Shown one piece after another: positions 1-64,000 of a stretch of 64,000 nt of DNA (its first letter is position 1; each line of letters begins with the position of its first letter). Source of the stretch: Sialis fuliginosa (lineage: Eukaryota; Arthropoda; Insecta; Megaloptera; Sialidae); assembly GCA_961205875.1 (NCBI GenBank), contig OY540809.1, positions 27,912,267-27,976,266 on the forward strand, in the 5' to 3' direction. Both the position numbers and the translations under genes were made by a program. The notes under the pieces are model-generated. The model had not been told where the DNA came from. It worked only from the letters and a program-made list of their open reading frames with translations, and made no database searches.

Positions 1-211
1 CAAAAAAGTATAATCTATCACACGTACAAAAATACACACACCCATTTTTATCTAAACTATTTTTTCGGGATACAAAGTAGCATATGTCCTTCCTCGGGAT
101 GCAAGGTACCTCCCTGCCAAATTTCATTAAGATCAGTTCAGTCGGTTAATCGTGAAAATGTTAAAAAAAACGGACAGACAGAAACTTTCTCATTTATAAT
201 ATAAGTATGGA
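1..211 (-). mobile_element. Helitron-like element, 5' end, runs off the window
   Basis: Read on the minus strand the element begins TCCATACTTATATTATAAAT, with host A just outside (212 is T on the plus strand), which fits Helitron insertion between A and T. Inside are the CTGTCTGTCCG tract and the phrase CTGCCAAATTTCATTAAGA, both typical of short insect Helitrons of the kind usually called Lep1-like. The 3' CTAG end would lie before base 1, so length and completeness are unknown. No Rep/helicase coding is visible, so it is presumably non-autonomous. The family name is from memory of similar insect repeats; the A/T junction is seen directly. Confidence 0.6.
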
Positions 212-1794
212 TTTACTTTAAATAGCATATGAATAACATCTCATTAATATTTTAACTCCAAATATAATAAATTAAATAACTCACGAATTTTTAACAAAAT
301 AGATTTCGAAAAATTCAAATTCCGTTGGTTTAAACGAGTTAAAAACATCCCAAATATGGTAACATTCATCCGTCTATCATTCATATCACAGAATTACCCC
401 TCCCACTGGTACAATATGTTATGCGTATACCGGAAACGAAGCAGAGAGAGAGAGAGGACGCGCGCGTGTCACGACAACGTCATATCCGTTCCGCCAGGGC
501 AGTAATTGTAGATGGACAATGGCTAACGAGTCCCATACTTCACGCTAAATACCATCTTTGTATTGGATTATTATGTATACTTGTTTTACGTGGGTTTTCT
601 CTATATTGTTGTTATTGTTGAGTGGAAGAAAATGTCTTGAAAAGGTTGGGAGTTTTATTCATCCAAGGTTATAAAAGAGAATTTTTCAAATTAATAGTCA
701 TTATTTATAATTATTTGAGAAATTGTATACTCCCATTATATTATACAAGAGTCATTGACGGAAGACTATGTAAGTACCTGATTTATTTTTAAGTACTTTT
801 GATTTTGTCGAATTGTATTATATTTTTAATTGAAGTTTTATTTTTCATATAAAAAGTAGTCCAGTAAAATATTTAATGCATTTAAAAAATATTTTACACA
901 ATAGGAATGATGCCAGTAACAAAGTATCACTGAAATTATGATTTTAAATAATGAAATAAGTTAAAAGATTCTAAAAAATCTATTTATTTTTATATTAATA
1001 GCGAGATTAATATGATTTTTGTTAAAATAAAAATGCAAAATACAGCAATCCGCCATGTTTGATAAAACACCAGTTAGAGTGGATGACGTCACAGCTACGT
1101 AAACGTCATTTTTGTTTCATTAATATCTGCACTGTTTATAAATTATTTTGTGGTTTTAAATTATCAATTTGCTCAGTTGTGTATTACCAAAAGTAAAACC
1201 GAGAAACATTAGCGATGGAACAAGGATTTATTATAGTTGACAAGGAGTATTTACATAGGCGTGGCGTCAAAAATTCACCATGACACTTGCGAGCGTTTTG
1301 GCGTCAAATTCAAAATTAATTTTAAAAGGGTCAATTTTTGTGATTAAACCTTTATTTTCTGCAGAAATAAGCATTTTTTTGGAAATAAGAGACACGTAAG
1401 ATCAGTATAAAATAGTTTTTAAAAATTAGGCATCATGCCTATTCATTAGTTAAAGTTGTATATTACATTACAAGGAAAGTAAGTAAGATTAACTCTATCA
1501 AACATGGTTTGAAGCCGAGCATAGCGAGGATTGTACATTATTTTTTCACTGTAGATATATGCAGGTATAAATAATTAGATCTGGAACGGAAATTCGGATA
1601 GTATTTCCGTCATTAAATAACACTCTTAGACAATGTGAAAATACAGGGGGTGGTAAAAATAAAAAATAAAATGACTACACACCTACTTTGCTTAAAAAGA
1701 TATGTTATCTGAAAACTGTGTGTCGGATCAATCTATTATCAGTTTTATTATGCCCTTAAAAACAGCTACTTTAATTTAAAAAATTCAAGTCTCA
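212..1794. other. AT-rich stretch without a recognised gene
   Basis: Mostly low-complexity AT. A CpG-containing patch at 436-540 includes a (GA)n run followed by GACGCGCGCG; it could be a promoter fragment but has no gene beside it. The 11-mer CCATGTTTGAT at 1052 recurs in inverted form near 1498, and TGGCGTCAAA occurs twice in 1262-1302, suggesting an old, decayed repeat in 1046-1545. No exon is supported. Confidence 0.4.
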
Positions 1795-1963
1795 TGCCCG
1801 GTATTAGAAAGAATATGCTTGAGTGCAAATGCAAATTTGCTCTCAGCTAATGCTATCACTAGGTATTTTTTACCACTACTTTAAAATATCGAGTAATTTC
1901 ACAACAATTGGCAGATAGCGTTAGCTGGAAGTAAAGCGTACAAATTCTTTATAATACCGGGCA
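1795..1963. mobile_element. Small hairpin MITE with TGCCCGG ends
   Basis: The two ends are inverted copies: TGCCCGGTATTA at the left and TAATACCGGGCA at the right, followed inwards by AAAGAAT and, further in, AGCTAATGCTATC against GATAGCGTTAGCT. The 3-bp word TCA lies directly outside both ends (1792-1794 and 1964-1966), a possible 3-bp target duplication as used by PIF/Harbinger-type elements, although those prefer TWA. No coding. No second copy was noticed in the window. Confidence 0.5.
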
Positions 1964-2492
1964 TCACTGTAATAAATACACAAGCATAATTTATAATTGT
2001 GATACTTCATTATACAGCAGTCACACATATACAAAATATGTAGAATCTATTATATAAAAATGTAAAAAAAAAAACAACTTAAAAAAAGCAGTGCTAAAAT
2101 ATGCAAAACTTATTTCACATGCATAAACAAGAAATCACTCAGCCTTGAAGAGTTAAAAGTAAAAGATGATCTTAAAAATGGTTACACAACGAGAATATAA
2201 TGCGGTATAAAAATTTAAAAACATGAAGGCAGAGAAGCTCACGCACGGCCGGGTACCGAAATACACTCCTGTGAGTAAAGTTGATGGATGGTACAGACAC
2301 TGTCATACGGCGTGCGTGGGGATAGATGATGCTTTGTTTTCACGTGTCTACACGCGACTGTGACGGGATGAGGTGACTTTGTGTGTACAATGGTGTATTC
2401 GGGATTACGAACGTATCTAAACTTAAAATGGAAGTTGTGTAATTAATATAACACTACTTCTACAAACGAATAAATTCACAAGACAAACAAGA
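1964..2492. other. Unassigned stretch with a GC-richer patch
   Basis: The patch at 2230-2405 is richer in GC than its surroundings. Its minus strand is open for roughly 70 codons but has no start, no recognised domain and no convincing splice pair. It may be an old exon, a regulatory region or a repeat; nothing decides between these. Confidence 0.25.
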
Positions 2493-2652
2493 GTTTTATT
2501 TTTTATTAACTGAATTGTCAATTACAATCTGTTCTATCGCGGAGAACAATAAGCAATTATGATATAGTGAAAAGGAATGGTGGCTATCGCCATTCAGTAA
2601 TGGCACACCGTATTTTTGTTAATTTAATTAGTACAAATCACTAACATATAAT

Positions 2653-3642
2653 CAGAGATGTGACTTATTTGAAATGGATTCATTTAAAATGCAAATGCAA
2701 AATACCTATTTCCATTTTCTATTTTAAATACCTGTCTCTAAAAACCATTTTTACATTTACATTTCAAATATTTGTTATATCCATTTTTCATTTTGAAAAT
2801 GCAAAATGCATTTTTATAAACAAAATGTTTAGTATCTATTGTTAATTGATCAAGTAATGTCAAACTATTTTCATGAAAATAACGTTGGTACCATATATAA
2901 GTTAGTAATTATAAAACACATACATTCACGTGTAGTTTCAAAATCATGACAGCTGTTTGTAAAGACGCGTTAAAAATATCATACGTAACAGTAATAGAGT
3001 GCGACTTACAGACAAACAACGTGTGCAAATCCAACAACTAAAATCGACGAGGCCACAGTATATATTCTATATACAACAATCGCCATTATTTACTTTTAAT
3101 ATTAAGAAAGTAAAAATATCCGTTTAATGTACATGTGTTCTGCATATAAATTAAAAACAAAATTTTTCGAAATCAAATCTATTTTTTTATTGAAAAAAAA
3201 AAACAGATAGTTCATAACTAAAGTGGTGCTAGGCAAATAACCTTGATATTAACTTTTAAATAGTATTAAAATTTTATAAACTAACAATTATCTGTAGCGT
3301 AGATAATTTTTTAAAACCCATGTATACATGGTAAAACTCTTGAAAAACAAAACTATAAAGAATTTACTAATCTGTTGATGTCAATAAATCGAGGGCTCAT
3401 TTCAATTAAACAAAAAAATTGTTATTATTATGTTTGACAGTTGTATTGAAAATTACAAAATTTGAAATAAACAATAAATAAATGAAAAGCATTTTATTTT
3501 AAAAACCATTTTGAAAATACCTATTTTGCATTTTGAAAGGTATTTTTAAAAGTCATTTTGTATTTTGCATTTGAAATAAAATGGTTAAATATTTTGCATT
3601 TTTATTTCAAAAGCATTGTGACAACCATTTTGCACGTCTCTG
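2653..3642. mobile_element. Non-autonomous hAT-like element, 990 bp, CAGAGAYGTG ends
   Basis: Ends are CAGAGATGTG (left) and CACGTCTCTG (right), an inverted pair with the YARNG-like start of hAT elements. The 8-bp word CATATAAT is present on both sides (2645-2652 and 3643-3650), a perfect hAT-type target duplication. Both terminal 150-bp zones are packed with GCATTTT / AAAATGC words, a likely subterminal transposase-binding array. The middle is AT-rich without coding. It sits in the 3' UTR of the Jockey copy and is therefore younger than it. Confidence 0.82.
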
Positions 3643-3682
3643 CATATAATGGACACATCATTGCACAGGTGTGTTACACTAG

Positions 3683-4358
3683 TTACACGAATCTATCAGG
3701 TAGGTCTAGCACATGGTGTCTTTTAAGTCTCGTGGTTGTGTCACTGTTGTCGATTAGGTTGATGGCTAATTAATTAGGGTGGTCATTGAGTCTTTTCTGG
3801 TAGTTCTGGCTGTGTTTTGTAGTAATCTCGTCGAGAACCGTTGGAATATCTAGATCTTTGTGTATATTTTCGTTTTTGATATACCACGGTGCCTCTGTTA
3901 TCAGGTGAAGTATCTTGGATTGAAACCGTTGTACAATGTCTATGTTTTAGTTATTTGCCGTTCACCAGAGCTTCTAAGGCATACGTCCGTACTGGTTTTA
4001 GGATGGACTTAAAGACCATAATTACATTTCATGGACAGTTGTGATTTTTTACTAATCAACCAGTACATCGTTTTAAGTTTGATACCTAGCTGCTTCCGCT
4101 TGGTTCATATATGTTTTCTCTATTTTATTCTGCGGTCTAGGTGCAAACCAAGATATTTGACGTGATTGTTGTGGTAGACTTTGTCCATTTAGTATCACTG
4201 GTGGGCAAGTATCTCTTCGCGTAGTGAAAGTTATGTGTGCTGACTTCGTCTTGTTTACCCTTATGTGCCATTTATTGAGCCTTTTTTGTAACCAGTTAAG
4301 GTTTTGTTTGTGTTTTTGTGATGCAATGTGTGGGGATTCGTCAGTAACAAGAATGGTT
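3683..4358 (-). pseudogene. Broken Jockey reverse transcriptase, C-terminal part
   Basis: The minus strand encodes, in pieces, the region after the RT catalytic core: motifs such as NKTKSAHITFTTRR, CPPVILNG, KYLGLHLDRR, MYWLISKKSQLS, SILKPVRTYALEAL, QRFQSKIL, APWYI and the closing LKRHHVLDLPDR occur in the order expected for Jockey-clade LINEs. The reading needs a frame change near 4150 and another near 4010. Two codons where Trp is expected (after the LHLDRR motif) are stops, consistent with G-to-A change, and a further stop lies before LAINL. Some residues between the TYALEAL and QRFQ motifs look deleted. It cannot make protein. Confidence 0.8.
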
Positions 4359-4368
4359 ACAAACAAGA

Positions 4369-5020
4369 AATGGAATTTATTTTTAATAAGGAATATAAAA
4401 ATAAAAAGTAACTCTTTTATATAAATATCCAATATTTTAATACTGTTTAGGGCTTCCAAAACCAGCAGTACAGAAATTGGTAGAATTGAGTACCGTAAAA
4501 TATGTCTTGGATATTTTTCTATTCGTATTTCTTATACAAATATTTTTCTACCTTAAGAAAATTTGTTATCAACATTTTCAATAGAGTTTTCTCGGTTTTA
4601 TAAACCAATGTATAAATATGTATTTTCTCAATTCTATATTTTATATATTACAAACAAGAAAGGTTTTTTTCTATCCACTCGAAATATTTGCAATACTCAT
4701 ACAAAAATATACATATTTTGACTGTTTTACTTCAATGGAAAAATATGTGTTTATTTGCTTAAAATTATATGAGTAAATAGCATACATTTTTTATTTTTGT
4801 AGTTCAATAACTCAGAAATCCTTGTAACTAAGAGTACGTTAGTGTTTAACAAAATCCAAAATTATTTACTCCATTTCGTACGTGCAAATCCCACATTTTA
4901 CATTGTGCAGCTGTTTCCAGCCAATTTATATCTCCAGAATCCTCACAGATCTTTTTCCATCTCCCAACTCGTGCATGGTACGACTAGGGATTACAAATGT
5001 ACTGCATTTTTACAATTGAC
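4369..5020. other. AT-rich stretch, nothing recognised
   Basis: Strongly AT-rich, with no coding, inverted ends or repeat copies that I could match elsewhere in the window. Confidence 0.4.
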
Positions 5021-5345
5021 AATGAAATGTTTTTTTTTCTACAACCGTTGCTTGTAAGAATACTGATATTATTTCTAACCAATAATACTTTTTTCTACAA
5101 CTGTTGAATATTTAAGCACTATATTAATTAATTATTGTAATGGAAAAAATTATTAATAAAATTAAATAAATTATAAACAATATCTTAAGTTTTTTTCTTG
5201 ACACAATTCATGGTATTATGTGTAATTTTTATATATCAATTTAGATTTTGCAGATAGTAAATTTAAAATTACAGAATTTGCAGCTTCTGATATCTCTAGT
5301 GGCGCACATTTATGTTCTTTTTCAATATCGCCACTTTTATCATAG
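5021..5345 (+). repeat. Family C repeat, copy 1
   Basis: Matches 23769-24232 on the opposite strand at high identity, for example CACAATTCATGGTATTATGT and GCAGCTTCTGATATCTCTAG. Neither copy has clear terminal inverted repeats or a target duplication, so its borders are only where the match ends. The other copy carries about 150 extra bases in the middle. No coding. The class of element is unknown. Confidence 0.6.
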
Positions 5346-6994
5346 CTTACTGAAGATTATTTATTTAAACTAAAAGTAATTCAAATAACAAGTATCTACC
5401 TTTTGTCTACTGTTACGTAGTCATATTTTTTCTCTAATCTGCAGCTCAAAGGATAAAAAATTATATTTCTTACTAATTTTTGTAGAGCATATAATTTTGT
5501 ACTTCTATGATAATATATATGTATGATATATCATACAATATACTTGTATGATAAAATATGAACTAATGCGTAGAAGTCAGTTAAAGTCTGCGTCAACCTG
5601 TGTTTTGTATACGGTACAATTGTCAAAATAATATGTTTGGTTATTAATTTAATACGTTTAGCTTTATTTATTTAATTCGCATGGTAAATAAAAACAAGTA
5701 CAACGTACCTATATGCATAGCAGCAAAAGTTAGGTTTCGATTGAAATTGTTGATACCCTAACAAAAATAATATACGAAGTTAATAATTAGAGGTCAGTCA
5801 TATAACATAAACATTGCAATTAAACTTGTACGTATTTTGGTTTTCCATGGATTTATGTATGATTCATCTTGAGAACTAGAGGGTTAAGAAAACTTTAGAA
5901 TTCATATTTTATGAAATTGTAAAAATAAAATGTTAACAAATGGTGAAGGCGCAGAAGACATGTTTATTTGTATCCCACACCACCAAATTAAACTCACAAA
6001 ACTGCCGGCAGGCACTGTAATACCAGCAGTAGCTGGACTAATTAAAATGTAAAGTGAGCCCACATGAACCACTGCTTGTTGTGGGTACTAATATAGCCAG
6101 TATCACCCAGCGACTGTTAACAAGCCTAGTGTAACTGCAACTTTAGTTTAGTAGACCATAGTTAACTATCTTACAATTAATGAATGAATAGTTTCTTTCA
6201 ACAACAACATGATAAAAACAAATTTTAACTTTTACTCTTCCTTCCTTATCAAGGTATAGTAAAACTACATTTTTGGGCAATATTTCCTATCCCTAGATAC
6301 GACTGTTTCGCGTATGTGCGGCGTTTGTATCCTCGCTAGCGGGGAGAGCTACGTGACATCGTTTGTGTGTATCTTCTGCACATGCATTTTTAATGCGGTC
6401 ACAGAATTATTGTTGTTAACGTTAGTATAATCTACAACCATCTTGCTGCTCGTCAGTGCTACGTCACTGCGGTAGATAATGTAGTACTGAGGAGAGGAGG
6501 GAAGGTGATGTATTATTACCGTAGAAATATTGTTTAATGCATTGGCTTTGATTATTATTACTTTACAGACATTTTTCTAGTGTATTTTTTAGTAAATTGA
6601 AATTTTATTATAAAATAAACCTTTTTGTAACAAACTCATTGATAATTCAGTGAAGTGTAAATTTATCTTATTTTGTACATTTTCATTCAGAATATATTAC
6701 TTGTTTTCAATTGGGAAGGAAATATAAAAAAGTGTTTAGACGCGGATGTCACTTTGAAATCAAATTATTTAATCATTTACTATTGGTTTTTTATATTACC
6801 CCAATAAAACCATAAAATTCAGAATTCGAAAAAAATCAACTTAACAATACCTACATAATTATATCTATTTCATATAAATGTATCTCAAAGAGTTATGTCG
6901 AAGAACACTGATATTTATTTATTTATCCGATCTGTATTTACATATGTTACATATTAAAAACCAATACTTCAGTTCCTTAATTAATTTTTTTATA
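5346..6994. other. No gene seen; two GC-richer patches
   Basis: 5505-5565 is an AT palindrome cluster (repeats of TGTATGATA). Patches at 5940-6150 and 6295-6500 are less AT-rich than their surroundings, but all six frames are broken by stops and I recognise no protein or RNA in them. They might hold regulatory sequence; this is not testable from the window. Confidence 0.3.
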
Positions 6995-7568
6995 TAAGGT
7001 AAAGGCATCAGTTATGGCCGCTATAAGATCAAGTTTTCGGTTTTTTTGGATTAATGGGCTAGTTTTTTGTAATTCTCATGAACTCATGTTACTAATAAAA
7101 CAAGTGACTCTTTATTTAATCAATTTAATTACCAAAGTCACCAAATATAGTTTTTTTAAATTATAGTCTTTTATTGTGTTCATGTTTTTTTCTCCAGTAA
7201 TGGCAAAGGTCAAACCAGTAATCAGCACGCTGTGATGGACACTTGCTAATGATTACAAAATAATAAGTACTACGACACAAAAGCTATAAATGAAATAGTC
7301 GTCAAATTTGAAACAATTTAAATCAGTTGCTATGGTAATATAATAATTAATGAATAAATTATACTAATAATTAGTTTAAATGTCCACCATTTTGACATCA
7401 ATTGACCGATTATCATTAAATCATGCTATAAGACAGTTAAATGTATATTGATTAATATTCAGAAATGGTAGTAATCAAATATCAACACATATGTATTTCT
7501 AATTCAGTACATTCAATTAAAAATATGCCATTACTGGGGTCCTTGCCAAGACTAGTGCCACTACCGTA
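6995..7568 (+). mobile_element. Family F MITE, copy 1
   Basis: Starts TAAGGTAAAGGCATCAGTTA and ends with TTGCCAAGACTAGTGCCACT then ACCGTA. It shares near-continuous similarity with copies at 9277, 40430, 41992 and 49888. The best-preserved copies show terminal inverted repeats of the form AAGGTACTGGYWCCAGT. Just inside the left end is a conserved GGCCGCTATAAGAKCAA block; inside the right end, CCATTACTGGGGTCC. Internal DNA is AT-rich without an ORF, so it is non-autonomous. TA lies at most borders, weakly suggesting Tc1/mariner-type insertion. Confidence 0.7.
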
Positions 7569-7572
7569 GTGC

Positions 7573-7604
7573 CAGTGGCGTAAAAAATCCTGGTTACGCT
7601 ACTG
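7573..7604. mobile_element. 32-bp pair of back-to-back hAT-type ends
   Basis: The segment begins CAGTGGCGTAAA and ends GTTACGCTACTG, so it is almost entirely two inverted termini with about 8 bp between. CAGTGGCGTA is a common hAT terminus. Flanking octamers CGTAGTGC and TATAGTGG agree at 5 of 8 positions, a poor target duplication. It lies immediately beside family F copy 1. It may be an extreme internal-deletion derivative, or chance. Confidence 0.35.
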
Positions 7605-8311
7605 TATAGTGGCATGTTGTTCTGTGACTTATTTTACTTATAATATTAAATAAGTATACCTACATTATAATTTTTATATTATATAAAATAAAATAAAATG
7701 ATAAACATCTAACCCAATATGTAAATATGGGTAGTACTATATTTCGTCGCTGCAGTAGAGTATAAAATACAAACAATATAAATTAACATTTCGTTTTTAT
7801 TGTGAGAAGATAAAAGGAAAGATTAACAAATCCAGGAGGGTAAAAACATTTTGATCCCCTACGTAACGGAATTATTCAGTGTTTTGTAGGATTCAGCCGT
7901 TAATCCTGAACTGATCCTTTATTTTAACCAAAATATGCTTTCATCAGATCCAATCCCTACGTGTTATGTTCATACACCGTATGTATAAAAAAATGTGTTT
8001 TTTATACATAAAAGTGTGTACCTTATTAGGTAAAACTACCTTAAAAAGTAATAAAATTATACACGTATATTTAATGAATGACAGTATTTTTGTATTACCA
8101 AAAATATTATTTTATATTTTTTTATAAATTAAATTGGACTGCACATCAAACGAGAGTCAAGTAAGTTTTGTTTAGATTTTGAACTGAAGTCTCATCTGTA
8201 ATAGTCTCGTTCTGATCTCGGTTCGTTAAAATTGAAACCATCTTGTCTTGATCTCGTCTCGTAAATAATCAATCCGGTATCGTCTTATACACGTGACCGA
8301 GACCAGGTGCC
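7605..8311. other. AT-rich stretch, nothing recognised
   Basis: 8190-8290 repeats the words TCTCGTTCTGATCTCGG and GATCTCGTCTCG, a short decayed tandem array. Otherwise no coding or paired ends. Confidence 0.35.
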
Positions 8312-8500
8312 CACCCAACATGCTCACAACACTCGGTTCACCGCGAATTGTTTTTTCCGGCTTTATGAAATTTACACAAAATATCCACAAATTATATACC
8401 TAAACTTAACCTATCCATTAGTGAAAACCGGAATAAAATCCAATCAGTAGTTATTGAAAAAATCGCGTAAAATTATATTTTCAAACTCCCAGGAAACACA
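8312..8500 (-). repeat. Helitron-associated repeat, copy without its 3' end
   Basis: About 190 bp here match 12470-12655 closely, including CCTATCCATTAGTGAAAACC and AATCCAATCAGTAGTTATTG. The other copy continues to a Helitron-like CTAG end; this one does not, so it is a truncated copy. The repeated phrase 'aaaaccggaataaaatccaatcagtagtt' type wording is common in insect Helitrons and LINE tails. Confidence 0.5.
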
Positions 8501-9276
8501 CAATTTCGATATTTTACCTTTCTTGGAAGTGAAATATTTCATTATGTTTCAATTTTCAATTCATATATTTCAAAATATATAATTATTAATAGCATGTGTC
8601 AAAAATCATCTATTTATTCGACAAAATATTTGAAAGAGACGTAACCATAGTGACCTAAATTAATAAAATACTGAAACCGTAAATTATAGAATTATTTATT
8701 CCATGGTTACTGTATAAATGACAGTTGTATGCTCTGACATCATGGAAACAAAAGACGACGTGCAAAAGATTATTTTTAGTCTTTGATGTTAAATCTTCTG
8801 TTTTCAAAAAATATTATTAGCCACGAAACTGCTCAGAAAAATTATCAAACTATTGGTGAAAACCGCATTGAAATCGGTTCAGTAATTCCCGAGTCTATGT
8901 CACATACAAACGAACATTCATTTTTATATATACATAATATACATATAGATAATTACCTCATAAGATTATCAAAATTATTTTCAAAAGTCAAGGATAAAAT
9001 TTATGTAATTTCGATTAAAATGGTCGTAATTCGAATCCTATTTCACTTCGCGATTCACAGTTTGGGAAACGCTGCTCTAATCAATACAATTTGTTCTCGC
9101 AACAATGCGAAACTTCTACAACTAGAAAAAAAGAACAGTTTCTTTTAACTTATAACTTCATATTTGTTGACATGTTTCTTTAATTTGTAAACATTAAAGA
9201 GCAACATTCGTCAATTAGATTATTATCGATGATATACATATTAGAGTTTTTGTTATAAACATGTTTTCAATATTAT
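8501..9276. other. AT-rich stretch with a Helitron-tail relic
   Basis: 8855-8945 contains GAAAACCGCATTGAAATCGG followed by TTCAGTAATTCCCGAG and a CAAACGAACATTC stretch, wording typical of degenerate insect Helitron or LINE tails. A 121-codon ORF spans it (8783-9148), but its product is AT-driven and overlaps this relic, so I do not call a gene. Confidence 0.4.
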
Positions 9277-9846
9277 AAAAGTAACTAACTAGTCATGGCC
9301 GCTATAAGAGCAAAGTTTACTGTTTTTGTGATTGACGAGCATCTTTTTTGTAATTCTCATGAACTCATGTTACTAATAAAACAAGCAACTCTTTATTTAA
9401 TCAATTTAATTAACAAAGTCACCAAATATAGTTTGTTTTTTAAATGATAGCCTTTTATTTTGTTTATGTTTTTTCTTCAGTAATGGATAAAGTAAAACCA
9501 GTAATAAGCACGCAGTGATGGATACTTGCTAATGATTACAAAATGATAAGTACTACAACACAAAAAATATAAAAGAAATAATCGTCAAATTTAAATTTTT
9601 TTAAAGCAGTTGCTATGATAATATAATAATTAATAAATAAATTATACTAATAATTAGTTTAAATGTCCACATTTTGACACTTATTGGCCGATTGTCATCA
9701 AATCACGCTGTAAGACAGTTAAATGTATATAGATTAATATTCAGAAATGGTAGTAATCAAATATCAACACATATTTCTAATTCAGTACATTTAATTAAAA
9801 ATTTGCCATTACTGGGGTCCTTGCCAAGACTGGTACCACTACCTTA
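9277..9846 (+). mobile_element. Family F MITE, copy 2
   Basis: Same order of blocks as copy 1: CATGGCCGCTATAAGAGCAA near the start, ATTCTCATGAACTCATGTTA, ATTCAGAAATGGTAGTAATC, then CTTGCCAAGACTGGTACCAC and ACCTTA at the end. The right terminus is well kept; the left terminus has decayed (TAAAAGTAACTAAC). About 2.3 kb separates it from copy 1 in the same orientation, so this could be a segmental duplication, but the flanks do not match, which favours separate insertions. Confidence 0.7.
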
Positions 9847-10567
9847 CTGGAGCTTAACATTTTACAAGATTTCAAAGGTCAACAAAAACAATTTTTTGGA
9901 AATATTTTAGAAATAAAAAGTTCTATGACAATATTTATTATCAAAATTGTAGTTTACAAAATTTTCAATAATAAAGACCCTTTAGTTGTTTTTTTTCATA
10001 TAAGTAATATCGAAAATATGAACTCGAGTAAAATTTTAAGCTCCAGTGATATTGTAAAGGACTTTTGAATATTTTGTTTACAATGTCAAATATGCTACAT
10101 AAAAATTCAGCTGGGTGGGAATTTTCCTTCAGAAATATCTAATTTTAACCAGACTCTATACGATATACATTAATATAGATTTAATTTTTTTATTAAAAAA
10201 TTTGATTTTTTTATACACAATATAACAATAAAAAGATTACTCGAGTAAGAAAAATCTTTTGTAATGAAAGTCGTTCGCCATTATTGACTCAAGTTAGATA
10301 TAAATACATTTTTCCTTTATTGATACCATCAATTTTATTAAAGTAAGATGAATACGTAAAGAACGATTATTCTACTCGACAAAAACTTTTTAATACTTTC
10401 AGATTCACAAAAGATGAGGGATTGGATGCTTATACAAGAACATAATTTTAATTTTATATCTACTTAAAACAGTCGATTTCGTATATCTTTAAAATATATG
10501 AATGTATATTATGTATTAAAAATAATATTGATTTTTATTAACATTGGTTTTATTATCGTAAAGATGT
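9847..10567. other. AT-rich stretch, nothing recognised
   Basis: No coding, no paired ends and no match elsewhere in the window was found. Confidence 0.4.
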
Positions 10568-11384
10568 GCTTCCTCGCCACATCAAATATACGAGAAGCTT
10601 TGTGATCGTTTTTAAATAAGAAAAAATTCAAAATTTTATGTTTCAGGACAAGACAAACACTTTTTGTTCCGTGTTGTTTCTGTTTGTCTTTCCCTCGAAT
10701 CCTTGCCACACGTATAACTCAAGAACTACTGAACCGATATTAATGAAACTAGGTTGGTTGGTTGGGTCTATTTTTTTCGTATTCAGCGCATCAAATTACG
10801 TAGGAAAATATAAAATATTTTGTGTCCTATCGATATTTCGACCACTCACGTCCTTAAAAGGTTAATAAAATCGTTATTTTGACGTTTGCATAACAGAAAA
10901 ATTTAGATTTAGATTGAAATTGACAAAAAGTTAAAAATATATGAAAAAATAATCATGCACGTAAAAACATTAATTTTTATCATTTCAAAATTTAATTTAC
11001 AACAATTAGATTAAATCGGGTCACGAGTGTGACCCGCCGTGCGTGATCGGGCGTGAGTAGAAAAATAGAATTCGCAAGCGTACGTGATCGTGAATACTTT
11101 TTTTGCAACCGTGAGTGAGCGCGGGCGTGACAAAAAAAATTCTCTCGTGAGCGTGCGTGATCGTGAGCAAAAATTACTCACGCGCCCAGCTCTAAGCACG
11201 TATTAAGAACAATTTCGAATAAATATTTTTTAGTAATATTGTATAGAAATTAAATAGTTAACCAATGTAGGCAATTTATCTGAATACTTTATCAGTGTTT
11301 ATTAAAATTGTTCAATAATTATAATTAATTACATTTGACGATTTTAGTACGAGGAAGTACTGTGCATTTACTTGGCAGATGTTT
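10568..11384 (-). mobile_element. Family B element, copy 1, interrupted
   Basis: The left border GCTTCCTCGCC with CGAGAAGCTTTGTGATCG just inside is the 3' end of family B read on the minus strand. The right side ends ACGAGGAAGTACTGTGCATT and CTTGGCAGAT, the B 5' end. The GACAGACGGACGG-type tract seen in other copies is degraded here. A foreign 231-bp segment (10964-11194) interrupts it. No coding. Family B is otherwise unassigned. Confidence 0.6.
10964..11194. mobile_element. 231-bp insertion with CGTGAG/CGTGAT array, probably hAT-derived
   Basis: Comparison with family B copy 6 (47072 onward) shows an intact site where this copy has extra DNA. The word GCACGTA is on both sides (TGCACGTA at 10956-10963, AGCACGTA at 11195-11202), 7 of 8 matching. 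The right end on the minus strand reads TAGAGCTGGGCGCG, a hAT-like terminus. The left end does not mirror it, so it may have been eroded or deleted. From 11015 to 11190 the words CGTGAG, CGTGAT and CGTGCG recur many times in a GC-rich block, as expected of a transposase-binding array. Confidence 0.5.
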
Positions 11385-12383
11385 TTTAATTCAGTTTTGA
11401 TATAACATAATTACATTACTAGTGGACAATAATAGACGAATAAGAAGAAGAATCTTGCTAAACGCCATAAAATTAATAACATTCCTACTGTATTAACAAA
11501 CAAAACACTTATATCTAATTAATTGCTGCAACAATTAAACATTTAGCCAACCGATACCATTGTATTCCTAACCAAGAGTACATCAATCAGAGATCCTATT
11601 GTATTTGGCTGTTGACAGAGTAAACCTATATCGAGATCATAGGGAATATGTGTGTGTAGAACACACAAAATAAAGCGAAGCGAATGCAAACAAATACCTG
11701 TTTTCATAGCAAGTTATTTTATATCAATTGTATCGTATTTGAAATATAAGTTCTCGGATATTTGTATTAATATTTGGAAGATAAATACAAAGTTTTATAA
11801 GAAAATATGTTCAATTGTATCTCAGCATGTAAGATTTTTAGACTTGTTTTTTGTTTTCTGCATAGATTTAAATGTGATCATTAATTATTTTTTTAAAAGT
11901 TCAAATTAATCTATTTGTTATGTTAATATAATTTAGAAAATGAATTTCAGATCTTTCAAATTAATAAAACATATACATACATGATTATTTTCTGATATAA
12001 TATTAAAGTATATTTAATTAAACTAAATAATGAAAATATAAAATATAAAATGAAAGTAAACACGATCTTCAAAAAATCTCCATATTTAAAATACCTGTCA
12101 ATTCATTGAATCAATCCACTCAAAATTGACCACAGATCAAATATTTGACTTCTTTTATAATTAAACACGGTGTTCACATATTTCCACAAACCTTGTCCTT
12201 TGATTCGAGTGCATCAATCATGAATTCTATTCGATGTTTGATCTGTTGACACTGTAAACCAATATCGTCGTCATATGTTGGAAGTGTGTGTGTAATGTAC
12301 ACAGTGGACGAAAAAGGGTGACTGATGTTTTATCTTTATATCTCAGTAATAGAGACAGGTGTTTGTACTAGTTTTATTTTAAA
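11385..12383. other. AT-rich stretch, nothing recognised
   Basis: 11540-11650 and 12175-12300 share loosely similar wording (a possible diverged direct repeat around CATCAATC ... GTTGACA), too weak to call. No coding. Confidence 0.35.
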
Positions 12384-12655
12384 CTAGCACATTGGACCCG
12401 ATGTTACCCGGGTTAATATCCACAAAAACACAATGACTTTTAATATTCAACATACCCACCCAACATACCCATCCAACATGCTCACAATACACGGTTCACT
12501 GCGAATTGTATTTTTCCGACATCAGAAAATTTATACAAAATATCCACAAATTATACACCTAAACTTAACCTATCCATTAGTGAAAACCGGAATAAAATCC
12601 AATCAGTAGTTATTGAAAAAATCGTATAAAATTATATTTTCAAACTCTTAGGAAA
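12384..12655 (-). mobile_element. Helitron-like 3' end with hairpin and CTAG
   Basis: On the minus strand the segment ends in CTAG followed by host T. The hairpin ACCCG-GGTAACAT-CGGGT lies 8 bases before the CTAG. These are the defining 3' features of Helitrons. The inner part shares about 190 bp with 8312-8500. The 5' TC end was not located, so the element may be longer than marked. Confidence 0.55.
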
Positions 12656-13668
12656 CACCAGCTCCCGTCTTAGGATTTGTATGAAAAAAAAATAGGTTAA
12701 CAACAATCATAATCAATTTCAAAGTGAAATGTTTCAATTTTCAATTTTCAATCAAAAAAATAAAAATAAAAATCAATCATAAAAAGACAGTGGGTGTGAT
12801 GAAACTTAAACAAAATATTAATTAGATATATTTTGAGAACTATGATCATGTTTTTGTATTATTACTAAGTACTTAATAACTTAATTCTAAAATTTTGTTT
12901 CAAGTCTAATTGCTTACACAAAATAAGCTTATATATTCTTGTTCTATGATTAAAAATCAGATAATGTATTTTTATCAACAAATAGCCATTTATAGTTTCC
13001 GTTTTTAGTCATGTTAGTAAAGTTAATGTAACAGTAATACAACTCTATGATGACAAGTATTAGGAGGTATATTTATATTAACTTTTTTTAAGAAAATTTG
13101 ATAACTGTATCATAATGGGTTCTCAATATATTAAATACCTAAACTCTAAAATTGGGCAAATTTTTTAGAAGACTAGCTCCCTCACGCATATGAAGTTTTT
13201 TGCTTAAAATAACATCTCCGATTTATGGTTAATTTTGTTTACACTAGTTATAAATCATCCTGTATATCATCATTTACACTTCGTATTGAATTTTTCAAAT
13301 CGGTTAAATCTTTATGTTACCTGAGTCACTCAGATACCAATGGGATTAAGTCAACTTTTTCTCAATTTGTTAACATTGATACCAGAGCATTTGATTTATA
13401 TAGTATCTACTTTCCAGAAAACCAAAGAAAATTGTTCCATTTTTGGTCAAATAATTGAAAAACAATTGTTGAATGTTTACAAAATATTGGACAAATGTAA
13501 ATCAATTTGGCTTTTAAATAATTCATATCGATACCACAAGATTTAATTTAAATTGCCATCAAAACATGCAGGAGTCTTTAATTTTCTAATAATAAATTAC
13601 AAACAAAATGCTAATTTCAGTTCTACTTTATAATTGTTTTTCGAGTGTTTTCAGTTTCACCCTTCTAA
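12656..13668. other. AT-rich stretch, nothing recognised
   Basis: No coding or paired ends. Two overlapping short ORFs near 13225-13546 are AT-driven and share no recognisable protein wording. Confidence 0.4.
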
Positions 13669-13781
13669 TGCCGTATTTAGACCAAAAAGACAAAACAGCA
13701 ACACAGTGTTTTAAAAATACTTCTTATTTAAAAATGTATTAGGTTTATTGCTATGTTTGTCTCTTTGGTTTAAACACCACA
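13669..13781. mobile_element. Family G MITE (TAA-flanked, PIF/Harbinger-like), copy 1
   Basis: Begins TGCCGTATTTAGACCAAAAA and ends CTTTGGTTTAAACACCACA, an imperfect inverted pair. TAA is immediately outside both ends (13666-13668 and 13782-13784), a 3-bp target duplication of the kind made by PIF/Harbinger elements. The interior AAACAGCAACAC and CTTATTTAAAAATG matches copy 2 at 49714. Non-coding. Confidence 0.6.
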
Positions 13782-15719
13782 TAAATGTACATAAATATCG
13801 ATAATATATTATAAAATTATATTTATAATTATATTTTCAGCGATTGGTTGGTTAATTAATATAAAATTATTACCGTAATATAAAGTTAAAAAATGTATAG
13901 ATCAAGTTTTTGAAATTTATTAGGTATTTTGGCATACAATCAAGTGAACCACGTAGAAGATAAACACATATCTACCTGTTTTGATATAAAGCTCTTTGCT
14001 TCCTTTGTTACCACCGGAATTTACTGAAATGGTTTAAATTACCTTCGACATATCCGTTTTCAATGGAAATATATTTGTATTTTTATTTTTTTGATGGACA
14101 TCGAAACGACAAATACTCTTGTCAAAGTAAATGCTTTGATATCACAAAAATGGAAACATGGATCTTGTTTATTTTCATTCGTTTATACATAGGTAGCTTG
14201 ATTCTGATGTTTTTATTGGAACTTTTTTCCAAATAATCTCTGTTTATTTGTTTTGTGTGCAGCCAATAAAAATAATGTGAATTTTATTTTTAACGAACAT
14301 ATTTTACGAGACAAAATTTTTTTAACAAATTTATTGAAACGGAAAAAGTCATGACTTCTATACACAGGTACTTATTAAAAGAAAATGTTTTTTTTAATAT
14401 GTATGTAGATACTTTAACAGATAATAATTATTTCAAGAATGGCATGAAAAGGAAGATACATATTTTTTGGTCTCTTATTGTATATTATTTAGAAAACACC
14501 ATATAAATAAGTATGCCAAATTCAATTCTACAGAAATAAACTTCGTATAATTCTATAGAAATATATATTCTATGTCAAAAGCACACAATTTCGTTTTACC
14601 AGAAAACAATGACATTTTTGTGGATTTCGGAGAAGATAACGTAATAACAAAAATGATTTTTCCCATTCTTATAGACGCCTGATCAATATTTGTTTTCTCG
14701 TTTGATAAACATATAAAATAGAAAAGATATAAATATAAATTATCATGTATTGTAATTGGAAAATATTACCTAATTTATAGATAATTTCAGTCTTACAGAA
14801 GTCGATTTTAATTTTCGTAATTTTGAAATACTAAGGGCTTAAAGTGTTATTTTTTGTTGATTATATTGAGTCCAACTATTACCGATTTTCTAATTTTTAT
14901 AAAACTTGTTTTCAAGTATTTTCAGTATTTTTTCATTTATTACTATTCACAAAATATTGTATTTACTATTTAGCAGCAGAGAAAGTAATTATGCTAATTA
15001 TGTTATTGTTTCCACTGTTTAATTGACACAAACATATTCTGTTAGTGCTTTCTTAAAAATATTAAATTCAATTAAAATGGAACTGTCAATTTTTCAGTTT
15101 ATTAAGCTTCAAATGATTAATTAAGGAAATTACTATTTATTGAATATAAATGATACAGAATCATTATTTTTAATTAAGAACTTAAATTAACATTTATTCC
15201 AAAGTTAAATTCTATTTATCATTATAAATAAACAATACACAATTAAATTTAAATGTCAATGGTAGGTATTAATATATTATTTTTACTTAAAGGATTAAAT
15301 TCAATATTAAATACCTTTACAAAAACGATGTATAACCCTATTTCCTTTTACATAATCCCTTTAGCTAATTAAATACATTGAAATATACACAAGTACTTCA
15401 TAATGATCCTAATCTAATTATATGCAATTTCTGAAACGATTTAGTCAACCGTCTCATTAGAGAAGTTTGTTCACTTCAAACGCTCCTTCATTTATATATC
15501 CTAAATCATTTATTAGTTATATACGGTAGTGGTATGAAATGTTTAATCCTAACTCAAATCTAATAAATACATTCATGATAATCTCCCAAATCAAATTCGT
15601 AGAAAATGTAAACAGAATTAAGTTTAATGTGATCCGATTTTCTGAACTACTATGTATATATTGTTTACGTGTACGTATTTGTAGGTATAAAGAATGATTC
15701 TTAGTGCTTGTCACTTTAT
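13782..15719. other. Long AT-rich stretch, nothing recognised
   Basis: Nearly two kilobases of AT-rich DNA without paired ends, repeats shared with the rest of the window, or protein-like frames. It is probably intergenic or intronic host sequence or very old repeat. Confidence 0.4.
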
Positions 15720-15723
15720 TTAA

Positions 15724-16271
15724 CCCATTACTTCCCGACTTTTTATTTCTTCGAATTTTTTGGTCATGTTCTCAATTCTTGTTGAAAATATGACCAAAAA
15801 TATTCAATACAAGATATAATAATAATCAGTCACAGTACTAGATTATTGCCACAAGTTTCTAGTGTCATATTTATTATAAATAAAATTAAAATGTGCTCTT
15901 CTATAATAGAAGAGCACATTTTAACGACGACAGTCTGTACCTGGATTTATTTTTGAAATATATTGATATTATTTTGCTTTATTTACACTCTCATAAGTAA
16001 TATTATGTATAGTTTCGTCAATTTAAAAACACTTTACTAAGTGAAAAAAAAATTAACTAGAAAAAGTCGGCTAGCTGGTATAGAACACGATTACTCTAAA
16101 AAGGGTTGTAATTTGTCATTGAATGAACTCTAGAGGTGTTCATGAAATTTATTGTAAGTAGTGAGAGTTAACTAACATATAAGTAATGTAAATCAAATGA
16201 ACAACGTTATTGTGTCATGGAAAAATATTGAAAATATGATGTCCTATAAATAGGACACTGGAAGTAATGGG
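15724..16271. mobile_element. TTAA-flanked (piggyBac-like) MITE, 548 bp
   Basis: Ends are CCCATTACTTCC and GGAAGTAATGGG, perfect 12-bp inverted repeats. TTAA lies outside both (15720-15723 and 16272-16275), the piggyBac target. Inside is a perfect 17-bp hairpin with a 5-nt loop (15886-15902 against 15908-15924, arms around TGTGCTCTTCT). Next to the right end is a small palindrome, GTCCTATAAATAGGAC. A further hairpin uses TTTTGGTCAT and ATGACCAAAA near the left end. Non-coding and presumably moved by a piggyBac transposase elsewhere. Confidence 0.78.
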
Positions 16272-16474
16272 TTAATTTAATTTTAAAAATTGACAAGCAG
16301 TTTTAATTTGTAATTTAAATATTTGTTATTAAATTCTATTGAAAAAGTATTTAAATAATAATATGTGTCTAATATTATATTTAAGTTTTATTTCCGGACA
16401 AATTCAAGTTATTTATTTAGTTTACATATTTTTAGAATAAAAACATTGTATTATATCATGACATATAAATAACA

Positions 16475-16896
16475 CAGCCACACAAAAAAGTGTACGGAGC
16501 CAAAAAAGCGACCTATATAGCATTGCAGTATTGGTTGAGCAATTAATATTCGATGTTTGTATATCCAAAAGCATATTCCTAGAATGTACATTTATAAATA
16601 AAAAAATTGACGTCAGAATTTTTAAATCCGTTGAGCCGTTCACGAGAAAAATGTTGATCGTTATAATTTTATTGTTTATAACTTTTGTGAAAAAAAAACT
16701 AAAAATAAATCAAATACATAACAAAATCCACTTTACAGCTCAAAAAAACGATTTTAGATGTTTGGGAAAATTCAACCTAAGTCCATAATTAAAGTTCAAA
16801 TAAAAAAAAAACTAAAGTTTATTTCGGCTATACTTGACCAATACTATAATGCCATATAGGTCGGTTTTTTGGCTCTGCAGACTTTTTTGTGTGGCT
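16475..16896. mobile_element. Inverted-repeat MITE with AGCCACACAAAAAAGT ends
   Basis: The left arm AGCCACACAAAAAAGT, CGGAGCCAAAAAAGC and ACCTATATAGCATT mirrors the right arm through about 65 bp. The interior carries the phrase AAATCCGTTGAGCCGTTCAC, common in insect repeats. Target duplication is unclear (CAC on the left, AATG on the right). ORFs inside overlap the arms and are not credible genes. Confidence 0.6.
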
Positions 16897-18139
16897 AATG
16901 AGAATAGATAAAATATAATTTTCCATCCTTACTAACTAACGTCCAAACAAAGAAATAAAGTTATGAGGACATAAGTTACTAATGGTACTTTAATAAAAAA
17001 AATAATTTTCCTAAAAGAAAACACAAAAGATTTTTTCTCACGTCTTCTGAGAAAAGTATGCTTACGTCACCAACACATATTCACCCACACGTTAGAATAA
17101 AACGTACACATGCACGTTTATTTCATTCCATGCAATGTACGATCTCAACAACAGTAACAAAAAAACATAAACATAGCAGCAGCTGTTGTTAGAATTGACA
17201 AAATTTCCGAATCGAATTTTGAATTCTTCTGGGCATACAGTCACTTCTCTTCGTATCTCAACCCTCTCAGGGAATGCTCACAACAAATCCAGGCATTAGA
17301 GTTAAAATTTTCACCCAAAAACATTTACATTTGAAAATCCCATGGCATCTTATTAACACTCTCAATACGGATTCAATGTACATCAAATCCAACTAAACGA
17401 ACTAGTTACAAACGGAAGATACAACATATGATCATAAAAACATTACAATCTTCCATACTCGCATTCAGGGAAAGTTTTTTTGAGAACTTACCGTATTCAC
17501 TGCGTTAAACAAAATATCATTTCATAACTTGAATAGATTATGAGTTTTGGCATCAAAAAACAGTGGTGTGTTTAATGTTGCTTGTTACAAAATGTCGGGG
17601 TCGCGTTACAGCAATGTTGACGGAATAATTGCATTAAGGTTGTCAGTTAGTGGGTGTAGAATTATATGAACAATAAAAAGCCATGTTAACAGCCTTTTCT
17701 CGCTCTCTTTCTGCCCATCTCTCTTTCCACTTCATTTACTCTATCTCATACTAACACACAACGCTCGTTTACGATTATCCGGAATCTTCCTCCTCCTTTG
17801 ATATCAGATCATAATGTTTACCACTTTGCCGAAAAATTATACACATTTGTCTCGAGGTTTGTGCTAAAAGATAGTATATATGTGTGTGGTATTATACTGA
17901 AATAATCGTTTTGTTTAATGTTAAATGTATGTTTATTTCTATTTTTTGCAAGTTTACTCTCAAACGCAATTAACAAGATTATTCCAGTGAAATGACTTTT
18001 ATTCGCTAGCTTTTTCAAATAAAACGTTGACAAACATAATGCATTGTATTTTATGTTTATATGAGTGTGTATATTCCCCAATGTTGTTTTAACTTGTTTG
18101 TTACTAAGTGAACAAAATAAATATATGATAAAGTATGTA
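16897..18139. other. No gene seen
   Basis: 17040-17180 and 17540-17660 are slightly GC-richer. 17695-17760 is a pyrimidine-rich run of CTCTCTTTC words. I recognise no exon or RNA. Confidence 0.35.
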
Positions 18140-19302
18140 GTCCAGTATTTTTAGATTTCAACTGCAAAAAAATAGCAGTAAGCTGAATTTTTGTATACAC
18201 CTTCGTTACGGTGTTATAAATAATGTATATAGTGCCCGCGTTCCGAGATTTTGAAGGTCTAATGTCACAAAAAACGGTTATTTGCGAATATCTCGCTTCC
18301 TATGGCTCGGAGGACAATAGGAGTTATTATATAAATTGTGTATTATTAAATTCTTAAGAAAAAATATCATTTCCATTTTATTTTAAAACAACCGTTTTCG
18401 TGGTAGAGTGCGGAGAAAGTATGGGTATACATTCGCATACGGTATAACGCATACTATGGCAATTGAGTATTTTCATATGACTATTTATATTATATAAGAT
18501 GTGTCATTCGGATATATTAAAAAATCATCTTTAATCAATTTTAATCACATTTAGTAAAACTACACACATAGCGATTTATGAAAAATTAAGGAACATAAAA
18601 TTCGGTATTATTGTACATCAAACTCTCCTCTTCAAAAACAGATGTGGCGCCACTCTCAATTCTTATTCGGTCCCATAAAAATAAAACAAAAAAGAATCGC
18701 GCAGACATCATTTTTCTTGTTATCGTCCAATATTCGTTGATTTTGACTCCCAATTACACGAAAAATATAAAATTTAGTAAAGAATAATTTATTACTTATT
18801 ATTCAAAATTTTATGGCGAATTTATTTTTTCCATTTTTTTTTTATTTGAAGGTTTGCATATCAAATAGGAGCTATCAATAGATCCTGCGGTAGCATGAAT
18901 AGAAGTTTTTGTAGCCTATAAATAGTTATAATTTTAGTGTTTAATCATATTTATAACATAAGTATGCGTTATACCGTATGCGAATGTATATCCATAATTT
19001 CTTCGCGCTCTACCACGAAAACGGTTGTTTTTAAAATAAAATGGAAATGACCTTTTTTCATAATAATTTAATAATACACAATTAATATAATAACCCCTAT
19101 TGACCTCCAAGCCATTCGCGAGATATTTGCGAATAACCGTTTTTCGTGACGTTAGACCTTCAATATCTCGTAACGCCGGCACGATATCGTTGGGGACTTT
19201 TTACACGTTATTTATAACACCGTAATGAAGGTGTATACAAAAATTCAGCTAACTGCTATTTTTTTCCCAGATTGGGTGCATTAATATCTAAAATTACTGG
19301 AC
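18140..19302. mobile_element. Family A foldback element, copy 1, 1.16 kb
   Basis: Left end GTCCAGTATTTTTAGAT and right end ATCTAAAATTACTGGAC are inverted, with TA outside both (18138-18139 and 19303-19304). About 350 bp at each side form a long imperfect inverted repeat, including GGTAGAGYGCGGAGAAAG, CGAATATCTCGCTTC and TTTGTATACACCTTCGTTAC. The centre (18592-18676) holds a phrase ending CTCAATTCTTATTCGGTCCC that is also the loop of copy 2. The arms have diverged clearly, so this is an old copy. No transposase. Confidence 0.7.
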
Positions 19303-19507
19303 TAATGAGGATTATTCAAAATTTTAGATGGTGATGTATTGCGACCATGTATTGCGTACAGCTAATTAAAACCAAGAGATGGTACATTCATCACCTGTTA
19401 AGAATTACATGATCGAATGGGAATTTGCTCTGGAGTAATCAGGGCAAGCGATGACATTCATGAGACCCATACATGTATAATTCCCAGTTTATACAATAGG
19501 ATTCTAA
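19303..19507. other. Short unassigned spacer
   Basis: Moderate-GC spacer between two inverted-repeat elements. It includes the 7-bp ATTCTAA (19501-19507) that is repeated at 20063-20069. Confidence 0.3.
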
Positions 19508-20062
19508 TTGAGGGGTTTGCAGCAACAACGAGTTAACTCCACTTTTAGGCCAAACAAAGTTAACAACCGTTTCTTGGGGGAAAAAAATCATTCTTTCGTT
19601 TGGTTCAACAAAGAGTTACCTACCGTTGATAGTTCTCAAGGTATCCGCTAGAATGAGTTAGCTGCTTCATTCGCTTGGGTCAAAATGGAATTAACGCCAG
19701 AAGCTGACTCTTTTTTTGGGCATAGAATTTAGTTAGTACACTCGTTACTGTGTTCTTTCTTGAAATAAACCAATTTTCTTGAAAATTGTTCTTATTCAAT
19801 GCTTCCTTACTTTAAAAAGAAAATAATTTTCAACTATTTGGGGCAAAAAGGAGTTAACTCCAGAATAAAATTGACTCTAGAATTGCGAATTTGACGAATT
19901 TCTCAATGGAATTTGGCCAAAACATGAAGTGGTTGGTGACAAATAATAATTGGACGAAGACAAAGGCGATTTAAATACATTCTCCATTTTTTTAACAGTT
20001 TTTTCTATTTTCCCACAAATTATAAAAACTGGAGTTAACTCCTTGTTGCTGCAAACCCTTCA
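19508..20062. mobile_element. 555-bp inverted-repeat element built on GGAGTTAACTCC
   Basis: About 33 bp at each end are inverted copies (TTGAGGGGTTTGCAGCAACA on the left, TGTTGCTGCAAACCCTTCA-type wording on the right). ATTCTAA is outside both ends, a candidate 7-bp target duplication. The perfect 12-bp palindrome GGAGTTAACTCC occurs at 19850-19861 and 20031-20042, with a one-base variant (CGAGTTAACTCC) near 19540. Diverged forms such as GAGTTACC and GAGTTAGC lie between. I could not assign a superfamily. Non-coding. Confidence 0.62.
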
Positions 20063-20069
20063 ATTCTAA

Positions 20070-21287
20070 AACTCCTGAGTTAGGTACCGTTTATTCCGTC
20101 GGTCGATTAAAAAACCGAGTTCTGGAACCTTCGTACCTATCTCGGCAAGCATAACTAATTCTGAAGCTGGCTCTTACAATTATAATTTTGTTTCCGATAT
20201 AAAATTGTATATAATTTTGCAGACATACATGTATAACGAGGCCAAAATGGAAGTAATACTTAATGAAGGATAAATTACTTCCATAACGAGATTTTCAAGC
20301 ACACATAATCTTCCTTCCCTTCTCATACAGTGGACATTGGAACAAGATATTATGTTCAACATCTTGTATGTAGTTCTCATCGCAAGTGGTGTAGTTAATA
20401 GAAATAAATAAAAAGCAAGAGCAAACTGCTGATAAACACAACTCTACAATATGAGGAGAAAATCTTCTGGAAATTATTTTACGACACAGACGAGCTATAT
20501 TCTTAAAGAATATATTTCATGATAAGATTCTACTTGTTTTGTTTAGTATTTTATAGTTTGAAGTTCTTAATTTTCTTAATTGTTGATGATAGTTATATCA
20601 GTAAAGATTTTTGAAAGTTTTAAATTTAATCTTCAACTTATTCGTAAAGAAATCTAACTGTTTAAACTTCAATATGTGTAACCAAATAGTCTTCAACACC
20701 TCAACTTCATCTTGTACGTTCATATGTACCTGTTATGGTTGATCCATAGGCGACGACCGACTTCAGAGTTACCAAAAGAAGAGACTAGCAGCTAAAAATA
20801 GTGAAAATAGAAAAACAATATTTGAAGATTTTAGTATATAACTCAAACTTATACCACCTTGAATAATAACGGTTAAACACAACTTGTAAATAAAAATCAC
20901 CAATATTGATATGTGTCGCGATGGTAGCGACGTGTTCAGTGTTAAACATCGAAACTTTTGCAATAGGGTCAGTTGTCATCTAACCTAATTTAACCGGTGT
21001 TTAGCAAACAATTAAATCAGTGATTATATACGTTTAACAATTAGATTATTTAATTTCTTTATAAATAAAATAAATATAACTAATGAACATTATGATAAAT
21101 ATCTCGGAAATGGCTGGTGCAAGGTTTTCTTCAAAAAAAATTTTTCATGAAATTAAAAGCCTAATTAGTATAACGCTTAGTTCTTGATAACTTCTATAAT
21201 TAATAAACATATATATGCATATTATTGCATATAGTACATAAAAAGATACTATTTTCAATAAATAAGTGAATTGACAATAATATTGAT
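20070..21287. other. No gene seen
   Basis: AT-rich apart from 20080-20170 and 20735-20770. Short minus-strand ORFs near 20180-20380 and 20769-20979 have no recognisable protein wording. Confidence 0.35.
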
Positions 21288-21291
21288 TTAA

Positions 21292-21916
21292 GGTAGTTCT
21301 CGTGCTACAGTACTACCAAAAAGTTACGCTCATAATACCATGGTACAATATCGAAAATAATTGCGTTGCTACAGAGAATTTTTGATAAAGTCTATAACCA
21401 AAGCCGTCTAATGTTGTATGAGTACGTATAAGGACAGTTTTCTTTATTTTATGACTAAACACTTCGACAGATTTTGATAAAAAACTATCAAACAGCAAAG
21501 GGTTATTATTCTGATATGTGATAAAAAATTCAAAAAGATTGACCGTTTTGTTTTTGAAATACAATTGTATTTCAAATACGAAACGGTTAATCATTTTGTT
21601 TTCGAAATACAAGGTTTATTTCAAAAACAAAACGGTCAGTCATTTGGAATTTTCTATCACATATCAGAATTATAAGCCTTTACTGTTTGATAGTTTTTTT
21701 ATCAAAATCTGTCGAAGTTTTTAGTGATGAGAATGGACATAATACGAACTTGATATAGTGGATACGTACAAAAGTTGCATACTTTGATGATAATTATCTC
21801 GAGTATAAAACGGGCGAGTTTTTTAAAATTTCACGTTTGGATAGATGTCATTATTCTTTTTATGTCCTCAATTTTTTTTAAAATTCTATCGAAATGACGT
21901 TTGCACGAGAACTACC
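21292..21916. mobile_element. TTAA-flanked inverted-repeat element, 625 bp
   Basis: Ends GGTAGTTCTCGTGC and GCACGAGAACTACC are perfect 14-bp inverted repeats. TTAA lies outside both (21288-21291 and 21917-21920), which suggests piggyBac-type insertion. A second, internal inverted repeat of about 120 bp is centred near 21590 (CTTCGACAGATTTTGATAAA at 21468 against its mirror ending near 21718). It places several ACCGTTT/AAACGGT words and TTTGAAATACAA hairpins in the middle. The short ORFs here are products of this symmetry. Confidence 0.72.
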
Positions 21917-22031
21917 TTAAGTGTTTAAGTGCTTACAACAATAGAAGAAATAAAAACTACAGCTGAAGAAAATCTCTAAAGACTTTTAGTTTAATAAAAA
22001 AAAAGGTCATGTCATACACGGGTGTATGCCA
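21917..22031. other. Short spacer with hairpin beside family D
   Basis: Contains CATACACGGGTGTATG (22014-22029), a hairpin that also stands beside the other family D copy as ACATACACGAGTGTATGT. The hairpin may therefore belong to the element. Confidence 0.35.
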
Positions 22032-22660
22032 TAAGGGTTCCGAAGTACGTACTACGTGAACTGTTTGGAGCCACAGGTGCATTTTTGAGTTGGAAAATAA
22101 TATAAAAATAGTGTAATATTCTACTAATTGAGATCTAAATTTCGACATCCCACATACCTAGATATGAAAATAATAAATTTTATGACGCCCCTCCCTATTA
22201 TTCAAAAATTTAAAATGATATTGTTGACTTTAGTATTTCTTGTTGGTAGTCCTATCAAAGCCTTGTTACAAATTTTTTTTCAGATATTCTGAGCTAGTAG
22301 TTACCAAGCTGGAAAGGGGGTGGACAAAATAATTTACTGCTTTGCGATCTACATTTCGACACCCCACGTCTCGGTATACTTTTTTTTGCTTCAAAGCCCC
22401 CTGCAGGTGCCATTATTGATTTAGAAAAAAATAAGAAAAAGGGTCAAATTCCACAGGTTATATACATTTTGACGTGCAACATGCCTTGGTATAAAAAAAT
22501 ATTTTTATTCTTTTCAAGTTTATAAATATTTTACTTTACTTTACATCTTCAGTAAAAATCTCAAGTTTCTAGCTTGTATAGTTTACGAGATATTTTGCTT
22601 TGATTGAAAAGGACGGACGGACGACAAAGTGAGCTTAATAGGATTTCTTCGGAACCCTTA
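22032..22660 (+). mobile_element. Family D element, copy 1
   Basis: Starts TAAGGGTTCCGAAGTACGT and ends TTTCTTCGGAACCCTTA, short inverted termini. Inside are successive units of roughly 120-160 bp, each with an 'acaggtgc...atttttgagtt' start, a 'ctactaattgagatct' middle and a 'catgccttggtat' end. The right part carries GGACGGACGGACGACAAAGT, a microsatellite-like tract shared by all three copies. No coding. The class is unknown. Confidence 0.6.
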
Positions 22661-23468
22661 AAAGAACTTGTGATATGGAAATAGCGAATTATTTAACTAA
22701 ACACGTTTTTCAAACTAACAACTGACAGCTGACCCGGTAGTCCGGTAGGAATAGTTAATTTTTTCACCACACTGTGGCGTATGGTCTAAAACATATCAAT
22801 TTCAAACTTAAAACGTTAACAAAACAACAAATTGTAGGTAGAAATAGAACAACTCCTTTGTCTGTGCATGCTGCATCAGTTTATTAATTTACGATTATGA
22901 AAACATAAATATATGAGTCGGAACTACACAACTCGTAGAAATACACGTTTGATTTTCTCCAGACTACATCTGAGAGTGAATTTATAGTGTCTGTAAACAA
23001 TAAACAGTTACTGTTGCAGTTTCTGTTGTTTTTACAGCTAGCAATTTCTCGTTACCGTTATAAATATCAAACGTTCACTGAATGGCTTTATTTATAACCA
23101 CCATTGATTTCGCTATCTTATTTATATTCTATAAATATTTCTTTTCTATGTTACTGCAGATATAAAGTAAGTACACTTCTTGTTTAATTAGATTTTGCGT
23201 AAACTACTTTTATACCAAAACATAAAAGAAGAAAAAATTGAATTATAATATGCTTGCTATAATATAATGTTTCAAAACATTATAGAACTCCGTTGAATTA
23301 AGCTTCTAGTGCATCTTAAAAGTGCATCAGACTGTTACATTTATATGATTTATTGGAAAGTAAATTTTTTACTATTTCTTTATAACATTTTTGCATCAGC
23401 AGTATGGATTTTATTTTTCATACTGTGTTAAATTATTTTTGATACTTAAATAGTTATTTGTGTAACTA
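22661..23468. other. AT-rich stretch, nothing recognised
   Basis: No coding, paired ends or match elsewhere in the window. Confidence 0.35.
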
Positions 23469-23600
23469 GGGTATAAAGAAGCTGTTTTTCGCACGAGTGG
23501 AAATGTTTGTTAGTCGAGGCGCCAGCCGAGACTAACTATTACACTAGTGTGAAAAACGCATTTTACATCCGAGGTGCACACAATATTTTTTCTACAACCC
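23469..23600. mobile_element. 132-bp hairpin MITE
   Basis: TA-flanked (23467-23468 and 23601-23602), with short GGGT/ACCC ends. Inner arms GTTTTTCGCACGAGTGG and CACTAGTGTGAAAAACGC mirror each other imperfectly, and the centre TAGTCGAGGCGCCAGCCGAG is itself a strong hairpin. Small enough to fold end to end. Non-coding. Confidence 0.5.
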
Positions 23601-23768
23601 TATTTATTATATAATATTAACAATAATATAATATAATAATTAATTTATATACTTTGTACTTTGCTATATTAATATTAAAATTCAACTCAAGTAAGCTTTG
23701 GACAAAATTTTTGACAGTTCCTTTTTCATTGAAATGTGTTTTATAATTAGTTAGTGTATAATATAAGA

Positions 23769-24232
23769 TGGATAAGTGGTGATACTGAAAAAGAACATAA
23801 ATGTGCGCTACTAGAGATATCAGAAGCTGCAAATTCTGTAATTTTAAATTTACTATCTGCAAAATCTAAATTGATGTATGAAAATTACACATAATACCAT
23901 GAATTGTGCCAAGAAAAAAACCTTAAGATATTGTTTATAATTTATTTAATTTTATTAATAATTTTTTTCATTACAATAATTAATATAGTGCTTAAATTTT
24001 AGTAATTTGTTGAATACTATAATACAATAGTATTTATAAATTTTATTAATCGTAAAAAAATGTAAAAATGTATGTATGTATGCGTAAAAGAAACTTTAAC
24101 GCACAGCTAGCGCAAAAGTACTACTTTACACAATGAAATGTCAATGAAAAAACCAACTTTTTTAAACGGTTGTAGAAAAAAATATTATTTGTTAGAAATA
24201 ATATCAGAATTCTTACAAGCAATTTGATATTT
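23769..24232 (-). repeat. Family C repeat, copy 2
   Basis: Inverted relative to copy 1 at 5021. Shared blocks are AGAGATATCAGAAGCTGC, ATAATACCATGAATTGTG and TTAGAAATAATATCAG. About 150 bp (24010-24165) are present here and absent from copy 1, so either this copy gained an insertion or copy 1 lost that part. Borders are uncertain. Confidence 0.6.
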
Positions 24233-24720
24233 AGATATAAAGAACTAATTTCGACGAGGGGGGTACCCGATAAAACCGAATGCCTGTTATATAATAAAGT
24301 AGGTTTTCCGAACACCTATGTTAAAAAAATGACAAATTATTTATTTTACTCGTTTGTACTTATATAGGTTCATGTTTGTAATTAAAATTAGACCTGTAAA
24401 GTTTAATTTAACAGAATTTTCATTTTATCGACGTAATTTTCAATTTCCTCCGTTCTAAATGAAAAAAATGATTACATTTTTGTCCAATATATTCGAAGTA
24501 CATTTTAATTGAATTTATAATCAAGTAAAAAAAATAAATCGGAAGAATTTCAGATCTCATACATTCAATACAAGCTACAAATAGATAGATAATATTTAAA
24601 GTTATCAAAAAATTACTAATGTGACATCTCTGTCACTTAAAACTTATAATAGAATAACCTTAATTAACCACAATAAAATAATGTCACTCAACATAACTTT
24701 AAAAAATCCCTATTAGGATA
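24233..24720. other. AT-rich stretch, nothing recognised
   Basis: No coding or paired ends. It ends exactly at the TA flanking the large palindrome. Confidence 0.35.
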
Positions 24721-25133
24721 TAGTACAGCGGTCCGATAGTGAAAAGACGTCTAGAAAAGAAAGCGTGACTAATGAAATATATACAGGCTAAGACATGGTG
24801 GAATCGATAGCTAGTACCTAGACCTACATTTTCGTGTAATTTTTTTTAAATTTGGTTGCGCAGAACTTTTTTAAATCGCAAAAAATTCTTATTTTTCATC
24901 TTAAACTCGTTGTATTTTTCCCCCTTTTGAGTTGGGCTAAAAATTTTTTGAACACGGTCTTACTTAGTTCTTATCGAAAGTAGTGGTGTAGTTTTTAAAC
25001 ATCTGATAAGGCTCAATTCGTTATAAATAAATGATTTATTAAAAAAAGTTGAAAATACGGTTAGTTTTTTTCAAATGCTTGGAGAGTCGAGGGAATTTTC
25101 AAGTTTATTCTTAAAAACTATATAACACTATTA

Positions 25134-27219
25134 GTCCAGTAATTTTAGATATAAATGTACCTAATCTGGGAAAAAAATAGCAGATAGCTGAATTTTTGTA
25201 TACACCTTCGTTACAGTGTTATAAATAACGTGTAAAAAGTCCCCAACGATATCAAGCCGGCGTTGCGAGATATTGAAGGTCTAACGTGACGAAAAACGGT
25301 TATTCGCGAATATCTTGCTTCCTATGACTCGGAGGTCATTAAGGATTATTATATAAACGGTGTATTATTAAGTTCTTAAGAAAAAAGGCTCTTTCCATTT
25401 TTTTTTTAAAAACAACCGTTCTCGTGGTAGAGCGCGGAGAAAGTATGGCTATATATTTGCATACGGTATGACGCACTCTATGGCAATTGACTATTTGCAT
25501 ATGACTATTCTAAGTGAAAAAATTACAGGACAAAAATTAAAGAGTAGCAAATAATCTATAAGGTGTGTCATTCGGATATATTAAAAAAATAATTTAATCA
25601 ATTTTAATCACATTTAGTAGAACTGCAAACATAGCGATTTATGAAAAATTACCATTTTTGTTCAATTTTGTGTTCAAAATCTACACCTAAGCTTTTGTAA
25701 AGTTATTTAATGGTTCTACTAAAATAAGCTTTGGACATATTGAGTAGAAAAGAGAGAAAAAATGTGTTAAATTGACCTGCATTTAACAATAGGTACGTCA
25801 AAAATTAAAAAATCGAAAAAAAAATTATTTTATTATAAAATGCACCCTTTTTAAAGTTGTATGTGTACTTATGTTATAAATATGACTAAATAGTAAAATT
25901 ATAAATATTTTTAGGCTAAAAACATGTTTTTTATTATTTTTTTGCTAGAAAAACTTCTATTCATATTACCGCAGGGTCTCTTGATAGCTCCTATTTCATA
26001 TGCAAACCATCAAATTAAAAAAAAATTAAAAAAATAGATTTGCCATTAAATTTTGAATAATAAACAATAAATTATTTTTTAGTAAATTTTATATTTTCCG
26101 TGTAATGGGAAGCCAAAATCAACGAATACTGGACGAAAACAAGAAAATTGGTGTCCGCACGATTCTTTTTTTGTTTTATAAAATAAGGATTGCATCGAGA
26201 TAGGAACATGAAATTCGGTATTATTGTACATCAAACTCTCCTCTTCAAAAACAGATGTGTCGCCACTCTCAATTCTTATTCGGTCCCAGTTTTATAAAAC
26301 AAAAAAGAATCGCACGGACACCAATTTTCTTGTTATCGTCCAATATTCGTTGATTTTGGCTTCCCATTACACGGAAAATATAAAATTTAGTAAAAAATAA
26401 TTTATTGTTTATTATTCAAAATTTAATGGCAAATCTATTTTTTTAATTTTTTTTTAATTTGATGGTTTGCATATGAAATAGGAGCTATCAAGAGACCCTG
26501 CGGTAATATGAATAGAAGTTTTTCAAGCAAAAAAATAATAAAAAACATGTTTTTAGCCTAAAAATATTTATAATTTTACTATTTAGTCATATTTATAACA
26601 TAAGTACACATACAACTTTAAAAAGGGTGCATTTTATAATAAAATAATTTTTTTTTCGATTTTTTAATTTTTGACGTACCTATTGTTAAATGCAGGTCAA
26701 TTTAACACATTTTTTCTCTCTTTTCTACTCAATATGTCCAAAGCTTATTTTAGTAGAACCATTAAATAACTTTACAAAAGCTTAGGTGTAGATTTTGAAC
26801 ACAAAATTGAACAAAAATGGTAATTTTTCATAAATCGCTATGTTTGCAGTTCTACTAAATGTGATTAAAATTGATTAAATTATTTTTTTAATATATCCGA
26901 ATGACACACCTTATAGATTATTTGCTACTCTTTAATTTTTGTCCTGTAATTTTTTCACTTAGAATAGTCATATGCAAATAGTCAATTGCCATAGAGTGCG
27001 TCATACCGTATGCAAATATATAGCCATACTTTCTCCGCGCTCTACCACGAGAACGGTTGTTTTTAAAAAAAAAATGGAAAGAGCCTTTTTTCTTAAGAAC
27101 TTAATAATACACCGTTTATATAATAATCCTTAATGACCTCCGAGTCATAGGAAGCAAGATATTCGCGAATAACCGTTTTTCGTCACGTTAGACCTTCAAT
27201 ATCTCGCAACGCCGGCTTG
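25134..27219. mobile_element. Family A foldback element, copy 2, truncated, near-perfect arms
   Basis: Begins GTCCAGTAATTTTAGATAT after TA, as copy 1 does. The arms 25253-26183 and 26290-27219 (about 930 bp each) show hardly a mismatch, whereas the arms of copy 1 differ at many sites. The 106-bp loop matches the centre of copy 1. The right end stops at CCGGCTTG instead of running on to CTGGAC, so the last 85 bp or so are missing. The arms also contain about 350 bp absent from copy 1 (around 25655-25930). Mirror-image ORFs inside follow from the symmetry. Confidence 0.7.
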
Positions 27220-27749
27220 TAGGGCGTTTTTGAATTAAAATGATCTTGTTTTTGCATAAAGTGCATATGTCAATATAAAAATGACCTATAAATATATAAT
27301 ATAACAATATAACAAGATAATTAATAAAATACAAGAAAACACTCGAATAAAACAAAAACAAAAAAAACAATCCAATATTTTTTTTGGGAATTTAGTAAGT
27401 TTATATATGAACATTAAAATAAAAATAAAATTACACTGAAAATACGGGATCTTCTACCCCAAAAATGGGTCTAATGGTAAAAAAACGAGTTTTTTTAAAA
27501 TATCTCCGAAAGTTTTATTGGTACGTAAAATTTTTTTGGGGCATTAGCTCCACTCTTTTCAGTTTTATTATTTTTTTTAAATTTCTTCAAATTAGATGTG
27601 TTTTGTCCAGCAAGCGCCGAGATTACGCCCGTACTAAACGTACCGCGCCGCATCGCACGGCGTTCCATATTTTAAAACGCTTGCCATTTCTTTTGTACTG
27701 CTCAAAAAAATCTAATTTTTCAGAGAAAACTTTATCAACTAATACTTCA
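27220..27749. other. Unpaired loop segment of the outer foldback
   Basis: About 530 bp with no mirror on the left side. Mostly AT, but 27600-27670 is GC-richer (AAGCGCCGAGATTACGCC and CGTACCGCGCCGCATCGCAC). The 95-codon ORF across it (27465-27752) runs into the arm and has no recognisable wording. Probably the original central spacer of family H, or captured host DNA. Confidence 0.4.
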
Positions 27750-28165
27750 TAGTGTTATATAGTTTTTAAGAATAAACTTGAAAATTCCCTCGACTCTCCA
27801 AGCATTTGAAAAAAACTAACCGTATTTTCAACTTTTTTTAATAAATCATTTATTTATAACGAATTGAGCCTTATCAGATGTTTAAAAACTACACCACTAC
27901 TTTCGATAAGAACTAAGTAAGACCGTGTTCAAAAAATTTTTAGCCCAACTCAAAAGGGGGAAAAAATACAACGAGTTTAAGATGAAAAATAAGAATTTTT
28001 TGCGATTTAAAAAAGTTCTACGCAACCAAATTTTAAAAAAATTACACGAAAATGTAGGTCTAGGTACTAGCTATCGATTCCACCATGTCTTAGCCTGTAT
28101 ATATTTCATTAGTCACGCTTTCTTTTCTAGACGTTTTTTCACTATCGGACCGCTGTACTATCACT

Positions 28166-28790
28166 AAAACCGATAGTGTTTAGATAAATTGCCTGGCATT
28201 GGTTAACGATTTAATTTTTATACAAATTTTACTAAAAAATCTTTGTAAGGGAATATTTTACAACAAACGTAGTAGACCCATATTATAGGAAATTTAATGC
28301 TCTACAAAAAATATTCTATAAAATTTTGGTTAACCATTTAATTTTTATACAAATTTTACTAAAAAATCTTTGTAAGGGAATATTTTACAACAAACGTAGT
28401 AGACCCATATTATAGGAAATTTAATGCTCTACAAAAAATATTCTATAAAATTTTCTCGTAACATTTGTCGTTCTTGAGATATTTTGAAAAAATAAATATT
28501 TTGGGGTGTCACCCCTCCCCCTTACACACGATTTTGATAATTTTGAAATGGGACCGTCCTCAAGCCAGATCCAACCATACGACCAAGTTTCAATAATAAT
28601 GGTTCAGTGGTTCATGAGTTACAAGGATTCAGGGGACAGACACACGGACGGACGGTCAAACAGACAGATACGGAACAAAAAGTATTTGTCTTGACGTGAA
28701 ACGGAAAGATCAATTAAAAATTGTGAAATCGGAGAACATTTTTTTTGTGTCAATCTAAAACGATCACAAAGCTTCTCGTATCTTCGATAT
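28166..28790 (+). mobile_element. Family B element, copy 2, 5'-truncated
   Basis: Starts abruptly at GATAGTGTTTAGATAAATTG, about 60 bp into the family consensus, directly next to the tip of the large foldback. It then follows the family to CTTCTCGTATCTTCGATATTG. Contains the CACGGACGGACGG tract and the AAATTTAATGCTCTACAAA module, the latter twice because of a tandem duplication. The terminal GCGAGGAAGC is replaced by GTATTCCAAGC. Confidence 0.65.
28201..28454 (+). repeat. 127-bp tandem duplication inside family B
   Basis: Units 28201-28327 and 28328-28454 differ at a single base in my reading (GGTTAACGATT against GGTTAACCATT). Other B copies have this segment once, so the duplication is specific to this copy and young. 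Confidence 0.85.
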
Positions 28791-28929
28791 TGTATTCCAA
28801 GCAAATGGAACATCCCCTTTCACGTAAAAAACTACCCCCGGAATAAAATTTATTCCAGTTTTTCCCATTTTTCATCCGAACCGCTGTTCGGAGGAAAAAA
28901 TACTACAGGAATTAAAGATTCTACATAAA
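28791..28929. other. Spacer between two family B copies
   Basis: Includes CCCGGAATAAAATTTATTCC and CGAACCGCTGTTCGG, two small palindromes. No coding. Confidence 0.35.
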
Positions 28930-29201
28930 ATTTTGAAATGGGACCGTCCTCAAACCAAACCCAACCATCCGACCAAGTTTCAATAATATCGGTTCAGTGG
29001 TTCATGAGTTATGCGTGTGACAAGGATTCAGGGGACAGACGGACGGACGGACACACGGACACACGGACACACGGAACGAAAAGTGTTTGTCTTGACGTGA
29101 AACGGATAAATCAATTTAAAATTTTGAAATTGGAGAACTTTTTTTTTGTCTCAATCTGAAACGATCACATAGCTTCTCGTATCTTCGATATTGCGAGGAA
29201 G
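28930..29201 (+). mobile_element. Family B element, copy 3 (3' third)
   Basis: Begins at AAATTTTGAAATGGGACCG and ends CTTCTCGTATCTTCGATATT then GCGAGGAAG, the family 3' terminus. It has the longest (ACGG)n/(ACAC)-type tract, 29028-29075. Same orientation as copy 2 and 140 bp after it. Confidence 0.65.
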
Positions 29202-29260
29202 AAAAATTGTTTTAATATACCTAGTCACTGCAACATATATAACGAAACATAAATTTATCA

Positions 29261-29632
29261 TCCTTAGATATTATAAAACGCAACGTCTATTTGTCTGTCT
29301 GTTCGTTTGTGCGCTTATCACTCGAGAACTACATATCCGATTTACGTGTTTTTTTTATTTTTTATTTATAGATATGTTATTTGCTTAGGTTGTAGTATAT
29401 ATTTTGTTACGGAAGGTAACATAAGGAATAAGCAGTGACGATAATAGTAAATCAAGTCGTAAAAAAGTTTGTCGCCAGCGCGCTATTTTGCAATACGCGG
29501 TCTAAACAGTTAAATATTGAACAATATAATGTAGTAAAGAATTGTGTAAAATAAAAAAGATCTAAAATAAATTCCGTGGGACCATGTATCTAACATTTAT
29601 AATGAAGCGAGCGAAGCCGCGGGCTCAGCTAG
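29261..29632 (+). mobile_element. Short Helitron-like element with both ends, 372 bp
   Basis: Starts TCCTTAGATATTATAAAACG after host A (29260) and ends GCGGGCTCAGCTAG before host T (29633): TC start, CTAG end, A/T target, as in Helitrons. A GC-rich block with hairpin potential (GCGAGCGAAGCCGCGGGC) precedes the end. Next to the start are TTTGTCTGTCTGTTCG and ATCACTCGAGAACTACATAT. Related to 48689-49010 and, on the other strand, 54605-54918. Non-coding. Confidence 0.72.
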
Positions 29633-30914
29633 TTAAGAATATAATTTGAATTTAATCTGAATGTCAAATTCTTGAGCATTCATATCTATCTCCTGCAAAT
29701 AATTTGGATGTAGACCAACAATACCGCAATAGGATACATCAGGTAATTTAATTAGAATTCTATTGATGGCGTTTCCACGTAATTTACCTAAGCCATAACA
29801 CTGATCTCAGCCAATGAAGCGAACGTATTGATTAACCCGATCATTGGGCGGGCACCTATAACGGCCCCTACTACAGCATCAGAGGTAATGGAAGGTTTGC
29901 GGCCACAGAATTAAGTGCCTACATTTAAATCGAACCTAGGGAACGTGGCCGGATCCAATTTATTAACTCCAACTGCCGTGCAACAAATGTATCGATTAAT
30001 GCCAACAATAAAAAGTGTTAGGTACTTATTGTAATCAATCTGTCTTACTGACTTCTATTGTTTTTTACCACTGCTGTTCAATTCGTGTTGTGAGCAGTTT
30101 GTAAAATTGGATAGTTCCCGTATACTACCTATTATATTTTAGTACATATTGTAGATGAAAATTTGATGTTATGTATATTGAAGAAAACAAAGTAAAAGTG
30201 TACTGTGTAGTGTATAATAATATCTAGATAGGTAAATAATTTTATTTTTAGTTAAATCATTTCATAAATGTAATTTTATTCATGGAGTATATTTGACCAA
30301 TATTTGTTGAATTAACTCTACATCATTTAATCCTTATGCGTCATTTTACGGGAAATATATTTTGAGTAAAGTCAAAACTACTTTATCGATTTTAATGGGA
30401 ATTTCACTGTTGAAAATTTTAAAAGAACGTAAGCTAATTTTATTAGATTAATTAGAAATGTTCTGGCAAGCCCTGTGTACTTTGCATGAAAAGTATCAAC
30501 GTAGTTATCTATTTTTCATTTTTTAATGCGGCGACACAGCAGACGTGGGTTGAAATTAAAATGCCGGAGATGATTCAAGATCGAATCCCCGCAGGGCGAC
30601 AGTTTTAAATTTCCGATCACGTTTTATTATATCTGTCATTTGAAAAAAAAAGTTCAACAAGGTCGGTAACTGTCAATACGATAATGCACTCTCCAAAAAA
30701 ACCATTTCAAATTTTCGTTAGTTTTTGTTGAGATTTTAGATTATTTTTATTAGATTATATTTACATATTTTTTATGCGCATATTTTCACATTATTTAATT
30801 TGAATCTTTATTAAATAGAAATGACAAAGTTTGTTTAATTTAATTTTTAAATATTCAAAAATACAATATTAAAAAAAATTTATTACCATATATTCATTAC
30901 TTATATGTATATTA
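29633..30914. other. No gene seen; one GC-richer patch
   Basis: 29740-29970 is GC-richer with broken frames on both strands. 30525-30605 contains AAGATCGAATCCCCG, which superficially resembles a tRNA T-arm but has no matching tRNA body. Confidence 0.35.
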
Positions 30915-30916
30915 GT

Positions 30917-31395
30917 ACAGTAAAATTAGCGATAAAAATTCCCTTAATAAGGAAAAAATGGAAAGATTAGAAATTCTTTCTAAAATTGCTAGTAATTTTT
31001 TATGAGTGCAACAGTTAACATGTCCCCACATCATTAAAAATAAATATAACCCACTAGAAAGAGCTAACAATTTTTAAAGCATCGGCAATACGCTACCGTT
31101 CGAAGCTTTTTATGGAGGGGTTTCCCTCCTTCATAATTAAAAAAATAGCATGGTTACATTCTATGAGACATATATTAACTGATTTTCATAAAATTTGCTT
31201 TAAGAACACGATAAGCCAGTAAGTGATTAAAATCAAGACTAGCTTTAAATCAAAATACCGGCTAGAGCTCCCCAGTCCCGACTAGTCGACTAGGGACTCT
31301 TCGGTTTCTTAAAGATAAAGTATGTATTTTTGAAGCCATTTCAGAAGGAATTTCTAATATTTCCATTTTTTCTTTATTAAAACCTAATTTTACTA
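30917..31395. mobile_element. TA-flanked inverted-repeat MITE, mariner-like
   Basis: Left CAGTAAAATTAG and right CTAATTTTACTA ends are inverted with TA outside (30915-30916 and 31396-31397). The mirror continues for about 75 bp (GGAAAAAATGGAAAGATTAG on the left against its complement near 31345-31370). The interior contains a hairpin ATGGAGGGGTTTCCCTCC and the palindrome GTCCCGACTAGTCGACTAGGGAC-like block at 31274-31297. Non-coding. Confidence 0.6.
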
Positions 31396-31397
31396 TA

Positions 31398-31859
31398 CTA
31401 TATGAAATATATTATATTACATATTTTTAAATATAATTAATCTAACGTTTATTCCCAAAAATAATACATTCATGTAATAAGTTAAAGCTATTCATCCAAA
31501 TAAATAATTGAGTTTATTAAAATTCAAATTAACACAAACTTTATTAATATACACGCAACATGTAATACGGTAATTATAAATTGTTCATAATTAATGTTCT
31601 TAAAATTGAAATCAAATATGAATGAAAGCAGCTCAGTATTAAATCTATTTTTGGTTAATTATTTATGCCAACAGTAGATAAAATGTTGTCACTATATTAT
31701 AAGTGACGACTTTTATTATTGGTTTAGAAGAATTTTTTTAAAGGATTCAAAAAGTTAATTTTCCGAATGAAGTCAGTGCCGTTTTGTGGGTAATTCGAGT
31801 GCACTCGAATGCGGCTTTCAAACATAAATAGCGTTTTTCTAGAAACCATGTTGTTTTAG
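31398..31859. other. AT-rich stretch, nothing recognised
   Basis: No coding or paired ends. Confidence 0.35.
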
Positions 31860-32151
31860 CTGGCCGTACTCCTAGCGCCATCATTTTTTAATGGATTGAC
31901 TTGAAATTTCAACTATATCTTTACAATAACATTTTCTAATGAAGGGCGTAGAATTTTTTCGATTGATTAAGTGTAACCGATTTTATACCCGATTTTTGGC
32001 AGATTTAAAAAAAAGTCATACAAAACAACGCCATTTTTTTTAAATCAATATTTCGAGAAAATCATACGTCCTTCAGTTTGTTTTAACATATATTTTAATA
32101 ATCTTTGTTTTTTGTTCCAAATAAAAAATTTCGACCTATAGGAGTACGGCC
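31860..32151. mobile_element. MITE-like segment with TGGCCGTACTCCTA ends
   Basis: TGGCCGTACTCCTA at the left is mirrored by TAGGAGTACGGCCG at the right, about 290 bp apart. No target duplication could be recognised, so exact borders are uncertain. The interior has the phrase GATTGACTTGAAATTTCAAC, frequent in insect repeats. Confidence 0.5.
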
Positions 32152-32965
32152 GAAGAGGTAATAATTTTTTTTTAATTTATTGCGGTTGCTGTAGCGACGT
32201 CATTTTGTTTTTAAATAATAAATAAAATAAAAATTTTAATACCATAATTTATTAATACATCAACAATAATCTATAAAAGGCTGTTTTTTTTCAAAAAATT
32301 TTGATACTTTTCATTTAAAAAAATCGAGAAAACGATCCTTGATAAAGCGATTTAAGTTTTTTTCCAACAAATAACTATAAATTAAAACTTTTTACTAATT
32401 GCATTTGCTTTTGATGATATGAAATAGTAAAATCAAACTGTATTCTATGAACCCTTATAGTAAATTATAATAATTTGTAGAAAAAAACGCAAGTAATTTT
32501 ACGAAATAACTTAACAGACGTTTAATTTTTACAATAAATTAAGAGTCGAGTTATTCTAAAATACAATTCAATTTAAAGCAGAAAATTTTAATTAAATATT
32601 TTATCTCCGATCCACAAAACAGCAACAAAATAATTCAATGTCCTGTTTTATCAGCTACACTCTGTATACACAAAGTTCGTTAAAATCTCAATTAAAACTA
32701 AAACAAAACATTTTAATTGACAACCGAATACGGTTTCTCTATTATCAGTAAAATTAGCTCCAGCGAGACCTTTTAAAGTAAACAGGGCCAAGATGTGAAG
32801 GGTTTTGAACTCATTTTAGTTACTAAATCAGTGGCGTGTCCGAAAAAAAAAACGAAACCAGTGTCACTCAAATTTTCATTTAAAATATTATTTTTATATT
32901 TATCTTTAATACAATTAATATTAAAAATATTACATTTTGTCAACTACATCCGCTTTTTCCACATA
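32152..32965. other. AT-rich stretch, nothing recognised
   Basis: 32827-32870 (CAGTGGCGTGTCCG ... ACCAGTGTCACT) may be a hAT-type end pair but is too degraded to call. Confidence 0.35.
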
Positions 32966-33109
32966 TAGTGGAACCTCGTTAGTACGTTTTTGAAGGGACT
33001 GGGGGGAAAACACGTACTAACGAGAAAAATGTACTAACGAAGTATTTTAACATGGGGTCTTATGGAAGAATGCCGGGACCTTAAAAAACGTTCTAACAAG
33101 ATTCCACTG
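32966..33109. mobile_element. 144-bp TA-flanked MITE, pogo-like ends
   Basis: Ends TAGTGGAACCTCGTTAGTAC and its mirror GTTCTAACAAGATTCCACTG are about 80% identical, flanked by TA (32964-32965 and 33110-33111). CAGTGGAACCTCG is a familiar insect pogo/Tc1-mariner terminus. A second inverted copy of the inner part, CGTACTAACGAG and TACTAACGAAG, lies just inside the left end. Non-coding. Confidence 0.68.
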
Positions 33110-33398
33110 TATATTTAATTATTTATATAATCCTTCAAAATTGACATTTTTTTATTTAGAAGTTGTAAAAAAATAGTTTAACATTTTTTGTTTAATCCAG
33201 CCTTTAAAGTATCATTTTAAATTGTTAAAAAGCGGTTATGTGACAGATGCCTTAGTTGCCGTTCTGGTTATAGAGCGTTTAAAGACGGAAAGACAGATAG
33301 ACGCAATCGAGGAAACAATATTGTATTCGAAACATATATTTTTGTAATGACTATACTTTATATTTATTATACAGTTTGTATACAAAAAAACAACAACA
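33110..33398. other. Short AT-rich spacer
   Basis: Spacer with nothing recognised; 33270-33300 contains GACGGAAAGACAGATAGACG, possibly a Helitron or LINE tail fragment. Confidence 0.3.
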
Positions 33399-33402
33399 TT
33401 AA

Positions 33403-33626
33403 CCCTCTAATACACATACCCGCCTTAAGGCGGACGGTTTTTTCAGACACACAATTTATTTTTTGCTCTAATTGTACAACACTACCTTGAGGAGAATTAT
33501 TTTAGCTACACGAGATGTATGTTTCGTTACTGTAACTTCAGCAACTCGGCCACATTTTGTTAAAAAATAGTAAAATCAATATACACATAAACTATTGGGT
33601 TTCAAAAAAATTAATACATTAGAGGA
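33403..33626. mobile_element. TTAA-flanked (piggyBac-like) MITE, 224 bp
   Basis: Left CCCTCTAATACA and right TACATTAGAGGA termini are imperfect inverted repeats, with TTAA outside both (33399-33402 and 33627-33630). The perfect palindrome CCGCCTTAAGGCGG lies near the left end. The CCC-first terminus resembles the element at 15724, so both may use the same transposase type. Non-coding. Confidence 0.65.
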
Positions 33627-33630
33627 TTAA

Positions 33631-34091
33631 GGCCTCAAAGTACCTCTATACACGCTACTGACTTCTGACCCGCTTTAGATGTTGCACCACCAGTATCTAT
33701 GCGTTTATTTCAAATTGGAGCAGTTTAATTTTGCCGCCGGTAATTGTAAAGGCGTAATTTCATGGATGTGAAACAGTCGTTACATAATGTCTTTATTACA
33801 TGAATATTAGACATGTGTTGTCAGGACAAAGGTAGAGGAATAGTTAAAAACACCATTTGCGAAGTGGTAAAAGACATATCTATTAAGTATTACTTTGTAA
33901 TCCCGGTTTATTATACTCGTGAAGATTTTGCAAAATCTAACAGGAAATTGTGTTTTAAATTAAAATAGATCACGTGAAGTGAGTGTAAATGAACTTGGAG
34001 AGTCGGTTAAGAGATCGTTTAAGTTATATAATATGTAGAGTCACTCATAGTTAGAGTTTCTACAGTCCGAAATGAATTCTGGTTGATTGTA
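33631..34091. other. No gene seen
   Basis: Moderately AT-rich single-copy-looking DNA without coding or paired ends. Confidence 0.35.
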
Positions 34092-34099
34092 GTAGCCAA

Positions 34100-35375
34100 T
34101 AGGGCATGTAAACCGGTTTTAACCGACACCGGTTAACCGGTTTTTTGTTAAAATTTACCAAAACCGTAAAACCGGGTTTTTCCCGAAAAACCGAAAGTCA
34201 ATTATATATATATTTTTTTGTTTCTTTAAGTGACAAATAATTTTATTTTTTTACTGTTATTCATGAAGTATTTATGTTGTGAATTTATTTAAATTAAAAA
34301 AGGGGGGCATCTATAAAATAACGCGTAATGTGTAAATAAAAATAATATAGCGGAGTAAATGGAATTTGAGGGTCATTCCTGAAGTATATAATAATATGTT
34401 AATAAAGAAGATTATACCATTTCAAGTTCAAATTTAGAATAATAAATTTCAAATTGAGAATTGTAAATTCCACATTTGAGATGAAAATAAATAAACAATT
34501 TATTTCAATATAATATAATGTTTTATAAAACAAAATATATTTGCTATAGCTGCAATCACGAGCTCCTGTTGAATTATTGGCGAACCCCATAAGAAATTTT
34601 TTCTTGTCCAGCCTTTTTTTCGGTCATTCAATTAATAATTTAAATACGTAAATATACCATTCGCTGATTTTTATTTTTGCTCGCCGGGCCAGATCTCCCT
34701 TAATCCTAGACTCCCAGGCTAGAGCCTTGTATAGGGTTGCAATTATTATTTAACTTATTATTGTTACGAATATTTATTAATTAAGTTAACATACATTGTA
34801 TATTAAATATTTTTAATTTCTTAATTTTATTTAAAATCAGGCCCTCAATTATTTACTATTGTCCAAATTATCAAATCATAATTAATGCATCATATAATTA
34901 TGTATCATGAGTGACATATCGGATATAATTAACAATAATTTTCGTGATATTTTCTCGTACAATATTTTTTAGCTACTGTAAACGAAACTCAGTTTGAGTC
35001 ATATTTACTGTCTTCACCTACATCACTTTTAATACTAGCTTTTAAACTATCTTTACCAATTTAAAATGAATAGTTCCCAATTTGCAGTTGATAAGTCTCA
35101 ATTTGAAATTGATTATTTACAATTTGAAATTGAATAGTCTCAATTTTGAAATTGATTATTCCCAATTTGAAATTGAATAGTCTCAATTTGAACTTGAAAA
35201 GGTATAGTTAAATAAGTTTTATTTTTTTAATATTAAAATATTATTTTATTTAAATAGTTTAAAACATTTTTTAAACTTAATTGAAAAACCCGACTAAAAC
35301 CGGTTAACCGGTTTTTCACTTTATGAAAAACCGAAAACCGGTTTTTGAAATTTTATCGGGTTTTTGTATGCCCTA
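34100..35375. mobile_element. Non-autonomous hAT-like element, 1,276 bp, AACCGG-rich ends
   Basis: Ends TAGGGCATGTAAACCGG and TTGTATGCCCTA are inverted. The octamer GTAGCCAA stands on both sides (34092-34099 and 35376-35383), a perfect 8-bp target duplication. Both terminal zones (34110-34195 and 35285-35365) are crowded with AACCGGTT and AAAACCG words in both directions. Internally a CAATTTGAAATTGA-type array lies near the right and a single inverted counterpart near the left. No transposase: a 63-codon minus ORF at 34399-34590 is AT noise. Confidence 0.82.
35063..35205 (+). repeat. Short tandem array inside the hAT element
   Basis: About five diverged units alternate CAATTTGAAATTGAATAGTC and CAATTTGAAATTGATTATT. 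Units are about 25 bp and directly adjacent without spacers, so it is not a CRISPR array. Each unit is itself a near-palindrome (CAATTTnAAATTG). Confidence 0.6.
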
Positions 35376-35471
35376 GTAGCCAAGTATCACGCACAGCTGT
35401 ATTTTCTGATTTGACCAATCAATATCATTGAATATAGGTACCTCATATTATTGCACTATATTCAATTTTTT

Positions 35472-35800
35472 TTCCTCGCCATATTGAAGATATGAGAAGC
35501 TTTGTTATCGTTTTAAAATGAGAAAAAAAATTGCCCTCCGATTTCAAAATTTTAACTTGAACTTTCCGTTTTAGATCAAGACAAACATTTTTCGTTCTTT
35601 TCGCGTAACTCATGAACCACCGAATCGATATTATTGAATAATGAAACTTGGTTGGTTGGTTGAAACTGACTTTAGGACTGTCCCATTTCAAAATCTTTAA
35701 AATTGTGAATAAGGGGAAGGGGTAATATCCCAAAATATTCATTTTTTCAAGATATCTCAAGAACGACACATTACGTGAAAATTATATAGAAACTTTATTA
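35472..35800 (-). mobile_element. Family B element, copy 4 (3' part)
   Basis: Starts TTCCTCGCCATATTGAAGAT then ATGAGAAGCTTTGTTATCG, the B 3' end on the minus strand. It runs inward to TCTCAAGAACGACACATTAC and stops near TAAATTTTCTGTAA. The GACGGACGG tract is lost. A 108-codon minus ORF (35443-35769) simply reads through this repeat. Confidence 0.6.
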
Positions 35801-37990
35801 TAAATAATTAAATTTTCTGTAAATAAGGTCATTATAGTTTTTTTTTGTTTATTTATTATCAAAGCCGAAGACTGGGATCCGTGTAAATTATGGTTTAGGG
35901 TGCTTTTGCGCCCAAGTATAGAGTTCTTAGTATTATTTGAATGTACACCAATGTATATTAACTCCCAGTTTTATCAAATTTTATTAATGGTACCATTCAT
36001 GTAAATCTCCTAATGGACCAATCAGAACCCTGCATTTGTTGCTTAACAAATATCTAAGTTTTCAATATAAAAAAAAACTGATAACCTAGTTAGAAAAAAT
36101 AAAGCATAACTATATGTATTATACTTGTTAGAAAAAAACTTTATTCGTGTTATATTCTTCTAATACATTTATATTTTATTTATAAAATATCTGCCAATGG
36201 AGCCACGGGACTATCTTATACGTAATCCTGACAGTGAACAGTATATATGATTCTTAATATATTAAAACACATTTCTGACAAATAAAAGATAAAATAAAAT
36301 GAATGGGACATAAACTATACATAGATAGTATTACTCTCTACATTATGTTTGAAATGAACTTTTTGAACGTTTTAACCAAAAAATCAATTTTGAATTTTAG
36401 AATTATTTTTGATGTAAAAAAAAATATTTTAGATTAAAAAATTCTAGTATGTTATTATCTATAATTTATTTCCCATACATTTTTCTCCAACATTTATGAT
36501 TTTGCCAGAAAGATTTTTTTTAATTACTTTAACTCACCCAAACTCACTCTCAGTATTACGTACAAGAAGTCCCATGGTATCTATGGCAAACACGCACACT
36601 GTTAAATCTCTGTAATACGTATAAGAAACTCCCATGACACACTCATGGGAGATATTTCTTCTGTGTTATGAACCATTTGAATTATAATAAAAAATATTTT
36701 TTCAAAATTTGATTTTTCGAATATAAATTATAGATATTAATATTACCTACAATTTTTAACTTGACCATTTTTCTCTATTTCTGACTGTTTCAAAGTTATT
36801 CGAAAAATTCAAAAATCGACGTAGGTAAACATCCGTATCTGGTTGAAAGATCGTTTTCAAAAATAGGACGTTTTCATCCCAGACAAAAATTAATCTTAAA
36901 TATAAAATTTCACCCTTATACGATTTGTCGTATTTCAGTTACAGCACTTACAGACAGACACACAGACATCATGGCGAAAATAGTCAGAATGGATTCAGAG
37001 AAGGTCAAAATGAATAATTCCATCGAAATCCGGATTTCGAAAAAAATTCGCATCACTGCACTTTACTTATACTTACTATACGAGTATTTATATTTCATAT
37101 ACATGGTATAAGAAAGTAAAATCATACTTTGTAGAATTTATCTTCATTGAATTTCATTTCGTCAAAAATATTTTTAAACATTTCATTTTATAATTACATT
37201 TGAAATGACTTAATACTTAATACACAAACGTAGGTACCTACATTTACAAAAAGAAAGTCAATTAAATATTAATTTGTAATATATCACAGGATATAATATA
37301 AATAGGTTAAAGGTAGGCACATTTAATATATTTTCTTATTAAATCATTCTGTAAATATAATGTTGTGTGAATTATTATTTGAAACCCAAATGTCTAGACG
37401 TTATTAAATATTATATGTATGTATTTATGTTTACATGTACAAAACATCACTTAAGTTATTTATAGTACCTTAATAAATACACTGTATTGTATAATCATTT
37501 AATTTTAATTGCCAGCATTCCAAAATTAATAACTGAATAACGTATGTTAGAATTATTATTTTCGTATCTTCTTTCAAAACCAGAGGTTCGTAAGAAATGG
37601 AACATATAAAACATATAAAATATAATAAAATAATATTGTCTGATTTCTTATATCTATGTTACCAGTTTGTATGTGCCTGGTATCAATAACTGAATTTGAT
37701 AAAAATAGGGGTGTGACAATTATTAAAAACTGGTAAAAAATTATTAGATTATTTTTAGTGTACATTTTATTAAGAATATAAATATGTAATGTACAAAATA
37801 TAATTATATTTATATAATTAAAATATATGCCTTCAGAGTTTTACTTCAATATTAAAAAACTTTATAGTTCACGTTAGGACGTGCGACAAAACGTTTATCA
37901 AAAATTAAATAAAAATAATAGAAACTTTGAAAGTGAAACATCCATAATCGATCGAAAGTATAAAAAATATCTTCCTAATAAATATACAGT
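35801..37990. other. Long AT-rich stretch with two minor repeat traces
   Basis: 36540-36575 and 36603-36640 form a direct repeat of about 35 bp (ATTACGTACAAGAAGTCCCATG and a close variant ending CTCCCATG). 36940-37030 has the phrase ACAGACAGACACACAGACAT followed by CATGGCGAAAATAGTCAGAA, probably the tail of an unassigned repeat. No coding. Confidence 0.35.
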
Positions 37991-38616
37991 GCTTCCTCGT
38001 GCTAAATTCACCAAAGGTAGTTAATTATTGAACAATTTAAATAAAAACAGATAGTATTTAGATAAATTGCTTGGAATTGGTTAACTATTTAATTTTTATA
38101 TAATATTAGTAAAAAATATTAGTTCGAAATTTTTCTCAAAACGCACCTGAAGCAATTTAGAAAAACAAAACACGATTTTTTAAAAATAAATTAAGATAAA
38201 TCTTTGTAAGGGTATACTTAAACAAACGTTGTAAATCCATATTATAGGAAATTTAATGCTCTACAGAAAATATTGTATAAAATTTTCACGTAACATGTGT
38301 CGTTCTTGAGATATCTTGAAAAAATAAATATTTTGGGATGTCACTCCCCCACCCTTACACACGATTTTGATGATTTTGAAATGGGACCGTCCTCAAGCCA
38401 GACCCAACCATACGACCAAGTTTCAATAATATTGGTTCAGTGGTTCATGAGTTATGCACACGGACGGCCGGTCAAACAGACAGACACGGAACAAAAAGTA
38501 TTTGTCTTGAGGTGAAACGGAAAGATCAATTAAAAATTGCGAAATCGGAGAACATTTTTTTTGTCTCAATCTAAAACGATCACAAAGCTTCTCGTATCTT
38601 CGATATTGCGAGGAAG
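37991..38616 (+). mobile_element. Family B element, copy 5, full length
   Basis: The best reference copy: starts GCTTCCTCGTGCTAAATTC and ends GATATTGCGAGGAAGC, giving 9-bp inverted termini GCTTCCTCG/CGAGGAAGC over 626 bp. Blocks in order: TAGTTAATTATTGAACAATT; the AAATTTAATGCTCTACAGA module; GTCGTTCTTGAGATATCTTG; CACGATTTTGATGATTTTGA; CCAAGTTTCAATAATATTGG; a short ACGGACGG tract; CTTCTCGTATCTTCG. No ORF of substance and no clear target duplication. Similarity to copies 1, 6 and 7 may extend 25-30 bp left of the marked start. Confidence 0.68.
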
Positions 38617-39782
38617 CAAAAATAAGTGACTATGTTCACTTTCTTTCACTAATGCCAGGAAATCGTTAAAATTGGATTAAATAGATATTATATAATAATT
38701 AAAACAAACGGTGGGTTCGACCTTTGAGGTCCACATAACCAACTTCCCAACATGGTATGACTATAAATAATTGAATACGTTAAAATAACTAATCTGACAA
38801 TTTAAATTTAATTGTGTTTGTTTTTAAGGCAACATGAAGTAGTAAACGTATTTATTAGTATTAAAATTCAAATTTTGAGGGTGGTTTTCATCCCTTTAAT
38901 GGCACGTATAAAAAAAACTGAAATACATGTTTCATTATTTGTATTGTAGAATATTTATTCAAGCTAATTGTAAGTTCCAAGTATATTCGACCAGAAAATA
39001 TTTTTACCCACACAAACTTTTACACTCCTTTTTTTCCCCGAAGTAGTTGAATTATATTGACATGAATAATTGGCACCACAACAAAGTCAATAGCATTTTT
39101 TATTTGCGAGATTTCGTGCACGTAAAAAATGATAGGCACGTACACACATACACACACACACACACACACACATACACACACATCTTTCTGAATATAAAGT
39201 AAATATAATAAAAATAGTTACCTTGAAATATGATATAAAATTATGTTGAAATTTTTTATTATGATTTTCGAACCGATTACAATAACTTTCTAATGGGAAG
39301 TTAAAAAATACTGAACATGACAATAAGTACTGCTGATGTATCATTACTTAAATAATATCTCTTTTAGGCACTAAATAGAGTGTGAGCAAACCATATTTAA
39401 ATGCACGAACACTTCTACCTTTGAATTAGTAACAGCTATAATAGCTTAATACAAAGTTTTGACAGGTGTGGTTTTCGCAGTATGTATTATGTGTTATGTA
39501 TTATTTGATGTACATATACAGGATGAGTCATATCAGATTAAACAAACAGTTGATCGAGAAAAATGTTTGAAGAAAAAAGGTCATAATTAGTTTTTATTTA
39601 ATATCTGAAGAACCCATTGTGATACATTTAATATTAATACGTGTTATCGATTCCCAGTATCAACTAGTGATTATTTGGTACTGTTGTATTCATTAATAAA
39701 AAAATCTGAGTTACTTAATTTTTTATACTTTTATCAATTTTCAAATCGGTCTAGGCAAATATAATTTCTTTCTAACACCTTT
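38617..39782. other. AT-rich stretch with one microsatellite
   Basis: Apart from the CA repeat at 39137-39183 I see no coding, no paired ends and no shared repeat. Confidence 0.4.
39137..39183. repeat. (CA)n microsatellite
   Basis: Imperfect dinucleotide run of CA with occasional CATA breaks. It probably produces the Cys/Val-rich run in the minus-strand ORF at 39087-39344, which is not a gene. Confidence 0.9.
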
Positions 39783-39905
39783 ATAACCCTGGTTGGAACA
39801 TCTCTGTCTGCCTGTCTGTATGTTAACTTTTCAACCTTTGAACCGATCTTTATGAAATTTGGCAGGGAGATAGCTTGCATTCTGAGGAAGGACATCCCAA
39901 AAAAT
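39783..39905 (+). mobile_element. Helitron-like fragment (5' part)
   Basis: Carries TCTGTCTGCCTGTCTGTATG and GATCTTTATGAAATTTGGCAG then GAAGGACATCCC, the mirror of 60-185 in the window-start element, in the opposite orientation. Neither a TC start nor a CTAG end is visible, so it is a relic. Confidence 0.5.
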
Positions 39906-40429
39906 CGATAAGATAAAAAAAAACAGATAATTCATAATAAGTAAACAGTATCAACTAACAATAAGCAAAAAAAGAATATCAAACATACAATCCTTTTCAG
40001 TTAAACACAACCATGATACCGTATCTGAAAATATAGTGTACCTATGACTTGCCTCATGGTTGGAAATGGTGCGGGAGGGTCATAGGGTAGGTGGGATTTG
40101 ACTCAGAACGCACACCGTCTTTGTTCAGGATGTAGTGATGTGAAGATAAATGACTACACATCCCCAAGGGGCCAAGCGAACCACGATTGCACGCGACTGT
40201 GCTCGGGAAACGACATTTTCTCTCTTTCTTTGTAAATGTTTATCGTGTAAAGTTTAAGTGCAAAGTATAACCTGAAAGATGTTTTAAACTTGGAAACTGT
40301 TTATTTGTTTATATCATATTTTAATTTTTTTCTGGAATCCTGGATAGAATAGAATCTATATATACATAGTTTAAATGTGGTACCAGATTTGTAAATGTTT
40401 GTTTTCGTATTCTTAATATTGTAAATACA
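39906..40429. other. No gene seen; GC-richer patch
   Basis: 40055-40215 is clearly GC-richer (for example CATCCCCAAGGGGCCAAGCG). Both strands are interrupted by stops and no protein is recognised. It could be an exon fragment or regulatory DNA. Confidence 0.3.
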
Positions 40430-40934
40430 TAAGGTACTGGTACCAGTTTTGGCAGCTTTAAGAGCAAGGTATACTGTTTTTTGCGATTGATGGATTTCAT
40501 TTTTGTAATTCTCATGAACTCGTGTTATTAATAAAACAAAAACATTATCAAAGTCCGCAAAATATAGTTTGTTTTTTAAATTATAGTATTTTATTTTCTT
40601 TATGTTTTTTTTTCCAGTAATGGGTAAAGTAAAACTAATGATTACAAAATGTACTACGATACAAAAATTATAAAATAAAGAATCGTAAAATTTGAAACAA
40701 TGTAAATCAGATGCTACGTTAATATAATAATTAATAAATAGATTACACTGATAATTAGATTAAATAGTCACCATTTTGAAGCGCACTGTCTGATATCATC
40801 ATATTAAGCTGTTTTACAGTTAAGTATATATAGATTATGATTCAGTAATGGCAGTAATCAAATATCAACAAATATTTATAATTTAGTACATTTAATTAAA
40901 AAATAATCCAACACTGGGGTATGATCCAAGACTG
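40430..40934 (+). mobile_element. Family F MITE, copy 3
   Basis: The left end TAAGGTACTGGTACCAGTTT is the best-kept left terminus of the family. The right end CCAAGACTGGTGCAAGTTA has lost the ACCTTA. It is about 60 bp shorter than copies 1 and 2 through several small deletions. It faces copy 4 (41992-42519) in inverted orientation about 1 kb away. Confidence 0.7.
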
Positions 40935-41991
40935 GTGCAAGTTAAGTGTCGATTCCCAGGAAAGGTCTTTTTTAAAACTACTACACTGTTTGTTTAACAA
41001 ATATATTAACTACAGCTTAAGATACAATATAAGTGCAAGCCAATATAAGAGTGGCTACTCTATGGTACGTATAATATTATCTACATAAATATTAACTACA
41101 TATTAATATCACAAAAATTATAATAATTTTTATCCAATAGATGATTTTTGTAAATCGTTCTATTTGAAAAAATTGTGGTCACATAACCGTCATATACCAA
41201 ACGCACAATTTTATCTTTCTCGAAAGCCTACATAATTTTTAACACATTTTTTTAGTATTTAGTTATTTGCATTAGTTATTTTGAACTGTAGTATATTAAA
41301 ATCAAACCTAATAAAAACTCATTACTATAGTTATCTATTAAACTCCATGTTTTCAAATAAAATTACTTAAATCTAAATCTCAAACAAAACAACTAAAACT
41401 TAATAGAGTTTATGTTAATATCAAGATTTACATAAAGATTTCCTACATATTTCATTGAGCTTTGTAATTATGACAAATCCGTAGTTAATCGTCTCCTTGA
41501 ATGAGCTCAAAATACACTCTCTAAAATAGATACAAGGTATTTGAAGACAAACGATGATAATAACCCTAGTTTAAAACGAAATGTAATATAAATGTAATCC
41601 TAATACACTAACGAAATAACAAGCAAGTGTAAGTACATTAGAATAATTTAAGGTGGATCTAAATTAAACTATCTAAGAGAGATACAACTGAGGTAATTTG
41701 TTTTCCAGCTGTACAGTGACGTTGATTTTACTGCTTAAAGTTATTTTACTCACAATCAGTTTGCTGTTTGTAATGATGTTAGTATTTGAACAATACGATG
41801 GATTGGAAAATGTAAATAAATGTGTGTTAAGGAAGTACTGCTATTTAAATTTATATTAAAGAATACTTGTGGAACTTTTTGTTGAAATATTTTATTTACT
41901 AAATATTAATATTTTATAATATTAAATAGTGAATTTTAAGTTCGTTCAAGAATATATGTAAGTTTGTAAATTGCTACAATTTAAAATTATA
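40935..41991. other. AT-rich spacer between inverted F copies
   Basis: No coding and no paired ends of its own. Confidence 0.35.
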
Positions 41992-42519
41992 TAAAGTACT
42001 GGCACCAGTCTTGGATATGACTATACAGTAATGGCTATTTTTTAATTAAATGTACTGAATTAATAATATTTGTTGATATTTGATTACTACCATTTCTGAA
42101 TATTCATCTATATACATTTAACTGTCTTACAGCGTGATTTGATGACAATCGGCCAATAGGTCTTCAAATGGTGGACATTTAAACTAATTATTAGTATAAT
42201 TTATTTATTATATTATCATAGCAACTGTTTTACATCGTTTCAAAGACGATTCTTTCTTATATATATTTTGTGTCCATTACTGCGTGCTCATTACTGGTTT
42301 TACTTTATCCATTACTGGAGAAAAAACATAAACAAAATAAAAGGCTATAATTTAAAAAACAAACCATATTTGCGGACTTTGGTAGTTAAATTGATTAAAT
42401 AAAGAGTTACTTATTTTATTAGTAGCATGAGTTCATAATAATTACAAAAAAGAAGCCCGTCAATCACAAAAACAGTCAATCTTGCTCATATAGCTGCCAT
42501 AACTGGAGCCAGTACCTTA
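41992..42519 (-). mobile_element. Family F MITE, copy 4, best terminal repeats
   Basis: Starts TAAAGTACTGGCACCAGTCT and ends AACTGGAGCCAGTACCTTA: inverted termini of about 17 bp with two or three differences. Internal blocks are those of copy 1 in reverse order. TA can be placed at both borders. Non-coding. Confidence 0.72.
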
Positions 42520-43872
42520 TTTTTCTATTTTTTACTAACACAAATTCACCCACATATTACAGCGAAAATTTTAAATATGGTATTCTTATTTTTATCTTAC
42601 AATAAGAAATAATCTATTAAGAGAAATCTTTACAATTACATATATTGTCAAAAGGGTTGATAACCTTTTACACAATACATTTGCAGTCTTTTATAGGAAA
42701 TAACAATGTATTGTACAATTCAGTATTTTTATTCAAATTGTAGGCTTCCTTAACGTTCATATTATAAATAACCATACAAATAACTCTTAATATATCATTT
42801 ATATATGTTTATTAATGTACATTTGTATTTATGATAACATATTTACGTAGCATGTAGGCACGTGTGTTATGTAATTATTCAATAAAATTTAATATAATAT
42901 GTGTTTACATATATATTATGTTTTTCTTATGATGTTTTTCCCATTAGCGTGTATTTTAGCTTTGGATGTAAATAAAAATTTCCCAAAATTTCATACCTGT
43001 GCACGGCGCAGAGTCTTTTTCCATTTAATTAATATGGGAATAATAATTACTTTTTTACTTACCTACTCTACTCGTTGGAATTTTTTTTTTAATTTCTCAC
43101 AGCAACATATTATAGATTATAGAGTATTAAATTTACTTAAAAAAAAGATACTGGGTGCTTAATTTATAGATTCAATATTTTTAAAGATATATTCTTTTAA
43201 ATTATCATAAATTTGAAAATTTTTCAAAATCCAATTTTTATTATATATAATATATCATTAAAAATATTGGATCTATGAATTTAACACTTGGAATCTTTTT
43301 TGTATGAAATTTAGTTTATATAAAATGCTGTTGTGAGATATTAAAAAATAAAATTTTCAACAAGCTATTCACTCGTAAGTAAAAAAGTCGTTTTTCCGAT
43401 GTTAATCAAATAGTTCAGTTCACAAGTTTGATCTACGAATTTGAAATTTTGGGACAATTATCTTTAGATCCAAAGCTAAAACATAGGCTAATAGGCTTTA
43501 GGAAAAAATATCCTAGTAGACAATATTAATCAATGTTTTAAGTTTTTCATAGTTTTAATTAAAATTTTACTGGAATATGTAATATTTTTTAAATATAAAT
43601 GTCAAAGGCTTAATATGTAATTACATTATAAAATACTAGAGCCACTTGCACTGCTTAATGTTATCAAGTATGCAGTTTAACCTACATCATAAAACATCAT
43701 TGACCAAAAAAATTTTCAGTAAAAGGATAAAGGCAAAATGGATCAGGATATGTCTAGTGATGATTAAGACTAAAGGATTAATGTCGGGTATAATAAAAAA
43801 AATTGACTCTAAACCAAAAGCTAAGATGTTAAATCTACAGTAATTCGTTCGGGATTTTAGAGCATTGGTAAT
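42520..43872. other. AT-rich stretch, nothing recognised
   Basis: Short ORFs at 42899-43162 and 43646-43843 have no family resemblance, and their composition matches the surroundings. Confidence 0.35.
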
Positions 43873-43880
43873 AAATTTAC

Positions 43881-44431
43881 CAGAGCCGGCCTTTGAAAGT
43901 CTGGCGTGAGATTTATTTTTCCGTCTTCTCTCCCCCTAAAAAATGTTAAAAAATCACCGAAAATGTCAATTAAAATTGATAAATTAACAAGAATAGTTAA
44001 AATCTCAGCTTGGTGCGATCCTACAGACCCCAACTTTTTTTAAAATATAGCTTACATCATTAACTTTAAGACTACCAAATGCCCTAAGCCCGTCGAAACC
44101 TCCTTCCCCTATTATTAACAAATTAAAATTGATAAATTAACAAATAAGTTGATTAGTTAATATTTCAACTAATACCTATTAAAGGTTTTCTGGGTTGCTG
44201 AATAAGGATTTGTTAGTTAGCAGCTATCAAATAATCGATTTTTCTTGGATTTATACAAGCTTCTACTTAATTTTTTTAAATTAACATTGTTTATATTTAG
44301 CTTTATTTTTTGCTTAATGTACACTGATTTGAACCAAAAAAGTCACTTGCGCCCAATTGTGCGCCGCCCCACCTGGTCTGACGCCCAGGGCGATGGCCCT
44401 GGTCCCCCCACACCTCTTAAAGCCGGCGCTG
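43881..44431. mobile_element. Non-autonomous hAT-like element, 551 bp, GC-rich ends
   Basis: Ends CAGAGCCGGCCTTTGAAAG and CTTAAAGCCGGCGCTG are inverted. AAATTTAC is repeated perfectly on both sides (43873-43880 and 44432-44439), an 8-bp hAT-type duplication. The right 90 bp (44340-44431) are strikingly GC-rich and include GGGCGATGGCCC hairpin wording, while the interior is AT-rich. An ORF crossing the right end (44245-44460) is a shadow. CAGNGCCGGC termini are known for insect hAT MITEs. Confidence 0.8.
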
Positions 44432-44439
44432 AAATTTAC

Positions 44440-45118
44440 AGTAAAGTAAGTATTTTATGAAGTTCAATTGTCACTACTGCTTGTAGATCGTTTAATTCAT
44501 TAGAACTGTTAATGGGTTGTCATTTATAATTAATACCTCGCAGATAGCTTAGCTTTTGCTCGATAGCAAATTCTTTATAATAGCGGATATGAATTACATA
44601 ATATTTAAACGATAAAATAAATTAATATTGATAGTTAAATACAAATTACAATCTAAAATGTTCCAGACCTCTGATATTACAATTCTTACTCATTGTATGT
44701 CTCCGGAAAATATATATTTCTTATTATTCAACAATAATTTATGTTTTCACCAATTATCTTTGAAAATTCATGCAATAAATAACAATAAAAATAACAATTA
44801 CAGTAACTTCTTTAGAAATCCTAATCTATCTTATGTTACCATGAAATACCATATAAACATCAAGTATATACCAATTACTACAGAACTGTCGAAAATGGTT
44901 AACAACAGCTCGAAGATAAAGGAAAAAAAACGGTTTCTCTTTTAGTAATTGGATCAATATCTCCGGGGTTCGTAGAGGCCTTTTAGATGCTTCATTAGCC
45001 TTGAAACTGCTTCGAATAAACACAATAAAGCATCGTTGATAGTTTTTGTTGTTATTATAAATAATAAAACATTATTATAACGTCAAAAGTTTATTTTATC
45101 ATATCGATCGATTTGATA
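44440..45118. other. AT-rich stretch, nothing recognised
   Basis: A 105-codon ORF at 44628-44945 is rich in Asn/Ile/Lys from AT composition and has no recognisable domain. Confidence 0.35.
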
Positions 45119-45120
45119 TA

Positions 45121-45528
45121 CAGTGTATTCCAAGTTGATTAAGACATAGGAAATTTAACATGGGGACAATTAGAAGTGTTGTAGTAACCTTTGGTCAATT
45201 TAACGATCTGTGATTGGTGCATTTTGAAATGCCGCCTCGAAACTAACTGATAAATTTGAAATTAATCAACAGTATTTTGTTTTCAACTTTAATAAAGAAT
45301 AAAATACATTAATGAAATTAAAGTAAGTATCCTAGATATAATTATAATAATATTTTTTGGCAGATATAAATTTGAAAACAAAATACGAATGACTATTTTA
45401 TTAAATTTTGTGGCGGCATTTCAAAATGCACCAATGACACATCGTAAAATTTGACCAAAGGTTACTACAATACTTCTAATTGCTCCCATGTTAAATTTCC
45501 TATGCCTTAATCGACTTGGAATACACTG
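45121..45528. mobile_element. 408-bp mariner-like MITE with ~115-bp inverted arms
   Basis: Ends CAGTGTATTCCAAG and CTTGGAATACACTG, with TA outside (45119-45120 and 45529-45530). The mirror runs about 115 bp per side at roughly 90% identity, through GGAAATTTAACATGGG, TAGTAACCTTTGGTCAA and CATTTTGAAATGCCGCC. The 170-bp centre is AT-rich. Terminal motif and TA target suggest Tc1/mariner. Non-coding. Confidence 0.75.
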
Positions 45529-45530
45529 TA

Positions 45531-46169
45531 TACGTAAAAATGAAATATTATAGTTTCTTTTATCTAAAAAAGGAAATATATGAAAAAAATAGTTTTAATT
45601 TACTTGAAATGATTACTTCCTTTGTGTCACAAAAAGCAGTAACTTTTAAAAAGGCTTCATTATCTATCTTTAAATAGAAGTTTCTAAAGTATTTAAATAT
45701 TCTACCGCAATTTAATCCTGAATAGTACTAGCAAGTTATTCATCTTAATTTCTTCAACAAGAAAAATAGGCAAATTGTTTTATTATTATTAACATAAAAT
45801 GTTTAGCCGTTAGTGAATTCTGATATACGGACATACATATATAAATCTATAGGTATAATGTTTTGGGTCTTTTAAGCCTATACGTCATTTTAGGGACAAT
45901 AGAAACCATTGTGATAGTTTTTAAAGCTCGATAAATATTGAACCAAAACCTAACACTCTACAATTATTTAAGGCTAGATATCATCACATTACTCGATCAC
46001 AATGCTGAGTAGTAACAAATATACAAACAATAAGTAAGTTCTGAATTAGTAATGGAATTTTCATTGTTACATAGTGTCAAATTTGAGACTTATATCTATT
46101 CTCAAGAAGAACAGAACGGAAACGTCGAGAGAAATGCCACCGTTCGTGGTGGGGATTTGGTGCATACAT
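45531..46169. other. No gene seen
   Basis: 45830-45915 has wording of a common insect repeat (CCTATACGTCATTTTAGGG). 46090-46165 is GC-richer. No exon supported. Confidence 0.35.
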
Positions 46170-46348
46170 CTTTAGAGCAGCTAGCTAATACTTGAATTAA
46201 TTACTTGATTTTTGTAAGTAAAGTAGTTGAAGTACTTACTTTAAGTTCAATAAAAAATATCAAAAATTACATGATACTTCAAGAACTTTCACTTAATACT
46301 TGGTACTTGTACTTCAAGTACTTTCACTGAGTACTTGTGACAGCTCTG
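46170..46348. mobile_element. Possible hAT relic with AAGTACTT array
   Basis: The minus-strand right end reads CAGAGCTGTCACAAGTACTC and the left end TAGAGCAGCTAGCTAATACT, a weak inverted pair. Between them AAGTACTT, AGTACTTG and related words occur many times in both directions, like a subterminal binding array. No target duplication was found. Confidence 0.4.
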
Positions 46349-46562
46349 TGTGTAACAAAAATAAAGAAGAAACAGTGTCCAAAATTGTGTTATCCTTAAA
46401 ATATACACACAAGTTCAAATTATGTAATAAATAAATTTGATATTATGGATATAGAAATCATACTTTATACCTTATACAAATGTGAAAAGAATTCACGAGA
46501 AGAAAAAAAGGTTGATATTCGCCATTGTATGGCATCATATCTCCCTCATTTGACACGTTATT

Positions 46563-46760
46563 GGTTTTTATATTCAATTCCGCGTATAAACCGAACAGTA
46601 AGGTCTCGGAATTATTTCTTGATACCTATTCAGTATATTTCCTTTGTCCTGAGAACATCCAGTCATCAAACGTAACATGTCCAACCAATTTCCATTTTAA
46701 TGACCTCATACCCTGGCTATTATGTCCAGCCTCTACGCAACGGCCTGAATCCCACATTTT
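46563..46760 (-). pseudogene. Possible LINE C-terminal relic (RTE-like)
   Basis: The minus strand reads RSLKWKLVGHVTFDDW and GQRKYTE, then after a stop YQEIIPRPYCS. This recalls the 'KLKWxWAGHVAR..D.RW...V.EW.PR' closing segment of RTE-type LINE reverse transcriptases. The match is short and the residues upstream do not obviously fit, so this is tentative. It is GC-richer than the neighbourhood. The overlapping 101-codon plus ORF is a shadow. Confidence 0.3.
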
Positions 46761-47071
46761 GCATAATTTTTTCCTATACCCACTAACTAGTTCTAGTACG
46801 TTGTTATGCAGTAATATTATTTTATTGTAAATTAGCATTTATGTATGTTATTTGAGGCAATAAAATGTTTTGTTTATTTGATATAGTTATAGAGTAAAAT
46901 GTTATAGTAATAGTGTATATGTTGTAGGTATGTAAGTATTTACATATTAAATCAAAATTATAGAACCATCTAAAATTCTATCAGTAGTGTTTTTTTCTTC
47001 CTATAAAGTTATTTATTTTTATAAAACGATCAATTTTTAAATAAAAAACATCTGCCAAGTAAATGCACAGT
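46761..47071. other. AT-rich spacer
   Basis: Nothing recognised. The last 30 bp (CATCTGCCAAGTAAATGCAC) are shared with family B copies 1 and 7 and may belong to that family. Confidence 0.35.
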
Positions 47072-47591
47072 GCTTCCTCGTGCTAAATTCACCAAAGGTA
47101 GTTAATTATTGAACAATTTAAATAAAAACTGATAGTGTTTAGATAAATTGCTTGGAATTGGTTAACTATTTAATTTTTATATAATATTACTAAAAAATAT
47201 TAGTTCGAAATTTTTCTTAAGACGCACCTGATTTTTTTTCGTATATTTTAAATTTTTTGACAATTTCAATCTTAATCTATAGTTATGCAAACGTCAAAAT
47301 GACATTTAATATGTCCAAGCAAATATCAATTTAGAAAATCAAAACACGATTTTTAAAAATAAATTGAGATAAATCTTTGTATGGGAATATTTTACAACAA
47401 ACGTTGTAAACCCTTATTATAGGAAATATAATGCTCTACAAAAAATATTCTATAAAATATTCACGTAACATGTCTCCTTCTTGAGATATCTTGAAAAAAT
47501 AAATATTTTGAGATATCACCCCTCCCTCTTACACACGATTTTGATAATTTTGAAATGGAACCGTCCTCAAGCCAGATCCAACCATACGACT
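47072..47591 (+). mobile_element. Family B element, copy 6, 3' part missing
   Basis: Starts GCTTCCTCGTGCTAAATTC as in copy 5 and follows the family to CCAGATCCAACCATACGAC, where an inverted-repeat element begins. It keeps about 120 bp (47215-47335, ACGCACCTGATTTTTTTTCG to GTCCAAGCAAATATC) that copy 5 lacks but that copies 1 and 7 have, so copy 5 carries a deletion there. The 3' third does not resume after the inserted element. Confidence 0.65.
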
Positions 47592-47592
47592 A

Positions 47593-48071
47593 CAATTTCA
47601 AGATTTTTACCGGCAACTACCTTTATTTTAATTAACAACCAAGCGCGTTTCTCTACTTTTCGCAATCATATTCCCCTCTCACTCACACTCCTACGTTCCC
47701 ATGTGGACAAAAACAGTTATATACAAATTTAAAGATAATAAAATTCTTTACCAAAAAGGTCCCATACATGAATTTTATAAAAATATTTGTCTAATTTAAT
47801 ATTATTATTAATGTTGTATTTTCATTGAAATACTCGATCAATAATTTTAATAAATTCGGACAGTCATTACTCGTTGTAATACGAATCTGACGCAAAATAT
47901 GTATATAACCTTTCTGGTAGATAATTAAACTATCTTTAATTTGGAAAGAACTATTTTTTCCCATATGGAACGCAGGTGTGAGTGAGAGGGCAATAAGAAC
48001 GCGCAGAGTAGAGAAACGCGTTTAATTGTTAATTAAAATAATAGTAGTTGCCGGTAACGATTTTGAAATTG
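47593..48071. mobile_element. 479-bp inverted-repeat element in family B copy 6
   Basis: Left CAATTTCAAGATTTTTACCG and right AACGATTTTGAAATTG arms mirror each other for about 115 bp, through CCGGCAACTAC, GCGTTTCTCTACT and CCCTCTCACTCACAC. TA is outside both (47591-47592 and 48072-48073). The left border falls inside family B, but B does not continue on the right, so either a deletion accompanied it or the arrangement arose by recombination. Confidence 0.65.
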
Positions 48072-48688
48072 TATACTATATTGTTAACATTCATTTGAAG
48101 ATTATGAAAAAAATATATTTAGTATGATAACATTAGTTTTAAAGTATACATTACTAAATTTAAGGTTTTATGAGCTTTTTAAAATTTATAACAAATAAAG
48201 GAGTAGAGTTACAGTTATGAGTGTAAGGACATTTTTTTTGATTGATTTCAAATTTTTTTTTCTTTTTGTAGGGCTTTTTCACGGTTTAAACAATATCCGT
48301 CCAAGATACCGACTGGTTGGAATAATTTTCCGAACGACTGCGCTACTATGTTCTGATCTAAACATCAAATACGAATATAAAATATGTAGGATGTTACGTG
48401 TAATTAATTAAATATCTTCTACCTCAACAAATAGTAATATCATAAATAATCATAAAGTATGCATACTTGTATTCAGAATGTACTTATAGACTGTAAAACT
48501 ACTTAATTAAATGTAGACTTCTGAATTCTAATTTTGCTAGCGGTTTACTATCATTAATATATCTGAACAAGCTATTCCTGCCAAAATTGTTCGTTATAAA
48601 TGTTGAACTAATGATGCAAAAAAAACATTAAAAAGATTAGAAACAACCAGATAAAATTATCGGAGAAATTAAAATTATATGTAGCACA
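48072..48688. other. AT-rich stretch, nothing recognised
   Basis: No coding or paired ends. Confidence 0.35.
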
Positions 48689-49010
48689 TCTTTCTGTCTG
48701 TCTTGAGTGTGTTATTTTTTTTTTTTTTTTTTTTATTCATAGATATGTTCTTTTCTAGGTTTTAGTATATATTTTATTACGTTAGGTAACATAAGGAATA
48801 AGCAATGACGATAATAGTAAATTAAGTCGGACAAATGTTTGTCTCCAGCGCGTTCTTTTGTAAAATGCTGCTTAAACCTAAAATATTGAACAATATAATG
48901 TAGTAAAGAATTGTGTAGATAAAAGAATCTATAATAATTCTATTATATTTTTCAAAAAACCTAAACAATAATTTCGTAGTCCACGCCACCGAATACGCGG
49001 GTATAACTAG
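48689..49010 (+). mobile_element. Short Helitron-like element, shortened 5' end
   Basis: Ends GCGGGTATAACTAG before host T and starts TCTTTCTGTCTGTC after host A. The interior, including GGTAACATAAGGAATAAGCA, ATGACGATAATAGTAAAT and CAATATAATGTAGTAAAGAA, is shared with 29261-29632. An 18-T run (48717-48734) replaces the mixed sequence of the other copy. Compared with that copy the 5' part lacks the ATATTATAAAACG segment. Confidence 0.62.
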
Positions 49011-49713
49011 TAATATAATAAAATTGAAAGACGGAATCATTCGTATTTTGAGATAAACTCAATGGTATAATTATTACATAAATAAATACATTATTGGATT
49101 TTCCCATATCCCTGAAAATTTACCACTTTCCTATACAGATAAAATTTCCTGTACATTTTTAAACTGCTGTATATATCAAGTAGTATAACCTGTAAATATT
49201 AATATCTCACAACCGCATTAAAAATTCAACCAACCTAAAAACATGCACGTCACACGCCACTGGTCACAAAGACACAAGCGCACGAGACGAAGGACAAAGA
49301 GTGCAGAATTAATGGAAATGGAGATACCGAGCAGCTAGGATTAGACACATAAAAGGGGCGGCTAAATGACGTAATGAATGATGATGCTTGTACACACATT
49401 ACAGGAACGATGACATTTCAACGTACTTTACAAGCGGGGACGTGTCCAGAGCCGTGGAAAGATTGAATAGGTGGAAAACTAACTACGACGACTTTTTATA
49501 CACACATCTGTTGTATATGCATCTTTTACTAATTTAATCAGTCGTTTTAATGCTTATTATTACATGTGTAGGTTTATTTCTTTTTGCACAATTTTGGATG
49601 TTTTTTTTTGTTAGTGAAACATTGGGATTACCGGTGTGATAGGATAATACCTTGGGGTTATTCAGGCAGGAGACACTCACGAGACACAGTAAACATAAAT
49701 TGGTGGCTCCTAA
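49011..49713. other. No gene seen; GC-richer patch with protein-like frame
   Basis: 49245-49500 is GC-richer. From about 49395 the plus strand is open and reads NDDISTYFTSGDVSRAVERL and onward, without a start or recognised domain. A 26-bp piece of it (49455-49480) recurs at 51473-51498, so this is probably a dispersed repeat, not an exon. Confidence 0.35.
49455..49480 (+). repeat. 26-bp piece repeated at 51473-51498
   Basis: TGGAAAGATTGAATAGGTGG and the following AAAACT are identical at the two sites; the flanks differ. Likely a remnant of the same unknown repeat. Confidence 0.6.
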
Positions 49714-49852
49714 TGCGGTGTTCACACCAAAGAAAACAAAACAGCAACACGTTGTTTGAAAACACGTCGTATTTAAAAATGCATAGGCTTTATTGCACTT
49801 TTGTCAAAAAGACACGATGTTGCTGTTTTGTTTTTTTGGTCTGAACACGGCA
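49714..49852. mobile_element. Family G MITE (TAA-flanked, PIF/Harbinger-like), copy 2
   Basis: Ends TGCGGTGTTCACACCAAAG and TTTGGTCTGAACACGGCA are inverted, and the mirror extends to AAACAAAACAGCAACA against TGTTGCTGTTTTGTTT. TAA is outside both (49711-49713 and 49853-49855). Better preserved than copy 1 at 13669. The 3-bp TAA target is the reason for the PIF/Harbinger suggestion. Confidence 0.68.
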
Positions 49853-49887
49853 TAAGAGTAGACATACAGTACTACATCTATATTTTA

Positions 49888-50196
49888 TAAGGTAGTAACA
49901 CCAGTCTTGGCAAGGACCCCAGTAATGGAAAAATTTTAATTAAATGTACCTACTGAATTAGAAATATGTGTTGATATTTAATTACTACCATTTCTGAATA
50001 TTAATCTATATACATTTATCTGTCTTACAGCGTGATTTGATGACAATCGGCTAATTTAAATTGATTAAATAAAGAGTTAGGTACTTGTTTTATTAATAAC
50101 ATGAGTTCATGAGAATTACAAAAAACAAGCCCATTAATAAAAAAACAACAACGAAAACTTGCTCTTATAGCGGCCATAACTGGTACCTTTACCTTA
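49888..50196 (-). mobile_element. Family F MITE, copy 5, internally deleted
   Basis: Starts TAAGGTAGTAACACCAGTCT and ends TAACTGGTACCTTTACCTTA. The 240 or so bp between CAATCGGCTAAT and TTTAAATTGATTAAATA of other copies are missing, leaving 309 bp. Deletion of the middle with both ends kept is typical of non-autonomous DNA elements. Confidence 0.7.
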
Positions 50197-51830
50197 TACA
50201 TTCATATAATGCTGTTCTTGCCCATATCGACCTCTTTTATCAAAAATTTGTCAGGTATTCCCATTTTTTAAATTTACATATTGCACACCCCAAGCAAACT
50301 GCCTGGAAGTGTGCATAACTCTCGTCCCAAAATGTTTTTCGTATTTAGGTACGTTGATAAAATGAGCATTATATTTTAAATTAGTATTTAATTTAGTAGG
50401 TAATCCAATTACTACATTTTCTGAAAGAGAACATTACCGGCTCCATATTTACTTAATTTAATATCGATTGGTTTTAATTTGATATCATAAAAATATAAAT
50501 AAAATTCAATACCACGGCAACATGCTACAGGTCGTTAAACGTAAACAGCAATTCTTTTGAATTCAATTAATCTATTTACAGAATAGAACCCTATTAAAAC
50601 TCAGTCAAATCAGATAACCAGAAATAAAAAAAATTTGCAGTTTATTTTAAAAACATTCATATTTTTGAAAATTTTAATCGTGAAATAGATAGTTAGACGA
50701 AAATTCAAAAAATATCCGCTAAGAAGCGCTCTTTTAAAAGTGCACTTTTAGAATAGCCCTAAATATGTCCACTGCAATGTGTGACGAAACGATGGCCGAT
50801 AACACCACCAAACCGATACGGCTTACAGCCAGAAGCCAAGATCCATAGCACGTTAAAAATATGTTTCTGTATTTTAAAAAGACTTCAATATCTATTTATA
50901 AATAACAAAACTTATTTTTTGACAAATTATCACGAAATAGAAAATATGAACTACTAAGAAAAAATAGAATAGAATAAAATGTTAGAAATAATCACAGATC
51001 TAGTATAAACCATTCGAGGACTGAATCAGGCAAGAAGGTTGTAGTTAGGGATCACTGAATATTGAAGAGCTGGGGTGATTTCATAAACAAAATTAAATTT
51101 ATTTATTATCTTGAGAATCAATTGTGATACATTTGTTTACATTTAATTAGTATCAATCATTAATGTATAGGGCCTATTAGTATTTTCTATTACAGTTTTT
51201 AAGCTTTGTTTTATTGTTGTTTTTGTATGAAAAAGATAAATAATTAAATTGTATATTAACATTTGTTTTAAAAAATACTTTGTGTATACGTTTAAAACAT
51301 TTATTTTTATTTGTATGGTTTTATTCTATGATTATTAAACAAACAATGACAATAAATATTAAATATATGTTCCTTTATGTACAAAGTAGATACGGTTTTC
51401 AGATTAATGCTCAAGAAAGCGTACCCACGTATTTTATTTCATAGTCTACATGCAAGACAATATCTAAACTCATGGAAAGATTGAATAGGTGGAAAACTTG
51501 TTTAACCAACTTACTCTATGCCAGTGTTTTTTAAACAAAGTTCTATTTTGTTGTTTTAATTTTGTATTGTTTTACATATACCTAATTAGGCTTGAAATAT
51601 TGCTATTAAACATTCAAAAACTTACGTTAATATTTCGATAGAACGTTGCTTTCACAATTTTTTTTATACTTTAGTTATTTATTTACCAAAAAAGCTAAAA
51701 ATGGGTCGTTTTCAAAAATTTATTCGATGTTATTTGAAATTACGCAAAAATTGGAAACCATGTTTTTTACCTATACTATACACAATATATAAAAAAAATT
51801 ATTTATGAAAATCATCTTCCCAATAGTATT
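50197..51830. other. AT-rich stretch with a GC-richer mini-ORF
   Basis: 50765-50848 is a 27-codon plus ORF (MSTAMCDETMADNTTK...) in a GC-richer island. It has no recognised homologue, and I list it only as an observation. Otherwise nothing, apart from the 26-bp repeat at 51473-51498. Confidence 0.35.
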
Positions 51831-51838
51831 AATTAAGG

Positions 51839-52120
51839 CAGGGGTCACCAAACTACGGCCCGCGGGCCGGATCCGGCCCCTGATTTTTATAATTTATTTA
51901 TTAATTTTATATAATTTAAGGATTTGATGTAAATATGTGTATTTATCTACATTTAAATAGATATTTTCTATTATTTTCGATATATACTCTATAAACATAG
52001 CTAATTGAACATGTAAATAAATGTTCTAATAGGATTTCGACAAGAATATTTTTCGTCCGACCCTCTATGCTTAAAACTAATTCGATCCGGGCCGTTTCTC
52101 GAAAAGTTTGGTGACCCCTG
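51839..52120. mobile_element. 282-bp hAT MITE, CAGGGGTCACCAAACT ends
   Basis: Ends CAGGGGTCACCAAACT and AGTTTGGTGACCCCTG are perfect 16-bp inverted repeats. AATTAAGG is repeated exactly on both sides (51831-51838 and 52121-52128). Next to the left end GGCCCGCGGGCC is a 12-bp palindrome, and GATCCGG pieces occur near both ends. CAGGGGTC(A/G)xCAAACT is a widespread animal hAT terminus. The middle is AT-rich and non-coding. Confidence 0.88.
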
Positions 52121-52128
52121 AATTAAGG

Positions 52129-52574
52129 TATTTCTCGTAAAAATTAAAAGATTGAGGAGTAAGAATAAATACTTATTTAAAAAAACTGGGTTATTAGAAT
52201 CTTCATTCAAAATCTTAAAATGATTCATCGTCTGTGAGCGAAGATATCGTCAAAATATATTAAAACAAAACAATAATAACAGCGAGTACAGGGATTACGA
52301 CATTTTAAGCGGGTTTTTAACGTAAAAGTCAATAATTTTATGCGAAGGACAATCAAGAAATTTATGATATTTTAAAGAAAACTAAATGAATATACCTATT
52401 TGGAGTTAATATAAAAAATCTCAAGTATTTTCACAGTTCCGTTTACAAGTTATAAGTAAAATTAAAATTGATTTTCTGATAAAAAATATCACGGTACAAT
52501 CTGTGACAACGCCGCAAAGTATTGTAAAAAAGTAATTGGCACAGTATTTAAAAATCGTACACGTTGAATATATT
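52129..52574. other. AT-rich stretch, nothing recognised
   Basis: No coding or paired ends. Confidence 0.35.
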
Positions 52575-52576
52575 TA

Positions 52577-53874
52577 GCCCAATCATTTTAGATTTTTTCA
52601 CGAAAAAAATTGCCTAGTCGAAACTTTTGACGCAGTTGTGTGTTCCAGGCAGAGTAGATGATGAAATCACATTCTTGCCCATAAATTAGTTACCGGAAGT
52701 GTCCGCCATCTTGGATTTTGTATTTTTGTCGATTTGAACTCGTATTTAGCATTTCTCGATAAAAAGATTAGTAACAATTTTATAGAGAATTTAATTCTCT
52801 ACAATCTTTATAGAATCAATATTGTTGAAAAAACATTATTTATTGCTAATAATAAACAAAAACTGTTGAAAATTAGAAGAGTGGTGCAGTTTTTTCAACT
52901 TTTATACCATTTTTATTGAAAATAAGTGGCACATTTAAATGACAAAGTTGTAGAGGACTCAATTCCCAACCGCTTTTGTACAAACAAGTTTTTCGTACGA
53001 CGTGTAGATGACGGTCGAGAACGCGCTCAACACAGCTACGATTTTGTTTGGTTGAGTCTGAATATGGATTGTTTTTCAGAAAAAAATAAATCATTTGGCA
53101 ACACTGTCACTGAATAAAAAAATTAATAGACGTTAATGTAGAGGTTAAAAAATGACATTGGAAGACTTAAAACATTATAGGGTGTTCCATTTAAAATTTT
53201 GTTTGTTTTTGTTATAGGACAATAATGGAACACCCTGTATTGTTGAAAATAATTTTACGACGTTGATCTTTTCGAACCAATAATATTATGTACTAAACTT
53301 TTTTTTCTATCTCCTACAGGTAGTGCGCTAAGAAAGCCAGACACACTATTGAACTATCGTGTATTGAACTGTATTGTTTTCAACAGCGCGATTTTCCCCA
53401 TACCGCTGTGTTGAGCGCGTTCTCGGCCGTCATCTACACGTCGTACGAAAAACTTGTTTGTACAAAAGCTGTTGGGAATTGAGTCCTCTACAACTTTGTC
53501 ATTTAAATGTGCCACTTATTTTCAATAAAAATGGTATAAAAGTTGAAAAAACTGCACCACTTTTCTAATTTTTAACAGTTTTTGTTTATTATTAGCAATA
53601 AATAATGTTTTTTCAACAATATTGATTCTATAAATATTGTAGAGAATTAAATTCTCTATAAAATTGTTATTAATCTTTTTATCGAGAAATGCTAAATACG
53701 CGTTCAAATCGACAAAAATACAAAATCCAAGATGGCGGACACTTCCGGTAACTAATTTATGGGCAAGAATGTGATTTCATCATCTACTCTGCCTGGGACA
53801 CACAACTGCGTCAAAAGTTTCGACTAGGCAGTTTTTTTGCATCTTACATCGAATTTGATCTAAAATGATCGGGC
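52577..53874. mobile_element. 1.3-kb foldback element with 460-470-bp arms
   Basis: Tips GCCCAATCATTTTAGAT and ATCTAAAATGATCGGGC, TA-flanked (52575-52576 and 53875-53876). Arms 52577-53036 and 53405-53874 are well matched, with only a few differences and small indels. The arms contain a GAATTTAATTCTCTACAA module resembling one in family B. The four ORFs of about 60-70 codons here come in mirrored pairs and are the same arm read from both sides. The loop 53037-53404 holds a separate 60-bp MITE. No transposase. Confidence 0.75.
53178..53237. mobile_element. 60-bp MITE in the foldback loop
   Basis: TAGGGTGTTCCATT and AATGGAACACCCTG ends, TA-flanked (53176-53177 and 53238-53239). TACAGGGTGTTCCATT is a familiar end motif of insect Tc1/mariner-type MITEs. 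Only about 32 bp separate the arms. Confidence 0.6.
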
Positions 53875-54205
53875 TAATTGTTATTTTAATATTAAGGAAT
53901 AATAAAAATAATAACAACTATTTGTTGATTAATAACAAATAACAAATTCATGACCGGATAACAGTACACGTTATCAAATCAAAATATTAAATTATATGTA
54001 GCTGTCATCGGGAATAAACGAGTCGCGTATGCGCAACAAAAAGAAATACTGGACGTTGCCAAATTTTATTTTATTTTATACCAAGGTAATCTTGATTTTA
54101 TACTACACTTTTTTCTCTTTTTCTAACACTTAGCGAACCTTGTTTCTTTCCGAGAAATACCTAAAAAAGGAAGTCTTCAAGCTATTGAAAAAAAAGTGTC
54201 TTTTA
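53875..54205. other. AT-rich spacer
   Basis: Nothing recognised. Confidence 0.35.
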
Positions 54206-54407
54206 GGGTCGATCCAGACTATCGTGACAATCCCGGTCGGGTCTCGCTCCAATAAAAATATAAATAAACAATAAACAATGAAAGTATCTACACTATAGGC
54301 ATCGTGCCGGTCTCGCTCCAGTTACACTCCAATACAGTATTTACTATACTGAATATTTGACTGGAGCGAGACCGGACCGGGACCGGCACGGTAGTGTGGA
54401 TCGACCC
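54206..54407. mobile_element. 202-bp MITE with GGGTCGATCC ends and TTA target
   Basis: Ends GGGTCGATCCAGACTATCG and CGGTAGTGTGGATCGACCC mirror each other through about 50 bp, including CCCGGTC and TCTCGCTCCA. TTA lies outside both (54203-54205 and 54408-54410), a 3-bp TWA target as for PIF/Harbinger. GGTCTCGCTCCA also appears a third time internally at 54312. Non-coding. Confidence 0.68.
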
Positions 54408-54604
54408 TTAATATAAATGTTAGAAGTTAATGACTATACTGAACAAATATAAGAACCTATGTATCCATTTCGAGTTTCGAGATTTGTTTTTCAATAATTT
54501 GAAACACAATTCAAACAGAAAGTGTTATTGATATGGGTGAAAACAATTATAATTAATATAATAAATTTAAAATAATAATTATAATAATACAAATTATATA
54601 AATA
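54408..54604. other. AT-rich spacer
   Basis: Nothing recognised. Confidence 0.3.
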
Positions 54605-54918
54605 CTAGCTGTGCCCGCGCGGCTTCGCCCGCTTGGACTACGGAATTATTGTTTAGGATTTTTGAAAAATATAGTTGAAATAAGTACAAATACGATTAAT
54701 TATTTTCGTAATAATAACTAATCAAAACCTAACGTGCCTAAAAAAAACAAATCCGAAAAAAAATTATTTTTAACCTAACCTAACCTAACCTGACCAGAGA
54801 ATGTACCTATGAATTAAAAAAGAAACCACGTAAATCGGATAAGTGGTTCTCGAGTGATAAGCGCACTAACGGACAGACAGACAGACAGAGAGACGTTAAG
54901 CTTTATATATATTAAAGA
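54605..54918 (-). mobile_element. Short Helitron-like element with both ends, 314 bp
   Basis: On the minus strand it starts TCTTTAATATATATAAAGC after host A and ends GCGGGCACAGCTAG before host T. The 3' hairpin GCGG-GCGAAG-CCGC precedes the CTAG. It contains GTCTCTCTGTCTGTCTGTC next to the start, CACTCGAGAACCACTTATCC, and four TTAGG units (54771-54790). Structure matches 29261-29632 on the other strand although the middle differs. Non-coding. Confidence 0.74.
54771..54790. repeat. Interstitial (TTAGG)4 telomere-type repeat
   Basis: TAACCTAACCTAACCTAACC, four CCTAA units, equals the ancestral insect telomere repeat on the minus strand. It lies inside a Helitron-like copy; the related copy at 29261 lacks it. 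Confidence 0.75.
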
Positions 54919-55432
54919 TATATAATTTATTTTTCTACCCTATTATATTTTAAATAAATAAAAAGTTGAACAATAATAGGTAACATACATTTAAAATACG
55001 TCAAAATTTAATAACAATATGTACGTACATATACAGAACACACAGTTTAAAAATCACTGCTCTACATTGCTGACTTTACCCTCAACACACTTTTTTTTAC
55101 TTCTGTTGGTAAAACACAGCTGTTCTTCACTACGCATGCTGTAATTTGTATTGTTGAAATGTATATTCGTTTCACGTAGAGTTTTGTTTTTATTAGCTCT
55201 TGTAACTTGGCAACGGCTTGCTTCGAATTTGTTTCAGTAGGTTTGCAAATTTAATATTCATTTGTCTTTTGTTTAAAATGCTAATTATTTAATATAATTT
55301 CTCATAGGAGTATTTTTTCCGTGTCAACTTGTTGGGAATAATATAAATTACTGGCGTTTTAAAGATTAAAAATTAAAACAATTTTATTTTTAACAGAGTT
55401 TATTTATTCATGTAACAAGTTTATATTTAACA
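54919..55432. other. No gene seen
   Basis: AT-rich with a slightly GC-richer part at 55050-55250. No coding. Confidence 0.35.
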
Positions 55433-55800
55433 CTAGCAGACCCGTCCCGGTTTCGCACGGGAGTTAATACTTGTCACGTATGGAGGGTTATAATTGTTCT
55501 TTTAGCTGACCCGGCAAACGTTGTTCTGCCCAAAAATAATTTGTTTAAAAATCATACCATAAAACACATCGGGTCCATTTCTTGTGAAAATATTTCTTTC
55601 CACGTAACCAACATATATTCTGAATATGAGTTAAATTAGACCATAAATACACAATTTTGTAAATATCTCGACTCCAGCGCCACCTACCAAGTCCATTTTT
55701 TGTAAAATTTATTTATTTTCACGTAATTAACATATATTCTGAATATGAACCAAAACGGACCATAAATACACATTGTCGACCTCAGCGCTACTAATCGGGC
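55433..55800 (-). mobile_element. Helitron-like 3' end with internal tandem units
   Basis: On the minus strand it ends CTAG before host T, preceded by the hairpin CCCGT-GCGAAACCGGG-ACGGG. At 55503 a second, altered end (GCTGACCCGGCAAACGTTGT) suggests two related copies joined. 55576-55692 and 55693-55800 are diverged direct copies of a unit of about 115 bp, each with ACATATATTCTGAATATGA and GACCATAAATACACA. The 5' end was not located. Confidence 0.55.
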
Positions 55801-56015
55801 TCAAAAAATCTATAAACTTATCGGAGCACCAAACAAAAATATGGTGTGAATATGGCATCGACACGTCCAGTGATTTAGGCCTGATGAGAACAAATACAGA
55901 TTTACATACGCACCAACGTTTCTATGATAAGTTTATTTATTTATTATTACTTTGTGTTTTTAGACTTCTAAATTTCAGTTTACTGGCGCTGCAGTAAACT
56001 TGTTTTTTGTTTCAG

Positions 56016-56726
56016 CGCAATATCAAAGATACGAGAAGCTTTGTGATCATTTAAGATTGAGACAAAAAAAAATGTTCTTTGATTTTAAAATTAAAATTGA
56101 TATTTCCGTTTCACGTCTTTTTTCGTTCCGTGTCTGTCTGTCTGTCCGTCCGTCCATCCGTCCGTGTGTGTGTCCGTCTGTCCCCTGAATCCTTGTCACA
56201 CGCATAACTCATGAACCACTGAACCGATATTGTTGAAACTTGGTCGGATGATGGGGTCTGGATTGAGGACTGCCCCATTTCAAAATCATCAAAATCGTGT
56301 GTAAGAGGGAGGGGCGACATCCCAAAATATTTATTTCTTCATAATATCTCAAGAACGATACATGTTATGTAAAAATTTTACAGCATTTTTTTTTAGAGCA
56401 TTAAATTTCTTATAATATAAGTCTACAATCTACAACGTTTGTTGTTAAATATTCCCTTACAAAGATTTATATCAATTTGCTTTCAAAAATCGTGTTTTGT
56501 TTTTTAAAATTGATATTTTAAATGTAATGTTGACGTTTGCACAAATTTAGATTTAGATTAAAACTTTCAAAAAATTAAAAATATACGAACAAATATATTT
56601 TTAAGTAAAATTGTTACAAAATTAAATGGTTAACCAATGCTAGGCAATTTATCTGAGCACTTTAACTGTATTTATTTAAATTGTTCAATAATTAACTATC
56701 TTTGGTGAATTTAGTACGAAGAAGCA
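56016..56726 (-). mobile_element. Family B element, copy 7
   Basis: Starts CGCAATATCAAAGATACGAG on the 3' side and ends TTAGTACGAAGAAGC on the 5' side. It has the GTCTGTCCGTCCGTCCATCC tract, the AGCATTAAATTTCTTATA module and the 120-bp segment missing from copy 5. Two ORFs (56000-56188 plus, 56111-56320 minus) are reads of the repeat on both strands, not genes. Confidence 0.66.
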
Positions 56727-57048
56727 CTGTGCATTTACTTGGCAGATTTTTTTTTTAAATTTACTATACCATACGTCTTAAAACTCATTATTTTACATTA
56801 CACACTGTGAAAATCGATTGTTTATAATTTTTGCTCACACAGCAATTACATACGTAAAACACGCAATAATACATATATTTATTTACTTACTGTACAATAA
56901 ATAGAAGTTTGTAATACCTACAAACAATTTACTTACATATATATAGATCAACTTGCATTTAAATAAAAGCCCATAATTATTTATTTTTAAATGGTGTTAC
57001 GACTTTTTTACTTAAACAACATGTCTAAACATATACATGTTTCTAAAC
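56727..57048. other. AT-rich spacer
   Basis: Begins with the ATTTACTTGGCAGAT extension shared with B copies 1 and 6. Otherwise nothing recognised. Confidence 0.35.
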
Positions 57049-57549
57049 CAGTGGTTTTCAAACCGTGAGGTGAATAATGAACAAAATATTAACCAGGAAA
57101 TCGGAAATATTATAAACAAATGTTTTCGAGCAAGAAGAATTAACATCACAACAAAATTAACAAACGCTTAATTGTCTTGTCTTCAACAAGATATCACACT
57201 AATGTTTGGTATATTTAAATTTGAACTCAATATACCAGTGGTTCCCAAAGTGTGCGCCGTGGATATGCAGTCTCATTTGTCCCATTAATTTAATGTTAAT
57301 GAATCAAAAATAAATTAATTATATTAATTTGTTCAATAATGCAATTATTTAACATAAGTTAGCTATGTTGAGAAGAGCGCCATGGGACACCTAAGTTCAA
57401 AAAGGGCGCCGCGACTTGAAAAGGTTTAGGAACCACTGAGATACACAATTTATTTCGTGTTTTGTTAATAAATATGTAAATATTAAAAAAAAGTACAAGA
57501 ATACCATTAGAAATATGTACCGCAGACGTTAAAAAGTTTAAAACCACTG
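57049..57549. mobile_element. hAT-like element, outer of a nested pair
   Basis: CAGTGGTTTTCAAACC at the left mirrors GTTTAAAACCACTG at the right. Flanking octamers TTCTAAAC (57041-57048) and TCCTAGAC (57550-57557) match at 6 of 8, an aged target duplication. CAGTGGTTTTCAAACC is a widespread hAT terminus. The element contains another hAT (57236-57438). Confidence 0.62.
57236..57438. mobile_element. hAT-like element, inner, 203 bp
   Basis: CAGTGGTTCCCAAAGTGTGC at the left and TTTAGGAACCACTG at the right are inverted, with GCGCCGTGG and GGCGCCGCG near the two ends. Flanks CAATATAC and AGATACAC agree at 5 of 8 only. CAGTGGTTCCCAAAGTG is a known animal hAT MITE terminus. It lies wholly within the outer element, so it is probably younger. 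Confidence 0.65.
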
Positions 57550-60279
57550 TCCTAGACAAATATATTACAATATATGATATACAGAAAATAATAATATGTT
57601 ATGTGTATAAAATATATCAGTCACAAACGAATTCCGATGCACCAAACCGAATCTCTACGAGTCCTGCCACAACCGTAATAAAATACATATGACAGAGAAT
57701 GTGTATTAGCCAAAAACAATTGGCAACCGCAGTGAATATTTCACGAAATTATTAGAGTAGATAAAAATCTGTTAACGAAGCACACGCAATAATACGAATA
57801 ATATATTGTTTTGATGTTTATAGCCGGGCACCAAGTCGTTGTGGGTAAATATTTGTCAACATTTAACGGAGCGAAGTTGTTATTGTAGTTTAGAGCAAAG
57901 GTCGGGAGCTAATGGGCTCTGGTTCATATCCAGTCTCTCGGATTGTGTAGCTCATGTTGAGTGTCTATTTGTCCAATGGTCCTACAAGTGTGGAGTAAAA
58001 TTATATGAGTAGTATTTATAAATTTAACATTTTTTTAATGTTTTACAATATGCAGCTTTTTAGTTTATTTGCAAATAAGAAAATAATGCAAGCATAAAAA
58101 AGTGTGTTCTATTTTTTAGGTATATATAATTTTATATTTAATGTCAGTAGTTTTTATATCTTGATTTTTTTAAACGCAAAAGAAATAAAATAATATTTAT
58201 GTATGGCAATAGTCTCCAAGAAATAAATAAAGTAATAAAATTATTTTATTATGTTGAAAACATATAAAGTTCAAGTTTTTTTAATTTCTGCAATTAATTA
58301 TTTTATTGACATTTCATTTGAAATAACATTATAAATTCTATTACTTATTTATTTATTAGTTAATACAAAATTGAAAGAGAAAAATATTTAAAACAAGGCT
58401 ATTTACTTAATAAAAAAAAAAATAATAAAATATAACGAAAAAGTATTTTCAAATTTGTCTTTAATCATATTTCAAAATACTAATGGTATTTTTTTACAAA
58501 AAAAAAAAAAAAAACTTTTTTTCTTATTCAATTTTTTTATTTTTAGCACTTGGTCGGTATAATATTAAACTCCATACGATAGGAACCACTGTTTCACGTG
58601 TAACACTGGGCATTGTTCAGTGGTGACCCTGTGTAGAGGTACAAAGGCCTCCTTCTCAGTCAGTTTAATTATACATCGAGATTTGTGATAATATGATTTC
58701 CTATTGTTTCTGTCTGAATTGGGTTTAACAATTTCGAATGTTTTTGTAACCGTCTACCACATATAAAATATACACCTCATAAATTTTATGTTTACACAGT
58801 ATTATGTTTTGTATAAAACCAGATCATCTTGTTACTTGAATTACACATATTAAGGTCGAACAAATATTTTTAATTTTAGATTAAAAAAATATATTCAAAA
58901 AGTAAAAATGTTATCTTTATAATAATTAATTATTGGACAATTTAGATAATTTCGTTATTTCTAAAATATTGTATTACTCTACTAATAAAAGATAAAATAT
59001 TATCGTTAGTTAATAATTCATAGAGAAAATGATAATTAACTTTTTTTCAATAAAAATATATTATTACAAGTATTAATTGACGCAATTGAAAATTTTGATA
59101 AATTAAATTGTTTAACAGGTATTTAAAATGTTTTCCTTGTGGTCTCTCTGAATTCCCCCCCCCCCCCCTAAATGATATATAAGAACCATAAAGCTAATAC
59201 AAGTCAAACCCATCTATATAGTATAAAACTATAAAACTCCCACCAACGGGCGCTGGGTAGTCCATACCTGTAATTTTTATTCTCCCAGTTAACTTTCATA
59301 GAAATATAGCTGTACAGCCATAATAATGATACACACTTGGTTTATCAGTAAGATATGGCATTGTACTGTGGTGATCCAAGCAATTATGAGACTCTGAACC
59401 CTTGTTGTACCTACTCCACCTACATTTTTTTTAATAATTAACTTTCATAAACATATATTCTAATAACCCATCTTTAAAATACAGATCAAATTATAAATAC
59501 GTATCATATTTTTGCTGAGGGCGGCATTAAATTAATTAATATTTTTTTATAAATAAACAAAATTAATTACAAACATGATGTTGAATATCAACCTCTTTCA
59601 TCTCACATAGAGACTATATAAATCCCACAGATAGATATTAATAATAATCTTAATTTAAAGATACATCAAGAACAGTAAGGTATGCTGTCATATTTTTACA
59701 TTTAATAATTCACGTTTCCAAACTTCCTACTTATTTAATGACGTTTGCTAATTAACTGTCGTCAGTTTTAAAGAGAACATGTCTTATCTGAGAATGTGAA
59801 ATTTTAACTCTAATTTATGCATTCAATTCATACCAAATTATGTCCGCAAAAACAGAACTGCGAAATATATTTTTACGTGTCTAAAATGTAGCAATTTGTA
59901 CATTTTACTGGTTGGATATAAACTAGATGATAGCATTATATTATCACATGTAGTTGGGTTGTTAGACATGATATCTTCTAAAACATTTATGAAATGTTCT
60001 GTAGTAGGTGTGTATCAATAACAATTAAATTAAAGTAAAGGTTGCTTCGGTGGTCGGTAGGATTTCAGTGCAAATGCTTAGAAATGTATATCCACCCATT
60101 GTTTAGAATTAATTTATAATTATCAGTTACTAGAAATTATTGTTTAAGCCAATTATAGATCCATTTACAATATACATATAAGTATATAACAAATGTAATG
60201 TTTTCATTTTAAATAAATTTTTGTTTATTTGTATTTGTATTTTATTCTGCAAAAAATTTTTTTTTTCAACTTTGTACAT
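57550..60279. other. Long AT-rich stretch, no gene
   Basis: Contains an 18-A run (58498-58515) and a 14-C run (59155-59168). GC-richer patches at 57640-57960 and 58600-58690 have broken frames. 57927-57950 (CTCTGGTTCATATCC) resembles a tRNA T-arm without a body. No paired ends seen. Confidence 0.35.
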
Positions 60280-60413
60280 TATTTACTAGAGGGCATCATT
60301 TAACATGTTCACTCAAAATTTCAAGTTTCTAGTTTATACATATTTTGCTTTGACTGAAAAGAACGGATGGACGGACGACAAAGTGAGATAAATAGGGTTT
60401 CTTCGGAACCCTA
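60280..60413 (+). mobile_element. Family D element, copy 3 (3' fragment)
   Basis: Carries AAAATTTCAAGTTTCTAG, ACGGATGGACGGACGACAAA and ends GGTTTCTTCGGAACCCTA as in the other two copies. The 5' three-quarters are absent. Confidence 0.62.
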
Positions 60414-61475
60414 AAAAACAGGTATTATAAATATATTATATAAATCTTGAATATCAAGTTTCGTCATATAGCAGTTAAAATAAATTCAGTAACTACCAAA
60501 ATTTATATTTCCAGTTAATCTTAATTTCTAAAAAAAATTGACAACAATACGATACACAATGTATTCAAATATTTATACGTTCTTAAGTTCTTAAGGAGTT
60601 TCACTCGAATAGCAAACAATGACCTATTTTCAGAATTGGTTGAGAAAGTTCACAAATTTTTTTGTTAAAAAATATAACATAACAGATAACGGATATAAAA
60701 AGCGAGTTGTCTAGCTGATGGCCTAGAGTTGTTCTCCCTCATTAAAAAAATGTTTTTAACCTGTTACATTTTACCATAAGCAAATCTTACAACTCACTTT
60801 TCATGATATGGTACCATGAATTTGATGAATGAATTTTTTTATTGAAATTGTTTTTTGACGTGAATAACGTCTAGAGTTTCAGGCCATCAAAAACTTGATG
60901 TAACATATAATAAGCGTAAATTTAAAATCAGTATATACCGCTATCACGCGGCTTTTGGTCTCAAATTATAGATCTCAATTAGATCTACAAGTTACAAGTA
61001 AAAATCAAAACATTTAACCAGTTTTAATGAGTAATAAATTTAATATTATAAAAAACAAACAATAAAAAATATAATTATAATATGTATTCTCTATGCAGTA
61101 ACGTCTTTAATTTTTTGATTTTAAATGAATAAAAAAATAAAAAGTAAATTTCGTATTTCCACAATTTTGTTTGTAAATATAATTAATTGTTTTTATGTTC
61201 GTACAAATCATAAAAAATAACTATATTATATAATACTTAGTTTTGTTTAACCACACTGTTACGTATTCACGTTAATCCCTCGACTGTGCATCTCGACATA
61301 ATCACACCCATGTTTTAATAATAAATATATATAAAAGCCATATAGGTATTAGATTACAAAAATCTGAAATTAAACTACAACACTAAATATATATAACATC
61401 CTACCTTCTTTCGTGAAAGAACATGAAACCAAAATCCTGACTAAAGGCACTTACAAATGCCTGCCATAAATACAG
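60414..61475. other. AT-rich stretch, possible intron side
   Basis: No repeat or coding. The last bases, CCTGACTAAAGG (61436-61447) and AAATACAG, could act as branch point and 3' splice site of the segment that follows, although the pyrimidine tract is poor. Confidence 0.3.
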
Positions 61476-61727
61476 AGAGAAATCAATGGACAACATATTA
61501 CAGCCATTTCTCTAAGAGAAAAAAATCTATTAGCGGACAAACTCCTTAGAGGAAGGGGAGCGAAACTGTTATCCAACTTTGTTCATGTTTCAACACTTAG
61601 ATGTATTGAATTAATCCGACGACACTCGTCCCCGGTCGCCATTCTGGAAGATGAATACACAGTGCAGGATTTCCGATTGATGAGTTGGTATCATCTCTGG
61701 GGACAACTTGGTAACAGTGTGAGAAAG
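61476..61727 (+). CDS. Candidate internal coding exon of an unknown host gene
   Basis: 252 bp (84 codons) open in one plus frame, bounded by AG at the left (ATACAG before 61476) and a good donor-like AAG/GTGAAA at 61727/61728, with phase 0 at both sides. It is markedly GC-richer than several kilobases around it. The translation is mixed and protein-like, including LLADKLLRGRGAKLLSNFVH, STLRCIELIRRHSSPVAILE and MSWYHLWGQLGNSVRK. The other two plus frames have early stops. I do not recognise the family and infer no function. A relic of a repeat or a chance ORF are the alternatives. The acceptor lacks a strong pyrimidine tract. Confidence 0.33.
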
Positions 61728-62436
61728 GTGAAAAGTACAGCAAATATTTAACAAATGTATTGTCTTTTATTTTAGCTTCATGACGTAATTAGATGATTCA
61801 TATTGAAGTAAATCAAAGAAAATGATAAGTTATTTATTACTTTATAACGTTTTATATGATATATATATATTCATTAAATTTATAATAGCTCTTCCAATAG
61901 AACTTTCGTAAAACAATGACAAAAACAAATAAAGAAAAACAGGTTTAAATTCATGTATGTATGTACCTAAACATAAAGGCATCTACTTGTAATATTAATT
62001 AAAATAATTATTTATATCCTTTTATCTTTATATTAATTTATATTAATTTTCGTATTTTTTTAAAATCAAGCATATTTGTGAGATTGCATTTAAAAAGATT
62101 ACCTTTATAATAGACAGAGATGTATAAAAATATTTAGGAAACCCCAATAATTAAAATATATTGAAAATATTACAATCGTTTTAGCGTTCGTTTTTCTGTA
62201 GTATAGGGTTATTTTAACCCTTAACTGGTATCGTAAATTTTACAAACGTAACGTATCGTGGGGTATTTGCGGCCCCCATTGAAGATGGCAAGCTAGTTTC
62301 AATAATGAGACTGGAATACACTTTATAAATGGTAAATAATACACCCATTTAATGTAATCAACTAGCTTTACCATTATTTTTAGGTACCTACAAAAACTCT
62401 AAATAATTCGGGCAAGACATACACGAGTGTATGTCA
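61728..62436. other. AT-rich stretch, nothing firm
   Basis: 62212-62280 begins TTAACCCTTAACTGGTATCG, resembling a TTAA-element left end, but no right end was found. CTGGTATCGT recurs directly at 63253. The ACATACACGAGTGTATGT hairpin sits just before family D. Confidence 0.3.
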
Positions 62437-63142
62437 TAAGGGTTCCGAAGTACGTATTACGTGAAATGTTTGGAACCACTTACAGGTGCATTTTTAAATT
62501 AGTAAAAAATATAAAAAAGTGTCAAGTTCTACTAATTGAGATCTATATTTTGACACCTCACTTGCCTAGATATTAAAATAAAAAAATCTATGACGCCCCT
62601 CCCTATAATTCCAAAATTTAAAATTATATTGTTGACTTTAGTATTTGTCGTTGGTAGTCCCACCAAAGCCTCGTTAGAGGGAGGGGGGGCAAAATAAAAT
62701 ACAGCTTTTAGCCCCCTACAGGCGCCATTTTTGAGTTAAAAAAAAATAAAAAATATGGTCAAATTCTACTAATTGAGATGTACATTTTGACATGGTATAC
62801 AATTTTTTTTTTTTTTTGGATTTGCTTTAAAGCCCCTACAGGCACTATTTTTGATTTAGAAGAAAAATAGAAAAAGGGTCAAATTCCGCTTGTTTGGTTA
62901 TACATTTTAACGTGCCACATGCCTTGGTATAAAAAAATATTTTTTTACTTAGCTTTAGTCTCTTATTGCCCCTCCTGAAATATTATTTATTCAATAAATT
63001 TGTACATATTTTACTAGAGAGTGTCATTTTACATGTCAATAAAAATTTCAAGTTTCTAGCTTATATAGTTTACGAGCTATTTAGCTTTGAGTGAAAAGGA
63101 CGGACGACAAAGTGAGATTAATAGGGTTTCTTCGGAACCCTA
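62437..63142 (+). mobile_element. Family D element, copy 2, longest
   Basis: TAAGGGTTCCGAAGTACGT to TTTCTTCGGAACCCTAA. Three internal units begin ACAGGTGCATTTTT, ACAGGCGCCATTTTT and ACAGGCACTATTTTT, each followed by an AAAAAG...TCAA...TTCTACTAATTGAGAT-like part. It ends with GACGGACGACAAAGTGAG. About 75 bp longer than copy 1. Confidence 0.62.
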
Positions 63143-64000
63143 AAAATTAATTTTTAGGAAAATTTTTAACAAAAATATATTTCTTTCTTATCTAATATGA
63201 ACTTGCAAAAAAAGCATGTTTCTATGCCTCTAATTAACAATTTAAAAAAATCAACTGGTATCGTGGAGGCTAACCGGCCCTTAACACGCACGTACCTCCG
63301 TTCCTGAAGGTGTTAAAACGTCGAACGAGTCGCGACGTAATGAGATTATTTAAATGGCGGGTGCGCACGACCGAATCAATATTTTCGAGAAAATTACTAC
63401 GATAAGTAAAAGCATTAATTAAAAAAAAAACAATATAAAACGTACAAGCCATAATATAAAATACCTGTTTTAATTTCATGTATTAATTTTTATTTAAAAA
63501 AATAATATAGCCTTCAACTATGTTTGGTTACTGAATATTACAAAAATAACCAAATTAAAATATCTAAATGATAATTTTAATTTCGGAAAGAGTAATCAAA
63601 TAATAATTGGATTAAATGAAAATTTTTAACTTCCAATAACAAAATTATAAACAAATTAAATTTATAATGCCAGACTTTAACAATTGTACAACATTTAAAA
63701 CAATTGCAGACGCAATTAGACAACTGTCTAAAAAATAATTACATTTTACATCAAGTAAATAATCCCACTGAAAAGATTACTATTTAGAACTACTTAGCAA
63801 CATATACGTTTTATTAAATTGGTTTGGTTGCTGTTACTAGATAAATGAATCTACCCCAGAATTGTTTTATAACAATTAATTATAATTAAAAATGTGAAAT
63901 ATTGCGGTTATCATTTTATTTGTTATTGTTTTAATTATCTCAGTTAAGATCCACTTATTTTAGTGAAATTCGAATGTTCTCAGTTATTATAAGGCTCTCT
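63143..64000. other. AT-rich end of window, no gene seen
   Basis: 63250-63400 is GC-richer; a 69-codon minus ORF there (63270-63479) has no recognised wording. The rest is AT-rich. Confidence 0.35.

Follow-up and report, generated by a model that had tools for sequence, protein, structure and literature searches.

The 3.44-kb palindromic unit found in the 64,000-nucleotide stretch of DNA analysed here (the window) very probably arose when one non-autonomous, palindromic cut-and-paste DNA transposon, A, inserted into another, H, and a single deletion followed. No new biology is required: two transposon families, one insertion and one deletion are enough to explain the entire structure, and such nesting is ordinary.

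Organization of the nested unit

Self-comparison of the window detected two nested inverted repeats at the place where a sequence-only reading of this DNA had reported them. The inner arms (25253–26176 and 26296–27219) are 924 nt each, 99% complementary and separated by a gap of 119 nt. The outer arms (approximately 24721–25131 and 27749–28160) contain a one-base indel, at which the self-comparison split them into two overlapping matches; in BLAST they matched at 99.0% over 413 columns. The arms differ from each other at 8 of 924 positions in A and by three substitutions and a 1-nt indel in H. A chance origin is of no concern for arms of hundreds of bases that have further copies at other genomic sites. 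The features of the unit and its surroundings are as follows.

24721–25131, plus strand: H left arm, outer part, from tip TAGTACAGCGG to the A insertion point; equals intact H 1–437 minus 25 nt
25129–25131, plus strand: TAT, putative A target site, its right-hand copy lost; intact H has AACACTATGAAG
25132–27219, plus strand: element A, left tip TAGTCCAGTAATTTTAGAT complete, last 111 nt missing at right
25132–25252, plus strand: A left tip and outer arm, partner deleted (first unmatched segment)
25253–26176, plus strand: A left core arm
26177–26295, no strand: A loop, 119 nt (second unmatched segment)
26296–27219, minus strand: A right core arm
27217–27219, no strand: TTG microhomology at the deletion junction (A GGCTTG, H ATTTG)
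27220–27276, no strand: H loop, retained
27277–27748, minus strand: H right arm, inner part, left partner deleted; together with the H loop, the third unmatched segment
27749–28160, minus strand: H right arm, outer part, ending in tip CCGCTGTACTA
28161–29632, plus strand: Helitron-like element adjoining the last H base; putative 5′ end, 3′ end GCGAAGCCGCGGGCTCAGCTAG then T
18138–19304, minus strand: second A copy, internally deleted, ATG at each side

The predicted RNA fold of 24721–28160 had an energy of −2297 kcal/mol with 89% of bases paired, compared to −672 kcal/mol for one mononucleotide shuffle. It contained 409 outer and 917 inner arm pairs, or about 2.65 of 3.44 kb, which agrees with the earlier estimate that about 2.7 of 3.4 kb can pair with itself.

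Families H and A in the genome

The genome searched comprised 392 Mb in 20 contigs, a size beyond that of prokaryotes, and its transposons look insect-like. Intact H is approximately 1.86 kb long (arms ~900 nt, loop ~57 nt) and intact A approximately 2.2 kb (arms ~1,040 nt, loop 119 nt). Thus, the arms of the unit exist as originally described, but those visible are remnants of longer palindromes. Exact tips numbered 32 for H and 372 for A. The best 40 outer-arm matches were spread over ten contigs and often formed inverted pairs about 1.86 kb apart; only the two known arms among these 40 fell in the window, as expected from the claim that H has no other copy there. Inner-arm matches likewise often formed inverted pairs, with a spacing of about 2.2 kb. 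The claim that the inner element has another copy near 18140 was also borne out, this copy being mapped to 18138–19304.

Copies were picked as best window matches or by exact window tips, so that close relatives are over-represented among those described here. Full-length self-complementarity was observed in 10 of 16 H copies (93.4–98.1%) and in 21 of 22 A copies (89.9–95.6%), with indels in the remainder. Matching 3-bp target duplications flanked all 23 distinct A tip pairs and 12 of 17 H tip pairs, the exceptions being L032, L035, L037, L039 and the window copy. TTA or TAA made up 18 of the 35 matching duplications, and others included CCC, AAG, ATG and TCA. Target duplications of Harbinger elements are TWA, which these other triplets do not fit. 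The termini of both elements are TAG...CTA. Although the arm sequences of H and A differ, in line with their description as unrelated repeats, a tip grammar of TAGTNCAG and 3-bp duplications are common to both, implying that the two elements were possibly moved by related enzymes.

The two ends of A differ from each other some 20–40 bases in, one carrying ATAAATGTACC and the other TTCAACTGCG, with small variants, in 22 of 22 printed copies, while the neighbouring arm sequences match. Judged by sequence, these could possibly be distinct transposase-binding ends. In addition, a third inverted-repeat element was observed at 52575–53876 of the window, with a similar tip (TAGCCCAATCATTTTAGAT), ATT on both sides and arms of 434 nt that are 98% complementary.

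Origin of the unit

The unit could be tiled with copies from elsewhere in the genome. H copies L021 and L022 align to 24721–25131 and 27217–28160, four more H copies align to the window from 27277 onward, and A copies L011, L014 and L017 align to 25132–27219. Compared to intact copies, the order in the window is H 1–437 (minus 25 nt), A short of its final 111 nt, and H from loop to right tip. H, a palindrome of about 1.86 kb, would have been resident first, and A, a palindrome of about 2.2 kb, would then have inserted behind TAT in the left arm of H; this triplet is the probable A target because intact H has AACACTATGAAG where A entered. At the right-hand junction (GGCTTGTAGGG in the window), A GGCTTG and H ATTTG have TTG in common, and the deletion breakpoint in H is the base of its loop. 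Both the end of A and the inner part of the H left arm are missing, and one deletion therefore suffices for both. Such a deletion, of about 575 bp and via the 3-nt microhomology, would have taken the right end of A, the right-hand duplication and the inner half of the H left arm; that the loss was a single event we infer from one assembled copy.

The same pieces could also have been put in place in another order, with the stretch lost during the arrival of A, or in an abortive excision of A, and not in a later deletion. The missing stretch starts inside A and includes its right tip, and H is broken at the loop base, as a structure-driven event might give; the 3-nt microhomology, however, fits ordinary end joining too, and we regard this order as possible but somewhat unlikely.

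Long palindromes are typical sites of fold-back assembly errors, and the unit might accordingly represent a single strand that was sequenced forth and back and fused with itself. Nevertheless, H and A are palindromic at other loci too, where their flanks differ and their duplications match, the sequences flanking the unit on its two sides differ, and the arms are not identical, differing at 8 of 924 positions in A and at four places in H. The earlier argument that unmatched segments speak against a simple artefact also held: each of the three corresponds to a stretch present in intact H or A, and all are accounted for by insertion and one deletion. A fold-back artefact is therefore very unlikely.

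The 3.4-kb structure had been called a unit, but it is not a recurring one: its right-hand H/A junction has only one occurrence in the genome. This single occurrence bears on two further explanations. In one, the nested palindrome would be a dedicated hairpin-RNA locus, kept for the production of double-stranded RNA and small RNAs, and the predicted transcript does fold almost wholly. Yet, besides the unique junction, the components are ordinary repeats and no match in the window attained the gathering score of an Rfam family (nor was a tRNA detected there), and such a role seems very unlikely, although some hairpin RNA may be produced. In the other, the H tips would now mobilize the whole 3.44-kb unit including A as a composite element. 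The sequence of both H tips is intact, but with one genomic copy of the junction and no matching duplication around the unit, we consider this explanation extremely improbable. Nested insertion of A into H followed by a deletion remains the preferred explanation.

Faster decay of the segment that had lost its partner was considered but not supported. Segment 27220–27748 differs from L021 at 8 of 520 positions, compared to 1 of 411 and 2 of 412 for the outer arms, but the same bias is present between L021 and L022 (15/518 versus 4/437).

A Helitron-like neighbour and the absent H duplication

The window H lacks a matching duplication, with ATA on its left and TCA on its right. Approximately 86 bases immediately after H recur widely in the genome: 38 of the 42 non-window matches listed start within six bases of that point, and these are confined to the right flank. 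The sequence that begins there has a 3′ end at 29632, GCGAAGCCGCGGGCTCAGCTAG followed by T, which we take to be Helitron-like from its motif. Beyond it lies TTA, which matches the ATA left of H at two of three bases. Insertion of a Helitron-like element at the edge of H, with a putative 5′ boundary at 28161, would account for the missing H duplication. Five other loci with the same start bases all have one common flank upstream of those bases, and the Helitron-like 3′ end was not found in the approximately 1.7 kb examined at each of them; the bases after H may thus belong to a larger repeat. Within 28161–29632, 127-bp tandem copies were observed near the start, along with a repeated unit of about 400 bp with GGACAGACGGACGG-like runs. 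In a genome search for the empty H site, the joined flanks matched no locus holding both sides among the matches listed.

Coding capacity and candidate partners

Thirteen open frames of at least 50 aa overlap the unit, and the six tested matched no Pfam family above the cut-off. It is likeliest that H and A are passive non-autonomous transposons moved by partners, and a transposase supplied in trans would have moved both. No partner with H or A tips was found at the loci examined. A 12.1-kb pair of H tips on contig C11 was rejected as an autonomous partner, as it is really one H copy split by three insertions: at L062–L063 (G000:C11:1719300-1732700), four pieces of this copy extend over 12.1 kb, bounded by ATA at either end. 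Two further candidates, the tip-only H at L064 and a 6-kb A pair at L066, were rejected as interrupted copies.

The Harbinger transposase domain PF13359 had 146 matches in the genome. Many of these lie on contig C14, and the same open frame of 173 to 174 aa is present in many. At the three Harbinger-type loci inspected (L069–L071), no H- or A-like tip pair was present around the transposase gene. The ISAzo13-like transposase domain of Zator (PF07592) had no match in the genome, and control genomes were equally silent.

One of these loci, L071, contains a different, Harbinger-type element in the form of a palindrome of about 4.2 kb (50–4262 of the locus, G000:C2:25063700-25068900). Its arms of about 2.1 kb match in pieces of 98–100% around an 11-nt centre, each arm has a 174-aa open frame matching DDE_Tnp_4, and part of a third copy follows. 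From its sequence, the centre resembles a tip-to-tip junction of two element ends.

Relationship to known elements

In the parts of the cited reports that we drew on, the closest parallels to H and A are the foldback-like elements Galileo (PMC4168063), Tetris (PMC4079207) and Tm1 (PMC3169594), long-inverted-repeat DNA transposons with many rearranged or non-coding copies. Inverted repeats constitute most of H and A, as in foldback-like elements, and both have the inverted tips and the target duplications of fixed length that define cut-and-paste transposons. Insertion of other elements in the repeats of Galileo has been reported (PMC4168063). In these same parts, target duplications are given as 7 or 8 bp for Galileo (PMC4168063) and 9 bp for Tm1 (PMC3169594), compared to 3 bp for H and A. 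Tetris repeats hold tandem units of about 220 bp (PMC4079207) and Tm1 repeats are composite (PMC3169594), and neither feature was found in the H and A arms: a direct-repeat search of 23500–29500 gave only weak two-copy matches within the arms.

H and A also resemble insect MITEs in the sections of the iMITEdb report used here, in that they are non-coding, have inverted repeats and reach a high copy number (PMC5199201). That database drops consensus sequences longer than 800 bp, a limit exceeded by both H (1.86 kb) and A (2.2 kb). Duplications of 3 bp are described in the consulted sections for PIF/Harbinger, Chapaev3, Zator and Academ (PMC4079192, PMC10045372, PMC5199201). Academ is a 3-bp duplication class among insect MITEs, and duplication length is the only feature of it that fits H and A (PMC5199201); Zator has the same length in common with them (PMC10045372). 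Chapaev termini are CAC...GTG, as against TAG...CTA here, and Chapaev3 duplications are TWA, whereas only the 18 of 35 noted above are of this type in H and A (PMC4079192, as far as the sections used describe these groups).

Other systems of inverted repeats are more distant. Caenorhabditis maintains long inverted repeats of gene pairs (PMC1803023), and bacterial insertion sequences undergo inversion between their terminal repeats (PMC3004938). Insofar as the portions used of these two papers describe them, these systems have in common with H and A an inverted structure that is kept amid change and recombination between inverted ends; however, they concern nematode gene pairs and bacterial insertion sequences, and H and A are dispersed palindromic transposons (PMC1803023, PMC3004938). 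In the part of the literature on related elements that was covered, we met no description of a nested pair like that of H and A.

Exchange of sequence between arms

The pattern of shared changes indicates that the arms of one copy sometimes, not constantly, exchange sequence. A 25-nt deletion is present in both H arms of the window and in none of 46 other aligned H arms, including those of the nearest relative, L021, which is 99.6% identical to the window H in aligned bases. In L038, a loss of about 19 nt is present in both arms; it also occurs in the single aligned arm of L044 (3 of 48 arms in all), and since L044 has the same loss, the two-arm exchange in L038 may be old.

Across 21 A copies, 49 private substitutions were present in both arms of a single copy and 124 in one arm only; across 15 H copies, the numbers were 15 and 65. 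Single-arm changes were the more frequent in both families. On trees, the two arms were sisters in 7 of 21 A copies (mean 0.42 and maximum 3 in a re-paired control) and in 10 of 15 H copies (mean 0.80, maximum 5); they were not sisters in the other 14 A and five H copies. Mean identity was 97.4% within and 96.1% between copies for A, and 98.7% and 97.6% for H. The two arms resembled each other more than they resembled any other copy in only 8 A copies out of 21 and 9 H copies out of 15. The window H is not among these, its own arms being 99.3% identical and the nearest copy closer at 99.6%. A longest-run test gave p<0.05 in 9 of 21 A and 3 of 15 H copies (p=0.16 for the window H).

These counts are subject to several omissions. 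For A, they leave out L050 and L060, which have large indels, L054 and L058, in which no tip pair was detected, and L018 and L019, which are duplicates of L017 and L012. Loop figures for L048 and for the inverted loop of L055 are excluded. For H, they leave out L029 and L041 (deleted), L065 (a later addition), L062–L064 (interrupted) and the one-tip loci L030, L033, L034, L036, L040, L042, L043 and L044; these H loci do figure among the 48 aligned arms, unless the arm is missing.

The A arms of the window are identical over their first 694 nt, with the mismatches near the loop. This clustering need not reflect conversion, because near the loop the arms differ in many copies (nine columns in at least 40% of copies). 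In L055 (G000:C14:115800-119100), an A copy whose core arms are 99.6% identical, the loop is inverted relative to the tips, the outcome expected from recombination between arms; this was the case in 1 of 21 A copies.

Gene conversion or snap-back repair would be the route of such copying. A broader proposal is that different transposons (H, A and the unrelated Harbinger-type element, which has a transposase fragment in each arm) repeatedly became near-complete palindromes in this genome and were kept so by a shared snap-back or inverted-dimer mechanism, which we regard as rather doubtful; the element at 52575–53876, whose tips are similar, likewise has long arms. If this were true, each arm would be the repair template of the other, and a non-coding element would be preserved by self-correction. 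Dispersed kilobase palindromes of one genome allow arm copying to be measured copy by copy, which bears on the persistence of long palindromes.
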